A stretch of DNA of 45,834 nt from Oxalobacteraceae bacterium OM1 (lineage in GTDB: Bacteria; Pseudomonadota; Gammaproteobacteria; Burkholderiales; Burkholderiaceae_D), in assembly GCA_004570315.1 (NCBI GenBank), contig SPQI01000290.1, positions 1 through 45,834 on the forward strand, in the 5' to 3' direction. The first letter of the stretch is position 1. Each line of letters begins with the position of its first letter. Shown one piece after another: positions 1 to 45,834 of the stretch. The notes under the pieces are model-generated. The model was not told where the DNA came from. It saw nothing but the letters and a program-made list of their open reading frames with translations, and searched no databases. The translations under genes were made by a program, and so were the position numbers.

Positions 1-381
1 GTCGCTTCGCAGGCAGCGGCCAAGCATATGCGGGACGGCGGCCGCATCATCAACATCGGCAGCACCAACGGCCAGCGCATGCCCTTCGCCGGCGGCGCCA
101 CGTACGCGATGAGCAAATCGGCCCTGATCGGTCTGGTGAAGGGCATGGCGCGCGACCTTGGTCCGCGCGGCATCACCGTCAACAATGTGGCACCGGGCCC
201 CGTCGATACCGACATGAATCCGGAAAACAGCGACTTCGGCGCCGGCCTGCATGACCTGATGGCCTTGCGCCGCCACGCCAAGGCCGATGAGATCGCCGCC
301 ATGGTGGCCTACCTGGCCGGCCCGGAAGCGGCCTTCGTCACCGGCGCCGACCTGCTGATCGACGGCGGCTTCGCAGCCTGA
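1..381 (+). CDS. SDR family oxidoreductase, C-terminal part (5' end outside window)
   Basis: The reading frame is open from base 1, so the gene begins upstream of the window and only about 126 C-terminal residues are present. The active-site segment is visible: a strand ending IINIGS followed by the Tyr-x-x-x-Lys signature (YAMSK), then the VNNVAPGPVDTDM loop that follows the catalytic region in classical short-chain dehydrogenases. The end (TGADLLIDGGF) is the typical FabG-like C-terminus. It is an NAD(P)-dependent cytoplasmic oxidoreductase; the substrate cannot be told because the cofactor-binding half is missing. Family assignment is secure, specific function unknown. Confidence 0.93.
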   Translation, partial: VASQAAAKHMRDGGRIINIGSTNGQRMPFAGGATYAMSKSALIGLVKGMARDLGPRGITVNNVAPGPVDTDMNPENSDFGAGLHDLMALRRHAKADEIAAMVAYLAGPEAAFVTGADLLIDGGFAA

Positions 382-428
382 GCATCGTTCTTGCCGGCTG
401 CGTGCGAGACGCGGGATGGCGCTCTACA

Positions 429-515
429 ATGAGCCATCCCGCTACGCTCATCCAATCTCTCATGCACATCGAAATGAACGCTGTCATGGATTCCGCCAAG
501 GCGCATGCGCGATGA
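429..515 (+). CDS. Possible 28-residue upstream ORF coupled to the hydroxyacid dehydrogenase
   Basis: An ATG at 429 opens a 28-codon frame whose stop (TGA 513-515) overlaps the likely dehydrogenase start (ATG 512) in an ATGA arrangement. A GGGATGG stretch lies about 8 bases upstream of the ATG. The peptide has no recognised domain. It may be a leader that couples translation, or chance. Nothing beyond start, stop and overlap supports it. Confidence 0.25.
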   Translation: MSHPATLIQSLMHIEMNAVMDSAKAHAR

Positions 516-1456
516 GGCGGCGTCTCCCTTTCGTTTGCGCGCCTTCCTATCCCTTGGCGCAACAATGGATCGCGGCACTCCAGGCAGCCATGCCGGACGA
601 ACATGTCGTTCTGCTCGACGAACTCGACGCCACGGCGCGCGCCGGCTGCGACGTGGCAATCGTCGCCAATCCACAGCCCGACGACTTGCGCACGCTGCCC
701 AACCTGAAGTGGGTGCATAGCGTATGGGCAGGTGTTGAGCGCCTCGTCGCCGATCTCGGCGATACCGAACTGAACATCGTGCGGCTCATCGATCCGCGGC
801 TCGCGGAAACGATGGCCGAGGCAGTCCTCGCCTGGACGCTCTACCTGCATCGCGACATGCCGCGTTACGCCAGGCAGCAAGCCGCGCGGCAATGGCTGGC
901 ACATGACTGCGTTCGGGCGGAAGACCGGACTGTCTCGCTGCTTGGCCTCGGTGCACTGGGTGCGGCGGCCGCGGCAAAATTGCACACCGCCGGCTTCCAG
1001 GTATGCGGCTGGAGCCGCACCCGCAAAGCGCTGCCCGACGTCGACTGCCATGCGGGCAGCGACGAGCTCATGGCGATGCTCGCGCGCACGGACATTCTCG
1101 TCTGCCTGCTGCCGCTCACGCCGCAGACCAGGCATATCGTGGACGCGCAGGCGATCGGTGCGCTGCGCGCGCAGGCGTCGCTGATCAATTTCGCGCGCGG
1201 TCCGATCGTCGACGATGCCGCGCTGCGTGCCGCACTCGACACCGGCCATCTCTCGCATGCCGTACTGGACGTGTTCGATCGGGAACCACTGCCCGAGGAA
1301 GCATGGCAGTGGACGCATCCGAGTGTGACGGTCCTGCCGCACATCTCCGCACCCACTGACCGCCGCACTGCGGCTGCCATCGTTGCTGCGAACATGCGCC
1401 GGTATCGTCTCAGCGGCGTCATGCCGGCAACCGTGGATCGGGAGGCGGGGTACTGA
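512..1456 (+). CDS. ghrA: Glyoxylate/hydroxypyruvate reductase A-like D-2-hydroxyacid dehydrogenase
   Basis: Protein of 314 residues, close to the roughly 312 of E. coli GhrA, which reduces glyoxylate and hydroxypyruvate with NADPH. The Rossmann motif GLGALG is at residues 145-150, followed by WSRTRK (167-172), the basic segment GhrA-type enzymes use to favour NADPH. The catalytic triad of the family is present: Arg229 in NFARGP, Glu258 in DREPLP and His277 in LPHISA. An in-frame ATG at 416 would add 32 residues that do not look like this family, so the start at 512 (MRRRLPF) is preferred; it overlaps the stop of a short upstream frame. The role is inferred from family: cytoplasmic 2-keto acid reduction. 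Confidence 0.88.
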   Translation: MRRRLPFVCAPSYPLAQQWIAALQAAMPDEHVVLLDELDATARAGCDVAIVANPQPDDLRTLPNLKWVHSVWAGVERLVADLGDTELNIVRLIDPRLAETMAEAVLAWTLYLHRDMPRYARQQAARQWLAHDCVRAEDRTVSLLGLGALGAAAAAKLHTAGFQVCGWSRTRKALPDVDCHAGSDELMAMLARTDILVCLLPLTPQTRHIVDAQAIGALRAQASLINFARGPIVDDAALRAALDTGHLSHAVLDVFDREPLPEEAWQWTHPSVTVLPHISAPTDRRTAAAIVAANMRRYRLSGVMPATVDREAGY

Positions 1457-1558
1457 TGGAAGCCTGCCGACCGGCGCGCTTGCTCGCGATCGCCTGCTCA
1501 CGACCTTCGCTCGGTTTGCCGTGGTAACTGCACCGCGTCGCTTAACCTTCGCGACTCA

Positions 1559-2053
1559 ATGAACAGAACCCTGAACGCTGCGTTGATCACAGTCTTGGTC
1601 CTCGTCGGGACGATATGGATCGTGTGGAGGTTTGTGCTCGCGTCTCACTACGCCGGCATGGTGCCGGCCGAACTGGAAATCGCGGACACCGTAGCCGTGC
1701 ACGAGGATTTCACACCGTTTTCGACGGAGGGATGCGGCGTGGCGGTGTTCCGAATGTCCCAGGCGCTGAAGACGAGGCTTGCCGCCGATGGCATCGCGGC
1801 CCTGAAGAACGCCACACAGGCCAGGGGAAACGAAGGTCCTTATTATCGCTATTCGGCGTGGGCGAAAACGCCGGTTCCTCCAGTGTGGGTCAGCGAAGGC
1901 AGCTGGATCATGTGCCCCGACATTGGCCGCGGGCTTCATCGACGCATCGTCGACGCGGCCAGGAAGGGAGGCGCATTCTTCGCGACCCTGCCGGAAGGCG
2001 AACTGATCGTGATCCCCGAGCTGGAGCTGATCGTGTTTTCATCCAACGGCTGA
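1559..2053 (+). CDS. Hypothetical membrane-anchored protein
   Basis: Protein of 164 residues with one N-terminal hydrophobic segment (about residues 7-28), which could be an uncleaved signal anchor, then a soluble domain probably outside the cytoplasm. Two cysteines in the soluble part (in EGCGVAVF and WIMCPDI) could form a disulfide. The family is not recognised. The gene stands alone, about 100 bp after the preceding dehydrogenase and 235 bp before the next gene, with no strong Shine-Dalgarno. Coding status is supported by composition and by the membrane segment at the expected N-terminal position. Confidence 0.6.
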   Translation: MNRTLNAALITVLVLVGTIWIVWRFVLASHYAGMVPAELEIADTVAVHEDFTPFSTEGCGVAVFRMSQALKTRLAADGIAALKNATQARGNEGPYYRYSAWAKTPVPPVWVSEGSWIMCPDIGRGLHRRIVDAARKGGAFFATLPEGELIVIPELELIVFSSNG

Positions 2054-2287
2054 CCGGTTGTTATCCGTTCCTCGCGCGGCGCAAGTGTCCACGCGCTTGT
2101 CATGACGGACGAACATGACCGTTCGACCAAGGTCTGCATTACCTTCGATTGTTTCCCGCACCGGAACAGTCAATTGCCTCCGCAGCCGTTTTTCAAAGCC
2201 GCTTCCGCGTTCACACTGCTCCCATGCCGTAACGAGACACTGTTCCGGCCAATTGATCTTCAACCTCACTTGATATCGGAGTCAGAC

Positions 2288-2584
2288 ATGAACGCGAAAC
2301 ACTTCTTCCTCATCCCCGTCCTCGCCATCGCCGGTGCGGCCTTTGCCGATGCGCCCGAACAGTACGTCGACCATAGCCGCTACGTTGGAACGAAAAGCCG
2401 CGCCGAAGTGAAAGCGGAAGCCGTCGCAGCCAACGCGAACGCCGAGCGCATCTACGCCAACGGCCAGTATGCGATCGACATGGTTTCCAACTCCGCGCCG
2501 ACGCAATTGGCAAGCAAGCCGGCTGAGCGGGTCGGCGGCGGCAACTACAGCATGCTTGCAGGCGAACACCTCATCGGCGGTTGA
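2288..2584 (+). CDS. Small secreted DUF4148-like protein
   Basis: Protein of 98 residues with a clear signal peptide (MNAKHFFLIPVLAIAGAAFA, cleavage likely after AFA). The mature part contains SRAEVKAEAVAANA, which resembles the conserved region of the DUF4148 proteins common in Burkholderiales; their function is unknown. The start at 2288 is chosen because GGAG lies 7 bases upstream and the signal peptide begins there; the frame stays open upstream to 2102 without coding character. No neighbour suggests a role. Confidence 0.7.
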   Translation: MNAKHFFLIPVLAIAGAAFADAPEQYVDHSRYVGTKSRAEVKAEAVAANANAERIYANGQYAIDMVSNSAPTQLASKPAERVGGGNYSMLAGEHLIGG

Positions 2585-2787
2585 GTGACTTGAGTTCCTT
2601 GAGTTGTGAATGAGTCGGCCGGGTCGATTTCAGCGGTTCCGGCCGACTTGATGAACGTGTTGCCACCGCGCGCCGCGGAAATGACGAAAGACGCGACTGC
2701 CAAAGAGCAGGGCGATGGACTGGCCGATGCCGGATGCCATGTAAGATTGGCGTTTTGCCCTCTATCACAAGCGAGGACCGACTTTCA

Positions 2788-3351
2788 ATGAATCAGACTG
2801 CCACCGCTTCACTCGGAGTCTCTTGGCGCGCGCGACGGGCCATCGGGGCCATGTTTTTCACCGTGTTCGGCGGTGCATGGATTGCACTTTGGATATCCCG
2901 GACGCTCAGTGCGCCCATGATGGCGTACGTGCCTCTGGCGCTGGTAACGCTCGCCTTGTTTGCCTGGGTTTACCGCGTTTATGCGTTGAACCGGCCGGCT
3001 TTGCACGCTGAGCCGAGGTCTCCTGAAGATGCCAGACGTTCGAAGCTCTTCGGCATGGTGAACGGCGGGCAATGGGTTCTTATCTTTATTCTCGCCAACG
3101 TGTTGACGAATCTCGGGCATCCCGACTTGGTCGTGCCTGCAGCGATGTTCGTCATCGGTGCGCACTTCATTCCTCTTGCGCTGCTTTTCGGTTACCGGCC
3201 GCATTTCGTCACCGGTGCAGCGCTCATGGCCGTCGCATTGCTCTCTCCGTTGCTGCATGCCGGGAGCACAGCGGGTCCGATCGGTTATTTGATGGCAGGT
3301 CTGATCCTTTGGACGAGCGCGTTTTGGTCCATTTCTTCGCCGCGGACGTAG
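2788..3351 (+). CDS. Multi-pass inner membrane protein, unknown function
   Basis: Protein of 187 residues with about five to six hydrophobic helices (roughly residues 21-38, 43-62, 88-105, 110-128, 138-155 and 165-182) and short basic loops, typical of an integral inner membrane protein. The start at 2788 (MNQTATAS) removes an 18-residue extension without membrane character; GAGG lies about 13 bases upstream. No known family was recognised. The same frame reopens after tandem TAG and TGA stops and carries another hydrophobic stretch (see 3382-3531), so this gene could once have been longer. Confidence 0.65.
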   Translation: MNQTATASLGVSWRARRAIGAMFFTVFGGAWIALWISRTLSAPMMAYVPLALVTLALFAWVYRVYALNRPALHAEPRSPEDARRSKLFGMVNGGQWVLIFILANVLTNLGHPDLVVPAAMFVIGAHFIPLALLFGYRPHFVTGAALMAVALLSPLLHAGSTAGPIGYLMAGLILWTSAFWSISSPRT

Positions 3352-3381
3352 TGATCACCGGAGCCGCCGTTGAGGCGCTTA

Positions 3382-3531
3382 GTGGTCCAGGCCATCGTTG
3401 CCGCCGATGCCGGTGGATCCCTCCTTGTGCTGGTGGGGACACGCGGTCGGCATCCCGGCTGGGCGGCATTGGGCGCGGTCGCCGTCCTTGTTTGGGTCGC
3501 CGCAGGCGAGGCCTGGCAGGTGGTCCGGTAG
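3382..3531 (+). CDS. Possible 49-residue hydrophobic peptide or membrane-protein remnant
   Basis: A GTG at 3382 with GAGG about 6 bases upstream opens a 49-residue frame with two hydrophobic stretches (GGSLLVLVG and WAALGAVAVLVWVAAGEAW). It is in the same frame as the membrane protein ending at 3351 but separated from it by two consecutive stops. It may be a small membrane peptide or the cut-off end of a longer ancestor. No family match is recognised. Confidence 0.25.
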   Translation: MVQAIVAADAGGSLLVLVGTRGRHPGWAALGAVAVLVWVAAGEAWQVVR

Positions 3532-3664
3532 GCGGTTCAAGTGGACGCCGCTTCGCGGCGCGGCTACATCAGCCACTGAGCGTCTGCTTTGTAAAACGGC
3601 GAACGCCGGCAGCGGGTCGCTATGGGACGAACGCAATCGACATCGGATAGACCGGTAAGTCGAG

Positions 3665-3720
3665 CGAAGCAGCCATTGCGGACGGCCTGACGTCGGGCTC
3701 CAATCGGCCATGAACTGCCA
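3665..3720 (+). repeat. Dispersed intergenic repeat, copy 1
   Basis: The 16 bases GCGAAGCAGCCATTGC (3665-3680) are identical to 13326-13341, and the next 40 bases match there at about 28 positions, including CGTCGGGC and CGGCCA. Weaker relatives lie near 6750 and 10590. All copies are between genes, as expected for a non-coding dispersed element or the relics of one. Confidence 0.5.
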
Positions 3721-3891
3721 TTCATGCCGTAGATCTTTGTTCACCCTCGCATAGCGGTTCCACGTCAAGAATTAACGTCCTTTCTCAGGGCTCCGTCAGG
3801 CCTGGCTAGGTCGGAAAGTGCTCAACTGTACCTGTCGCCCCGTTCTCGCCAATCATAGGATTGGCCCGCTACGAGCACTTGGTGGATTTGA

Positions 3892-4515
3892 ATGATTACG
3901 ATCTTTGGTAAGGCATCCTCGATCAACGTGCGCAAGGTCCTTTGGACCTGCGCCGAGCTCGGACTTCGTTTCGAACGCGAAGACTGGGGGAGCGGCTTCC
4001 AGTCGACGGACACACCGGAATTTCTCGCCATGAATCCGAACGGACTTGTGCCGGTCCTGCGCGACGGCGACTTCGTTCTGTGGGAGTCCAACACGATCAT
4101 CCGCTATCTCGCGTCGAGATACGATGGGGAATGGTTGTATCCCTCGGAAGTGCGGCATCGTGCGCACGTCGACCAGTGGATCGACTGGCAGGCCAGCGAC
4201 TTGAACCGATCGTGGAGCTATGCGTTCATGGCCCTGGTTAGAAAATCGCCTGTCCACCAAGACGCCGAGCAGATTGCGGCATCTGCGGCTGCATGGGGAA
4301 AATGCATGACCGTCCTGGATCGACAGCTAGAGAAGACTGGAAGCTATTTGGCGAGTGGTCAGTTCACGCTTGCGGATATTCCAATCGGGCTGTCGGTGCA
4401 CCGATGGATGTCCACGCCGCTTGCACGGCCGATTCTTCCTGCCGTCTCCGCCTACTACGAACTATTGACCCAACGCGTCGGCTATCGCAATCACGGACGC
4501 AACGGCGTTCCATGA
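3892..4515 (+). CDS. Glutathione S-transferase family protein
   Basis: Protein of 207 residues, the usual length for cytosolic GSTs. The N-terminal thioredoxin-like domain (about 1-80) carries the cis-proline segment [19 protein letters not shown], whose Glu-Ser pair binds glutathione's gamma-glutamyl group; the segment [10 protein letters not shown] near residues 6-15 supplies the N-terminal active-site serine region. The helical C-terminal domain has the hallmark FTLADIPIG (N-capping box of GSTs). It would conjugate glutathione to electrophiles in the cytoplasm. A LysE-type exporter follows 47 bp downstream in the same direction, so the two may be cotranscribed. Confidence 0.92.
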
Positions 4516-4562
4516 TGTAGCGAATCTCCAATTTTCACGTTGCCCTTGAGCGAGCGCCCCCA

Positions 4563-5201
4563 ATGGATATCCACACTGTATTGACCTTTGCCGTCGTCGC
4601 CGGCCTGACCATCATCACGCCCGGCCCAGCAATTCTGCTGTCCATCCGTAACGGAAGCTCCTTTGGAGTGCGCTCTGTATTCTGGTCTGCGTTCGGTAAC
4701 GTCTGTGGGGTCTTCTGTCTTTCAGCTGCAGCCATGTGCGGGCTGGGCGTCGTAATGAAGTCGTCCATCGTCGTGTTCGGGGCGTTGAAGCTAGTGGGCG
4801 CGGGATATCTGCTCTATCTCGGCGTCCGAAGCCTGCGAAGCGGCACCAAATCGCTTTCCTTGGCTGGCACCGACCATGCCGAAAACCTGCCCAGTCGAGG
4901 GCAGTTGTTCGTCGAAGCCTTTCTGACCGCGGCCACGAACCCCAAGGCTCTACTGTTCTTCACGGCGCTGTTCCCCCAGTTCATCCACGCCGATCAGCCG
5001 CTGATAAACCAATTCCTGATTCTGACCGGCGTGTTCATGACCTTGGCTTATATCACGCACCTTGTCTATGCTACCGCGGCCTCTCGCGCAAGAGCGGCGC
5101 TGCAGCGACCAGCACTGGCAATGTGGCTCAATCGCATGATGGGAGCCACCTTCATCACTTTCGCCGTGGCGCTGATAACGTTTCGTCGCCCGACCGCATA
5201 A
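4563..5201 (+). CDS. LysE/RhtB family amino-acid exporter
   Basis: Protein of 212 residues with about six hydrophobic helices, the normal LysE/RhtB size and topology. The N-terminal signature TIITPGPAILLSIRNG matches the family's conserved TPGPxx motif in the first loop, and ATNPKALLFF is the second family signature in the middle. These inner-membrane carriers export amino acids or derivatives using the proton gradient; the substrate cannot be assigned. The Shine-Dalgarno is weak. It follows a GST-like gene by 47 bp. Confidence 0.92.
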   Translation: MDIHTVLTFAVVAGLTIITPGPAILLSIRNGSSFGVRSVFWSAFGNVCGVFCLSAAAMCGLGVVMKSSIVVFGALKLVGAGYLLYLGVRSLRSGTKSLSLAGTDHAENLPSRGQLFVEAFLTAATNPKALLFFTALFPQFIHADQPLINQFLILTGVFMTLAYITHLVYATAASRARAALQRPALAMWLNRMMGATFITFAVALITFRRPTA

Positions 5202-5520
5202 CCAAGGCGTGCTTCACTCCGTCTGCGTTGGAGCAACGTGGCGGTCCGTTGTGAGTCGGGAGGCATACATAGTGCGGGAACGGCATCAACCCGTTCCCAG
5301 CCTCGGCATCCCATGTGATGCGGTAGTGCCGACTGTATTGCGCTTGCCGGCGTGACGGTGGTTACAGCGGTTACCCGTGGGCGGTAGGCGCAAGTTGCCG
5401 TCCTGTAGGCTGCCACTTACGATGTGTCTCAATCAATTGAGGAGGAAACGAGGCAACGCTGGTTTGCGTGCGTGGCCTGTAGCCGTCCTGTTTGCTCGAC
5501 GAGGCAGCGGAAAAACACCT
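5202..5520. other. Intergenic region before the metallo-beta-lactamase
   Basis: No supported gene. Open frames on both strands lack family signatures and ribosome-binding sites. The metallo-beta-lactamase frame extends upstream to 5377 but that part does not look coding. No clear promoter or operator was recognised. Confidence 0.4.
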
Positions 5521-6372
5521 ATGGAGAGTCGTTTGAAAGTTCTTATTGCCGCGTTTTGTATCGTCTCGACGGAGGCCCATGCCTACCCGGCAAATTGGGA
5601 TGCACCACAAAAACCGTTTGTGTTGTACGGGAATACCTATTATGTCGGTACCGCCGGCATCAGTGCCGTGCTGATCACTTCACCACGAGGCCATATCCTG
5701 ATCGATGGGACAGGCGCAAAAGGCGCCGGGATCGTTGCGGACAATATCCGGTCACTCGGCTATAAGGTGAGTGACGTCAAATATATTCTCAATTCGCATG
5801 CGCATTCCGACCACGCGGGCGGTATCGCCGCGTTACAAAGGCTGACGAATGCGCCGGTGGTGGCTGGTCAGGCAAATCTGGCAACGCTGGCCAGTGGCAA
5901 AGCCAACAGGGACGATCCTCAGTACGGAGAGCTGCCTGACTTCGAACCGGTGACCAGGTTGCGTGGCATCAGCGACGGCAAGGTCGTGGAAGTGGGGTCG
6001 CTTACCGTGACGGCCCATGCAACACCCGGCCATACGCCTGGCGGTACAAGCTGGACCTGGAAATCCTGCGTTAATGGCAACTGCCAGAACATGGTATTCG
6101 GGGACAGCCTCAGCCCGAACGCGGCCACGAGCTATCGTTACACTGACCACCCTGACACCGTCGCCAGTCTTCGACAAGGCTTCGCCGCTTTCGAAGCGAT
6201 GCCGTGCGATATCCTGGTGACCGCACATCCAGAGGCAAACGATTTATTTGGTCGCCTGCAGCACCAGGCTCAGAATGGGAGTTCGGCATTCATCGATCCC
6301 AATGCGTGCCGCGACCTGGTTGTCTCCTATCGGGAACGCTTGGATAAGCGGCTGGCTACAGAAAAGCGGTAG
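5521..6372 (+). CDS. Subclass B3 metallo-beta-lactamase
   Basis: Precursor of 283 residues with a signal peptide (residues 1-21, ending EAHA) that targets it to the periplasm. The subclass B3 zinc ligands are all present: His93, His95, Asp97 and His98 in HAHSDH, His171 in TPGHTPG and His236 in VTAHPEA. The serine typical of B3 at position 221 is present in FGDSLSPN. WDAPQKPFVLYGNTYYVG near the mature N-terminus is also characteristic. Enzymes of this class hydrolyse penicillins, cephalosporins and usually carbapenems using one or two zinc ions. Environmental betaproteobacteria often carry chromosomal B3 enzymes, so it may be resident. The start at 5521 is set by the signal peptide; the frame is open upstream to 5377. 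No adjacent AmpR-type regulator is present. Confidence 0.9.
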   Translation: MESRLKVLIAAFCIVSTEAHAYPANWDAPQKPFVLYGNTYYVGTAGISAVLITSPRGHILIDGTGAKGAGIVADNIRSLGYKVSDVKYILNSHAHSDHAGGIAALQRLTNAPVVAGQANLATLASGKANRDDPQYGELPDFEPVTRLRGISDGKVVEVGSLTVTAHATPGHTPGGTSWTWKSCVNGNCQNMVFGDSLSPNAATSYRYTDHPDTVASLRQGFAAFEAMPCDILVTAHPEANDLFGRLQHQAQNGSSAFIDPNACRDLVVSYRERLDKRLATEKR

Positions 6373-7005
6373 CACTACGCCTGTTGCCCAAGCTGTTCGC
6401 GCTCGCCGTTGCACTGACACCATGTATGGATCAGGCAGTGCTACGGCGCATGACGCGAAAGGCGAGTTCCCGGAGACGAACGTTGGCCCGGACACTTGAC
6501 TGCGAAAGTCCGCACAGATTCATCGCGCACGAATGGAAAGAAAATTGCAGCGAGTGAAACTCGTTCTATTTTCTTGACCCCGACGGTCATAAGCGTGAAG
6601 TGCACGTTGGCGACTTCGACACTCGACTTGCTCAATGCCGGATAACCCCAGACGATTCCATGCCCTTTTTTGACTAGGTTGAGCGACCGCTGTGGGGCGT
6701 GCCCGGATGTCTCCTCCCTAATTCGAACGGCAGGCAAGCGGCGCAGAGCCGCCATTGCAGCTGGAGAGACGTTCGTCTGGGTGCGGACGTTGAGCGGTCA
6801 TTGTTGGAGGGAGAGCGTTCGTCCCTAGCAGGCCAAAAGCTGCCCGTCGAACTTCAGCGGACAAGGCCCGCATCAAAAACTGGTAACGCATGTTTAAGCT
6901 GATCGTTTCGATCCGTCCAGTCGTAGGGCCACTCGCAATGCTCCATGCCTGGCGTCGACAGGAAAGTGGTGTCCTGATACTAGTGCTGCCTGACTCGTTT
7001 GCTTG
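6373..7005. other. Intergenic region holding a fosA remnant
   Basis: There is no intact gene in these 633 bases. The only coding relic found is the fosA-like 3' end at 6498-6677. A weak relative of the dispersed intergenic repeat (GCCGCCATTGC) lies near 6750. The remainder up to the LysR stop codon is featureless. Confidence 0.55.
6498..6677 (+). pseudogene. Decayed fosA-like glutathione transferase, C-terminal remnant with an internal stop
   Basis: Read in one frame, 6531-6677 gives HEWKENCSE, a TGA stop at 6555-6557, then [19 protein letters not shown] and on to RLAQCR, ending with TAG at 6675-6677. This is the characteristic end of FosA-type fosfomycin-glutathione transferases, where WKEN-x-[13 protein letters not shown]-x-E-x-HVGD and RLAACR are conserved; the Glu in HKREVH corresponds to the C-terminal metal ligand. 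The position of the TGA is normally Gly, so one base change would explain it. No N-terminal half, with its first metal ligand, was found upstream. It is therefore a truncated and interrupted relic with no expected activity. Confidence 0.8.
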
Positions 7006-7893
7006 TCAGCCATTAAACTGTGCTGTCACCCAATCGCGCAGCAGCATCGTTGCCGGTCGTCCAGCCGCACGCGGACTGTACACTAGGTCGTAACGGTAGC
7101 TCTCCAGCGATAACTCAAACGGCTGGACCAGCACGCCCGACGCAAGCTCATCTGCAACCAACGTCAGGCTGAGCAAGCCAATGCCTTGACCCGCCACCGT
7201 TGCCTGCACTGCGTGGATTTCGTCAGTGAAGGACAAGCCAGCCTCAGGATCAATTCCTGACACACCGGACTGCTCTAACCAGTGGCGCCATACCGGCGCA
7301 CGCTCATCATCGCGTGCAGCCGGTCCCCAGTCGAAATGCACCAACGTTGCGTTGCGTAAGTCCTCCTTGGACGACAACGTAAGGTGGGGACTACACACTG
7401 GTGCAAATCGATCTTGGAACAGTGGTTCGACCACCAGCCCGGGGTAGAGGCCACTGCCATAGCGCACGGCAGCGTCAGCTTCAACGTCGAGATCAACTGG
7501 CCTATTCGAGGCATCGAGCCGCAAAGTCCAATCGGGATAGGCGTCGCGAAAGGAGCCGGCGCGAGGGGCAAGTCGCCGTGCCATGAATGCGACGGTCGAT
7601 GTCAGTGTCGCGACATTCAAGCCATGCATGCGCCGCACTGTTTGGATCGCCCGCTCGAAACCTTCAAACCCGTCCCGCAGTGGCGGGAAAAGCTGGTGGC
7701 CAGACGCCGTCAGCCGCACGCATCGCGTGCCGCGTTCAAATAATTTGGTACCCAGTGTCTCTTCAAGCTGCCTGATCTGGTGACTCACCGCGGTGGGTGT
7801 CACGTTCAGCTCCTCGGCAGCACCCTTGAAGCTGAGCCTACGGGCAGCCGCTTCAAAGACGCGCAGCGCACTCAAGGGCGGTAACTTTCTCAT
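7006..7893 (-). CDS. LysR family transcriptional regulator (GcvA-like)
   Basis: Protein of 295 residues. The N-terminal winged helix begins LPPLSALRVFEAAARRLSF, with recognition helix VTPTAVSHQIRQLEE, typical of the GcvA branch of LysR proteins. The C-terminal part (about 90-295) is the two-lobed effector-binding domain. It is divergent from the RidA-like and Old Yellow Enzyme genes (142 bp between the two start codons), so it most likely activates that pair and represses itself, the usual LysR arrangement. The effector is unknown. Confidence 0.92.
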   Translation of the reverse strand: MRKLPPLSALRVFEAAARRLSFKGAAEELNVTPTAVSHQIRQLEETLGTKLFERGTRCVRLTASGHQLFPPLRDGFEGFERAIQTVRRMHGLNVATLTSTVAFMARRLAPRAGSFRDAYPDWTLRLDASNRPVDLDVEADAAVRYGSGLYPGLVVEPLFQDRFAPVCSPHLTLSSKEDLRNATLVHFDWGPAARDDERAPVWRHWLEQSGVSGIDPEAGLSFTDEIHAVQATVAGQGIGLLSLTLVADELASGVLVQPFELSLESYRYDLVYSPRAAGRPATMLLRDWVTAQFNG

Positions 7894-8035
7894 GATGGTC
7901 TATGCGTTAGTTCTACTCATGTATCGACTGAAATAACACCATTTGTCTGCATTTTCCACCGGGCCGATACTGCCATCAGCATTAAGAACGAGCATTTTCG
8001 ACTGATTCTATCTCAACCATCCAGTGGAGCCCATC

Positions 8036-8434
8036 ATGCAGATCGACCAGATTCACACCCAACCGGACCCATATGCCCCTTATCTACTGTCGCAAGCTAT
8101 CCGCGCCGGAGATTTGTTGTTCGTTTCCGGCCAAGCCGGATATGGCGACGATGGCGTCATCGTGGGCAGCGACAACTTTGACCTTCAGGCCGAACAGGCA
8201 TTTCGCAACCTACAGCGCGCCTTAATAGCCGGCGGTTCGAGCATGGGGCGCGTCGTCAAGGTCACAATCTTCCTGAAGTCGATGGCCCACTTCTCGAAGA
8301 TTGTCGAATTGCGCCGCAAATGGTTTTCCGTGCCTTACCCGGCCGACACAATCGTCGAAATCTCGGCTTTATACGCACCGGACGCGATGATTGAAATTGA
8401 GGCGATCGCCGTTGTGGAGGGGGATGCGGCATGA
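8036..8434 (+). CDS. RidA (YjgF) family protein lacking the archetypal arginine
   Basis: Protein of 132 residues with the Rid fold signatures FVSGQAGYG, FRNLQRALIAGGSSMGRVVKVTIFL and IEIEAIAV. True RidA deaminates reactive 2-aminoacrylate using an arginine a few residues before the VEIEAIA strand; here that segment reads VEISALYAPDAMIEIEAIA and has no arginine, which points to a Rid subfamily with another activity. The start at 8036 is set by GGAG 6 bases upstream; a GTG at 8024 overlaps that site and is less likely. The stop overlaps the next gene's start by four bases (ATGA), so the two are translationally coupled. Confidence 0.87.
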   Translation: MQIDQIHTQPDPYAPYLLSQAIRAGDLLFVSGQAGYGDDGVIVGSDNFDLQAEQAFRNLQRALIAGGSSMGRVVKVTIFLKSMAHFSKIVELRRKWFSVPYPADTIVEISALYAPDAMIEIEAIAVVEGDAA

Positions 8435-9540
8435 ACAGGGTCCGTGCAAACATGCTGTTCACGCCTTGGCAGCTACGCGGCCTTGACCTTTCAAACCGTC
8501 TTGCTGTGGCGCCGATGACGCGCATCAGTGCCACACCGGAAGGAATGCCGACGGAGGTAATGGCACGCTACTACGCGCGCTACGCACGCGGCGGCTTCGG
8601 CCTTGTCATCACAGAAGGCATCTATACCGACCGGTCTTACTCGCAAGGCTATGCGCACCAGCCTGGCCTCTCCAACTTGGCGCAGGCGAAAGGCTGGCGC
8701 CATGTCGTGGACGCAGTGCACACGGCGGGCGGCAAGATCGTTGCCCAGTTGATGCATGCGGGGGCCCTGTCACAGGCAAATCGCTTCCGAAGTGATACTG
8801 CAGGTCCATCGGTGGTTCAGCCGAAGGGATTGCAAATGGCCATTTACCGCGGCGAGGGCCCCTACCGATTACCGCACGCGATGTCCGAGGCCGATATTGT
8901 CGAGGTCGTCGAAGGCTTTGCACGCGCGGCCAAGTTTGCCATTGACGTGGCCGGATTCGATGGCGTCGAAATCCACGGCGCAAATGGCTACTTGCTTGAC
9001 CAGTTCTTAACTGACTATACCAATCTTCGCAGCGACGAATGGGGTGGCACAGTCGATAGGCGGATCCGCCTTAGCGTAGAAGTAGCACGCGCAGTCAGAC
9101 AGGCAGTAGGCGATGCGGTCCCTGTCGGCATCCGCATTTCGCAGGGTAAGGTCAACGACTTCACGCACAAATGGGTCGAAGCGGAGGTAGGTGCGGCGAT
9201 TGTGTTTTCATCGCTGGCGAGCGGGGGACTTGACTACATCCACGTCACCGAGTTCGAAGCATGGCGCCCCGCGTTCGGGGATAGCGGCCCAAGCCTCGTA
9301 AGCTTGGCGCGTAAAAGCGCCCCTGGCTTGACCATTTTGGCCAATGGCGGGTTGCACGATGTGGATCGTGCAGCACACATGCTTGGCATTGGCGCAGATT
9401 TGATCGCTCTAGGTCGCGGTGCGCTGGCAAACCCGGCTTGGCCTCGTCAGACGGCTAACGGCAGTGCGGTGCATAGCTTCGATCCCGCGCTGCTGTCACC
9501 GCTTGGCAATATCAAGCCCTCCGAATTACTCGACGAATAA
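8431..9540 (+). CDS. Old Yellow Enzyme family NADH:flavin oxidoreductase
   Basis: Protein of 369 residues, typical for FMN-containing ene-reductases. Features in order: LFTPWQLRGLDLSNRLAVAPMTR at the N-terminus, the barrel strand QLMHAGALS, the substrate-binding His/Asn pair in EIHGANGYLLDQFL, and the FMN phosphate loop LANGG with ADLIALGRGALANP near the C-terminus. The family reduces activated C=C bonds of enones or cleaves related compounds with NAD(P)H. Overlap with the RidA-like gene by ATGA and a divergent LysR regulator imply a joint pathway, perhaps turnover of an unsaturated or imine-forming substrate. The specific substrate is unknown. Confidence 0.9.
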   Translation: MNRVRANMLFTPWQLRGLDLSNRLAVAPMTRISATPEGMPTEVMARYYARYARGGFGLVITEGIYTDRSYSQGYAHQPGLSNLAQAKGWRHVVDAVHTAGGKIVAQLMHAGALSQANRFRSDTAGPSVVQPKGLQMAIYRGEGPYRLPHAMSEADIVEVVEGFARAAKFAIDVAGFDGVEIHGANGYLLDQFLTDYTNLRSDEWGGTVDRRIRLSVEVARAVRQAVGDAVPVGIRISQGKVNDFTHKWVEAEVGAAIVFSSLASGGLDYIHVTEFEAWRPAFGDSGPSLVSLARKSAPGLTILANGGLHDVDRAAHMLGIGADLIALGRGALANPAWPRQTANGSAVHSFDPALLSPLGNIKPSELLDE

Positions 9541-9597
9541 AATTCGCGCTGTGCCGACCTTCAGTATATGTCTCCGCGTAAAAAGGGAGTGCGAAAT

Positions 9598-9834
9598 CTA
9601 GCTCCCTGTCGCCACATCGAATGACCAGATTCCGTCTTGCGATTTACTGAAAAAGTAGCGTATAGGCAGAATGTCCGCTTCCGCTGCATGCCCGACAGTG
9701 TTGGCACTTGCAACACAGCCAGGAATAGGCTGTATCGCGGACATTCGACACGCTGACCGGACAGTCAGCAACGGGTCGATTTGAACCAACGGTCCATCGT
9801 CTGCTTTGAGGTCGATTGCTGCCGTGTGCGACAT
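9598..9834 (-). CDS. Small hypothetical protein
   Basis: Frame of 78 residues on the minus strand. A strong Shine-Dalgarno (GGAGGGAGAA) directly precedes the ATG at 9834, which is the main reason to list it. No domain is recognised; the sequence contains two cysteines and ends IWSFDVATGS. It is convergent with the Old Yellow Enzyme gene and divergent from the recombinase gene. It could be a genuine small cytoplasmic protein or a remnant. Confidence 0.45.
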   Translation of the reverse strand: MSHTAAIDLKADDGPLVQIDPLLTVRSACRMSAIQPIPGCVASANTVGHAAEADILPIRYFFSKSQDGIWSFDVATGS

Positions 9835-9904
9835 TTCTCCCTCCAAGCTACCCTCCCCAGCATGTCCACAATGAAGTTCCTTTCACTGAACGAAGGAGAT
9901 CATC

Positions 9905-10531
9905 ATGGACGTACAATCCATTCAAATGGGACATCACGTTCCCTGGAATAAGGGACGTCTTACAGGACAAAAGGCACCGCTGAAGCAACAGGAGATATGG
10001 GCGATTCGTATTCGCTTGCAGCTCGCGCACCGCGTCCGGGACCTGGCGATGTTCAACCTCGCTATCGACAGCAAGCTGCGCGCTTGCGACTTGGTCCGTT
10101 TACGTGTCGCAGATGTGGCTCAAGGAGGCAATCTGTTCAGGCGTGCGATAGTGCTGCAACAAAAGACCGATCGACCAGCGCAATTCGAGATCACCGAGCA
10201 GACGCGACAAGCGGTCGCCGACTGGATCAGCTACGCACAACTCAAAGGCAACGACTACCTGTTCACGAGCAGGATACAGCGCTCGCCCCACTTGTCGACA
10301 CGGCAGTACGCAAGCATTGTGGATAATTGGATCGCCTCGATCGGTCTGGACACCGCTGCGTATGGAACCCACACCATGCGGCGGACTAAGGCGACGCTCA
10401 TTTACCGGCGCACGAAGAATCTGCGGGCGGTGCAGCTCCTGCTGGGACATACAAAACTGGAGAGCACGGTGCGGTATCTCGGCATCGAGGTAGATGACCC
10501 GCTGGAGATCGCCGAACAAACGGAAGTGTAG
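9905..10531 (+). CDS. Tyrosine recombinase/integrase, catalytic-domain-only
   Basis: Protein of 208 residues carrying the complete catalytic set of tyrosine recombinases: Arg59 (LRACDLVRL), Lys87 (QQKTDRP), His156 and Arg159 (THTMRRT), His182 (LLGHTKLES) and the nucleophile Tyr191 (VRYLGIE). The N-terminal core-binding domain found in full-length phage and Xer integrases is absent, so the length is well below the usual 300-400. Short solo recombinases like this are frequent in Burkholderiales chromosomes. AAGGAGAT lies 7 bases before the ATG. No excisionase, phage gene or att-like direct repeat was found nearby, so its target is unknown. Confidence 0.88.
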   Translation: MDVQSIQMGHHVPWNKGRLTGQKAPLKQQEIWAIRIRLQLAHRVRDLAMFNLAIDSKLRACDLVRLRVADVAQGGNLFRRAIVLQQKTDRPAQFEITEQTRQAVADWISYAQLKGNDYLFTSRIQRSPHLSTRQYASIVDNWIASIGLDTAAYGTHTMRRTKATLIYRRTKNLRAVQLLLGHTKLESTVRYLGIEVDDPLEIAEQTEV

Positions 10532-10777
10532 GGCTCAGTCGCACCTAGCGGTGCCTGGCACAGCGGAACAACCAGTGTCCGCTGTGCAGCACATTGCGGA
10601 CGTATAGAAGCAGGCGCGAACCGGCCAGAAACGGCCAATACCTGGGATGAAGTTTCAACTCCATTGCGGCCACCCAGTAGCAGCTGAGACGACGGCTCGC
10701 CGCGACGGTACGCGGCGACGCGGTGTCTTGAGAGTGCGGGCAGCAGCAGGGTATTCATGGGATGAGGGCGCCTGCAC
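10532..10777. other. Gap with a degenerate dispersed-repeat relative
   Basis: No gene. Around 10585-10640, CATTGCGGAC and CCGGCCAGAAACGGCC resemble parts of the dispersed repeat at 3665 and 13326 but are much degraded. Confidence 0.3.
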
Positions 10778-11698
10778 CTACCCGCCGGTATTGAACGACG
10801 CAACGACGTCGACAAGTTGTTGCCTAACCCAGGCATGGGCAGGGTCGCCGTGGAAGCGCTCGTGCCAAATCATGGCCGGCGACAACGGAGCAACTTGCAA
10901 AGGCAAATCTAGGAGCATGAGCGGGAGCCCTTCCGCAAGTCGGCGCGCCAAACGGCTTGGCAGCGTGAGGATCATGTCGCTATCGGCCACCAACATCGCG
11001 CCCGCAAGAAAGTGGGGAACGCGGAGCGCGACATGGCGAGTAAGCCCCAGTGCAGAGAGCGCAACGTCGACCGCACTCTCTCCCATGCCGGATATGGTCA
11101 CGGTAACGTGGCGCAGATTCACATAATTCTCCAGGCTGAGTCCGCCTGCCACAATGGGGTGCGCCGATCTCACTACGCACACCAAGCTGTCAGTGTAAAG
11201 GCTGCGCCGATAAAGGCTGCCGGGCAGTGCCCCGAAAATGCCCAGTGCCAGATCTGCTGCCCCTTGCTCGACGAGCCGCACGTTGTCCCCAGCAGGTTGT
11301 GCGATATGCAGACTTAACGCAGGCGCATGGCGCTCGAAGCGGGCAATCAAACCAGCAAGGACCAGCGAGCTCAGGTGATCGTGCGCGGCGATCGTAATCC
11401 GCCCCGTTGCGGAGGCGGGATTGAAGACCGCAGGCGAGACGATGCCTCGCGCATCATCCAGCAACCTGGCCACCGGGCCCGCTAGCGCTTCGCCACGTGG
11501 CGTCAGTTCCAGCCCGAGCTTGCCGCGAACTACCAGGCGGTCACCCAGCATCGTGCGCAGGCGTCCCAGCGCGCGGCTGGCAGCCGGTTGGCTCAGGCCC
11601 AAGCGGAGGCCCGCCTGAGTGACACTTCGCTCCCGAACGAGTGCTTCAAACAGCTTCAGCAGGTTGAGATCGACCGCAGATAAATCCACTTGGTGCAT
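10778..11698 (-). CDS. LysR family transcriptional regulator (NodD/NahR-like)
   Basis: Protein of 306 residues if started at MHQVDLSAVDLN (11698); upstream ATGs at 11716 and 11746 are possible but none has a good ribosome-binding site. The start DLNLLKLFEALVRERSVTQAG with LSQPAASRALGRLR is the pattern of the NodD/NahR branch of LysR activators. The effector domain occupies about 95-300. It is divergent from an NmrA-like reductase gene 80 bp away and probably controls it. A GGTGCAT/ATGCACC inverted pair spans this gap and touches the LysR start codon, compatible with autoregulation. Confidence 0.9.
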   Translation of the reverse strand: MHQVDLSAVDLNLLKLFEALVRERSVTQAGLRLGLSQPAASRALGRLRTMLGDRLVVRGKLGLELTPRGEALAGPVARLLDDARGIVSPAVFNPASATGRITIAAHDHLSSLVLAGLIARFERHAPALSLHIAQPAGDNVRLVEQGAADLALGIFGALPGSLYRRSLYTDSLVCVVRSAHPIVAGGLSLENYVNLRHVTVTISGMGESAVDVALSALGLTRHVALRVPHFLAGAMLVADSDMILTLPSRLARRLAEGLPLMLLDLPLQVAPLSPAMIWHERFHGDPAHAWVRQQLVDVVASFNTGG

Positions 11699-11778
11699 TT
11701 CGATTATGACGTTCATGTTATTGATGCATGGAGAGCGATCATGCACCCTTCTGTTTCAACTTAACAGGAGATTTTTGT

Positions 11779-12678
11779 ATGACTGCTTCTTCCCCACTTC
11801 CTTATGTTGTGTTCGGCGTGACCGGCCGAACCGGCGCCGCAGCAGCCGATGCACTTTTGCGCTCCGGCCACGCGGTGCGCGTCGTGGTGCGTGATCCCGC
11901 CAAGGGCCGCCCGTGGGCCGAACGCGGTGCAGAGGTGATGGTGGCCGAGCTGACCGATCTGGCATCGATGACGAAGGCATTCAGTGGCGTTCGGGGTGCC
12001 TATGTCATCTGTCCACAACCCTACAATCGTGAAGACCTGTTCGAGAGGGCAGACTTTATTGCCGCCACAACGGCGCGCGCCGCGGTAGCAGCGAATGTAC
12101 CCAGACTCGTGGCCCTGTCCTCGGTGGGCGCCGACCGTGACAGCGGGACAGGATGGATCAGGATGAACCGCCTGTTCGAGCAGCGCCTAGAGGAATCAGG
12201 TGTTTCCACCACCTTTCTGCGCGCCGCCTATTTCATGGAAAATTGGACGCCGATGGTCGAACTGGCCATGCGCACCGGTACTCTACCGACGTTTCTGGCA
12301 CCGCCCCAGCGTCGTCTTCCAATGGTGGCGACTGTGGATGTCGGCAGCGCTGCAGCGGCTTTGCTGGAAGAAGAGAGGACTGGGAACACCATCGTCACTC
12401 TCTCGGGGCCCAACGACTACGCTCCGATCGATGTCGCCGCCAGCGTTTCAACCGCGCTCAAGAAGCCTGTCGACGTGGCAGTCCTCCCAGAAGCAGAATG
12501 GCCCAAAGCGCTGGCGGATGCACAGTTCTCAAAAGCCGCACTTGCTGGTTTTACTGAAATGACCCGTGGCCTGAATAGCTCGCATATTGACATGAACAGC
12601 GATCCGGGCGCAGTTGCATGGGCAGGAACGACTCCGTTGGAACGAGTCATCGCCGAACTGGCACAACGCCGGTGCTAA
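11779..12678 (+). CDS. NmrA-like NAD(P)-binding protein
   Basis: Protein of 299 residues. The N-terminal Rossmann fold shows VFGVTGRTGAAAADALL (GxxGxxG type of atypical SDRs), followed by RVVVRDP, where an arginine selects NADP(H). The region ALSSVGADRDSGTG replaces the classical catalytic segment, as in NmrA and NAD(P)H azoreductase/quinone reductase-like proteins. C-terminal GPNDYAPIDVAASVSTALKKPV matches the family's substrate-domain pattern. The start at 11779 has AGGAG 8 bases upstream; the frame stays open to 11728. Likely role: a redox sensor or NADPH-dependent reductase controlled by the divergent LysR protein. Confidence 0.85.
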   Translation: MTASSPLPYVVFGVTGRTGAAAADALLRSGHAVRVVVRDPAKGRPWAERGAEVMVAELTDLASMTKAFSGVRGAYVICPQPYNREDLFERADFIAATTARAAVAANVPRLVALSSVGADRDSGTGWIRMNRLFEQRLEESGVSTTFLRAAYFMENWTPMVELAMRTGTLPTFLAPPQRRLPMVATVDVGSAAAALLEEERTGNTIVTLSGPNDYAPIDVAASVSTALKKPVDVAVLPEAEWPKALADAQFSKAALAGFTEMTRGLNSSHIDMNSDPGAVAWAGTTPLERVIAELAQRRC

Positions 12679-12748
12679 CGGACAGCGATATTCACTCGGC
12701 CTCGCCAAACGGCTAAGTTGTCGGCCGAGAACGTCTCTATCCAAGATC

Positions 12749-12773
12749 GTCCCCACCAAAATCGGGTGGGGAC
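12749..12773. terminator. Perfect hairpin downstream of the NmrA-like gene
   Basis: GTCCCCACC (12749-12757) and GGTGGGGAC (12765-12773) form a perfect 9-bp GC-rich stem with a 7-base loop, 70 bp after the NmrA-like stop. No T-run follows, so a factor-independent terminator is likely but not certain. Confidence 0.5.
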
Positions 12774-12939
12774 TAACTTGCGTTCGCCTCTGACCGATAT
12801 TTCGACAGTGTCATGCCCATGTGCCGGATATGACACGCCGGTTCGCGTCGCATCCTACGCCGTTCCTATGCTGGCGGCGATGGTCATCGTTTCTTCTTCA
12901 ATCGCGCCCCAAGCCTTAAGTCTTTAGAGCTTCACCGAC

Positions 12940-13227
12940 ATGAGTATCGATGCGCTGTTTCGACAGCTTTCAGAGTTGCAGGCGGAATTCAACCGGAGAA
13001 ATGAACAGTTGAAGCGGCGATCTGAAATCCGGCCGCGTTCCGTTGACTTGAGGCCGCAGCACATCATGGAACAAGCAATCCGGGAAGAAATTGGTTTGCG
13101 CCGGGCTCGTGGGGATAAGTTCCGAGTCATTGCCGCAGCGCTGAATGCGAAAGGGTTACTCGGGATGAAAGGCGGCCGATGGTACGAAGTGAGCGTACGC
13201 AATTATTGTGAGAAGCAAGGGTTGTAG
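12940..13227 (+). CDS. Small hypothetical protein, recombinase-like helical motif
   Basis: Protein of 95 residues, rich in Arg, Lys and Glu. The N-terminal third (LFRQLSELQAEFNRRNEQLKRR) should form an amphipathic helix or short coiled coil. The C-terminal part (FRVIAAALNAKGLLGMKGGRWYEVSVRNYC) resembles the helical segment of serine-recombinase C-terminal regions that read IAxxLNxxG then W-xx-xxV, suggesting DNA binding. That comparison is only by motif. It is an isolated gene with a weak ribosome-binding site, in a gap-rich area near the tyrosine recombinase. Confidence 0.55.
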   Translation: MSIDALFRQLSELQAEFNRRNEQLKRRSEIRPRSVDLRPQHIMEQAIREEIGLRRARGDKFRVIAAALNAKGLLGMKGGRWYEVSVRNYCEKQGL

Positions 13228-13325
13228 CAATCGGCGGCAGCCCGCAATGGACGGTTTATCGACGGCCGCAAGAATCGTCTGCTCGCCGGCTCCCACCCGA
13301 AATCAAGGCATGAATATCCACTTGT

Positions 13326-13381
13326 GCGAAGCAGCCATTGCAGATTGCCTCGCGTCGGGCCCTATGCGGCCAGGAGCGGCC
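13326..13381 (+). repeat. Dispersed intergenic repeat, copy 2
   Basis: GCGAAGCAGCCATTGC (13326-13341) is identical to 3665-3680 and the following 40 bases match there at about 28 positions, including CGTCGGGC and CGGCCA. It lies in the gap between a small hypothetical gene and the PaiB-like gene. Confidence 0.5.
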
Positions 13382-13469
13382 AGTCGATGTGCAAGCTGCA
13401 CTCTGACTTTGGGGAGAAGGTATTGTGTGGCAGACGGCGAGTCTCTTCGCAGAAGGCGAAGAAAGGTTG

Positions 13470-14111
13470 TCATTCCTGCCGATCGACCTGCTCAATCAGA
13501 TCGGCCATCGCCGCCGATATGTCGTGCGGACATCCATGCAAGGCGCTTACCAGACTTTCGCGATCAGCGGCGGTGCGCTGCTGACTGGTAAACCATTTTC
13601 CAACCAATTTCGTGATCGGGATTTCCATGCCGATGAGATGCTCGGCCGATTGCTGGACGAAGTCGATTGGGGCTTCGGCAAGACTCCATGGATTCGGCTG
13701 GCGAGATTCGTTCTGGGCCACTAGCGCGGCAAGATGCTCCAGCATCCAGGACTTATCATCGACGATGTGCGGTGTGCCATAGGCATGAACCACCGCAAAA
13801 TTCCAGCTGGGCAGAACCTTCCTGCTCTTTTGACCCGCCACATACCAGCGCGGCGAAATATAAGCATTCGGTCCCTGGAAAATTACCATGGCGTCCATTC
13901 CATGGATCAGGTTCTTCCACAACGGATTGCCGCGCCCAAAGTGACAGCGTAGGGTACCGAACTCACCGGATGACGTGTCGACCTCGATAGGAAGACTGTT
14001 GGCTTCCAATCCACCGGGCGTCGTCAATACCAGCGAGCCGAGAGAGTAACGCTGCATGAGCTCGTGCATGACGTGTGCACGTGTCTCTTCAAATAATGTT
14101 TGTACGTACAC
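13470..14111 (-). CDS. PaiB-like FMN-binding negative transcriptional regulator
   Basis: Protein of 213 residues from the GTG at 14111, matching the usual 205-215 of PaiB proteins and their normal start (here VYVQTLFEETRAHVMHELM). Conserved family segments follow: LRCHFGRGNPLW, VIFQGPNAYISPRWY, PSWNFAVVHAYG, WSLAEAPIDFVQ and GMEIPITKLVGKW. PaiB has a split-barrel flavin-binding fold and was first described as a repressor of sporulation and protease genes in Bacillus; the role in proteobacteria is unclear. An in-frame ATG at 14183 would add 24 residues not found in relatives. No partner gene is adjacent. Confidence 0.85.
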   Translation of the reverse strand: MYVQTLFEETRAHVMHELMQRYSLGSLVLTTPGGLEANSLPIEVDTSSGEFGTLRCHFGRGNPLWKNLIHGMDAMVIFQGPNAYISPRWYVAGQKSRKVLPSWNFAVVHAYGTPHIVDDKSWMLEHLAALVAQNESRQPNPWSLAEAPIDFVQQSAEHLIGMEIPITKLVGKWFTSQQRTAADRESLVSALHGCPHDISAAMADLIEQVDRQE

Positions 14112-14744
14112 TAGCCATCCCAACGCAAAAGGTGTGCTCCATCCGTCCCTGCCGGTGTGGCACCAGTTCGACAAGACCGGCAATAGTGAGGTATTCGCAA
14201 TAATTGAATCGCACAGTTTTCTCTGAGTGGATGCGGAGCATAGTCGTCGTACGGTGCGACTACTAATCTAACACTTGTCACCCCTGTTGATTTTTCGTGC
14301 GGTAGCGGTCACCAGTTGCGGCGAATTTTGATCCGGGATTTTTTGGTCAATCGCTTGTCCGCACCGCTTTCGAACCTAAGCACAGGGCCGGATTTCCGAA
14401 CCTAGGAAGCGATTCGAATAGGCAGCCTCAAGGCGAGGGTGACGTTGTCGATGTGCTGTTCAAGGCTATACTGCTTGCCAGCAATGCAACGCCGCACCTG
14501 GCGTCGCGGTGCAAGGCGCCCCGCCGTGTTGGTGCGTCGGGATAGACGGACAAGTCACCGAGTTAGACGGAAATCGTTTTCTACCTATGTGCAGTTGGGC
14601 GGGCATCCAGCCTTGCCCAAGGTGCTGCGGCTCGCTGACATTCAATGGGACGAGTTCATCTTGCCGGAGTCGGCGCGGGCACGCCCCAAGACGGAATTTG
14701 CAAATAGCCGGCATGCCGGATTAATCACTGAAAGGAAATCGCGA
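14112..14744. other. Large intergenic region upstream of the DsrE-like gene
   Basis: No gene is supported in these 633 bases. Short frames exist on both strands, including one fused in frame to the DsrE-like gene from 14439, but none shows a known domain, consistent codon use or a ribosome-binding site. The first 200 bases are comparatively AT-rich and could hold promoters. The stretch 14430-14700 might be a worn relic, but I could not identify it. Confidence 0.4.
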
Positions 14745-15167
14745 ATGAAACAAGCGTTGAAGTGGATGCTGTCGGTGCTGGCCTTGTTTGCCTTGGTCTC
14801 GATGGCGCAGGCAGCGGAGGAAAAAGTTGTCTATCACCTTGGGGACGTCGAGCATGCCGCCCACGGCCTGTATAACATCCGCAACCACTTGCGCGCTTCG
14901 CCCAACGCCAAGATCGTCGCTGTCGCCAACGGCGATGGCGTACTGGCATTTATGGACGGCTACAAGGACAAGCACGGCAATCCCACCGACATGATCGTGC
15001 AGGAGTTGGCCGCGAAGGGCGTTCAATTCCGAATTTGCAATAACAGCCTCGTGGGCATGAAGCTCGATAAGTCCAAGCTCATGCCCGAAGCGACCATCGT
15101 GCAGGCAGGCGTTGTCGAAATCGCCCGTCTGCAGTCGCAGGAGGGCTACGTCTACATTAAGCCTTGA
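14745..15167 (+). CDS. Periplasmic DsrE family protein
   Basis: Protein of 140 residues with a signal peptide (MKQALKWMLSVLALFALVSMAQA). The mature part has the DsrE/F pattern: VVYHLGDVEHAAHGLYNIRNHL, then KIVAVANGDGVLAFM, and GVQFRICNNSL, where Cys occupies the position of the DsrE-family cysteine. Secreted DsrE-like proteins are common in betaproteobacteria and may take part in sulfur or redox handling, though none of the usual dsr/sox partners is nearby. The start at 14745 has AAAGGAAA about 8 bases upstream and begins the signal peptide; upstream in-frame sequence is not coding-like. The next gene starts 78 bp downstream. Confidence 0.85.
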   Translation: MKQALKWMLSVLALFALVSMAQAAEEKVVYHLGDVEHAAHGLYNIRNHLRASPNAKIVAVANGDGVLAFMDGYKDKHGNPTDMIVQELAAKGVQFRICNNSLVGMKLDKSKLMPEATIVQAGVVEIARLQSQEGYVYIKP

Positions 15168-15244
15168 AGCCCAAGCGTGCAGTCAGCTGGACTGCCCCTA
15201 CGCTGCGTGTGCCGGCAGCCAGTTACTTTGAACGTCGTGCAGCC

Positions 15245-16480
15245 ATGCGATCATTTTTGCCGTCCCCGACGAATCTTCTTGCAAGCGCATGCCTCATTTT
15301 GCTGTCCGCCTGCGCTGGAACGCCGAACACGGCCGGGGACCACATCGGCAGCGAACGCGCTGTCGTGGCAAGGCGCAGTGCGGCAGACCCGTGCGCACTC
15401 CCGCCAGCCGATGTGTCGTGGCAGGTTGCGCCGCCTGCGACACTGGGTTTTGCTCCGGATAAGCTCTGCAACACCCTCCGAGGCGTCGCTGGCGGCGCCG
15501 ACAATGTGCATGGCCTCTTGGTGGAACGCCACGGCAAACTCCTCGCCGAAGTCTATCGCTCCGGTACCGACACGCCGATCAATTCTTCCCTGATCGCTCA
15601 GCTTCTGCCCGGCACGGCGACCGCATTTTCGTCGGATACCTTGCATGACGTGCGCTCGGTGAGCAAAAGCGTGATTGGCCTGCTGACCGGCATTGCGATC
15701 GGGCGCGAGCAACTGCATGTCAATGACAAGGTCCTTGATCTTTACCCGGAGCTGGCAAGCCTGCGTACGCAGGGACGCGAGAACATCACAGTGCAACATC
15801 TGCTGACCATGAGCGCGGGCCTGGAATGGCAAGAGATGTCGCATGGGTGGTTGACGAGCAGCGAAACGCCATTGCTGTGGCGGCGTCAGCCGGTGTCGTA
15901 TTACCTCAACCGCACGTTGGTCACCAAGCCGGGCGAGGTATTCAACTATGCCGGTGGCGCGACCGCGGTGTTGGCGGACCTGCTGGTGCGTGTCAGCGGC
16001 AGGCCGTTGGAACAGCTCGTGCGGGAAGATCTGTTTGGTCCGCTCAATATCACCAGCTGGGAATGGGTGCCCAATCTTCGCGGTGTGCCCATGGCCTATG
16101 CCGGCCTGCGCCTTCTGCCACGCGACATGCTCAAGATAGGCCGGCTGGTCAACAATCAAGGTCGCTGGCTGGGCCGGCAGGTCGTGCCGCAAAACTGGAT
16201 TGTGGACATGCAACGACAGCATGTCGCGGCGCGACTTCCTTTCATGGGCATGAAGGGCGGCGAAGTGGGCTATGGCTACCAATGGTGGAACGGCACCGTG
16301 GACTGGCATGGCAAGCCACTTCGCTGGACTGCGGCAATCGGCAACGGCGGGCAGCGCATAGCCGTCGTACCGGAACTGGACCTGACCGTCGTCGTGACCG
16401 CTGGCGACTATGGCTCCCCAGCGATACAGACTGCAGTCGGCCGCATTGTCGCCGCGGTGCTGGACGTCATCGAGCGTTGA
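15245..16480 (+). CDS. Lipoprotein serine hydrolase, beta-lactamase (class C-like) family
   Basis: Protein of 411 residues. A lipoprotein signal peptide ends with the lipobox LSAC (Cys23), so it is probably membrane-anchored on the periplasmic side. The class C/esterase fold is shown by SVSK at residues 138-141 (nucleophile Ser138, Lys141), Tyr235 in NYAGG as the second catalytic element, and GNGGQ in place of the KTG motif. LLTMSAGLEW and YGYQWW are also typical. Enzymes with this motif set are more often esterases or peptidases than true beta-lactamases. The start at 15245 is set by the signal sequence; the frame is open back to 15164. It shares direction with the DsrE-like gene. Confidence 0.88.
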   Translation: MRSFLPSPTNLLASACLILLSACAGTPNTAGDHIGSERAVVARRSAADPCALPPADVSWQVAPPATLGFAPDKLCNTLRGVAGGADNVHGLLVERHGKLLAEVYRSGTDTPINSSLIAQLLPGTATAFSSDTLHDVRSVSKSVIGLLTGIAIGREQLHVNDKVLDLYPELASLRTQGRENITVQHLLTMSAGLEWQEMSHGWLTSSETPLLWRRQPVSYYLNRTLVTKPGEVFNYAGGATAVLADLLVRVSGRPLEQLVREDLFGPLNITSWEWVPNLRGVPMAYAGLRLLPRDMLKIGRLVNNQGRWLGRQVVPQNWIVDMQRQHVAARLPFMGMKGGEVGYGYQWWNGTVDWHGKPLRWTAAIGNGGQRIAVVPELDLTVVVTAGDYGSPAIQTAVGRIVAAVLDVIER

Positions 16481-16481
16481 C

Positions 16482-16514
16482 TCCCGGCGGCATGCCATCG
16501 CACTGCCGCCGGGA
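16482..16514. terminator. Bidirectional terminator hairpin
   Basis: TCCCGGCGGC (16482-16491) pairs perfectly with GCCGCCGGGA (16505-16514), loop 13 bases. It sits between the convergent stops of the beta-lactamase-like gene (16480) and the MFS gene (16536), the expected place for a shared terminator. Confidence 0.65.
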
Positions 16515-16535
16515 CGAAGCATCAGGTCCGCGACA

Positions 16536-17747
16536 TCAGGTCTGCGACACCGGAATCGGCTGGCGCTCTCCTGCGGCTGCCAGAATCGCAAGAACCGCGG
16601 CGATCAGCGCGCAGCCCGCTACCTGAATGATGCCGGCGGTCGACCATCCGAAATCTTCTTTCAGCACGCCGAGCAGATAACCCGCGAACGCTGCCGGGAT
16701 GTAGAGGCTTGCGACGAACAGGCCGGATGCATAGGAAGCCTTTTCACGCTTGACCGATTTGATGATGCCCGCCGACAGGTTGGAATAGACCATCCCGCTG
16801 ATCGCGCCGCCGAACACGAAGGAGAACAGGATGTGCAGCGCCAGCGAATGGCCGAGTCCCGCGAACAGAATGCCGCCGGCGCCTGCCGAAATCACGAGCG
16901 ACACGAACAGCAGCTTGCGGTAATCGTATTTGTCGCCGAGCCAGCCGCCGAACAGCGAGAGCAGGGCGCCGAAGCCGTAGAAGCTCACCGCCAGGCCCGC
17001 TTCCTTCGGCGTGAAGCCGAGCGACTCGCGCAGGAAGGTCGGGTACAGGCCCAGATAGCCGTAGATGGCGAGGCCGGCGAACACGGTGGCCAGCGCGAGC
17101 GTCATGGGCGTCTTGGCCCAGATCGTATCGGCCAAGCCATCTTCCCGCACGGCGCTCGCGTCCTGTTGCCCGGCCTGGATCTCGGTGAACCACGGCTTGA
17201 CGAAGAGCAGGATCAGGACCAGCACGACGGCGCCCGACACACCGAAGACGACGAAGGGCATCTGCCAGTGCGTCGCGCCGAGAATCGCCGCGCCGAGATT
17301 CGGGCCGATGATGGCGCCGATGCCGAACGTGAAGTTCAGTGAACTTGCGGCCACCGCGCGGTGCTGGAGGAAATAGGTGGTGCCGATGGCCAGCAGGGCG
17401 GTCAGCTGCATGGCTTCGCCCAGTCCGGAGATGAAGCGATACAGCAGCAGGTCGGGCATGCCGGTGGCATACGCCGTGAGGAAGGTGGCGGCGGAAAAGA
17501 TGATCAGCCCGATGACGGCGACGGCGCGCCGCGACATCTTGCCGAGCAGGTAGCCGGTCGGGATGCCGGCCACGCCCATCCCCAGCGTAAACACCGTGGC
17601 CGCGAGTCCGACTTGCGGCAGGCTCAGCCCGAGTGCCTTGCGCACGTCCGGGGCCAGCACGGAAAACAGCTGGCGGTCCATGGCGTTGATCACGTACGAC
17701 ACCAGCAGGATGACGAACATCCCGAGTGCAGCCTTATGCTTGTTCAT
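16536..17747 (-). CDS. MFS transporter of the imide/amide operon
   Basis: Protein of 403 residues with about 12 hydrophobic helices, the usual MFS size. It begins MNKHKAALGMFVILLVSYVINAMDRQLFSVL, and the loop between helices 2 and 3 reads GYLLGKMSRRAV, a form of the MFS signature. It is the last gene of a minus-strand operon after an imidase-like deacetylase and an asparaginase-like enzyme, about 100 bp downstream of the latter. Context suggests uptake of the substrate those enzymes degrade; direction of transport and substrate are inference. Confidence 0.9.
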   Translation of the reverse strand: MNKHKAALGMFVILLVSYVINAMDRQLFSVLAPDVRKALGLSLPQVGLAATVFTLGMGVAGIPTGYLLGKMSRRAVAVIGLIIFSAATFLTAYATGMPDLLLYRFISGLGEAMQLTALLAIGTTYFLQHRAVAASSLNFTFGIGAIIGPNLGAAILGATHWQMPFVVFGVSGAVVLVLILLFVKPWFTEIQAGQQDASAVREDGLADTIWAKTPMTLALATVFAGLAIYGYLGLYPTFLRESLGFTPKEAGLAVSFYGFGALLSLFGGWLGDKYDYRKLLFVSLVISAGAGGILFAGLGHSLALHILFSFVFGGAISGMVYSNLSAGIIKSVKREKASYASGLFVASLYIPAAFAGYLLGVLKEDFGWSTAGIIQVAGCALIAAVLAILAAAGERQPIPVSQT

Positions 17748-17773
17748 CTTTTGTCTCCATCCAAGTGTTATGC

Positions 17774-17791
17774 ATGCCGGGGCTCCGGCAT
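17774..17791. promoter_or_regulatory. Intercistronic hairpin between amidohydrolase and MFS genes
   Basis: ATGCCGG (17774-17780) and CCGGCAT (17785-17791) form a perfect 7-bp stem with a GGCT loop, about 27 bp upstream of the MFS start on the minus strand. It could damp read-through or stabilise the upstream message. Confidence 0.4.
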
Positions 17792-17848
17792 GGTTGTCTC
17801 TCCAGCTCCGGCACGGTGGGGCCGGGCGTTCGTGCAGCCGGACCCGAA

Positions 17849-18880
17849 CTAGTCGGGCACCTCCACCAGCACCGCATTGCTGCGCGCGGTATAGGCTGCG
17901 CGCAGCGCGTCTCCGGTGAGGCCATTGGCGATCAGCAGGCGCAGCAGCAGGCAGGCTTTGCCGCCGTTCAAGTACCCACCCGGAATGGCGCCGCGGGCGA
18001 TCAGGTCCATCTCCGATCCCTTGAAGCCGTACGTGCGCTGAAACACCGGGCCGGATGCGACCCGCGTGGACAGCACCACCGGCATGACGGCCGCCAGCTG
18101 CTCGACCTTCTCCGCGAAATGCGCCGGCAGATGTCCCGCGCCCATGGCGTCGATGACGACGCCGCGATAGCCAAGGCCCGGCAGCGCCGCCAGCATGCGG
18201 CCGTCGTCGCCGAGCGGAACGGTGAGCAGCGCGACGGCTGTGTCGTCGACGCTGGCCGGCCGTGCGAGAGCGCCGATGCGGGGCAGGCTGGCATAGCGGT
18301 GCACGCTGCCTTCGATCACCCGCCCGACCGGACCGAAGCCCGGAGAGGTGAATGCGGACGGCAGGGCGGTGTGCGACTTGTGCACGCGGCTGCCGGCGTG
18401 AATCTCGTCGTTGAGGACGGCCACCGCGCCGATGCCGACGGCTGCGGCGGAGCTGGCCACCGTGACGGCTGCCAGAAGATTCGCCGGACCGTCCGCGCCG
18501 GGTGCCGATGCGCCGCGCATCGCGCCGGTGACGACGACGGGGCGGTTGGACTGAACCAGCGTATCGAGCACGAACGCCGTCTCTTCAATGGTGTCCGTGC
18601 CTTGCACCACAACCGCGCCGGCGAAGCCGTCTTCCATGCGCGTGTCGATGAGTTCCGCGAGGCGGACGAGGTCGCCGAGCGTGAGGGAGGCGCCGGGGAC
18701 CATGGAGAACGACACGACTTCCAGCGTGGCACGGCCGGCCAGCTCGGGCACGGCGCGCACCAGGTCCTCTCCGGTGAGCGTGGGCGTGATGCCGCCAGCC
18801 GCGCCGCTGGCGCCGCTGGCGCCACTTGTCATGGTGATGGTGCCGCCCGTGGAGATCAGCAATACGCGCCGTGAGGTCAT
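17849..18880 (-). CDS. L-asparaginase family amidohydrolase
   Basis: Protein of 343 residues with both asparaginase signatures: STGGTIT near the N-terminus, whose Thr14 corresponds to the nucleophile, and QGTDT at residues 93-97, where Thr95-Asp96 match the second catalytic pair; Lys168 in HKSHT fits the conserved lysine. Most bacterial type I/II enzymes have His before GTDT; here it is Gln93, an unusual variant. There is no signal peptide, so it is cytoplasmic. Its ATG at 18880 overlaps the stop of the imidase-like gene as ATGA, so translation is coupled. In this setting it may hydrolyse the half-amide released by the imidase-like enzyme rather than asparagine. The frame continues upstream to 19246 but that part is antisense-like and not this protein. 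Confidence 0.88.
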   Translation of the reverse strand: MTSRRVLLISTGGTITMTSGASGASGAAGGITPTLTGEDLVRAVPELAGRATLEVVSFSMVPGASLTLGDLVRLAELIDTRMEDGFAGAVVVQGTDTIEETAFVLDTLVQSNRPVVVTGAMRGASAPGADGPANLLAAVTVASSAAAVGIGAVAVLNDEIHAGSRVHKSHTALPSAFTSPGFGPVGRVIEGSVHRYASLPRIGALARPASVDDTAVALLTVPLGDDGRMLAALPGLGYRGVVIDAMGAGHLPAHFAEKVEQLAAVMPVVLSTRVASGPVFQRTYGFKGSEMDLIARGAIPGGYLNGGKACLLLRLLIANGLTGDALRAAYTARSNAVLVEVPD

Positions 18881-19812
18881 GCCGCGTTTCCTCGCTCCGC
18901 CGCGCGCGGCGTGCCCTGCGATTTGTAGATGTCGAGGATCTCCTCGCCGGTGCACATGGCCACGCCCGCATGCGAGAGGATGTAGTCGTACAGCGCTTCG
19001 AGATACTTGATGCGATGCGGCACGCCCGTCAGGTAGGGATGGATCGAGATGGCCATCACGCGCGGAATCGTCGCGCCTTCCTTGTACAGCTGATCGAACT
19101 GATCCCGGCCGCGGCGGAAGATTTCGTCGGAGGGCTGTTGCTGGATCGCGGACATGACAACGTCGTTGATCTCGACGGTGTACGGGACCGAAATCATCTC
19201 GCCGCTGCGGGTCGCGATCGGCACCGGCTGGTCGTCCAGCACCCAATCGGCCACATACTCGATGCCTGCCTCTGCGAGGAGATCGATGGTCTCGGCGGTT
19301 TCGGTCAGGCCGGGGCTTTCCCAGCCGCGCGGCGGCTTACCGGTGAACTTGCGGATCGCCTCGACGGTCTGGCGGATCGCCTGCGCCTGATCCTCGACGC
19401 GATGCATCGGCTTCTGCACGAAGCCGTGGCCCATGAATTCCCAGCCGGCGTCGAGGGCGGCCTGGCAGGCGGCCGGGTACTCCATGCAGGCCGTGCCGTT
19501 CAGCGCCAGCGTCGCGCGCAGTCCGCGCGCTTTCAGCACATCGAGGAAGCGCCAGAAGCCGACCCGCATCCCATACTCGTGCCAGCACCAGTTGGGCACG
19601 TCGGGCAGCAGCGGCTGTCCCATCGGCGGCGGCAGGACTGTGCGCGGCATTGCGTTTTGCGGCAGCCAGTTTTCGATGTTGACGATGGTCCAGACCGCGA
19701 CGCGTGCGTTGTCGGGGAGGACGAAGGGGCGGCGCTGGGTAATGGGTTCGTAGCGTACCCGCTCGCGTGCCGAAGGGCCGGCGGCGGCTTGACCGGAACT
19801 GGGCTCATGCAT
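18877..19812 (-). CDS. PuuE/imidase-like polysaccharide deacetylase family hydrolase
   Basis: Protein of 311 residues of the NodB-homology (polysaccharide deacetylase) superfamily in the branch that contains PuuE allantoinases and bacterial cyclic imide hydrolases. Signs are VAVWTIVNIENWLP near residues 38-51, the metal-site pair His129 and His137 in GHGFVQKPMH, RGWESPGL (162-169), and His258 in AISIHPYLTG. Members of this branch open cyclic amide rings (allantoin, succinimide, hydantoins) in the cytoplasm. It is the first gene of the operon, coupled by ATGA overlap to the asparaginase-like gene. No uricase or other purine-degradation gene is present, which makes a cyclic imide more plausible than allantoin; that is inference. 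Confidence 0.85.
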   Translation of the reverse strand: MHEPSSGQAAAGPSARERVRYEPITQRRPFVLPDNARVAVWTIVNIENWLPQNAMPRTVLPPPMGQPLLPDVPNWCWHEYGMRVGFWRFLDVLKARGLRATLALNGTACMEYPAACQAALDAGWEFMGHGFVQKPMHRVEDQAQAIRQTVEAIRKFTGKPPRGWESPGLTETAETIDLLAEAGIEYVADWVLDDQPVPIATRSGEMISVPYTVEINDVVMSAIQQQPSDEIFRRGRDQFDQLYKEGATIPRVMAISIHPYLTGVPHRIKYLEALYDYILSHAGVAMCTGEEILDIYKSQGTPRAAERGNAA

Positions 19813-19885
19813 GGGACTGCTCCTTGACTGGTGGGTCCGACGCCTTCCCGGCGGCGAAACTCGGAATGCGGTTTGGTTTCTGCTA

Positions 19886-19900
19886 TTCCACTATTTGGAA
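19886..19900. promoter_or_regulatory. IclR operator candidate, copy 1
   Basis: TTCCACTATTTGGAA, perfect 5-bp arms TTCCA and TGGAA around 5 bases. The identical 15-mer (16 with the preceding A) occurs at 20003-20017. It lies 74-88 bp upstream of the imidase-like start on the minus strand. Confidence 0.75.
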
Positions 19901-20002
19901 CTGATTTGCCACCCGGCATGAAGCGTTCCGGGAAGACGAGGCAAAGCTGTACGGGCCATGCTATTTTTCGGCTGAACACAGTGTCAACGGCTTTATCTTT
20001 AA

Positions 20003-20017
20003 TTCCACTATTTGGAA
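20003..20017. promoter_or_regulatory. IclR operator candidate, copy 2
   Basis: TTCCACTATTTGGAA, identical to 19886-19900 with 117 bp between equivalent bases. It ends 7 bp before the IclR ATG at 20025, so binding here should repress the regulator's own gene, as is usual in the family. Confidence 0.75.
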
Positions 20018-20024
20018 GTTTGAA

Positions 20025-20795
20025 ATGACGACTCCGCATGTGCCCGGCGCGCAGACGATCACCCGCGCGGTACGCGCCTTGAAGCTCATTGCCCAGCATG
20101 CGCCGGACGGGGTGCGCCTGACCGATCTGGCGGCAGGGCTGGAGCTGGAACAGCCGACGGCCCATCGGCTGCTGCAGGCGTTGATGAGCGAAGGCATGCT
20201 CGTCCGCGACGGCGCCTCACGCCGCTACACCCTCGGTCCGCTGGTCTTCGAACTCGGCCTGGCATCGACGCATCAGTTCAATCTGCGCGACATCTGCCGC
20301 CCGGTCCTCGAAGCGCTGGCCGAACGCACCGGCGACACCAGTTTTCTCTTCGTCCGCAGCGGCAACGACGCCGTGTGCCTAAGCCGCGTGCAGGGCAGTT
20401 ATCCGATCCAGACGCCTGCCGTGCCGGTGGGCAGCCGGCAGCCCCTCGGCGTCAGCGCCGGCGGACTGGCCCTGCTGAGCTGCCTGTCCGATGCCGAAGT
20501 GGCGCGCACGCTGGAGGCGGTGGCGGCGCGTTTGAGCGTGTATGGCGAGCTCGATGCGGAGGAGTTGCGCAAGCATTGCACGCGCGCGCAGGAGCAGGGA
20601 TTCGCCTACATCGCCAACAAGGCCGTGCCGGGCGTGAGCGCGGTGGGGCTGCCGATCCGCAGCTCGACCGGAACCGCGATTGCGGCGATCACGGTTGCAG
20701 CGACGCAGGCGCGCATGAATGAAAAACGCGTCAAGGAGATCCTGCCGCTGCTGCGCGATGCAGCGGTGGAGATCACTGCATTGTTGCGGCAGTAG
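20025..20795 (+). CDS. IclR family transcriptional regulator
   Basis: Protein of 256 residues, normal for the family. The N-terminal winged helix (about 8-75) reads TITRAVRALKLIAQHAPDGVRLTDLAAGL and then EQPTAHRLLQALMSEGML; the linker and C-terminal GAF-like effector domain follow, with GVSAVGLPI and AAITVAAT typical of its ligand pocket. It is divergent from the imidase-like, asparaginase-like and MFS operon, and two identical palindromes occupy the gap, so it almost certainly governs that operon and itself. The effector is probably the operon's substrate or an intermediate. Confidence 0.94.
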   Translation: MTTPHVPGAQTITRAVRALKLIAQHAPDGVRLTDLAAGLELEQPTAHRLLQALMSEGMLVRDGASRRYTLGPLVFELGLASTHQFNLRDICRPVLEALAERTGDTSFLFVRSGNDAVCLSRVQGSYPIQTPAVPVGSRQPLGVSAGGLALLSCLSDAEVARTLEAVAARLSVYGELDAEELRKHCTRAQEQGFAYIANKAVPGVSAVGLPIRSSTGTAIAAITVAATQARMNEKRVKEILPLLRDAAVEITALLRQ

Positions 20796-20897
20796 CCGAC
20801 GCGGGGAAACATGGCGCAGACATGGGATGCCGGGCGGCCAAAGCAGCCGTCCGATACAGGGCGGTGCAAACTTCGCGCCGTGCGCCGGGATGAAACG

Positions 20898-21389
20898 TCA
20901 GGCGTCGGCGGGCACAAATTCCATGTGCCAGTTCGTCTCCCACGTGTTGCCGCCGTCCTCCGAAAACGCTTGTTCCCAGGTCGGATGTCCTCCCGGATTT
21001 GCATTCCAGATGAAGCGTACTCTGATGGGCTTGCCGTCCAACACATCGTCGGCGTAGAAGTGGCCGACCTGACCGGAAAAGCGGCCGGTCACAGGCACAT
21101 CGAGTCGGTGTGGAGTGCGTCCGTCGAGCCACCAGATTGCCCAGGTTTGCGCTTCAGGATCGAACGAGCGGAAGGCGGCCGCCCGGACTTCGCCTTGAGG
21201 CAGTCGAAGGACATTGTCTTCAACATTCCCATAGCCGCGGAGAATTTTCCGCGTCGAGGATGTGCCGGAAAATTCGGTCCAGTCAGTGCTGCCGGTCAGG
21301 CGCGAATTCAGGCGGCGATGGCGTACGTGCCAATCTCCGATGATGAAGTCGAAGTCGGACGGGGCGGTAGTTTGAACGGTGTTCGGCAT
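20898..21389 (-). CDS. DUF1579-like protein
   Basis: Protein of 163 residues from MPNTVQ at 21389. It reads FDFIIGDWHVRHRRL, then STRKILRGYGNVEDNV, RSFDPEAQTWAIWWLDGR and FIWNANPGGHPTWEQAFSEDGG, the pattern of DUF1579 proteins, which are predicted lipocalin-like beta-barrels of unknown ligand. There is no signal peptide. The frame is open upstream to 21548 but homology-like sequence begins only at 21389. A 25-bp motif shared with the WYL regulator promoter lies 41 bp upstream on the coding strand, so this gene may belong to that regulon. Confidence 0.82.
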   Translation of the reverse strand: MPNTVQTTAPSDFDFIIGDWHVRHRRLNSRLTGSTDWTEFSGTSSTRKILRGYGNVEDNVLRLPQGEVRAAAFRSFDPEAQTWAIWWLDGRTPHRLDVPVTGRFSGQVGHFYADDVLDGKPIRVRFIWNANPGGHPTWEQAFSEDGGNTWETNWHMEFVPADA

Positions 21390-21950
21390 CGGACGGTCAC
21401 CAGGATAAAAGCGCAGCATAAGACGCAAGTAGGGCATTTTTCGCCCTATTACGTAAGCGATAGTCGTCTTGCTGAGGCGATGGTCGTCTTGCTCGCGGCA
21501 CCGTCGCTCTCCCAATTGGGAGAACTGCCAAACGCCTGCTTCAACCACGTGGCGAGGGCGCGCAGTGTGGTCGAACTTGCGTCGCTGCGTTCACCGTCGC
21601 CGGCAATCGCCTGCGTATTGACGCGTCTCCTGGCGGGCACGGTTCGCTCCGCGGCGCTTGAAGACTCGCCCTTGCCAGGCACGACTGAGTTTGAAGATGC
21701 ATTTGTGAACGCATTCTGGGGTGTGATGCAAGCAACGCATTGACGAGCAGATCTGTGGCCAATGCAAAAAATCAGACTTTCGATTCCGAATGCTGCAACG
21801 GCCAAGCCCATTGGACATGGTGCGCCATCGGCAAAACAACCGACACCGGCCGAACCGATAATTAAGTGCGCTATTGAAGCGCGCCGGCGAGTGCGCCGGG
21901 CCGGGGCGAGTGGCAGATGGAGCATGCCAACTCGCGCCGCTGCCGGAGTT
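21390..21950. other. Intergenic region with a shared motif and unresolved frames
   Basis: No gene is confidently called. Overlapping frames exist on both strands (for example plus strand 21479-21743 and minus strand 21449-21925), but none has a family signature or a good ribosome-binding site and they contradict one another. The operator-like motif at 21430-21454 is the only recognised element. Confidence 0.4.
21430..21454. promoter_or_regulatory. Candidate WYL-regulator operator upstream of the DUF1579 gene
   Basis: A 25-bp element starting TAGGGCAT and continuing TTCGCCCTATTACGT. It matches 24340-24364 at 21 of 25 positions and contains an inverted TAGGGC/GCCCTA pair. It lies 41 bp upstream of the minus-strand DUF1579 start. 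Confidence 0.6.
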
Positions 21951-22220
21951 TCAATCGTTCAGGAAATGAATGTCGGGCTGATCGATGACGCCGACTTTTT
22001 GCATGGTCTCGCGCAGATCGGTGGACTCGGCAAATGCCTTAGCGCGGCCAAGATCCTTTGCCTCGAACATCAAGATCACTTCATTGGGATCCTGCGCATC
22101 CCTCAGGACATATTTCTCTGTAAGACCTGCCTCATTCCGCTTGGGAAGGTGAGCGTCGTATCCTGGCTTCCATTGTGCAAAATCCCGCACCTTGTGGCGG
22201 ACGATCATATAGCTGGACAT
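21951..22220 (-). CDS. Small ABM-like dimeric alpha/beta barrel protein
   Basis: Protein of 89 residues. The sequence MIVRHKVRDFAQWKPGYDAH, then EVILMFEAKDLGRAKAFAESTDL, fits the ferredoxin-like half-barrel of the antibiotic biosynthesis monooxygenase-like superfamily, in which strand-helix-strand units form dimers. Many members are annotated as cyclase or heme-degrading-like without proof. The start at 22220 is supported by AGGAGG six bases upstream. It stands alone, with a poorly annotated stretch on each side. Confidence 0.75.
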   Translation of the reverse strand: MSSYMIVRHKVRDFAQWKPGYDAHLPKRNEAGLTEKYVLRDAQDPNEVILMFEAKDLGRAKAFAESTDLRETMQKVGVIDQPDIHFLND

Positions 22221-22659
22221 ATCGCGCCTCCTTTCGAGGGACAGATTAAGAGGAACACCATCGTGGGCAGCGGTCGCCGCCCCAGTCAGTATAGGCGTTG
22301 CTATTGGATTGGCGTTCTTGAGGGCTTCGGTCAGTCCGCAACCGCTTCACAGGAAACGCCATGCGAAGAATGGCTTCTGCATGGGAACAGGCCGCCAGCA
22401 GCACGCCTGCTTCGGCGAACGCCAGAGTCAGGGACGGCGTTGGCAGCTCGCCGGACCGCCGCTCGTTCTGTCATCGACATGTCCTCACATCGCGGCAACC
22501 AGATTGGCAATTTTCCATCTTGCATGGTTTTCAACTGGGACATTTTGTCTCAATGGATGGAAATTGCTTTTCAGTAGAATGCATCAGCACATGCAGCGAC
22601 ACTCTCCTTGCATGTGAAGCTGCTGGAGCGGCGTCTTGAGGTGATTCTCCTCACGATAA
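22221..22659. other. Intergenic region, nothing recognised
   Basis: No gene, repeat or clear hairpin seen in about 440 bases. Short frames on both strands overlap and have no domain or ribosome-binding site. Confidence 0.4.
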
Positions 22660-22923
22660 ATGGTGTCAAGTCATAGCCTGGAAATTCTCAACAAGATGGA
22701 TTGGGTCCCGATAGCCTTCGTTACGTTCAAGGTGCTCGTGTTTGGCACGGGCATGTTCTTCGCCATCAAGTGGCATTACGATAAAGAGAAGGAGGAGCAG
22801 AAGCGCGCGGTGCTGCGCGCGAGCGGCAAGGTGGGCGCAGTCTTCGCGCTGTCGCTCCTGGGCCTGTTGCTCTTCACCTTCGTTCTTGGCAGGACGCTCG
22901 GCTTGGACTTGCCCTTCCCATGA
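22660..22923 (+). CDS. Small two-helix membrane protein
   Basis: Protein of 87 residues with two hydrophobic helices (about 17-35 and 61-78) separated by a charged loop (YDKEKEEQKRAVL). It is a probable inner-membrane protein of unknown function. A later start at MDWVPIAF (22696) would also give an intact protein and cannot be ruled out, since neither start has a strong ribosome-binding site. It converges on the VOC family gene. Confidence 0.6.
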   Translation: MVSSHSLEILNKMDWVPIAFVTFKVLVFGTGMFFAIKWHYDKEKEEQKRAVLRASGKVGAVFALSLLGLLLFTFVLGRTLGLDLPFP

Positions 22924-22960
22924 TGGCGAGCACAAGCGCTGAGCGGCCGGGTTGCCAGGC

Positions 22961-23359
22961 TCAGGCCTTGGGCGCCATCCAGACCAGGTTCCAGAGATGG
23001 CCGTCGAGGTCTTCGAAACCCTGGTCGTACATGAAGCCCTGGTCTTCCGGCGGATGCGGCGTGCGGCCACCGGCGGCGACGGCCTTGGCGATCAGGCTGT
23101 CCACTTCTTCCCGGCTGTCGCACATCAGGCAGAGCACCGCCTCGTTCGCCTGCTTGGCCTGCACGACGGGTTTGCCGATGAGTGTTCCGAAGAAGCTTTC
23201 GGTCGTCAGCATGACATGGATGCTGCCCTCGGCGATGATCATCATGGCCGCGCGTTCGTTGCTGAATTGCGGATCGTACCCGAAGCCGAGCGAGGAAAAG
23301 AAGGCCTTCGACTTGGCCAGGTCCTTGACCGGCAGGTTGATGATGATCTGCTTTTGCAT
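22961..23359 (-). CDS. VOC (glyoxalase/bleomycin-resistance fold) family protein
   Basis: Protein of 132 residues with the paired beta-alpha-beta-beta-beta units of the VOC superfamily: IINLPVKDLAKSKAFFSSLGFGYDPQFSNE at the N-terminus, and GFMYDQGFEDLDGHLWNLVWM at the end, where the last D-x-x-G-H-x-W/x-x segment is the conserved domain end. The extra-large EEVDSLIAKAVAAGG linker is usual. The function of this subgroup is not known; some members are extradiol or lactoylglutathione-lyase relatives. It forms a minus-strand neighbour pair with the small membrane gene and lies about 115 bp downstream of the NIPSNAP gene. Confidence 0.85.
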   Translation of the reverse strand: MQKQIIINLPVKDLAKSKAFFSSLGFGYDPQFSNERAAMMIIAEGSIHVMLTTESFFGTLIGKPVVQAKQANEAVLCLMCDSREEVDSLIAKAVAAGGRTPHPPEDQGFMYDQGFEDLDGHLWNLVWMAPKA

Positions 23360-23475
23360 GTTGTCTCCATGTTGACGATGAGTTGATAAGGGCCTGCATC
23401 CTGACGACGAACGACACCGCCTGAAATCGACAAGGCGCGAAAAGTATTATTTGGCCGGCGATTGCGGTAGTGATG

Positions 23476-24279
23476 CTAACGCAGCAGGGAGCGCGCGGTG
23501 GGCGCCAGCATCAAAACCTCCGGCGGGCGCGCAAGCGCCTTGTGAAGGCGCCCGAACAAATCGTCCCGCCAGTCCGCTTCGCGGGCCAGTGCTGCGATGT
23601 AGGCGTCGTACGCCGCGCGATCGGCGAAGGCCGCAAACCACGCAAACACGTTCTCGCCTTCCCGCACCGGCAGGCGCTCGAAGGTGTTCGGGCTGTGATC
23701 GCTGACATAGCGTCCGAGCACCCGTGCGCCGTTGCGCTCGAACAGCGGCAGCAACAGGTGTTCGAAATCCTGCACGAAGGTCGCGCTGACCGGCGCGGAG
23801 AAATAGTAGAGCGTGGCGACCACAAAACTGCCCGGCGCGGCGCTGTCCGTTCCTGGCCGCTCTGTTGGATCGACCCGGAATCCGCTGCCCGCGACGGCAG
23901 GGTGCAGCAGCAGCACGTTGTCGTTGTCGTATAGCGTCGGATTGGCCGCACCGCGGTATGCCTGCCACACCGGGCCGAAGTAGAAGTCGGTCAATGCCTT
24001 GCGGCGCGCTTCCATGTCCGGGAAGCCGCGCAGCCACACGAATCGGTTGGCGTCGTTGACCTCGCGGAACTGGCCGAAGATGCGCATGCCGACCGCTTCC
24101 TGCGATTCGACGAAGTGCTTGTCGAACAGGTCGATCAGTTTGTCCCGCGTGCCGGGATAGTTGATGTATTGACGAAGCTCGACGATGGGATAGGCGTCTT
24201 CCATGCGTGTCCTTTCTGCCGTGGCGGCGTGGGCGAATGAGATGACCGCGAAGGTTAGAGCGAGAGTGAGCAGTTTCAT
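23476..24279 (-). CDS. Secreted NIPSNAP family protein
   Basis: Protein of 267 residues. The start at 24279 is set by GGAGG about 7 bases upstream and by the signal peptide MKLLTLALTFAVISFAHA, which the longer frame to 24486 would bury. The mature part begins with the NIPSNAP pattern VELRQYINYPGTRDKLIDLFDKHF, then GQFREVNDANRFVWLRGFPDM, FYFGPVW and a second similar ferredoxin-like half (VATLYYFSA to FAWFAAFADRAAY). These alpha/beta-barrel proteins are of uncertain function. It is divergent from the WYL regulator at 24380, and the shared 25-bp motif lies in the gap. Confidence 0.85.
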   Translation of the reverse strand: MKLLTLALTFAVISFAHAATAERTRMEDAYPIVELRQYINYPGTRDKLIDLFDKHFVESQEAVGMRIFGQFREVNDANRFVWLRGFPDMEARRKALTDFYFGPVWQAYRGAANPTLYDNDNVLLLHPAVAGSGFRVDPTERPGTDSAAPGSFVVATLYYFSAPVSATFVQDFEHLLLPLFERNGARVLGRYVSDHSPNTFERLPVREGENVFAWFAAFADRAAYDAYIAALAREADWRDDLFGRLHKALARPPEVLMLAPTARSLLR

Positions 24280-24339
24280 GAGAGCCCTCCAGCGAGCACC
24301 GTCAGCCCGTGTTGAAAAGCGCCCAGCATAGATTCCAAA

Positions 24340-24364
24340 TAGGACATAATTCGCCCTATTAAGT
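24340..24364. promoter_or_regulatory. Candidate WYL-regulator operator in the NIPSNAP/WYL divergent gap
   Basis: A 25-bp element starting TAGGACAT and continuing TTCGCCCTATTAAGT, matching 21430-21454 at 21 of 25 positions. It is 15 bp before the WYL regulator start and 60 bp upstream of the NIPSNAP start, consistent with autoregulation. Confidence 0.6.
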
Positions 24365-24379
24365 GAATAAGATTCAACC

Positions 24380-25333
24380 ATGTACCACCCCACCACCCGC
24401 GTACTCGGCGTACTCGAACTGCTGCAGGCGCACGGCCGCCTCAGCGGCGCCGAATTGGCGGAGCGGCTCGAGGTGGATAGGCGCACCCTGCGGCGTTACA
24501 TCAGCACGCTGGAGTCGATGGGCATTCCAATCGCAACGGAGCGCGGCCGGCATGGCGGCTACGCGCTCGTGCCCGGCTTCAAGCTGCCGCCCCTGATGTT
24601 CACCGAAGATGAGGCGGTGGCCTTGTCGGTCGGTCTGCTCGCCGCGCGCGGGCTTGGCTTGGCGGAAGGATCGCTTGCCGCGGCCAGCGCGCAGGCGAAG
24701 CTCGAACGTGTCATTCCAGAGGCGCTGCGCCGCCGCGTGCGGGCAGTGAACGAGACAGTGAAGCTGGCCGGCGCACGCGCAACTGGCCAGGCCGACAACG
24801 GCTTGCTGGTGACGCTCAGTCTGGCCGCCCAGCTTGGACAGCGCGTGCACCTGCGCTATCGCGATGCCCGTTCGGGCGCCACCGAACGCGACTTCGACCC
24901 GTACGGCCTGGTCTTCCTGGATGGCCGCTGGTATGCGAGCGGCATGTGCCATTTGCGCGGCGAGCTGCGTTCCTTCCGGCTCGACCGCATGCTTTCGCTC
25001 GAGCTGGGCGAGCAGCGCTTCCAGCGCCCCGGCGACTTCGATGCGCTGGAGCATTTGCTGCGGTCGGTGGCTACGCTGCCGAGGGCCTACACCATCGAAG
25101 TGATCCTGAAGACCGATATGGCGACCGCCCGGGCGCATCTCTTCAATGCCATCGGCGTGCTGACGGAAGCGGAGGGCGGTGTGTTGGTGCGAAACCAGTC
25201 CGACGACCTCGACTGGTTTGCGCGCCAGCTGGCGCGCCTGCCCTTCGGTTTCAAGGTGCTCCGTCCGGTGGAGCTGCATGCGGCGATCAGGGAGTGCGCA
25301 ACGCGGTTGCTGGAGCAAGCGGGGGAAGTCTGA
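24380..25333 (+). CDS. YafY-type HTH and WYL domain transcriptional regulator
   Basis: Protein of 317 residues. The N-terminal DeoR-like winged helix is seen in TTRVLGVLELLQAHGRLSGAELAERLEVDRRTLRRYI, with the wing ATERGRHGGYALVPGFKLPPLMFT that is standard in YafY proteins. The WYL domain core follows at LGQRVHLRYRDARSGATERDFDPYGLVFLDGRWYASGMC, and a C-terminal WCX-like segment ends near residue 310. WYL regulators sense small ligands. It is divergent from the NIPSNAP gene. The shared motif in its promoter and upstream of the DUF1579 gene suggests a small regulon of local genes. Confidence 0.93.
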   Translation: MYHPTTRVLGVLELLQAHGRLSGAELAERLEVDRRTLRRYISTLESMGIPIATERGRHGGYALVPGFKLPPLMFTEDEAVALSVGLLAARGLGLAEGSLAAASAQAKLERVIPEALRRRVRAVNETVKLAGARATGQADNGLLVTLSLAAQLGQRVHLRYRDARSGATERDFDPYGLVFLDGRWYASGMCHLRGELRSFRLDRMLSLELGEQRFQRPGDFDALEHLLRSVATLPRAYTIEVILKTDMATARAHLFNAIGVLTEAEGGVLVRNQSDDLDWFARQLARLPFGFKVLRPVELHAAIRECATRLLEQAGEV

Positions 25334-25436
25334 CGCTTCGTTCGCGATGTGCTGCATGAAGTTTTCGCGCATCGCAGGAACCGAACGGCGAGCCATGCAA
25401 TCTTCCTGCTATTCAGCAGGCGATTTTCCTTCCATC

Positions 25437-25835
25437 ATGGTCCGTCAATCATTCAACGCACAACGCCTCAGCAGGCAATTCACGGAGCTGTTCTTTGCCG
25501 CCCCGCAAGTCGTCATGCACCGCACTTCTCGCATGGCAACGACGAAACTGTCTGCCCGCGACCAGGCCGAGTTTTCCCGCATGGGCAGCGAAAAGGTGGC
25601 TGCTTTCTATCAGTCATGGGCCGGCATGTGGACAGCGGCCGTTGCCATTCAGTACGAGATGATCGCCGCCTATTCGTCCGCAGCGCTTGCCTTCGCCACG
25701 AAGGGCACCGCAAGCACGGGCGCCGCTGTTGCGGCGATGTCCGATGCCGCCACCCGGGTCGCCTCCGCCGGCCTCGCACCGGTCCACAAGAAAGCTGTGG
25801 CCAATGCGAAGCGTCTTGCGCGCAGCAAGCGCTGA
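25437..25835 (+). CDS. PHA granule-associated phasin-like protein
   Basis: Protein of 132 residues from MVRQSF at 25437. The pattern QRLSRQFTELFFAAPQVVMHRTSRMA, then FSRMGSEKVAAFYQSWAGMW, matches small phasin-like proteins that coat polyhydroxyalkanoate granules in Burkholderiales. The remainder is alanine-rich and helical with a basic tail (NAKRLARSKR). No PHA synthase gene is in the window. Earlier in-frame starts at 25395 and 25350 exist, but the family pattern begins near 25437. Confidence 0.65.
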   Translation: MVRQSFNAQRLSRQFTELFFAAPQVVMHRTSRMATTKLSARDQAEFSRMGSEKVAAFYQSWAGMWTAAVAIQYEMIAAYSSAALAFATKGTASTGAAVAAMSDAATRVASAGLAPVHKKAVANAKRLARSKR

Positions 25836-25870
25836 TCCTTGCCCGCTGCACCGTGCGCGCCGCGGCGCCT

Positions 25871-26485
25871 TCAGCGTGTCCTGCCGAGCAGCACGCCCGA
25901 GACGCGCAACGCAGTGTCCGTCACCACATCGATTTTCGGCTTGTAGCCCTGGTGAATCCAGCTCGTGGCGATCTGGATGATGCTGCCCAGCACGCCGACC
26001 TGCAGCAGCTCGTCGGCGGCCTCGCCGCGTAGCGCGAGCACCCGCGTCATGTTGCGGGCGATGCCGCGCAAGGCTTCCTCGAAGGCCGCATCGACCGCCG
26101 GGCTGACGCCGCGAATCTCCACGAGGAAGACGCGCGCCGCGTGCGGCTCGCGCTGGAGCGCGGCGAAGTAGGCGTACAGCATCGCGCGCGCCCGTTCCTT
26201 CCGGCTGCGCTTGCTCTGCGCCGCCTCCACGCCTTCCTGATGCACGCCGTACGTCACCGCATTGAAGGCCGCGACCAGCAGCTCTTCGCTGTTGGCGAAG
26301 GATTCGTAGAAATAGCGTTCCGTGAGTCCTGCGGCTTCGCAGACCGCCTTGACCGACGACTGGCGATAGCCGCGCTCGCCGTACACGGCGATGCCGGCGG
26401 CAATCAATCGGCGGCGCCGCTCGGCGCGCCGTTCTTCCTGGGAAATGCCCCGGTACAGGCGGGGCGCGGGCTGGGTTCGAGACAT
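25871..26485 (-). CDS. TetR family transcriptional regulator of the monooxygenase operon
   Basis: Protein of 204 residues started at the second ATG (26485), where GAGG lies about 10 bases upstream; the ATG at 26494 leaves only one base between it and that site. The N-terminal helix-turn-helix is RRRLIAAGIAVYGERGYRQSSVKAVCEAAGLTERYFYESFANSEELL, a standard TetR DNA-binding domain, followed by a helical ligand domain. It is divergent from a Baeyer-Villiger-type monooxygenase operon, and the gap holds two 20-bp palindromes of equal geometry. It is most likely a repressor of that operon and itself. Confidence 0.93.
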   Translation of the reverse strand: MSRTQPAPRLYRGISQEERRAERRRRLIAAGIAVYGERGYRQSSVKAVCEAAGLTERYFYESFANSEELLVAAFNAVTYGVHQEGVEAAQSKRSRKERARAMLYAYFAALQREPHAARVFLVEIRGVSPAVDAAFEEALRGIARNMTRVLALRGEAADELLQVGVLGSIIQIATSWIHQGYKPKIDVVTDTALRVSGVLLGRTR

Positions 26486-26503
26486 GCGAGACATGCCTCT
26501 ATT

Positions 26504-26523
26504 CTGACACGGGCCGTTGTCAA
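26504..26523. promoter_or_regulatory. TetR operator candidate, site 1
   Basis: CTGACACGGGCCGTTGTCAA, an imperfect 7-6-7 palindrome. A -35-like TTGTCA (26517-26522) overlaps it, with a -10-like TAGAGT 17 bp further at 26540-26545 in site 2, directed at the monooxygenase operon. Confidence 0.6.
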
Positions 26524-26530
26524 AACAAAA

Positions 26531-26550
26531 CTGACACGATAGAGTGTCAG
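26531..26550. promoter_or_regulatory. TetR operator candidate, site 2
   Basis: CTGACACGATAGAGTGTCAG, a perfect inverted repeat CTGACAC/GTGTCAG with a 6-bp spacer. Its centre is 27 bp from that of site 1 and it overlaps the likely -10, so binding would block transcription of the operon. Confidence 0.75.
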
Positions 26551-26575
26551 AAATTACAAGGAGACGCCGACTGCC

Positions 26576-28060
26576 ATGTCAACATCCGCTTCCTCCAACG
26601 CAGAGACGCTTGATGTCCTGATCATCGGCGCCGGCCTCTCCGGCATCGGTGCCGCCTATCAACTCCAGAAGACTTGCCCCGGCAAGCGCTACGCCATCCT
26701 CGAAGCGCGCGACGCCATCGGCGGGACCTGGGACCTGTTCCGCTATCCCGGCATCCGCTCCGATTCCGACATGTATACCCTCGGCTACCGCTTCAAGCCG
26801 TGGACCAATCCCAAGGCCATCGCCGACGGCCCGGCCATCCGCAGCTACATTCGAGAAACCGCGGAAGAGGGCGGCATCACGCGGCACATCCGCTTCCGGC
26901 AGAAGGTGGTCAGCGCCGCATGGTCGAGCGCCGAGGCCTGCTGGACAGTCGTCGCCGAACAGGTCGGCACCGGCGAGCGCAGCACCGTGCGCGCCCGCTT
27001 CCTCTATGCCTGCAGCGGCTATTACCGCTACGACGAAGCCTATCGGCCCGAATTCGCCGGCGAAGCCGACTTCCGCGGCACGCTGGTCCTGCCGCAGTTC
27101 TGGCCCGAGCAACTCGACCATGCAGGCAAGCGGGTGGTGGTGATCGGCAGCGGCGCGACCGCAGTCACCGTCGTCCCTTCGATGGCCAAGACCGCCGCGC
27201 ACGTCACGATGCTGCAGCGCTCGCCGTCCTATGTCGTTACGCGTCCCGGCGAGGACAAGATTGCGCACGGCCTGCGGCGCGTGCTGCCGGAGCGGACCGC
27301 CTACCGCATGACGCGCTGGAAGAACGTACTGATCGGCATGTTCTTCTACAAGCTCGCCCGCAGCCGTCCCGAGCCCATCAAACGGCGCATCGTGCAGATG
27401 GCGGCGCAGCAGCTCGGCAACGGCTATGACGTCGCCACCCACTTCACGCCCCGCTACAAGCCCTGGGACCAGCGCGTCTGCCTCGTGCCGGACGGCGATC
27501 TCTTCGACGCCATCCGCAATGGCCGCGTCTCGGTGGTGACCGACACCATCGAGCGCTTCACGCCGGACGGCATCCGGCTCGCCTCGGGCAAGGAGCTGCC
27601 GGCCGACATCGTGGTGATCGCCACCGGCCTCGCGCTGCAGGTGCTGGGCGGCGTGGCGATGAGCATCGACGGTCGGCCGCTGCAGGCGAACGAAGCCTTC
27701 GCCTACAAGGGCATGATGCTGAGCGACGTGCCGAACTTCGCGATGGCCTTCGGCTACACCAACGCCTCGTGGACCTTGAAAGCCGATCTCACCGCCGGCT
27801 ACGTCTGCCGCCTGTTGCGCTACATGGACCGCCACGGCAAGGCCATCGCCGTGCCGCGGCGCGAACCGGGCGTGGAACCCAAGCCCTTCCTCGACTTCAC
27901 CTCCGGCTACGTGCAGCGCGCGCAGCACATCCTGCCGAAGCAGGGGTCGCGCGCGCCGTGGCAGGTGCATCAGAACTATCTCCAGGATCTCGTCACCATC
28001 CGCTTCGGCCGTATCGCCGACGGCGTCATGCGCTTCGGCGCGAAGGGAGCCATGCCATGA
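26576..28060 (+). CDS. FAD-dependent Baeyer-Villiger-type monooxygenase, altered fingerprint
   Basis: Protein of 494 residues in the EtaA-like flavin monooxygenase group. It has the FAD motif LIIGAGLSGIGAAYQL near residues 15-30, EARDAIGGTWD, the NADPH motif VVVIGSGATAVTVVPSMAK and the family end of the pyridine-nucleotide domain ATGLAL. The Baeyer-Villiger fingerprint FxGxxxHxxxWP is present at 166-177 but reads F-R-G-T-L-V-L-P-Q-F-W-P: the histidine is Leu172. The family inserts oxygen next to a carbonyl to make an ester or lactone with NADPH and O2. The change might alter activity; mutation of that residue in related enzymes reduces but does not always abolish it. AGGAG precedes the start and the stop overlaps the next gene (ATGA). 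Confidence 0.9.
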   Translation: MSTSASSNAETLDVLIIGAGLSGIGAAYQLQKTCPGKRYAILEARDAIGGTWDLFRYPGIRSDSDMYTLGYRFKPWTNPKAIADGPAIRSYIRETAEEGGITRHIRFRQKVVSAAWSSAEACWTVVAEQVGTGERSTVRARFLYACSGYYRYDEAYRPEFAGEADFRGTLVLPQFWPEQLDHAGKRVVVIGSGATAVTVVPSMAKTAAHVTMLQRSPSYVVTRPGEDKIAHGLRRVLPERTAYRMTRWKNVLIGMFFYKLARSRPEPIKRRIVQMAAQQLGNGYDVATHFTPRYKPWDQRVCLVPDGDLFDAIRNGRVSVVTDTIERFTPDGIRLASGKELPADIVVIATGLALQVLGGVAMSIDGRPLQANEAFAYKGMMLSDVPNFAMAFGYTNASWTLKADLTAGYVCRLLRYMDRHGKAIAVPRREPGVEPKPFLDFTSGYVQRAQHILPKQGSRAPWQVHQNYLQDLVTIRFGRIADGVMRFGAKGAMP

Positions 28061-28866
28061 GAGTGAAGGACCGGGTTGCCGTCATCACCGGCGCGGGCAG
28101 CGGCATCGGCCGCGCCATTGCCGTCTCCCTGGCGCGGCGCGGCTGTCATCTCGCGCTCGCCGACATCAATCGGCTGGGCATCGAACAGACCGCCGAGCTG
28201 GCGCGGGCGCTGGGGGTGCGCGTGAGCCTCCACGACCTCGACGTGGCGAGCCGCGAGATGGTCCGGGCGCTGCCGGCGGCGGTGCAGGCGCAGCATGGGC
28301 GCATCGACATCCTCGTCAACAATGCCGGCGTCGCGCTCGGCGGCACCTTCGAGCAGGTGAGCGAAGCGGACTTCGACTGGCTCATGGAGATCAATTTCCA
28401 TGGCGTGGTCCGCATGACGCGCGCCTTCCTGCCCTACCTGCATGCCGGCGACGACGCCCGCATCGTCAACCTCTCCAGCCTCTACGGCCTCGTCTCGCCG
28501 GCGGGGCAGGCCGCCTATTCGGCGAGCAAGTTCGCGGTGCGCGGTTTCTCGAATGCGCTGCGCCATGAGCTCGAAGGTTCCGGCGTCGGCGTGACGGTGG
28601 TGCATCCCGGCGGCGTGGCGACTGCGATCGCCAAGAACGCCCGCGTGCCGGACGGCGTGCCCGAAGAGGAGGTGCTGCGGCGCAAGGCCCTGGCCGACAA
28701 GCTCCTGCGCATGCCGCCCGAGAAGGCCGGCGAGATCATCGTGCGCGGCATCGAGCGGCGCCAGGCGCGCGTGATCGTCGGCATGGACGCCAAGATCGTG
28801 TCGATCATCGAGCGTATCGCGCCGGTGCGTTACTGGGCGCTGCTGAAAAGGGGAGTGGAACAATGA
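28057..28866 (+). CDS. SDR family oxidoreductase of the monooxygenase operon
   Basis: Protein of 269 residues. Classical SDR motifs: TGAGSGIGRA (cofactor loop) at the N-terminus, VNNAGVA, and the catalytic triad segment SSLYGLVSPAGQAAYSASK (Ser, Tyr, Lys). VVHPGGVATAI follows the active site. It starts by ATGA overlap with the monooxygenase and ends by ATGA overlap with the hydrolase, so all three are translated together. Likely it oxidises a secondary alcohol to the ketone used by the monooxygenase, or the reverse. The in-frame extension upstream to 27769 is the monooxygenase in another frame. Confidence 0.92.
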   Translation: MRVKDRVAVITGAGSGIGRAIAVSLARRGCHLALADINRLGIEQTAELARALGVRVSLHDLDVASREMVRALPAAVQAQHGRIDILVNNAGVALGGTFEQVSEADFDWLMEINFHGVVRMTRAFLPYLHAGDDARIVNLSSLYGLVSPAGQAAYSASKFAVRGFSNALRHELEGSGVGVTVVHPGGVATAIAKNARVPDGVPEEEVLRRKALADKLLRMPPEKAGEIIVRGIERRQARVIVGMDAKIVSIIERIAPVRYWALLKRGVEQ

Positions 28867-29831
28867 CGGCATTTCAAATCACAATCACGACAGCGGCGCT
28901 CTTCGTGCTCGCCGTTGCCGGCCTGCTCGCGGCCTTCACCTGGTGGACCGCGCGGCGCATCGAGGCCGGCTTGCCGCCGCAAGGACGGTTCGTGGAAGCC
29001 GGCGGCGTGCGCTTCCATGTGCACGAACAGGGCGAAGGTCCGGCCCTGCTGCTCATCCACGGACTCGCCGGCCAGATGCGGCACTTCACCTACGGCGTAA
29101 CGGAACGCCTGGCGAGCCAGCACCGCGTGGTGACGCTGGACCGCCCCGGGTCCGGCTACTCGGTGCGCGGCGAGGCGACGCCCGCGGACCTCTCCACGCA
29201 GGCGGCGGCCATCGCTGCCTTGATCGATACGCTGCAGCTCGGCCGTCCCTTCGTCGTCGGCCATTCCCTCGGCGGCGCGATTGCGCTCACGCTCGCGGTC
29301 GAGCATCCGCAGCGCGTGTCGGGGCTGGCGCTGGTCGCGCCGCTGACGCATCTGCCCGAAGACAGCGAGCCGCCGGCGGCCTTCAAGGCGCTGACCATCG
29401 CATCGCCGTGGCTGCGCAAGCTCTTCGCCTGGACGCTCGCCGTGCCGGGCTCCATCGCCAAGCGCGAGGCAGTGCTGGGGCAGGTATTCGGCCCGGACCC
29501 GGTGCCGCGCGACTTCGCCACGCGCGGCGGCGGACTGCTCGCGCTGCGTCCGAGTCATTTCATCGCTGCATCGGTGGACCTGCAGGCTGTGCCCGAACGC
29601 CTGCCGGCCATCGTCGAGCGGTATGGCGAATTGCGCGTGCCGGTGAGCGTGCTGTTCGGACGCAAGGACCGCATCCTCGATTGGCAGCGGAACGGACAGG
29701 CGCTGGTGGACAAGGTCGGCGGCGCCACGCTGAAGCTGGTCAACGGCGGCCACATGCTGCCGGTCACGGACCCGGAATCGACGGCCGGCTTCATCGCGGA
29801 GGCGGCGCAACACGTGCGGCAGGAAGTGTAA
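28863..29831 (+). CDS. Membrane-anchored alpha/beta hydrolase
   Basis: Protein of 322 residues with one N-terminal transmembrane helix (about 9-28) and an alpha/beta hydrolase domain. LLLIHGLAGQMRHF gives the oxyanion region, GHSLGG (133-138) the nucleophile elbow with Ser135, GRKDRILD the acidic residue (Asp269) and GGHMLP the catalytic His297. It overlaps the SDR stop by ATGA. In the operon it could cleave the ester or lactone made by the monooxygenase. The membrane anchor fits a hydrophobic substrate. Confidence 0.92.
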   Translation: MTAFQITITTAALFVLAVAGLLAAFTWWTARRIEAGLPPQGRFVEAGGVRFHVHEQGEGPALLLIHGLAGQMRHFTYGVTERLASQHRVVTLDRPGSGYSVRGEATPADLSTQAAAIAALIDTLQLGRPFVVGHSLGGAIALTLAVEHPQRVSGLALVAPLTHLPEDSEPPAAFKALTIASPWLRKLFAWTLAVPGSIAKREAVLGQVFGPDPVPRDFATRGGGLLALRPSHFIAASVDLQAVPERLPAIVERYGELRVPVSVLFGRKDRILDWQRNGQALVDKVGGATLKLVNGGHMLPVTDPESTAGFIAEAAQHVRQEV

Positions 29832-29855
29832 TTCACTCGCCATCGAGGAGACATC

Positions 29856-31001
29856 ATGCTGCGCAAGGCATTCGCCGTACTCGTTCTGCTCGTCGTTGCA
29901 CTTCTGGTCTATCTCAGCCTGGCGCCCGTCCCCATCGAGCCGGTGGCATGGCGCGCGCCGAAGGACGGCGGCTATGCAGGCGCGTATGCCGCCAACACCG
30001 GGCTGGCCAATCTGCGCCGTATCGAATTATCCGGGGAAAGCGGTCCCGAGCATGTCGCGCTCGGACCGGACGGACTGCTGTACGCCGCCGTGGCCGGCGG
30101 CAAGATCCTGCGCATGAAGCCGGACGGCAGCGCGCCTGAAGTGTGGGCGCAGACCGGCGGCCGCGTGCTCGGCTTCGACTTCGACCGGCGCGGCAACCTC
30201 GTTGCGGCCGACTCGCGGCGCGGATTGCTCTTGGTCGAAGGGCAGGGGACAGAAAAGCGCATCACCGTGCTGGCGGACAAGGTGCGCGTCGCCGACGGCA
30301 GCGACGATCCGATCCGCTTCGCCGACGCCGTCGTAATTGCCGGCGACGGCAAGATCTTCTTCACCGATGCCTCGCGCCGTTTCGGCGCCGCGCAATGGGG
30401 CGAGTTCGATGCCAGCGTGCTCGACATCCTGGAACATTCGGCCACCGGCCGCGTGCTTGTGTTCGACCCGGCAAGCCGCGCGGTGGACATCGTGGCGGAC
30501 GGCCTGACGTTCGCCAACGGCCTCGCGCTGTCGGCGGACGAGCGCTCGCTGTTCGTGGCGGAGACCGGGGAATATCGCATCTGGAAGCTGGATGCGGCAG
30601 CGCGCAAGCTGCATCTCAAGGCCGCCGGCGAACAGCCCGGCGCGGCGGTCCTCCTCGCCAACCTGCCAGGCTATCCGGACAACCTGATGCGCGGCATGAA
30701 CGGCCGCCTCTGGGTAGGCCTCGCCAAGCCGCGCAGCGCCGCAGCCGACGCGCTCGCCGCAAAGCCCTTCCTGCGCAAGGTGGCAACGCGCCTGCCCAAG
30801 GCACTCTGGCCAGTGCCGCCGGCCTACGGTCATGTGCTGGCCCTCGATGAAAGCGGCAAGGTCGTCGCGGATCTGCAGGACCCGTCCGGCGCGTATCCGG
30901 AAACCACCGGGGTGACGGAAACCGCGGACCGGCTCTACATCCAGAGCCTGCATGCCGGCGCGCTGGGCTGGCGCGGCAAGGACGGTCTCGGCCTGCGTTA
31001 G
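29856..31001 (+). CDS. Strictosidine synthase/SMP-30-like beta-propeller
   Basis: Protein of 381 residues. An N-terminal hydrophobic segment (about 4-25) acts as signal anchor. The rest is a six-bladed propeller: EHVALGPDGLLYAAVAGGKILRM, GFDFDRRGNLVAADS, DGKIFFTDASRRFG, FANGLALSADERSLFVAETGEYRIWK and PGYPDNLMRGMNGRLWVGL, the repeated pattern of SMP-30/gluconolactonase and strictosidine synthase-like proteins. Many such proteins hydrolyse lactones using a metal. GAGGAG lies upstream of the start. It is the fourth gene of the operon and ends in a strong hairpin. Confidence 0.88.
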   Translation: MLRKAFAVLVLLVVALLVYLSLAPVPIEPVAWRAPKDGGYAGAYAANTGLANLRRIELSGESGPEHVALGPDGLLYAAVAGGKILRMKPDGSAPEVWAQTGGRVLGFDFDRRGNLVAADSRRGLLLVEGQGTEKRITVLADKVRVADGSDDPIRFADAVVIAGDGKIFFTDASRRFGAAQWGEFDASVLDILEHSATGRVLVFDPASRAVDIVADGLTFANGLALSADERSLFVAETGEYRIWKLDAAARKLHLKAAGEQPGAAVLLANLPGYPDNLMRGMNGRLWVGLAKPRSAAADALAAKPFLRKVATRLPKALWPVPPAYGHVLALDESGKVVADLQDPSGAYPETTGVTETADRLYIQSLHAGALGWRGKDGLGLR

Positions 31002-31019
31002 ATTGCGTCAGGCCGAGAC
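30985..31019. terminator. Terminator hairpin at the end of the monooxygenase operon
   Basis: GTCTCGGCCTG (30985-30995) pairs perfectly with CAGGCCGAGAC (31009-31019), loop 13 bases, including the stop codon of the last gene. It lies between convergent genes and can serve both. Confidence 0.65.
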
Positions 31020-31032
31020 GCGCACGAAGCAA

Positions 31033-31491
31033 TTACTTCTTGTAGTACCCGCTGGAGAAGACCATGTCGTCGGCCTTCTCGAAGTAGACGGTCTTGGCTT
31101 GGATTTCCTTCGTCACCGGATTGGGCCACTTGTAGTCGCTGGTGCCCTTGCCGGACGCCTTCGCCTTCGTCAGGATGTCCTTGATGAACTCCTTGCCGTC
31201 GGCGTCCTTGAGCGCCGACACGTCTTTCTCGATCAGGCGCGGGTTCGTGCCGTGGGCCAGCACCTTGCCGTTCATGTCGTAGACCGAGATGTACAGGTCG
31301 CGGTCGACGAACTGTCCCTTGTTGTTCGACACCTCCGCCAGGGTCTTGTCCTTGCCGTGCGCCTTCAGATAGGCGACGGCTTTCTTGACCATCGCTTCGG
31401 CTTCCGCTGCGGTGCCCTGGTCGGCCGCGATGGCGGCGGACGAGGCGATGAATGCGGTGCCGATGAGGACGGCCTGAAACAGCTTCTTCAT
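31033..31491 (-). CDS. Secreted single-Cache-domain protein
   Basis: Protein of 152 residues. The signal peptide is MKKLFQAVLIGTAFIASSAAIAA. The mature part has the sCache_2 pattern: LYISVYDMNGKVLAHGTNPRLIEKDVSALKDADGKEFI, then YKWPNPVTKEIQAKTVYFEKADDMVFSSGYYKK, in which Y-x-W-PNP is diagnostic. Such lone Cache proteins bind small ligands in the periplasm and often partner with chemoreceptors, though no receptor is nearby. The start at 31491 is set by AAGGAAG upstream and the signal peptide. Confidence 0.9.
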   Translation of the reverse strand: MKKLFQAVLIGTAFIASSAAIAADQGTAAEAEAMVKKAVAYLKAHGKDKTLAEVSNNKGQFVDRDLYISVYDMNGKVLAHGTNPRLIEKDVSALKDADGKEFIKDILTKAKASGKGTSDYKWPNPVTKEIQAKTVYFEKADDMVFSSGYYKK

Positions 31492-31838
31492 TGTGATGCT
31501 TCCTTCGTTGGATAACGTGAAATCGCGCGTCATTGCGCAGTCTCGTCTACGGCAGGAAGCGCGTGCACTGGATGGCAAATGCGCAAGAACGGGGCGGATT
31601 TTTGTGAACGGGATGTTGCAAGCGGCTGGGAAAGCGCAAGGCTGCCCGCCGGAATCGCCTCCGGCGTTCGGAAATCCGCACCGCTGTTTTCAATGTGACG
31701 ATCGTGTGCTGTGCGCTGATCAGAGTCAAAGCGAAGTTGCAGCGATGCTCTTCTAAATGGATCGATACCCCCTAGGCTGAACCCTGCGCTGTCAATTTCT
31801 GACTGCGCTGTGGATCGCATTTCGCGCGAGTGGAGAAC
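31492..31838. other. Intergenic region with a small hairpin
   Basis: No gene was recognised in these 347 bases. An inverted repeat CGCCGGA/TCCGGCG lies at 31647-31666. Longer frames on the minus strand crossing this region are antisense to the next gene and lack features. Confidence 0.4.
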
Positions 31839-32414
31839 ATGATGGGAAGAATTTTTCAAGCAACCGCTTTCACCTTGGCCGCCGGCATCACTTCGGTCGC
31901 ATGGAGCCAAGCCCAGCCCGACCTCGTCGACTCGACAGGCAGGGCGGTGGGCCAATACAAGGGCGACTCGGTGACCGTCCTCTATGGCGGACAAGTCGTG
32001 CGGATTTATACGGACGCGGATTGGAATTATTCGCTGGGACGTCCCGCGTCCAGCGGCCTGACCTGGAAGCATGTGCCGCTGTATTACCAAACGCCCGATT
32101 GCACCAGCCAGGCCTACATCGGCACGGCGCCGACAGCGCCCATTGCCCAAGGCGCCGCCGCACCTGCCTCGGGCGCACCGTATAGCTCACCGGCGTACGG
32201 ATCGCACTTTCTTTTTGCGCCGTCGAAGATCGGCACGGTATGGACGGCGTATATCAGCGGGGAAAACCCGACGTTCCAGCAGGTTGCCATACAGTCGGAG
32301 CGCCAGTACGACGGTTCGTGCGCTGCAAAGTCCTATTCCAACCTTTGGGTCACGCCTGTCTTCACGCAAGTCGGACTTGAGATCTATGGCGTCCCACCGT
32401 TTTATGTGAAGTGA
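31839..32414 (+). CDS. Secreted hypothetical protein
   Basis: Protein of 191 residues with a signal peptide (about MMGRIFQATAFTLAAGITSVAWS). The mature part has repeated beta-like stretches (VTVLYGGQVVRIY, LTWKHVPLYYQ, SHFLFAPSKIGTVW) and two cysteines, in DCTSQAYIG and GSCAAKSY. The family is not recognised. GTG at 31830 begins the longest frame, but GGAG overlaps it and serves as ribosome-binding site for the ATG at 31839 or 31842. It ends near a strong hairpin. Confidence 0.65.
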   Translation: MMGRIFQATAFTLAAGITSVAWSQAQPDLVDSTGRAVGQYKGDSVTVLYGGQVVRIYTDADWNYSLGRPASSGLTWKHVPLYYQTPDCTSQAYIGTAPTAPIAQGAAAPASGAPYSSPAYGSHFLFAPSKIGTVWTAYISGENPTFQQVAIQSERQYDGSCAAKSYSNLWVTPVFTQVGLEIYGVPPFYVK

Positions 32415-32471
32415 CTTGCGGGCTCACATGCCTTGAGACGTCGGAGACGCTTCCGGCAAACCAGGGATTGG

Positions 32472-32505
32472 AAATGGCTGGCGTGGCAGTTCATGCCAGC
32501 CATTT
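32472..32505. terminator. Hairpin downstream of the secreted protein gene
   Basis: AAATGGCTGGC (32472-32482) is a perfect inverted repeat of GCCAGCCATTT (32495-32505), loop 12 bases. It lies between convergent genes and probably ends both transcripts. The A- and T-rich flanks suit a factor-independent terminator. Confidence 0.65.
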
Positions 32506-32552
32506 GTTCGCGCAAGATTGCCCATCAGAAGTCGTTCGAGAAAGCGCTGTAT

Positions 32553-32927
32553 TCATGGATGCCGCTCGGGGCGGGACAAGCGCACATAGAGTCCGCCAAT
32601 CAAAGCGCCATTCCAGATAACGGGATGCATGAACGCGTCATGAGTCCACATAACCCAAGCCGCACCTGGTAGCGCGCCGAGGATGGCACCAAGCATTACG
32701 CTCACACCTCCGAGCCTTCTCCCGGCGCTTACGATTGGAACGCCGTACAGGAAGGTAAAAGGCAAGGAAATTAAGAACCCGTAAACTGCTATGGCGGCAG
32801 CGCCAAGCACCGTCTGCACAACCGATTCGGCGTGCCCGGCATATCCCGTGACCGACCAGAGGACGCCGCCGAGCGCCGAGCCGATAAGTGCTGCGCCAAA
32901 CCCTGCTTTAATCCGCCGCATGCCCAT
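32553..32927 (-). CDS. Small membrane protein with three hydrophobic helices
   Basis: Protein of 124 residues with hydrophobic stretches near residues 9-28, 38-62 and 75-95. The family is not recognised; no catalytic residues stand out. The start at 32927 has AAGG about 9 bases upstream, and a second ATG two codons later is equally usable. It is oriented against the secreted protein gene and behind the TPR gene. Confidence 0.55.
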   Translation of the reverse strand: MGMRRIKAGFGAALIGSALGGVLWSVTGYAGHAESVVQTVLGAAAIAVYGFLISLPFTFLYGVPIVSAGRRLGGVSVMLGAILGALPGAAWVMWTHDAFMHPVIWNGALIGGLYVRLSRPERHP

Positions 32928-33068
32928 ACGGTGAGCCTTTTAAAGCAGGCGTGACCGGCGGCTTGCAGGGGCGAGTAAAGAGGTGAGCTTACCTGCGCCG
33001 CAGGTGACTGGGTGGTGCGTCATGTTAGGTTTGGTCTTCATCGATTGCCACCAACAGAGCCGTACCGA

Positions 33069-34787
33069 TCAATATTTCGCTGCCAGCACCGCCTTGTCAG
33101 CACGCGGCCAGCTCGCCATCATATCCGCCCGTGCCGTCTCCGAATCGGTAGTTCTACCCTGTTTTTTCAGCACGGTTGCCAATCCCTTATAAGCCCAGCC
33201 GTTGCGCGGATGATAAACGAGCTCATCGTGCAGGGTCACTTCTGCGTCTGCGTACCGATTGGCCCGAATTTGCATCGCGGCCAGACGTTGACGAGGTCCA
33301 TTGGCGAGCATCGGCGGTTCCATTTTTTCCAGGTAAAGCGACATCTCCACCGCCCCTTTCTGCAGCGCGATTGCCTCGCCGATGCGCTGGCTTGCAAAAG
33401 CGATCTCCGCGCCGAGTTGCGCTCGGGCGCCATTCACCAGGCTTTGCACTATTTTTGCCGGGCCAACGTTACCTTGATGCTTTACTAGCAGCGCTTCAGC
33501 GTTCACGTTGAGCTTAGCGTATGCCGCACGGGCATTTTCCAATTGGCCCAGTCTCGCCATGGCGATGCCACGTGCCATTTCACCCAAGACGATGGCCATG
33601 CCCTTCTCTCCTTTTGGCAATGGCTCAGCGAGCAGAGCGTCCCAGCGCTGCAGATTCAGTAGCGTCAGCATTGGTACGCTGCGTACGAATTCCCCGTACT
33701 CATGGTCCCCGCGTACCAGCGTGGCCAGCTTGCGCGCCGCCTCCATCGCGGCGTCTCCCCGGCCTTCCATCAACGCCGCATACACCAAGAATTCAGCGTT
33801 GTGAGGGCGCCAGTCCTTTGCCAGCTCAAAGCCTTGTTTTTTCAGGTCGACTACCAATGCTTCTTCAGCGGCTAATGCCGACTGATTCACACGAGTGGCG
33901 TCGGCGTAGCGACCAAGGACGGCGTAGATGTGTGACGGCATGTGCAGCAGGTGCGGCGATTTAGGGGCCAGATTGGCGAGCCTCTCGGCAGCGCGTTCGC
34001 CCCGCTTGCCTTGCGCGGGCACGGTCACCGCATGAATCAGGTAATGGTTGAGGCCGACATGGTCAGGGTGGCGTGCCAGGCCAGCCTCAAGCATCCGTGC
34101 AAGCTCTCCTATTCGTCCGGCCGGCGTGCCGGTGTCAAGATCCCACCAATCGCCTTTGGTGACGATCATTTCCGCTTCTGCGTACAAGGTCAACACGTCC
34201 GGGTCATCCGGGAAGCGCAACGCAAGCTGCTGCATGTAGTCGGCATAGGCCAGGTCGAGCGGATCAGCCGGCTCCGTCGAACCAGTTCGGCAAATGGCGC
34301 CTGGGGGAGGTGCAATAGCGCGGGCAGCACTTTGACCGTAGCGCAACGCTAACGATTGGATCAGTGCCAAGTCGCGCGCTGAAGCCCCTTCGCTATGCGC
34401 CAATGCGTAATCGACATACGTTCTGGCTTCACTGACATCACCCCGTTGAGTCCGGTTGATGTTCGGTCCCATCTGCAACGCAACGCCCCATGCACACATG
34501 CCGCAACCGGGGTCCCGCGCAAGCGCAGCCTTAAAGTCGCGGACCGCTTCGGCTTCGTTGAACGCGTAGGCTTGGGCGATCCCCTGCGCAAACAGATGAC
34601 GGGCTGGGTCGTTCGCTTGTGAAGGAACCAGCGTTGTCGCTCCGTGCCCGTCGATCACGGGAGCCGTTGCTGCTCTGTCTATTGTCAGGGGCGCGAGGGC
34701 GCATGCGCCCAGCGCTGACAAAGGAAACACGAACAACATCATTCTCTGTGTAAAACGAAGCCGCCGGTATGAGTGCACAAAAGCCAT
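33069..34787 (-). CDS. TPR-rich lipoprotein
   Basis: Protein of 572 residues. The N-terminus has a basic stretch, a hydrophobic core and the lipobox LGAC (Cys about residue 28), so it is probably a periplasm-facing lipoprotein; a start at 34742 would keep the lipobox but lose the basic part. The body consists of helical tetratricopeptide-like units: AQAYAFNEAEAVRDFKAALARDPGCGMCAWGVAL (with a CxxC), LARHPDHVGLNHYLIHA and RYADAEVTLHDELVYHPRNGWAYKGLA. The HLLHMPSHIYAVLGRYADA segment is characteristic of a family of large bacterial TPR proteins of unknown function. It is monocistronic, with inverted GGTACC-containing sites upstream. Confidence 0.8.
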   Translation of the reverse strand: MAFVHSYRRLRFTQRMMLFVFPLSALGACALAPLTIDRAATAPVIDGHGATTLVPSQANDPARHLFAQGIAQAYAFNEAEAVRDFKAALARDPGCGMCAWGVALQMGPNINRTQRGDVSEARTYVDYALAHSEGASARDLALIQSLALRYGQSAARAIAPPPGAICRTGSTEPADPLDLAYADYMQQLALRFPDDPDVLTLYAEAEMIVTKGDWWDLDTGTPAGRIGELARMLEAGLARHPDHVGLNHYLIHAVTVPAQGKRGERAAERLANLAPKSPHLLHMPSHIYAVLGRYADATRVNQSALAAEEALVVDLKKQGFELAKDWRPHNAEFLVYAALMEGRGDAAMEAARKLATLVRGDHEYGEFVRSVPMLTLLNLQRWDALLAEPLPKGEKGMAIVLGEMARGIAMARLGQLENARAAYAKLNVNAEALLVKHQGNVGPAKIVQSLVNGARAQLGAEIAFASQRIGEAIALQKGAVEMSLYLEKMEPPMLANGPRQRLAAMQIRANRYADAEVTLHDELVYHPRNGWAYKGLATVLKKQGRTTDSETARADMMASWPRADKAVLAAKY

Positions 34788-34796
34788 TATTGGGGA

Positions 34797-34906
34797 ACGG
34801 TACCCGTAAAAAATTGCGATTAAAAATTGAGCAAGGCTCTAACAGGTGATTTCGTTTCTAAAGCACGCCAAGTGATGAGGTTAAGCGTTACGGGTATGAG
34901 GTACCC
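34797..34906. promoter_or_regulatory. Paired GGTACCC-type inverted repeats upstream of the TPR gene
   Basis: ACGGTACCCGT (34797-34807) and GGGTATGAGGTACCC (34892-34906) are two related dyads sharing GGTACCC, 10 and 105 bp upstream of the TPR gene start. They may bind a common regulator. No matching regulator is assigned. Confidence 0.35.
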
Positions 34907-34920
34907 ATTGCGCGCCGCCT

Positions 34921-35346
34921 CTATGCAAAGGACGCAAAATGCGCGAGACAAAATGCCGCGACATAGAACAGGAACGCCACCGAGATCCCTTGCAGAGGAC
35001 GCGTGAACCAGTACGACTGAGCCATCCAGAGATAAGCACTCAGCGTCAAGAAGCCGGCAACCCCAAGAACAGAGGAATGAAACAGCAGCGCCGGCTCTTG
35101 GATGGCGAGGTAGCCGAATACCACGCCAAACAGGATCGCGCCGAGACTATGGCTTGCATTGAAGCCGATCCACGCTTTCCAGATGCTCGTCTGCCGGCTG
35201 ATCACCGGCGATGTCGTTTTCATCCCCTCCAGCAAAGCGGCGTCACGCGGATGGAATTTGTCACCGAAGAAGGTGTAGGCCAGATGCGCCATGCCCAACA
35301 TCAGGATCACTCCGGCACTACCAATCATCGCAATTTGCGCGAGCAT
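34921..35346 (-). CDS. LIC_13387-family-like membrane protein
   Basis: Protein of 141 residues from MLAQIAMIG at 35346, preceded by a strong AGGAGGG. Four hydrophobic helices are seen. The conserved loop HLAYTFFGDKFHPRDAALLEGMKTTSPVISRQTSIWKAWIGFNASHSLGAILFG is the pattern of the LIC_13387-type membrane proteins, whose function is not known. An upstream start at 35391 would add 15 residues. It is divergent from a truncated TetR gene, with a perfect palindrome in the gap. Confidence 0.8.
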   Translation of the reverse strand: MLAQIAMIGSAGVILMLGMAHLAYTFFGDKFHPRDAALLEGMKTTSPVISRQTSIWKAWIGFNASHSLGAILFGVVFGYLAIQEPALLFHSSVLGVAGFLTLSAYLWMAQSYWFTRPLQGISVAFLFYVAAFCLAHFASFA

Positions 35347-35442
35347 GTTCACCCTCCTCGTCGTGGTCCGATCCGGTACAGATACGTGCATAGGATCGTG
35401 CCGTTTGCTCCTTCATGAGCTTCCCTTTAGGGCTCTCGGGCC

Positions 35443-35598
35443 GAAACGCTTGGTCAGCGCGTCGCGGAATGAGATATGAATATAATGAGCTTAGCTCATG
35501 TTTTCTACTCGTCTTTTGCTCAGCTTTTTTCTGCCCCTGTCCGATGCCGACCAAACGCCGCCCGACTGCCTTGTCTCGCTCGACGCCGACGCGGCGTA
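35443..35598 (+). repeat. Direct repeat copy A (TetR promoter and N-terminus)
   Basis: This segment is repeated at 45680-45834. From the TetR start codon the 55 available bases are identical; the 80 bases upstream differ at about 10 positions and the remaining upstream part is more diverged. It includes the palindrome ATGAGCTTAGCTCAT. Confidence 0.85.
35485..35499. promoter_or_regulatory. TetR operator candidate, copy A
   Basis: ATGAGCTTAGCTCAT, a perfect inverted repeat of ATGAGC around TTA, in the gap between the LIC_13387-like gene and the truncated TetR gene. The copy at 45721-45735 has arms ATGAG/CTCAT. Confidence 0.65.
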
Positions 35599-35714
35599 GC
35601 CCATCGCAGGCGCGTTCCGAGCAAACCGTGCGCATCATTTTTAAAGCGACGGCTCAGGTTTTGGATGACCTTCCGTCCAGCGACGGCGCGCTTTATTCCG
35701 TGTGTCGCCCCTGA
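35544..35714 (+). pseudogene. Truncated TetR family regulator
   Basis: The frame starts MPTKRRPTALSRSTPTRR, then RSEQTVRIIFKATAQVLDD, which is the beginning of the TetR helix-turn-helix, but after about 43 residues it departs from the family (SSDGALYSVCRP) and stops at 56. The recognition helix and ligand domain are missing. The first 18 codons are identical to the TetR start at 45780. It is a broken copy; its promoter and operator are intact. Confidence 0.8.
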
Positions 35715-35802
35715 TCCACCAATTCCTCTGAAGTGGAGCAGAGAACCAGCCATACTCCCACCGCCAAAGCGAGACCTTCTCACACTCCTACGAGGCACCG
35801 AC

Positions 35803-37296
35803 TTAGAAGCGATAGGTCGCCCCGATATAGCGATAGCTTCCGGAGGGCAATGCAGCGTGCTTCACCACGTCACCGGCATTGAAGCGTTCGTAGTTCAGAA
35901 AGACGGTGAGCCGATTGTTGGCCGCCCAGCTGCCGATCACGCGCAGCAGGCCACCAATCTCCTTGCCTGGCAGGTTTTGGGTGCCGGCGTAGGCGCGCAT
36001 GCCGCCTGCGTACACGGCGTCGTCCTCATTGAGCCGACGTGCCAAACCGTATTCCGCCGAGAGGTTGGTTGTTGCGGTCGGCGAGACCGCCAATCCCGGG
36101 GTTACCATGACCAGGTTGCTCAAGCTGAGGAATTGCCCTTCACCGAGGTAATTGGAGCTGGCATACAGCTGGTTGAACGATTTAATTGTTCCACGCCCAT
36201 ACGTGCCGCCGCCAGATGCCACATCCACACGCGCGGTGAGGCGCGGCTTCCAACTTGACTTCGCAAGTTCCAAGCTGCTGACCAAAAACAGTCCCCACGC
36301 ATTCACGTCGCGATCAGCAAAATGACCGGTCTGGTACGCCAGTGTCCCGTCAAACCGGAATGCATCCTTGCGGCCCCAAAGCCGTGCGCCGTAGGTATAG
36401 CGGTCATCGGCTGCCGTGCGGCTCCCTGAGCTGAAGTTTGGGTTCTTAGTGTGATACAAAAATGGTTCCAAATACGTGTTTGGCCCGCCTTCCGGCGTCA
36501 CGATGACACTCCCGGTAATCCCTTGCAGACGTTCGCCGTAATTCGTGACATCGTCAAACGAGCCGCGTCCCAGGCGGGTGGCTCGAAAATCGAACGCGCC
36601 TACGCGAAATTGTGGCCGATGGGCATATACCCGCAGTCCATTCCAGCTGCGATGGATATTGGGGCCGTCACTCAGACTGATCAGTTGGCGCGGACCATCC
36701 GCAAATTCTTGCCGACCAAACATGGCACCCACCAGCGTCTCGCCGACCGTGTCGCGCACGTCAACGAACAACTGCTGCAGCGACGCGTCGTTCTGAAAGT
36801 TCGCCGATGCGGTGTCGCGCCGCTCACCCGCCTGGCCGGAGGCAACTTCGCCGTAGAATCGCAAAGCTGAATTGATGCGCAGATCCGCGCCTAGCACGCC
36901 ACGAAACAGGCTCTGCTGGTAGGTGTTGCCGCGCTTAAGTTGGGCATTGCGGTAATCGTCATATCGCAAACGCGCTTCGGCGCTCACAGTCAGCGACGCA
37001 TCACCGCCCATTGGCATCGCTTTAAGCTCTGGAGCCGTGCCGGCCGCCCGCATGCCGGTCCAGTCTTCGGCCCAGCGGCTGGCGAACACGCCATTGCCTA
37101 GTTCCGGTCCCCAACCAGCAGCCATCAACGGATAGGGATCCGCCGGTGTCGGCGCCAACTGGCCTGGCATTTCGGTACCGTCACACTTGTCGCGCCCGCC
37201 AGCACTGGCGGCGATAGCTTCGGCATTGCCGGCACCAATCCACAACAGTAAGCCAACGATGCCAATCCCCGTACCGCGAAACGTATTCAACACCAC
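35803..37296 (-). CDS. Outer-membrane beta-barrel, alginate-export-like porin
   Basis: Protein of 497 residues with a signal peptide (about 1-28, ending NAEAIA) and a long run of alternating hydrophobic strands ending YRYIGATYRF, whose terminal Phe is the outer-membrane insertion signal. DASLTVSAEARLRYDDYRNAQL, FVDVRDTVGETLVGAMFGRQEF and SWNGLRVYAHRPQFRVGAFDF fit the alginate_exp family, many of which are general channels rather than alginate exporters. GTG at 37296 has GGAG 7 bases upstream and begins 16 bp after the MFS stop. It is the third gene of a methyltransferase, MFS and porin operon. Confidence 0.87.
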   Translation of the reverse strand: MVLNTFRGTGIGIVGLLLWIGAGNAEAIAASAGGRDKCDGTEMPGQLAPTPADPYPLMAAGWGPELGNGVFASRWAEDWTGMRAAGTAPELKAMPMGGDASLTVSAEARLRYDDYRNAQLKRGNTYQQSLFRGVLGADLRINSALRFYGEVASGQAGERRDTASANFQNDASLQQLFVDVRDTVGETLVGAMFGRQEFADGPRQLISLSDGPNIHRSWNGLRVYAHRPQFRVGAFDFRATRLGRGSFDDVTNYGERLQGITGSVIVTPEGGPNTYLEPFLYHTKNPNFSSGSRTAADDRYTYGARLWGRKDAFRFDGTLAYQTGHFADRDVNAWGLFLVSSLELAKSSWKPRLTARVDVASGGGTYGRGTIKSFNQLYASSNYLGEGQFLSLSNLVMVTPGLAVSPTATTNLSAEYGLARRLNEDDAVYAGGMRAYAGTQNLPGKEIGGLLRVIGSWAANNRLTVFLNYERFNAGDVVKHAALPSGSYRYIGATYRF

Positions 37297-37312
37297 GACA
37301 ATGCTCCAATGC

Positions 37313-38734
37313 TTAAGGATTCGAATTGGCCCGGCGCGCCAGTGCGTAACTGACTGGCGCGATAAAAAGGGCCGCCATGATTAAGGCAGTTGCGACAGCA
37401 AACGCGAGCTGCATGCCGGCCTGCACGGCGTCCGGCCGGGCAAGGGAAACGTCCGCGGCACCCGAGCCAAACGCAAACACAGCTCCCATCACCGAGGCAC
37501 CGGTAATCAAGCCGAGGTTGCGAGACAAATTCAACATGCCGGACACCACGCCGCGCTGCTCCGCGCGAATGCCGGTCATCACTGCCGTGTTGTTGGCGGC
37601 CTGGAAGAGCGCGTATCCGGCCGTAATGACGCCGAGCGGAATGATGTAACCCGGCACGGCCAGAACCGCCGCAAGCTTAGGCAGTGCGATCGCGCCCACG
37701 GCCATGCCAGTCAAGCCGACAACTGTCATTCGTTTGGCACCGAACCGGTCAACCAAGCGGCCTGCCGGCACGCCTGCCAGCGCAGCGACGATCGGTCCGG
37801 ACGACATGACGAGACCAACATGGGCCGGATCAAGGCCGAGCGCCTTGGAGAGGTAGAACGGCCCGACAACCAGGGTTGCCATGACGACGGTAGTCACAAG
37901 CATGCTCATGGCAAAGCCGGAACTCAGCAGGGGGTTGGCGAAAAACGCCAGCCGGACGAGTGGTGCTGGGGCGCGCATTTCGGCAAGAACAAACAGGCCG
38001 ACGCCGATCACTGAGCCGCCGAGCAGCATGGCGTTTGACCAGCCAAAGCTGCCATGGCCGGTCGTCATGGCCAGTGCATAGGCCCCGAGGATCGCCATCA
38101 GCAGCAGCGTGCCGAGCACATCGAAGCGAGCGCTGTTGGCGGTTGCTGGTTGACGTGGAGCTGGCAAGTAACGGTGGGCCAGCAGGAACGTGGCAAGCCC
38201 AAGTGGTGCCATGCCAAGGAAGATCGCGCGCCAGCCAAAGCCCGCAATCAACAGACCGCCCAGTGACGGGCCAAGCGCCGTGCCAACCGCCGACATGGTT
38301 CCAAGCAGCCCCATCGCACTGCCAGTTCGCTCTTTAGGAACTGTTTCGCCAACGAGGGCCATGGTTAAAGCCATCATCATCGCTGCGCCCAATCCCTGCA
38401 CCACGCGAGCGCCGACCAGCCACCAGAGCGAGGGCGCGGCGCCACACAGGACGGAAGCCAACGTGAACAGGACAAGGCCCGTCAGCATCAGCCTGCGCCG
38501 GCCAAGCATGTCTCCAAGGCGTCCCGCGCTGACGACGAGGGTCGTAATCGCGAGCAGGTACGCCAAGACGATCCATTGCACGTCCTGGAATGAAGCATTG
38601 AACGTCTGTGCAAAGGTCGGCAAGCCGACATTGGCAATGCTCGTGCCAAGCGCGGATAGCAGCATGGTGAGCGACAGGCTGAGGATTGCCAATCGGGGGG
38701 AAGCCTGGCGTGGCTCGATACGAATTGGAGTGTT
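37313..38734 (-). CDS. MFS transporter, DHA2 (14-helix drug efflux) family
   Basis: Protein of 473 residues with about 14 hydrophobic helices. LGTSIANVGLPTFAQTFNASFQDVQWIVLAYLLAITTLVVSAGRLGDMLGRRR contains the DHA2 motifs (the IANVALP-type start, W-x-x-x-AYLL, and G-R-L-G-D-x-x-G-R). VVQGLGAAMMMALTMALV and GPSLGGLL are motif C-like elements of exporters. The start at GTG 38734 has AGAGG upstream and lies 14 bp after the methyltransferase stop; the ATG at 38779 overlaps that gene and is unlikely. It should export small organic molecules across the inner membrane. Confidence 0.92.
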   Translation of the reverse strand, partial: NTPIRIEPRQASPRLAILSLSLTMLLSALGTSIANVGLPTFAQTFNASFQDVQWIVLAYLLAITTLVVSAGRLGDMLGRRRLMLTGLVLFTLASVLCGAAPSLWWLVGARVVQGLGAAMMMALTMALVGETVPKERTGSAMGLLGTMSAVGTALGPSLGGLLIAGFGWRAIFLGMAPLGLATFLLAHRYLPAPRQPATANSARFDVLGTLLLMAILGAYALAMTTGHGSFGWSNAMLLGGSVIGVGLFVLAEMRAPAPLVRLAFFANPLLSSGFAMSMLVTTVVMATLVVGPFYLSKALGLDPAHVGLVMSSGPIVAALAGVPAGRLVDRFGAKRMTVVGLTGMAVGAIALPKLAAVLAVPGYIIPLGVITAGYALFQAANNTAVMTGIRAEQRGVVSGMLNLSRNLGLITGASVMGAVFAFGSGAADVSLARPDAVQAGMQLAFAVATALIMAALFIAPVSYALARRANSNP

Positions 38735-38748
38735 CACGGCCAGCCTCT

Positions 38749-39441
38749 TTACAGCGGACGTGTCGCGCGCACCAGGCAATCGATGGCGACCTGAGTACCA
38801 TCCGCCGTTTTGACTGGGCGATCAACGCGCCCCGCCTTTTCTATGACCAGCTCATTGCCCAATGCAGCGACCACGTCCTCGGCGGTGTACAGCATTGCCG
38901 GATTTTTCGGTCCGCCAAAGCCATGGGCGAGGTTCATTGAATCGTGTGCTACGAGCAGGAAGGTGCCGCCAGGCGCCACTGCCTTTGCCGCCTGCTCGAT
39001 GATCGGTTCGAGTTCGCTCTGCGGCATTTGCAAGTAAATGAGCGCCACCAAATCAAAACGCGGGCCGGCATGCGAGTACCGGCGCAAATCGACTTCCACG
39101 AAATGGACGCGACCATCAACATTGCGGGCCGCGGCCAGACGCTTGCCCTTGTCGAGGGCGACATCGGAAAAATCGAGTGCATGGACAGTCCAACCCCGCT
39201 CAGCCAACCACACGGCATTGCGGCCTTCGCCTGTGCCGAGATCGAGCGCCGTGCCGGGAGCCAGATTCTCCGTCTCGGCGATCAGAAATCGATTGGCATC
39301 GACGGTCCAGACGAATTCTTGAGCCGCATACCGTTGATTCCAGTCTTCGCGCTCCATGGTGTCCGGTTTGACAGCCGCAGGAGCAGCCGCAGTGGTTAAC
39401 GTACACGCTTGAGATTGCCCTACGGGCGTTGCCTTGGTCAT
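38749..39441 (-). CDS. SAM-dependent class I methyltransferase
   Basis: Protein of 230 residues from MTKATP at 39441. WNQRYAAQEFVW precedes the SAM-binding motif I ALDLGTGEGRNAVWLAERGWTVHALDFSDVAL; motif II is FDLVALIYLQMP, and VAPGGTFLLVAHD ends the core. This is the tellurite-resistance TehB/thiopurine-like branch that methylates small molecules. It is the first gene of an operon with an MFS exporter and an outer-membrane porin, and divergent from a MerR regulator. A methylate-and-export detoxification route is a reasonable guess. Confidence 0.9.
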   Translation of the reverse strand: MTKATPVGQSQACTLTTAAAPAAVKPDTMEREDWNQRYAAQEFVWTVDANRFLIAETENLAPGTALDLGTGEGRNAVWLAERGWTVHALDFSDVALDKGKRLAAARNVDGRVHFVEVDLRRYSHAGPRFDLVALIYLQMPQSELEPIIEQAAKAVAPGGTFLLVAHDSMNLAHGFGGPKNPAMLYTAEDVVAALGNELVIEKAGRVDRPVKTADGTQVAIDCLVRATRPL

Positions 39442-39677
39442 GTTCTTCTCTCGACGATGTGTATGGATGAACATGGTAGGGGCGAGCGTGGTATGGCGGA
39501 AGGCGCACGGCTTGCACTTTGTCCGTGCGTCTGGCGCCATGTCATGAGACGAGGCCCTTCCGCCCGCTGCGAGAATTCACGGGGAAACGTTTGGAGTTGT
39601 AATGCTTCCTGTCGTGCATCTGAGCGCGTCGAGTTGACCAATGAACGCCGCGTACTCAGAATGCGCGTTCACGTTAA

Positions 39678-39691
39678 CTTGGAGCCCTAGG
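39678..39691. promoter_or_regulatory. MerR-type operator candidate
   Basis: CTTGGAGCCCTAGG, 13 bp before the MerR-like start. The left half (AACTTGGAG) equals the left half-site of operators bound by MerR proteins of the AdhR/NmlR type (CTTGGAG with CTCCAAG); the right half is poor. Confidence 0.35.
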
Positions 39692-39703
39692 CTGCTGACC
39701 ACG

Positions 39704-40135
39704 ATGGACATCGCCGAAGTCGCTAAGCGCACGGGCGTACCTGCCTCGACACTGCGCTACTATGAAAAGAAGGGTCTGATTGCGTCGCTTGGCCACCAAG
39801 GTGCTCGACGCCGTTTTGCACCGGAGGTGCTGGACCAGCTTGCCCTCGTCGCGCTCGGGCAAGCGGCCGGTTTGTCTCTCGATGAAATCAGGTCGATGCT
39901 TGCACCAAATTCAGGAACGTCGATTGAACGAGACGTGCTTGAAGCGAAGGCAAAAGAAATTGACCGGACTGCCCGGCAGCTGCGCGCGGTTAGCCGCGCA
40001 CTGCGCCATGCTGCAACGTGTGGCATACCGGATCATGCAGCGTGCCCGACGTTTCAACGGCTATTGAAGGCGGCGGCGGCCGCCGCGCTCAATAGCCGTC
40101 GCCACGGCGACGACAGCGAGCGTGACGGTAACTAG
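39704..40135 (+). CDS. MerR family transcriptional regulator
   Basis: Protein of 143 residues. The MerR helix-turn-helix MDIAEVAKRTGVPASTLRYYEKKGLIASLG with wing GARRRFAPEVLDQLALVALGQAAGLSLDEIRSML is typical, followed by the dimerisation helix and a C-terminal segment with two cysteines (ATCGIPDHAACPTFQRLL), which may bind a metal or react with electrophiles. It is divergent from the methyltransferase, MFS and porin operon, which it most likely activates. Confidence 0.93.
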   Translation: MDIAEVAKRTGVPASTLRYYEKKGLIASLGHQGARRRFAPEVLDQLALVALGQAAGLSLDEIRSMLAPNSGTSIERDVLEAKAKEIDRTARQLRAVSRALRHAATCGIPDHAACPTFQRLLKAAAAAALNSRRHGDDSERDGN

Positions 40136-40317
40136 CCGGATAATGTAGCCGTGCCGGCGTACGAGTCGAATTCAGCAAACGTGGCTTCAGATCGGGCAAC
40201 TTGGACAAGCGATGCATTGCCAGACTTCAACGTCCTCTTCTCTACGCCGATTGACTCGTATTCGCCGTCGTGAACTACACATTCACTGGCAGTCCATCCT
40301 AGCACTTTAGCTGTCAC
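40132..40317 (-). CDS. Questionable short frame behind the MerR gene
   Basis: The 61-residue frame from a GTG reads VTAKVLGWTASECVVHDGEYE and is open for another 16 codons upstream (as far as VLWHRGIQHNIG). Composition is protein-like, but there is no ribosome-binding site and no family recognised. It overlaps the end of the MerR gene by four bases. It could be a remnant. Confidence 0.2.
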   Translation of the reverse strand: MTAKVLGWTASECVVHDGEYESIGVEKRTLKSGNASLVQVARSEATFAEFDSYAGTATLSG

Positions 40318-40383
40318 CCCAATGTTGTGCTGGATCCCGCGATGCCACAGTACCGGGCACGTCGTTGAACCTGGACGGTGGGT

Positions 40384-41316
40384 TCACTCCACGACAACTT
40401 CGGCCTGCGGAATGACTGCTGTATGCGCTTCCTGACAAATGTCGTGAATGCACCCGCGCAGCCAGCGGTGCGCGGGGTCGGCGTCCATGCGCGGATGCCA
40501 TTGCATGGACACCGTAAAATCCTTGGTCGGGAAGGGTAGGGCGAAATTGAACATTCCGGCGCGCAGATTGCCGGTATGTCGTTCGGGGACAGTTGCAATG
40601 AGATCAGACGCTCGTGCGAGCGCAATCGCGGCGGCGAAGCCGCCGACCACCGTGACAATTTTGCGTTCCAGTCCGAACGATTTAAGCGCCTCGTCCATGG
40701 GCCCGCGGTCTTTACCTTGGCGCGAGAAGAGAATATGCAAGCCAGTGCAATATCGCTGCATTGAGATCGGTTCCCGGCTGAGCGGATGCCCTGCACGCAC
40801 GACACCAATAAAGTGATCCCGGAACAGGGCCCGGGTCCGCACCTCGGGGCCGGTGACGTCGCCGATGACACCCGTCTCGAGATCGACCATCCCCTCGCGT
40901 AGCCCCACGCTTTCCTTGTCCAGCTTCTGAGCAAAACGCAGCCGTACACCCGGCGCTTCGTTGCTGACTCGGGCAATCAATGCCGGCCCGAAGTTTTCAA
41001 CGAAGCCATCGCTAGTTCGAAGCGTAAAGGTCCGGACTAGCTGCTTCGGGTCGAGCTCCTTCACCGGACGCAAGACAGCTTCCGCGTCCTGCACCACTTG
41101 CGCAACACGATCCCGCAACTCCTGCGCCCGCGGTGTCGGCACCAGGCCGCGGCCAGCCCGCACCAACAGGGGGTCGCCGGTCGTCTCGCGCAAACGTGCC
41201 AGTGCCCGACTCATGGCCGAGGGACTCAGCCGCAAGCGCCGTGCGGCACGCGCGACGTTGCCCTCGGCGAGCAGGACGTCCAAGGTAACCAACAGGTTGA
41301 AATCCGGTGTCGACAT
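40384..41316 (-). CDS. LysR family transcriptional regulator
   Basis: Protein of 310 residues from MSTPDFNLLVTLDVLL (41316); the upstream frame to 41358 is not family-like. The HTH helices read VARAARRLRLSPSAMSRALARLRETTG, followed by the effector domain with RTSDGFVENFGPALI. It is probably a regulator of unknown local genes: the next minus-strand gene upstream is the azoreductase-like gene of the AhpD operon, while the other neighbour is a MerR module. No divergent partner is present. Confidence 0.9.
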   Translation of the reverse strand: MSTPDFNLLVTLDVLLAEGNVARAARRLRLSPSAMSRALARLRETTGDPLLVRAGRGLVPTPRAQELRDRVAQVVQDAEAVLRPVKELDPKQLVRTFTLRTSDGFVENFGPALIARVSNEAPGVRLRFAQKLDKESVGLREGMVDLETGVIGDVTGPEVRTRALFRDHFIGVVRAGHPLSREPISMQRYCTGLHILFSRQGKDRGPMDEALKSFGLERKIVTVVGGFAAAIALARASDLIATVPERHTGNLRAGMFNFALPFPTKDFTVSMQWHPRMDADPAHRWLRGCIHDICQEAHTAVIPQAEVVVE

Positions 41317-41572
41317 GGCTTTACGATAACATACGACAGTTGTGGCCTCACCTCCCATGCAAGAATTGTTATAGGCCGTTGCGTACCCCTACAACGATGG
41401 CCGTCTTGTTCTGCTCAGCTGTTAAATTTCCCGTCGGCTGATCCCGTCTTTGCGTCAACTCGCGATTTAGTCGCACGAAGCACGCAGCCCGTGCGGACAC
41501 GAGATCTACGCTCTAGCTGGCGCGGCGGCACCCTTCATCGAGCAGCGGTTGGGGCGGCAGACCAGGTAGATC

Positions 41573-42187
41573 TCACATCGGCTGCCGCACCAGCCAATTC
41601 TCAAATTTCTGCATCGTCAGCGCCGCGGCCTGCGGCCCACGATTGCAGTTTTCTAAAGCGAATACCTCAACGTCCAGGATGCCAATGGTCTTAAACATGT
41701 GGCGTAGGTAAGGCGTGGCCCAGTCCTCCTTTTGCCCGGCGCCCTTTCCCAGTGAACCTCCGCAAGCCATCAACACGCGCACCGGACGATCACGCAAGAG
41801 GCCAACCTTGCCTTGCGGCTTGGAGCGGAAGGTGCGTCCAGGCCGCACTACATAGTCAAGCCATGCCTTGAGGTTGGATGGCACGAAAAAATTATGCATG
41901 GGCGTGGAAATGAGCACCATATCGGCGGCGTCGAGTTCACCGATCATGGTGTCGGACATCGCCAGCGACTTGCGCTGCATTTCGTCGAGATGGCCGGACG
42001 ATGCGTTCAAGGTCGCTTGGACGAAGCACGCATCCGGATGAGGCACAGGATCGATCGCAAGATCGCGGTGGATAACGACGAGCTTCGGATCGAGCGATCG
42101 CCAGTAATGAATGGCGGTCTGCGCAGCATGGCGGCTATGCGACGCCTCGATCCGAGGGCTTGCAGCAATGTGCAGAAGGGCCTTCAT
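41573..42187 (-). CDS. FMN-dependent NADH-azoreductase-like flavodoxin-fold protein
   Basis: Protein of 204 residues, near the usual 200. The start MKALLHIAASPRIEASHSRHAA gives the phosphate loop (SPR-x-xxS-x-S), and STPMHNFFVPSNLKAWLDYVVRPGRTF is the FMN-binding loop conserved in AzoR enzymes, which reduce azo bonds and quinones with NADH. It is the last gene of an operon; its start overlaps the stop of the GNAT gene (ATGA). Its partners and the MarR regulator suggest a stress or detoxification role. Confidence 0.9.
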   Translation of the reverse strand: MKALLHIAASPRIEASHSRHAAQTAIHYWRSLDPKLVVIHRDLAIDPVPHPDACFVQATLNASSGHLDEMQRKSLAMSDTMIGELDAADMVLISTPMHNFFVPSNLKAWLDYVVRPGRTFRSKPQGKVGLLRDRPVRVLMACGGSLGKGAGQKEDWATPYLRHMFKTIGILDVEVFALENCNRGPQAAALTMQKFENWLVRQPM

Positions 42188-42630
42188 ATCTCGATCGGCA
42201 TATTAAACCGCAAGGAGGTGGCCAACAGCCCGCAACGGAAATAGAAGCGGTGACCCAGCGCATTGCTCAACGGCGTATCCAGCACGAGCTTACCGCATTG
42301 CAGTGTCTGCGCCTGAGTGCGGAGGTAGGTCATCAGGCGTTCGCCATATCCCTGGCCGCGCACGCCTGCATCCGTTACAAGGTCGTCCACGTAGAGGAAA
42401 CGGCCATGTACCAGGTTCTCCTGCAGGCGATAACCCGCTAAAGCTCGCGGCTGCACGCCGTCATACAGGGCGATGAGGTGATAGCCTTCGGTCACTTGGC
42501 GTTTCCAGCGTTCTACGAACTCGTCAGCCGAACCTAAATGTGGGCGCAACTGAACCATCAAGGAAAATAGCTTCCGTACGTCCGTCTCGCTTCTGGCCTG
42601 GTGCAATGCCGGTTCATGTGCGCTCATCAT
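42184..42630 (-). CDS. GNAT family acetyltransferase
   Basis: Protein of 148 residues from MMSAHEP at 42630. The acetyl-CoA motif A reads RFLYVDDLVTDAGVRGQGYGERLMTYLR, whose R-G-Q-G-Y-G matches the family's Q/R-x-x-G-x-G/A loop; the later CGKLVLDTPLSNALGHRFYFRCGL is the end of the GNAT fold. It starts by overlap with the AhpD-like gene stop and ends by overlap with the azoreductase-like start, both ATGA. The target amine is unknown. The long in-frame upstream extension is antisense to the AhpD-like gene and is ignored. Confidence 0.9.
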   Translation of the reverse strand: MMSAHEPALHQARSETDVRKLFSLMVQLRPHLGSADEFVERWKRQVTEGYHLIALYDGVQPRALAGYRLQENLVHGRFLYVDDLVTDAGVRGQGYGERLMTYLRTQAQTLQCGKLVLDTPLSNALGHRFYFRCGLLATSLRFNMPIEI

Positions 42631-43133
42631 GCATCCTCCATTTCCGAGCGCTCTGTCGGGATAGGCGGCGTGAATCCAAGGGCGCCCGCAATACGGTTCC
42701 ATGCATTGATCGAAGCAATCGAGGCGGTCAGGTAGGCGACTTCCGTGGGCGTGAAGTGTGCGCATAATTCGTCGTACACACTCTCGGCAATGTGTTGTTG
42801 CCCCATCTTCGTCAATGCCTCTGCCCAAGCGAGTGCGGCGCGTTCGCGCGCAGAGAAGATGTCTGTGTCGGCCCAAGTTGCGACAAGGTCGATCTTAATC
42901 GGCAGCACGCCTTCCTTTCGCGCAACATTCAGGTGAAACTGCAGGCAAAACGCACAACCGTTGAGCTGCGATGCCCGAATCTTTAAGAGTTCAGTGAGCT
43001 GTTTGTCCAGCCCGGAATCATCCACCGCTTTGCCAAGCGCTCGCAATGCAGTGACCGCATCGGGCGCCAATTTGTTGTAATCGGCCCAGTCGATGCGGGC
43101 CACTGGATTGCTGTGCATTTGTCGCTCATTCAT
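42627..43133 (-). CDS. AhpD-like carboxymuconolactone decarboxylase family protein
   Basis: Protein of 168 residues from MNERQMHSNP at 43133. The family core LLKIRASQLNGCAFCLQFHLNVARKEG has the reactive CxxC (Cys60, Cys63) and His67, the layout of AhpD-type alkylhydroperoxidases; helices ARERAALAWAEALTKM and FTPTEVAYLTASIASINAWNRIAGAL are also usual. It would reduce peroxides with thiols in the cytoplasm. It is the first gene of a three-gene operon with GNAT and azoreductase-like genes, facing a MarR regulator. Confidence 0.92.
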   Translation of the reverse strand: MNERQMHSNPVARIDWADYNKLAPDAVTALRALGKAVDDSGLDKQLTELLKIRASQLNGCAFCLQFHLNVARKEGVLPIKIDLVATWADTDIFSARERAALAWAEALTKMGQQHIAESVYDELCAHFTPTEVAYLTASIASINAWNRIAGALGFTPPIPTERSEMEDA

Positions 43134-43146
43134 GTCTGTTGTTAAT

Positions 43147-43186
43147 ATAAGAGTTCGAACACGGCAAATGATATTCGAATTCTTAT
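43147..43186. promoter_or_regulatory. MarR operator candidate with long inverted repeat
   Basis: ATAAGAGTTCGAA (43147-43159) and TTCGAATTCTTAT (43174-43186) are inverted copies with one mismatch over 13 bases and a 14-base spacer. They fill the gap between the divergent AhpD-like and MarR starts, matching autoregulation by a MarR dimer or pair of dimers. Confidence 0.7.
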
Positions 43187-43189
43187 AAT

Positions 43190-43666
43190 ATGCAAAGACC
43201 AACAAAATCACATGCATCCATTCCCGCTATTGGTGAGGGTAAGCGTGGCGTTGAGGGACACATCGGATATCTGCTGCGGCAGGCGCATTCAGCCCATCGG
43301 ATCAGCATGGAGAAGGCGTTGGCTGAAACAGGAATGACCCTGCCGCAATTTTCCGTGCTTACGATGCTGGCAGCCTATCCTGGCGCCTCCGGGGCGACGC
43401 TCGCGCGTCTGTCGTTGCTCACGCCGCAAACCATGAGCGTTATCATCGCCAACCTCGAAAAGGCTGGTTTCGTTTCCCGCCATGCCCATCCAACCCATGG
43501 GCGAATTCAAGAGATCGAGATTACGGTCGAGGGAAAAAAATTGCTGGCGAAATGCAAGACGGCAGTAGCGTCGGCCGAAGCGGCGTTACTCGAAAATTTG
43601 ACGCCCGCTGAAGAAAAGGTGGTGCGGCGCTGGCTCGTGGATATTGCGATGCGGAGTGGATCATAG
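43190..43666 (+). CDS. MarR family transcriptional regulator
   Basis: Protein of 158 residues. The winged helix is seen in GMTLPQFSVLTMLAAYPGASGATLARLSLLTPQTMSVIIANLEKAGFVSR, with the wing HPTHGRIQEIEITVEGKKL. A TATAAT sequence (43184-43189) directly touches the ATG at 43190, with no ribosome-binding site, so either the mRNA starts elsewhere or a non-standard start downstream is used. It is divergent from the AhpD-like operon and most likely represses it until an oxidant or phenolic ligand appears. Confidence 0.92.
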   Translation: MQRPTKSHASIPAIGEGKRGVEGHIGYLLRQAHSAHRISMEKALAETGMTLPQFSVLTMLAAYPGASGATLARLSLLTPQTMSVIIANLEKAGFVSRHAHPTHGRIQEIEITVEGKKLLAKCKTAVASAEAALLENLTPAEEKVVRRWLVDIAMRSGS

Positions 43667-44041
43667 CGTCACGGGACCGGCTTACATTGCAACGCACTAG
43701 CGCCGCCGCCAGCGAATGGCGTTCATTGTTCAAACGATGTGGCACGTCGATATCCGCTCATTCCATGTCCGGCCTCAGAAAGCCGATCGCCCGGTTTGAA
43801 TCGATTTCGCGAATCGGTATCGTTAGCGCCGGTATCAGCTATGCGACCCTGAACCAGCGTATGGCGAATTGATTCAATCTTCCTCAACCGGCGCCAGTAG
43901 CGAACGTTTGCCGGCCTTGCAGATCCCCAGGCTCAATCCTTACCTCGTGAGGTACAGAAGTCTGTTGGCAGCCCAATGGCATTCGTTCGTCGCTAAGGTA
44001 AGCGAGCTGGTCCCCACCAGGCCGGGCGTTGATGATGGCGG
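43667..44041. other. Intergenic region, no gene recognised
   Basis: Short frames on the plus strand have no domain, no convincing ribosome-binding site and inconsistent composition. No hairpin or repeat stood out. Confidence 0.4.
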
Positions 44042-45592
44042 CTATGGTGCTTCAGACACGCCCAAGACTTTCAGCCGCTCGACCGCGTTGGCATTCTTCG
44101 GGTTGAGAGCGAGTGAACGCCGGTAGTTCTTGATTGCTTCGGACCGATTTCCCATTTTGGCCTGCGCTTCGCCCAGACTGTCGTACAGATTGGCATCTGC
44201 TGGGTGCAGCTGCGTGCCGAAGCGGAAGACTGCAACCGATTCCGCCAGCATACCGCTACTTAGCAACGCATAGCCCCAACTATTGATGTCGTGGGGTGCG
44301 AATTTGAACGTGGCGCCTTTCGCCTTGAACTCCTCATAAATCCCTGATGCCTTGTCAAAACCCTGGGCCGCGAGTTGCGCGGCGAAGTTTTCCTGCGTCG
44401 GCGCGACACCGCTGGCGCGCCGTGTCTCAAGTGACACCATATGCCTGGGCACTCCGTTTGCGGTAGGGTTGTTCTCCATGAAGGCACGCGCTGCCGTGTC
44501 GTCTTTCAAGTAGGCATCGAGAAAGCGGTGCACGTAGCGCGCCATCACGCCGTATGCCAGCGTGACTTCGTCGCGCGAATATTCGTCGAACTCGCTGTCC
44601 CGAGCAAGGTGCAACCCGTCCGAGGAAAAGTCCTTGTGCGCCATCGGATGCATCGTCACCGCGTACAAGTCAGCATAGGTCATGCTGTTCAGGAAGCTGT
44701 ACGTCGTGCTGTTTTTACGCCGGTTCAATTCCTCAATCGAAGCGGGCCGCCGGGCTACATATAGCATTGGGATCGCCAGCCTTGCCGGCGTCACATACGG
44801 AATCGCTTGCGTACCACCGTCGACCATCTGCGGAAAATAGCGCACCGAACCATCCAGGCTGACGAGCGCCTTGATGCGGTCGTCCTTCGCGGCGGCCACC
44901 ACGTTCGCGAGTCCGCCCCAGCTGTAACCGGCCACGGCCAGCCGACTGGCATCCGCATTTGGCATCTGAACCGCTTGCGCGATCAGCCAGCCGATATCCA
45001 ATGCCTGCGTTTCCAGCCCTTCCACGTCCACCGTCATCGCGCGTTGGCGTGCACCCTGTGACGCGCTGGCGAGAACAACGTAGCCGTGGCTGGCCAAGTA
45101 TTCGCACAGGTCGGCGTTTTCGGCCGCCGTTCCGCTGTAGCCTGGCGCGTAGAGGACGACCGGGAACTTGCCAACCTGCGCGGGCGCGTCGCGCACCGCG
45201 CGCATTGGCTGCATCAGTGCTTGCGCTCCTGCTGGCCATCCTTCTGTTCGCTCGGTCAGCTGCGTGTCCGTGAGTCGGTTCACGGTGGCCGCATCGAGTG
45301 TCATGTCCCCCTCGGTAGCTCCGGTAGCGTAGTAATCACGGAAGTTCAGCGGCTTGCCGCTGTGTGCCGCCGGATACCAGACGAGCATCTGCATCGGCCG
45401 CGCCCGTTCACCGCTGGTTGGCTTGCCGGTGACGAGCGAAACCGTTGTCTTGTACACGCGAGAGTGGTCGTACTGCTGTTTCACCTGCAGGCCGACTGCA
45501 TAGGGGCCGGGCTGGAGCGGGAAGGTAAAGACGTCGGCTGCGTGCGCGACTGTTGCAGCGAAGAAGACGACTGTAGCGAGGTAGTGGCGCAT
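44042..45592 (-). CDS. Secreted alpha/beta hydrolase fused to a C-terminal TPR domain
   Basis: Protein of 516 residues. The signal peptide is MRHYLATVVFFAATVAHA. The hydrolase part has VVLYAPGYSGTAAENADLCEYLASHGYVV (oxyanion region) and the nucleophile elbow AGYSWGGLANV with Ser224; MHPMAHKDFSS supplies a candidate histidine. It resembles the dienelactone hydrolase and platelet-activating-factor acetylhydrolase-like groups. The last 80 residues are two TPR-like units (LYDSLGEAQAKMGNRSEAIKNYRRSLALNP). Hydrolase and TPR in one secreted chain is uncommon. It is divergent from the TetR gene beginning at 45780, whose operator lies in the gap. Confidence 0.85.
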   Translation of the reverse strand: MRHYLATVVFFAATVAHAADVFTFPLQPGPYAVGLQVKQQYDHSRVYKTTVSLVTGKPTSGERARPMQMLVWYPAAHSGKPLNFRDYYATGATEGDMTLDAATVNRLTDTQLTERTEGWPAGAQALMQPMRAVRDAPAQVGKFPVVLYAPGYSGTAAENADLCEYLASHGYVVLASASQGARQRAMTVDVEGLETQALDIGWLIAQAVQMPNADASRLAVAGYSWGGLANVVAAAKDDRIKALVSLDGSVRYFPQMVDGGTQAIPYVTPARLAIPMLYVARRPASIEELNRRKNSTTYSFLNSMTYADLYAVTMHPMAHKDFSSDGLHLARDSEFDEYSRDEVTLAYGVMARYVHRFLDAYLKDDTAARAFMENNPTANGVPRHMVSLETRRASGVAPTQENFAAQLAAQGFDKASGIYEEFKAKGATFKFAPHDINSWGYALLSSGMLAESVAVFRFGTQLHPADANLYDSLGEAQAKMGNRSEAIKNYRRSLALNPKNANAVERLKVLGVSEAP

Positions 45593-45720
45593 GATAGATG
45601 GAGAGTCGATGCTGATTGAATTGCCTTTGACAGCGTGCCCGGCTACCGAACGACTGTGGAGCTAACGATGAGCGTGCCTGAAACGCTTGATTGCGCATCG
45701 TCGAATGAGATAGGAATATA

Positions 45721-45735
45721 ATGAGCTTTACTCAT
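45721..45735. promoter_or_regulatory. TetR operator candidate, copy B
   Basis: ATGAGCTTTACTCAT, arms ATGAG/CTCAT with a 5-base centre. It lies between the hydrolase-TPR gene and the TetR start. Confidence 0.6.
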
Positions 45736-45779
45736 GTTTTCCACTCGCCTTTTGCTCAGGTTTTCTTCGCCCCTGTCCA

Positions 45780-45834
45780 ATGCCGACCAAACGCCGCCCG
45801 ACTGCCTTGTCTCGCTCGACGCCGACGCGGCGTA
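45780..45834 (+). CDS. TetR family regulator, N-terminus only (3' end outside window)
   Basis: Only 18 codons are inside the window: MPTKRRPTALSRSTPTRR. They are identical to the start of the truncated TetR copy at 35544, which continues into a recognisable TetR helix-turn-helix, so this is probably the intact counterpart. It is divergent from the hydrolase-TPR gene; the palindrome at 45721 would be its operator. Assignment depends on the other copy. Confidence 0.7.
   Translation, partial: MPTKRRPTALSRSTPTRR

Follow-up and report, generated by a model that had tools for sequence, protein, structure and literature searches.

A Baeyer-Villiger-type monooxygenase lineage in which the fingerprint histidine varies

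In the window (the whole stretch of DNA that was analysed, 45,834 nucleotides), a class B flavoprotein monooxygenase gene carries leucine in place of the histidine of the Baeyer-Villiger monooxygenase (BVMO) fingerprint. This departure from the BVMO hallmark is real and lineage-wide, and Leu172 is one state of a position that varies across the whole lineage. We put a probability of roughly 0.68 on the reading that the gene encodes a working, operon-embedded BVMO whose hinge histidine has become replaceable in its lineage. The product would be an EtaA/AlmA-like BVMO that depends on NADPH and FAD. The fingerprint His, in the linker between the FAD and NADPH domains, would have turned replaceable in this lineage, with Gln or Leu standing in for His at 172 and a hydrophobic residue replacing the conserved Thr348 before the ATG motif. 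Because many relatives that lack the His look functional, its absence here probably reflects a replaceable residue and is not a sign of new chemistry. The gene and its motifs are as follows.

26576..28060, + strand: class B flavoprotein monooxygenase gene, 494 amino acids, an open and full-length reading frame
26627..26644, + strand: FAD-binding Rossmann loop GAGLSG (residues 18-23), intact
26720..26764, + strand: first BVMO fingerprint GGTWDLFRYPGIRSD (residues 49-63), intact, a full motif match
27038..27040, + strand: Ala155 codon GCC (106 of the 124 His-bearing relatives have Gly here)
27071..27106, + strand: second BVMO fingerprint with Leu for His, FRGTLVLPQFWP (residues 166-177, translation F-R-G-T-L-V-L-P-Q-F-W-P)
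27089..27091, + strand: Leu172 codon CTG, at the fingerprint His of F-x-G-x3-H-x3-W-[PD]
27146..27163, + strand: NADPH-binding Rossmann loop GSGATA (residues 191-196), intact, with no variation among 87 homologues
27473..27475, + strand: Arg300, conserved in all 186 proteins and possibly the counterpart of PAMO's catalytic Arg337
27617..27619, + strand: Ile348 codon ATC, directly before the ATG motif

The product of 26576..28060 is presumably of an EtaA/AlmA-like Baeyer-Villiger type, a subgroup name by which we place it near EtaA/EthA, MymA and AlmA. The protein has two Rossmann motifs of the form GxGxx[GA] and matches the first fingerprint, [GA]GxWx4[FY]P[GM]x3D, at GGTWDLFRYPGIRSD. It fails the strict second fingerprint, FxGx3Hx3W[PD], with Leu172 as the sole mismatch. 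Judged by that pattern it is a non-member of the type I BVMOs, though it is a sequence homologue of the members and is likely to work as they do. Pfam called the protein FMO-like, and no NCBIfam family scored above its cut-off. A preliminary description had reported Leu172 in place of the family His, with the rest of the fingerprint and both Rossmann loops intact. The translation of 27071-27106 agrees with this, no better alignment yields a His, and GAGLSG and GSGATA are complete. The source genome is a 4.7 Mb draft in 524 contigs. It also encodes a second monooxygenase (L002/L173, contig C248 of G000, in an 832-aa frame) that is about 30% identical and keeps the His (FHGTVFHSAEW).

One search for relatives, which also gave the nearest named ones, used patterns that left out residue 172. 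The kin-genome search gave matches at E<=0.001 in 32 of 60 genomes. At E<=1e-100, matches were found in 67/392 genomes of the window's family, 22/369 of its class, 20/399 of its order, 95/249 of a second family of that order and 9/101 of the genus of Hymenobacter aerophilus. Loci were taken best match first, with a maximum of 30 for each genome search, and 270 of them gave 186 unique proteins that match over more than 380 residues with an identity of 52% or higher; BVMOs of lower identity were not counted, and the counts apply to kin of the window protein and not to BVMOs in general. Among the matches listed, residue 172 in these 186 proteins was H in 124, Q in 47, L in 12 and V, S and Y in 1 each, such that 62 of 186 were without the fingerprint His and 124 of 186 had it. 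With the limit set at 42% identity and the final loci still to come, the set held 193 proteins (H 137, Q 41, L 12, V 1, S 1, Y 1). The first sample, of 91 matches above 50% identity with duplicates counted, had H 66, L 15, Q 7, V 1, S 1 and Y 1. The strict second fingerprint matched 97 of the 124 His proteins and 0 of the 62 non-His proteins. The preliminary description had proposed a search for relatives that share the leucine, and they were found: the 12 unique Leu172 proteins, the window's own included, come from carriers such as Noviherbaspirillum massiliense, N. aridicola, N. humi and N. sp. Root189. The residues around position 172 (G168, P173, Q174 and W176) are invariant in 87 unique homologues, and Leu recurs in independent genomes. 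We therefore rejected both misalignment and sequencing error as explanations of Leu172.

The nearest named relatives of the monooxygenase are Noviherbaspirillum proteins (79-81%). Proteins without the His come from Noviherbaspirillum, Telluria, Roseateles and Hymenobacter, and also from records that bear the labels Herminiimonas, Rhizobacter, Rhodospirillales, Oxalobacteraceae and Spirosomataceae. The Rhodospirillales label may be wrong: locus L043 (G1149) has the same contig number, coordinates and score as a locus of G088 (L230), and the genome collection places G088 in the window's own family. One genome, G012, holds a Leu form (L008, with 78-79% identity to the window protein) together with a His-bearing second copy (L163 3503-5023, 57% identical), which provides a natural internal comparison. 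Among rows with at least 60% identity, the codons at 172 were CTG (10), TTG (1) and CTC (1) for Leu, CAG (43) and CAA (4) for Gln, and CAT (29) and CAC (22) for His. A route from His through Gln to Leu, which we presume, would take one base change per step.

Phylogenetic trees were built to follow the history of the position. In a tree of 87 rows (87 of 92 proteins, identical proteins dropped) computed without column 172, all 20 non-His rows lay beyond one branch with a support of 80, which suggested a single, never-reversed loss of His; that scenario was dropped after wider sampling. The wider trees held 110 of the 186 proteins, made up of those with identity of at least 62% and more than 420 aa together with 8 outgroup rows. 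Computed without columns 155, 172 and 348, the 110-row tree called for five changes between His and non-His, at least three of them forced by well-supported branches, and a single clade of all 61 non-His rows was rejected (p-AU 0.0008). Parsimony placed two returns from Gln to His inside a Gln group, one in L129 alone and one in L136/L137/L147, whose fork has a support of 99; both returns lie below a fork with a support of 95. A near-basal branch of this tree had a support of only 26, and parsimony put Leu first on the weakly supported basal branch. The repeated change at 172 rests on the wider sample, and we count this, along with the basal support of 26, against the reading of a replaceable hinge.

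Structural comparison placed the protein among known BVMOs. An AlphaFold2 model built from 79 sequences had a mean pLDDT of 94.9 and the overall fold of a type I BVMO: among the best 50 PDB matches listed, the top ones were steroid, phenylacetone and cyclohexanone monooxygenases, with BVMO Z scores of 29 to 31.9, rmsd 3.0-3.7, about 440-460 aligned residues and 19-24% identity. Phenylacetone, steroid and cyclohexanone monooxygenases thus share the fold (Z about 30 to 32), but those that were aligned carry the His. The EtaA/EthA, MymA and AlmA group of type I BVMOs, near which the protein presumably belongs, has the same Rossmann and first-fingerprint motifs, whereas the window protein has Leu for the fingerprint His. 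The best solved relatives were OgBVMO (8wkc) and phenylacetone monooxygenase by sequence, and OTEMO and OgBVMO by profile. OgBVMO, the Oceanicola granulosus BVMO-type enzyme of known structure (PDB 8wkc), shares the Leu at the fingerprint His (FKGEVLLASKWP) but is 22% identical to the window protein in the structure alignment. Leucine was found at the same place in the CHMO/PAMO-type protein of locus L022 (1498-3078; YLTGRWP), a protein that among solved structures best matches steroid and phenylacetone monooxygenases. Since OgBVMO and L022 both have Leu, the change has arisen outside the window lineage too, where it looks isolated. From the loci found with L022, Leu as a common BVMO trait was rejected: His was kept in 28 of the 29 others, and the exception, L293, carries Arg, its match being interrupted by two stops. 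The 30 loci, L022 included, are those given out of 36 places listed. Among the papers listed in a literature search, with subscription journals mostly outside its scope, none dealt with natural BVMOs without the fingerprint His or with OgBVMO.

The monooxygenase gene is followed by genes that suggest a pathway, and a regulator gene diverges from it upstream.

25871..26494, - strand: divergent TetR-family regulator, upstream
28057..28866, + strand: short-chain dehydrogenase, its start overlapping the monooxygenase stop
28863..29831, + strand: alpha/beta hydrolase
29856..31001, + strand: strictosidine-synthase-like / SMP-30 beta-propeller protein

PMC6304351 lays out a subterminal oxidation route in Thalassolituus that combines a dehydrogenase, a BVMO and an esterase. 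By analogy, the window genes may run such a route. The 28057..28866 product could act as a secondary-alcohol dehydrogenase and would convert the secondary alcohol to a ketone, the monooxygenase would convert the ketone to an ester, and the 28863..29831 hydrolase could be an esterase that would split the ester product into acid and alcohol. Retained Baeyer-Villiger activity, the pathway and the class of substrate are each predicted in this scheme. Synteny was examined by tblastn searches with the genes that flank the monooxygenase in the window. Where at least 2.4 kb of downstream sequence was available, non-His loci had the hydrolase in 23 of 24 cases, the dehydrogenase in 17 of 24 and one or both in 24 of 24; a divergent TetR gene was present in 44 of the 61 non-His loci with enough upstream sequence. 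His rows with at least 60% identity had the hydrolase and/or dehydrogenase in 17/22 and TetR in 35/50. Below 60% identity, the corresponding values for His rows were 8/43 and 2/69, and because these rows rarely share the neighbourhood, the synteny speaks for this lineage only. Among the 56 loci that extend 4 kb downstream, none showed an SMP-30-like gene within 3 kb. Elsewhere in the window, 23476-25333, upstream of the operon, encodes a NIPSNAP-domain protein and a divergent WYL-domain regulator, and 16536-20795, which may be a catabolic cluster of its own, encodes an MFS transporter, asparaginase-like and polysaccharide-deacetylase-like proteins and a divergent IclR regulator.

The preliminary description had proposed that loss of the His alters the chemistry. 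Under this explanation, the loss would weaken control of domain movement and leave an enzyme that acts mainly as an NADPH oxidase, sulfoxidase or hydroxylase. The rarity of His loss outside the lineage, as in the loci found with L022, favours it, and so does earlier work: the fingerprint was defined in 2002 (Fraaije et al.), and HAPMO fingerprint mutants are reported to be impaired, which we also count against the reading of a replaceable His. AlmA relatives are described, in PMC12449030 and PMC11784139, as an alkane hydroxylase in one species and a BVMO in another, which likewise leaves room for altered chemistry. According to PMC12388405, recombinant Acinetobacter AlmA, for which the His motif is reported, forms esters from 2-decanone and 2-dodecanone.

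Several observations argue against altered chemistry. The hydrolase or dehydrogenase neighbours are kept in non-His loci, and these genes fit a ketone-to-ester step. For three of the four rows that regained His (L136, L137 and L147), the operon matches that of their Gln neighbours. Selection is about equal on the two forms: median dN/dS, estimated by simple counting at high dS from rows with at least 60% identity and dS<2, was 0.33 across 1869 non-His pairs as against 0.32 across 1261 His pairs, the His set also leaving out dS<=0.05. The 25 closest non-His pairs had dN/dS of 0.09-0.27. Finally, R215 and R300 are unchanged in all 186 proteins; R300 is the putative equivalent of PAMO Arg337 in a gapped alignment, and D63, the candidate counterpart of PAMO Asp66 (the Asp partner of Arg337), is present in 60/62 non-His and 124/124 His rows. 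W176 and G168 are likewise unchanged in 62 of 62 non-His proteins. The claim thus lacks support in a lineage where position 172 varies among relatives with similar dN/dS, operon and arginines, and we regard altered chemistry as unlikely.

Two other positions change together with 172. In the 87-row set, 142 columns were at least 94% conserved in His rows, and only 155, 172 and 348 of these fell below 70% in the 20 non-His rows. At 348, before ATG, the Thr became Ile, Leu, Val, Met or Ala, and at 155 the change was mostly Gly to Ala. The same comparison of columns revealed none in which non-His rows had gained a dominant His, and a compensating His elsewhere was therefore rejected. Across the 186 proteins, Thr or Ser occupied 348 in 105/124 His rows vs 0/62 non-His rows, and the window protein, with its hydrophobic residue, differs here from most of its His-bearing relatives. 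By corrected weighted mutual information, the pair 172-348 ranked 2nd of 115,930 pairs, 155-172 ranked 19th and 155-348 ranked 30th, and 172 and 348 were each other's best partner. Four other pairs in the top 15 (423-489, 424-488, 331-340 and 129-136) lie in or beside model strands that, from the strand limits, could pair. We take 172 and 348 both to sit on linkers between the FAD and NADPH domains, as in known class B structures, and their side chains may be in contact. PMC9044951 places the second fingerprint in the linker and not strictly in the active site; it treats the fingerprint as the limiting motif, one that can nevertheless be degenerate (data not shown there).

These patterns bear on the possibility of neutral drift: position 172 would be neutral in this lineage, the His would have gone without any compensation at 348 or 155, and the enzyme would function unchanged. 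Six different residues occur at 172, and the coupling loses significance once phylogeny is allowed for: an independent-pairs test of 172 against 348 had only 3 to 5 pairs (median p 0.5), and the coupling may therefore reflect shared descent. The association is also not strict, with Val, Leu, Met or Ala at 348 in 19/124 His rows, and Ala or Pro occurs at 155 in 18/124 His rows. Against drift stand the complete absence of Thr and Ser at 348 from non-His rows and the rank of the 172-348 pair, and we consider drift slightly less probable again than altered chemistry. With confidence a little above even, we favour a natural BVMO lineage with normal catalysis in the absence of the His, in which a hinge of residues 172, 348 and 155 would have been rewired from His-Thr to Gln or Leu plus a hydrophobic residue, and the His would have been lost and regained.

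That the window gene is a decaying or non-functional copy is very improbable: although two non-His proteins of 62 are frame-broken near the N-terminus within long contigs (L155 3341-4788 and L162 3481-4940, which may be gene remnants or reflect errors in sequencing), the window gene itself has an uninterrupted, full-length frame, dN/dS is below 1, and the two Rossmann motifs and the first fingerprint were each found in 59/62 non-His proteins (124/124 His proteins), the three exceptions being these two frame breaks and one protein at a contig edge.

Together, these results bear on how BVMOs are recognized and on what the His does. A search with the strict fingerprint misses all 62 non-His proteins and picks up 97 of the 124 His proteins. 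The lineage is a natural experiment on the role of the His, in which close His, Gln and Leu enzymes with the same operon are directly comparable, and the proposed partner at 348 would give a testable prediction of epistasis.
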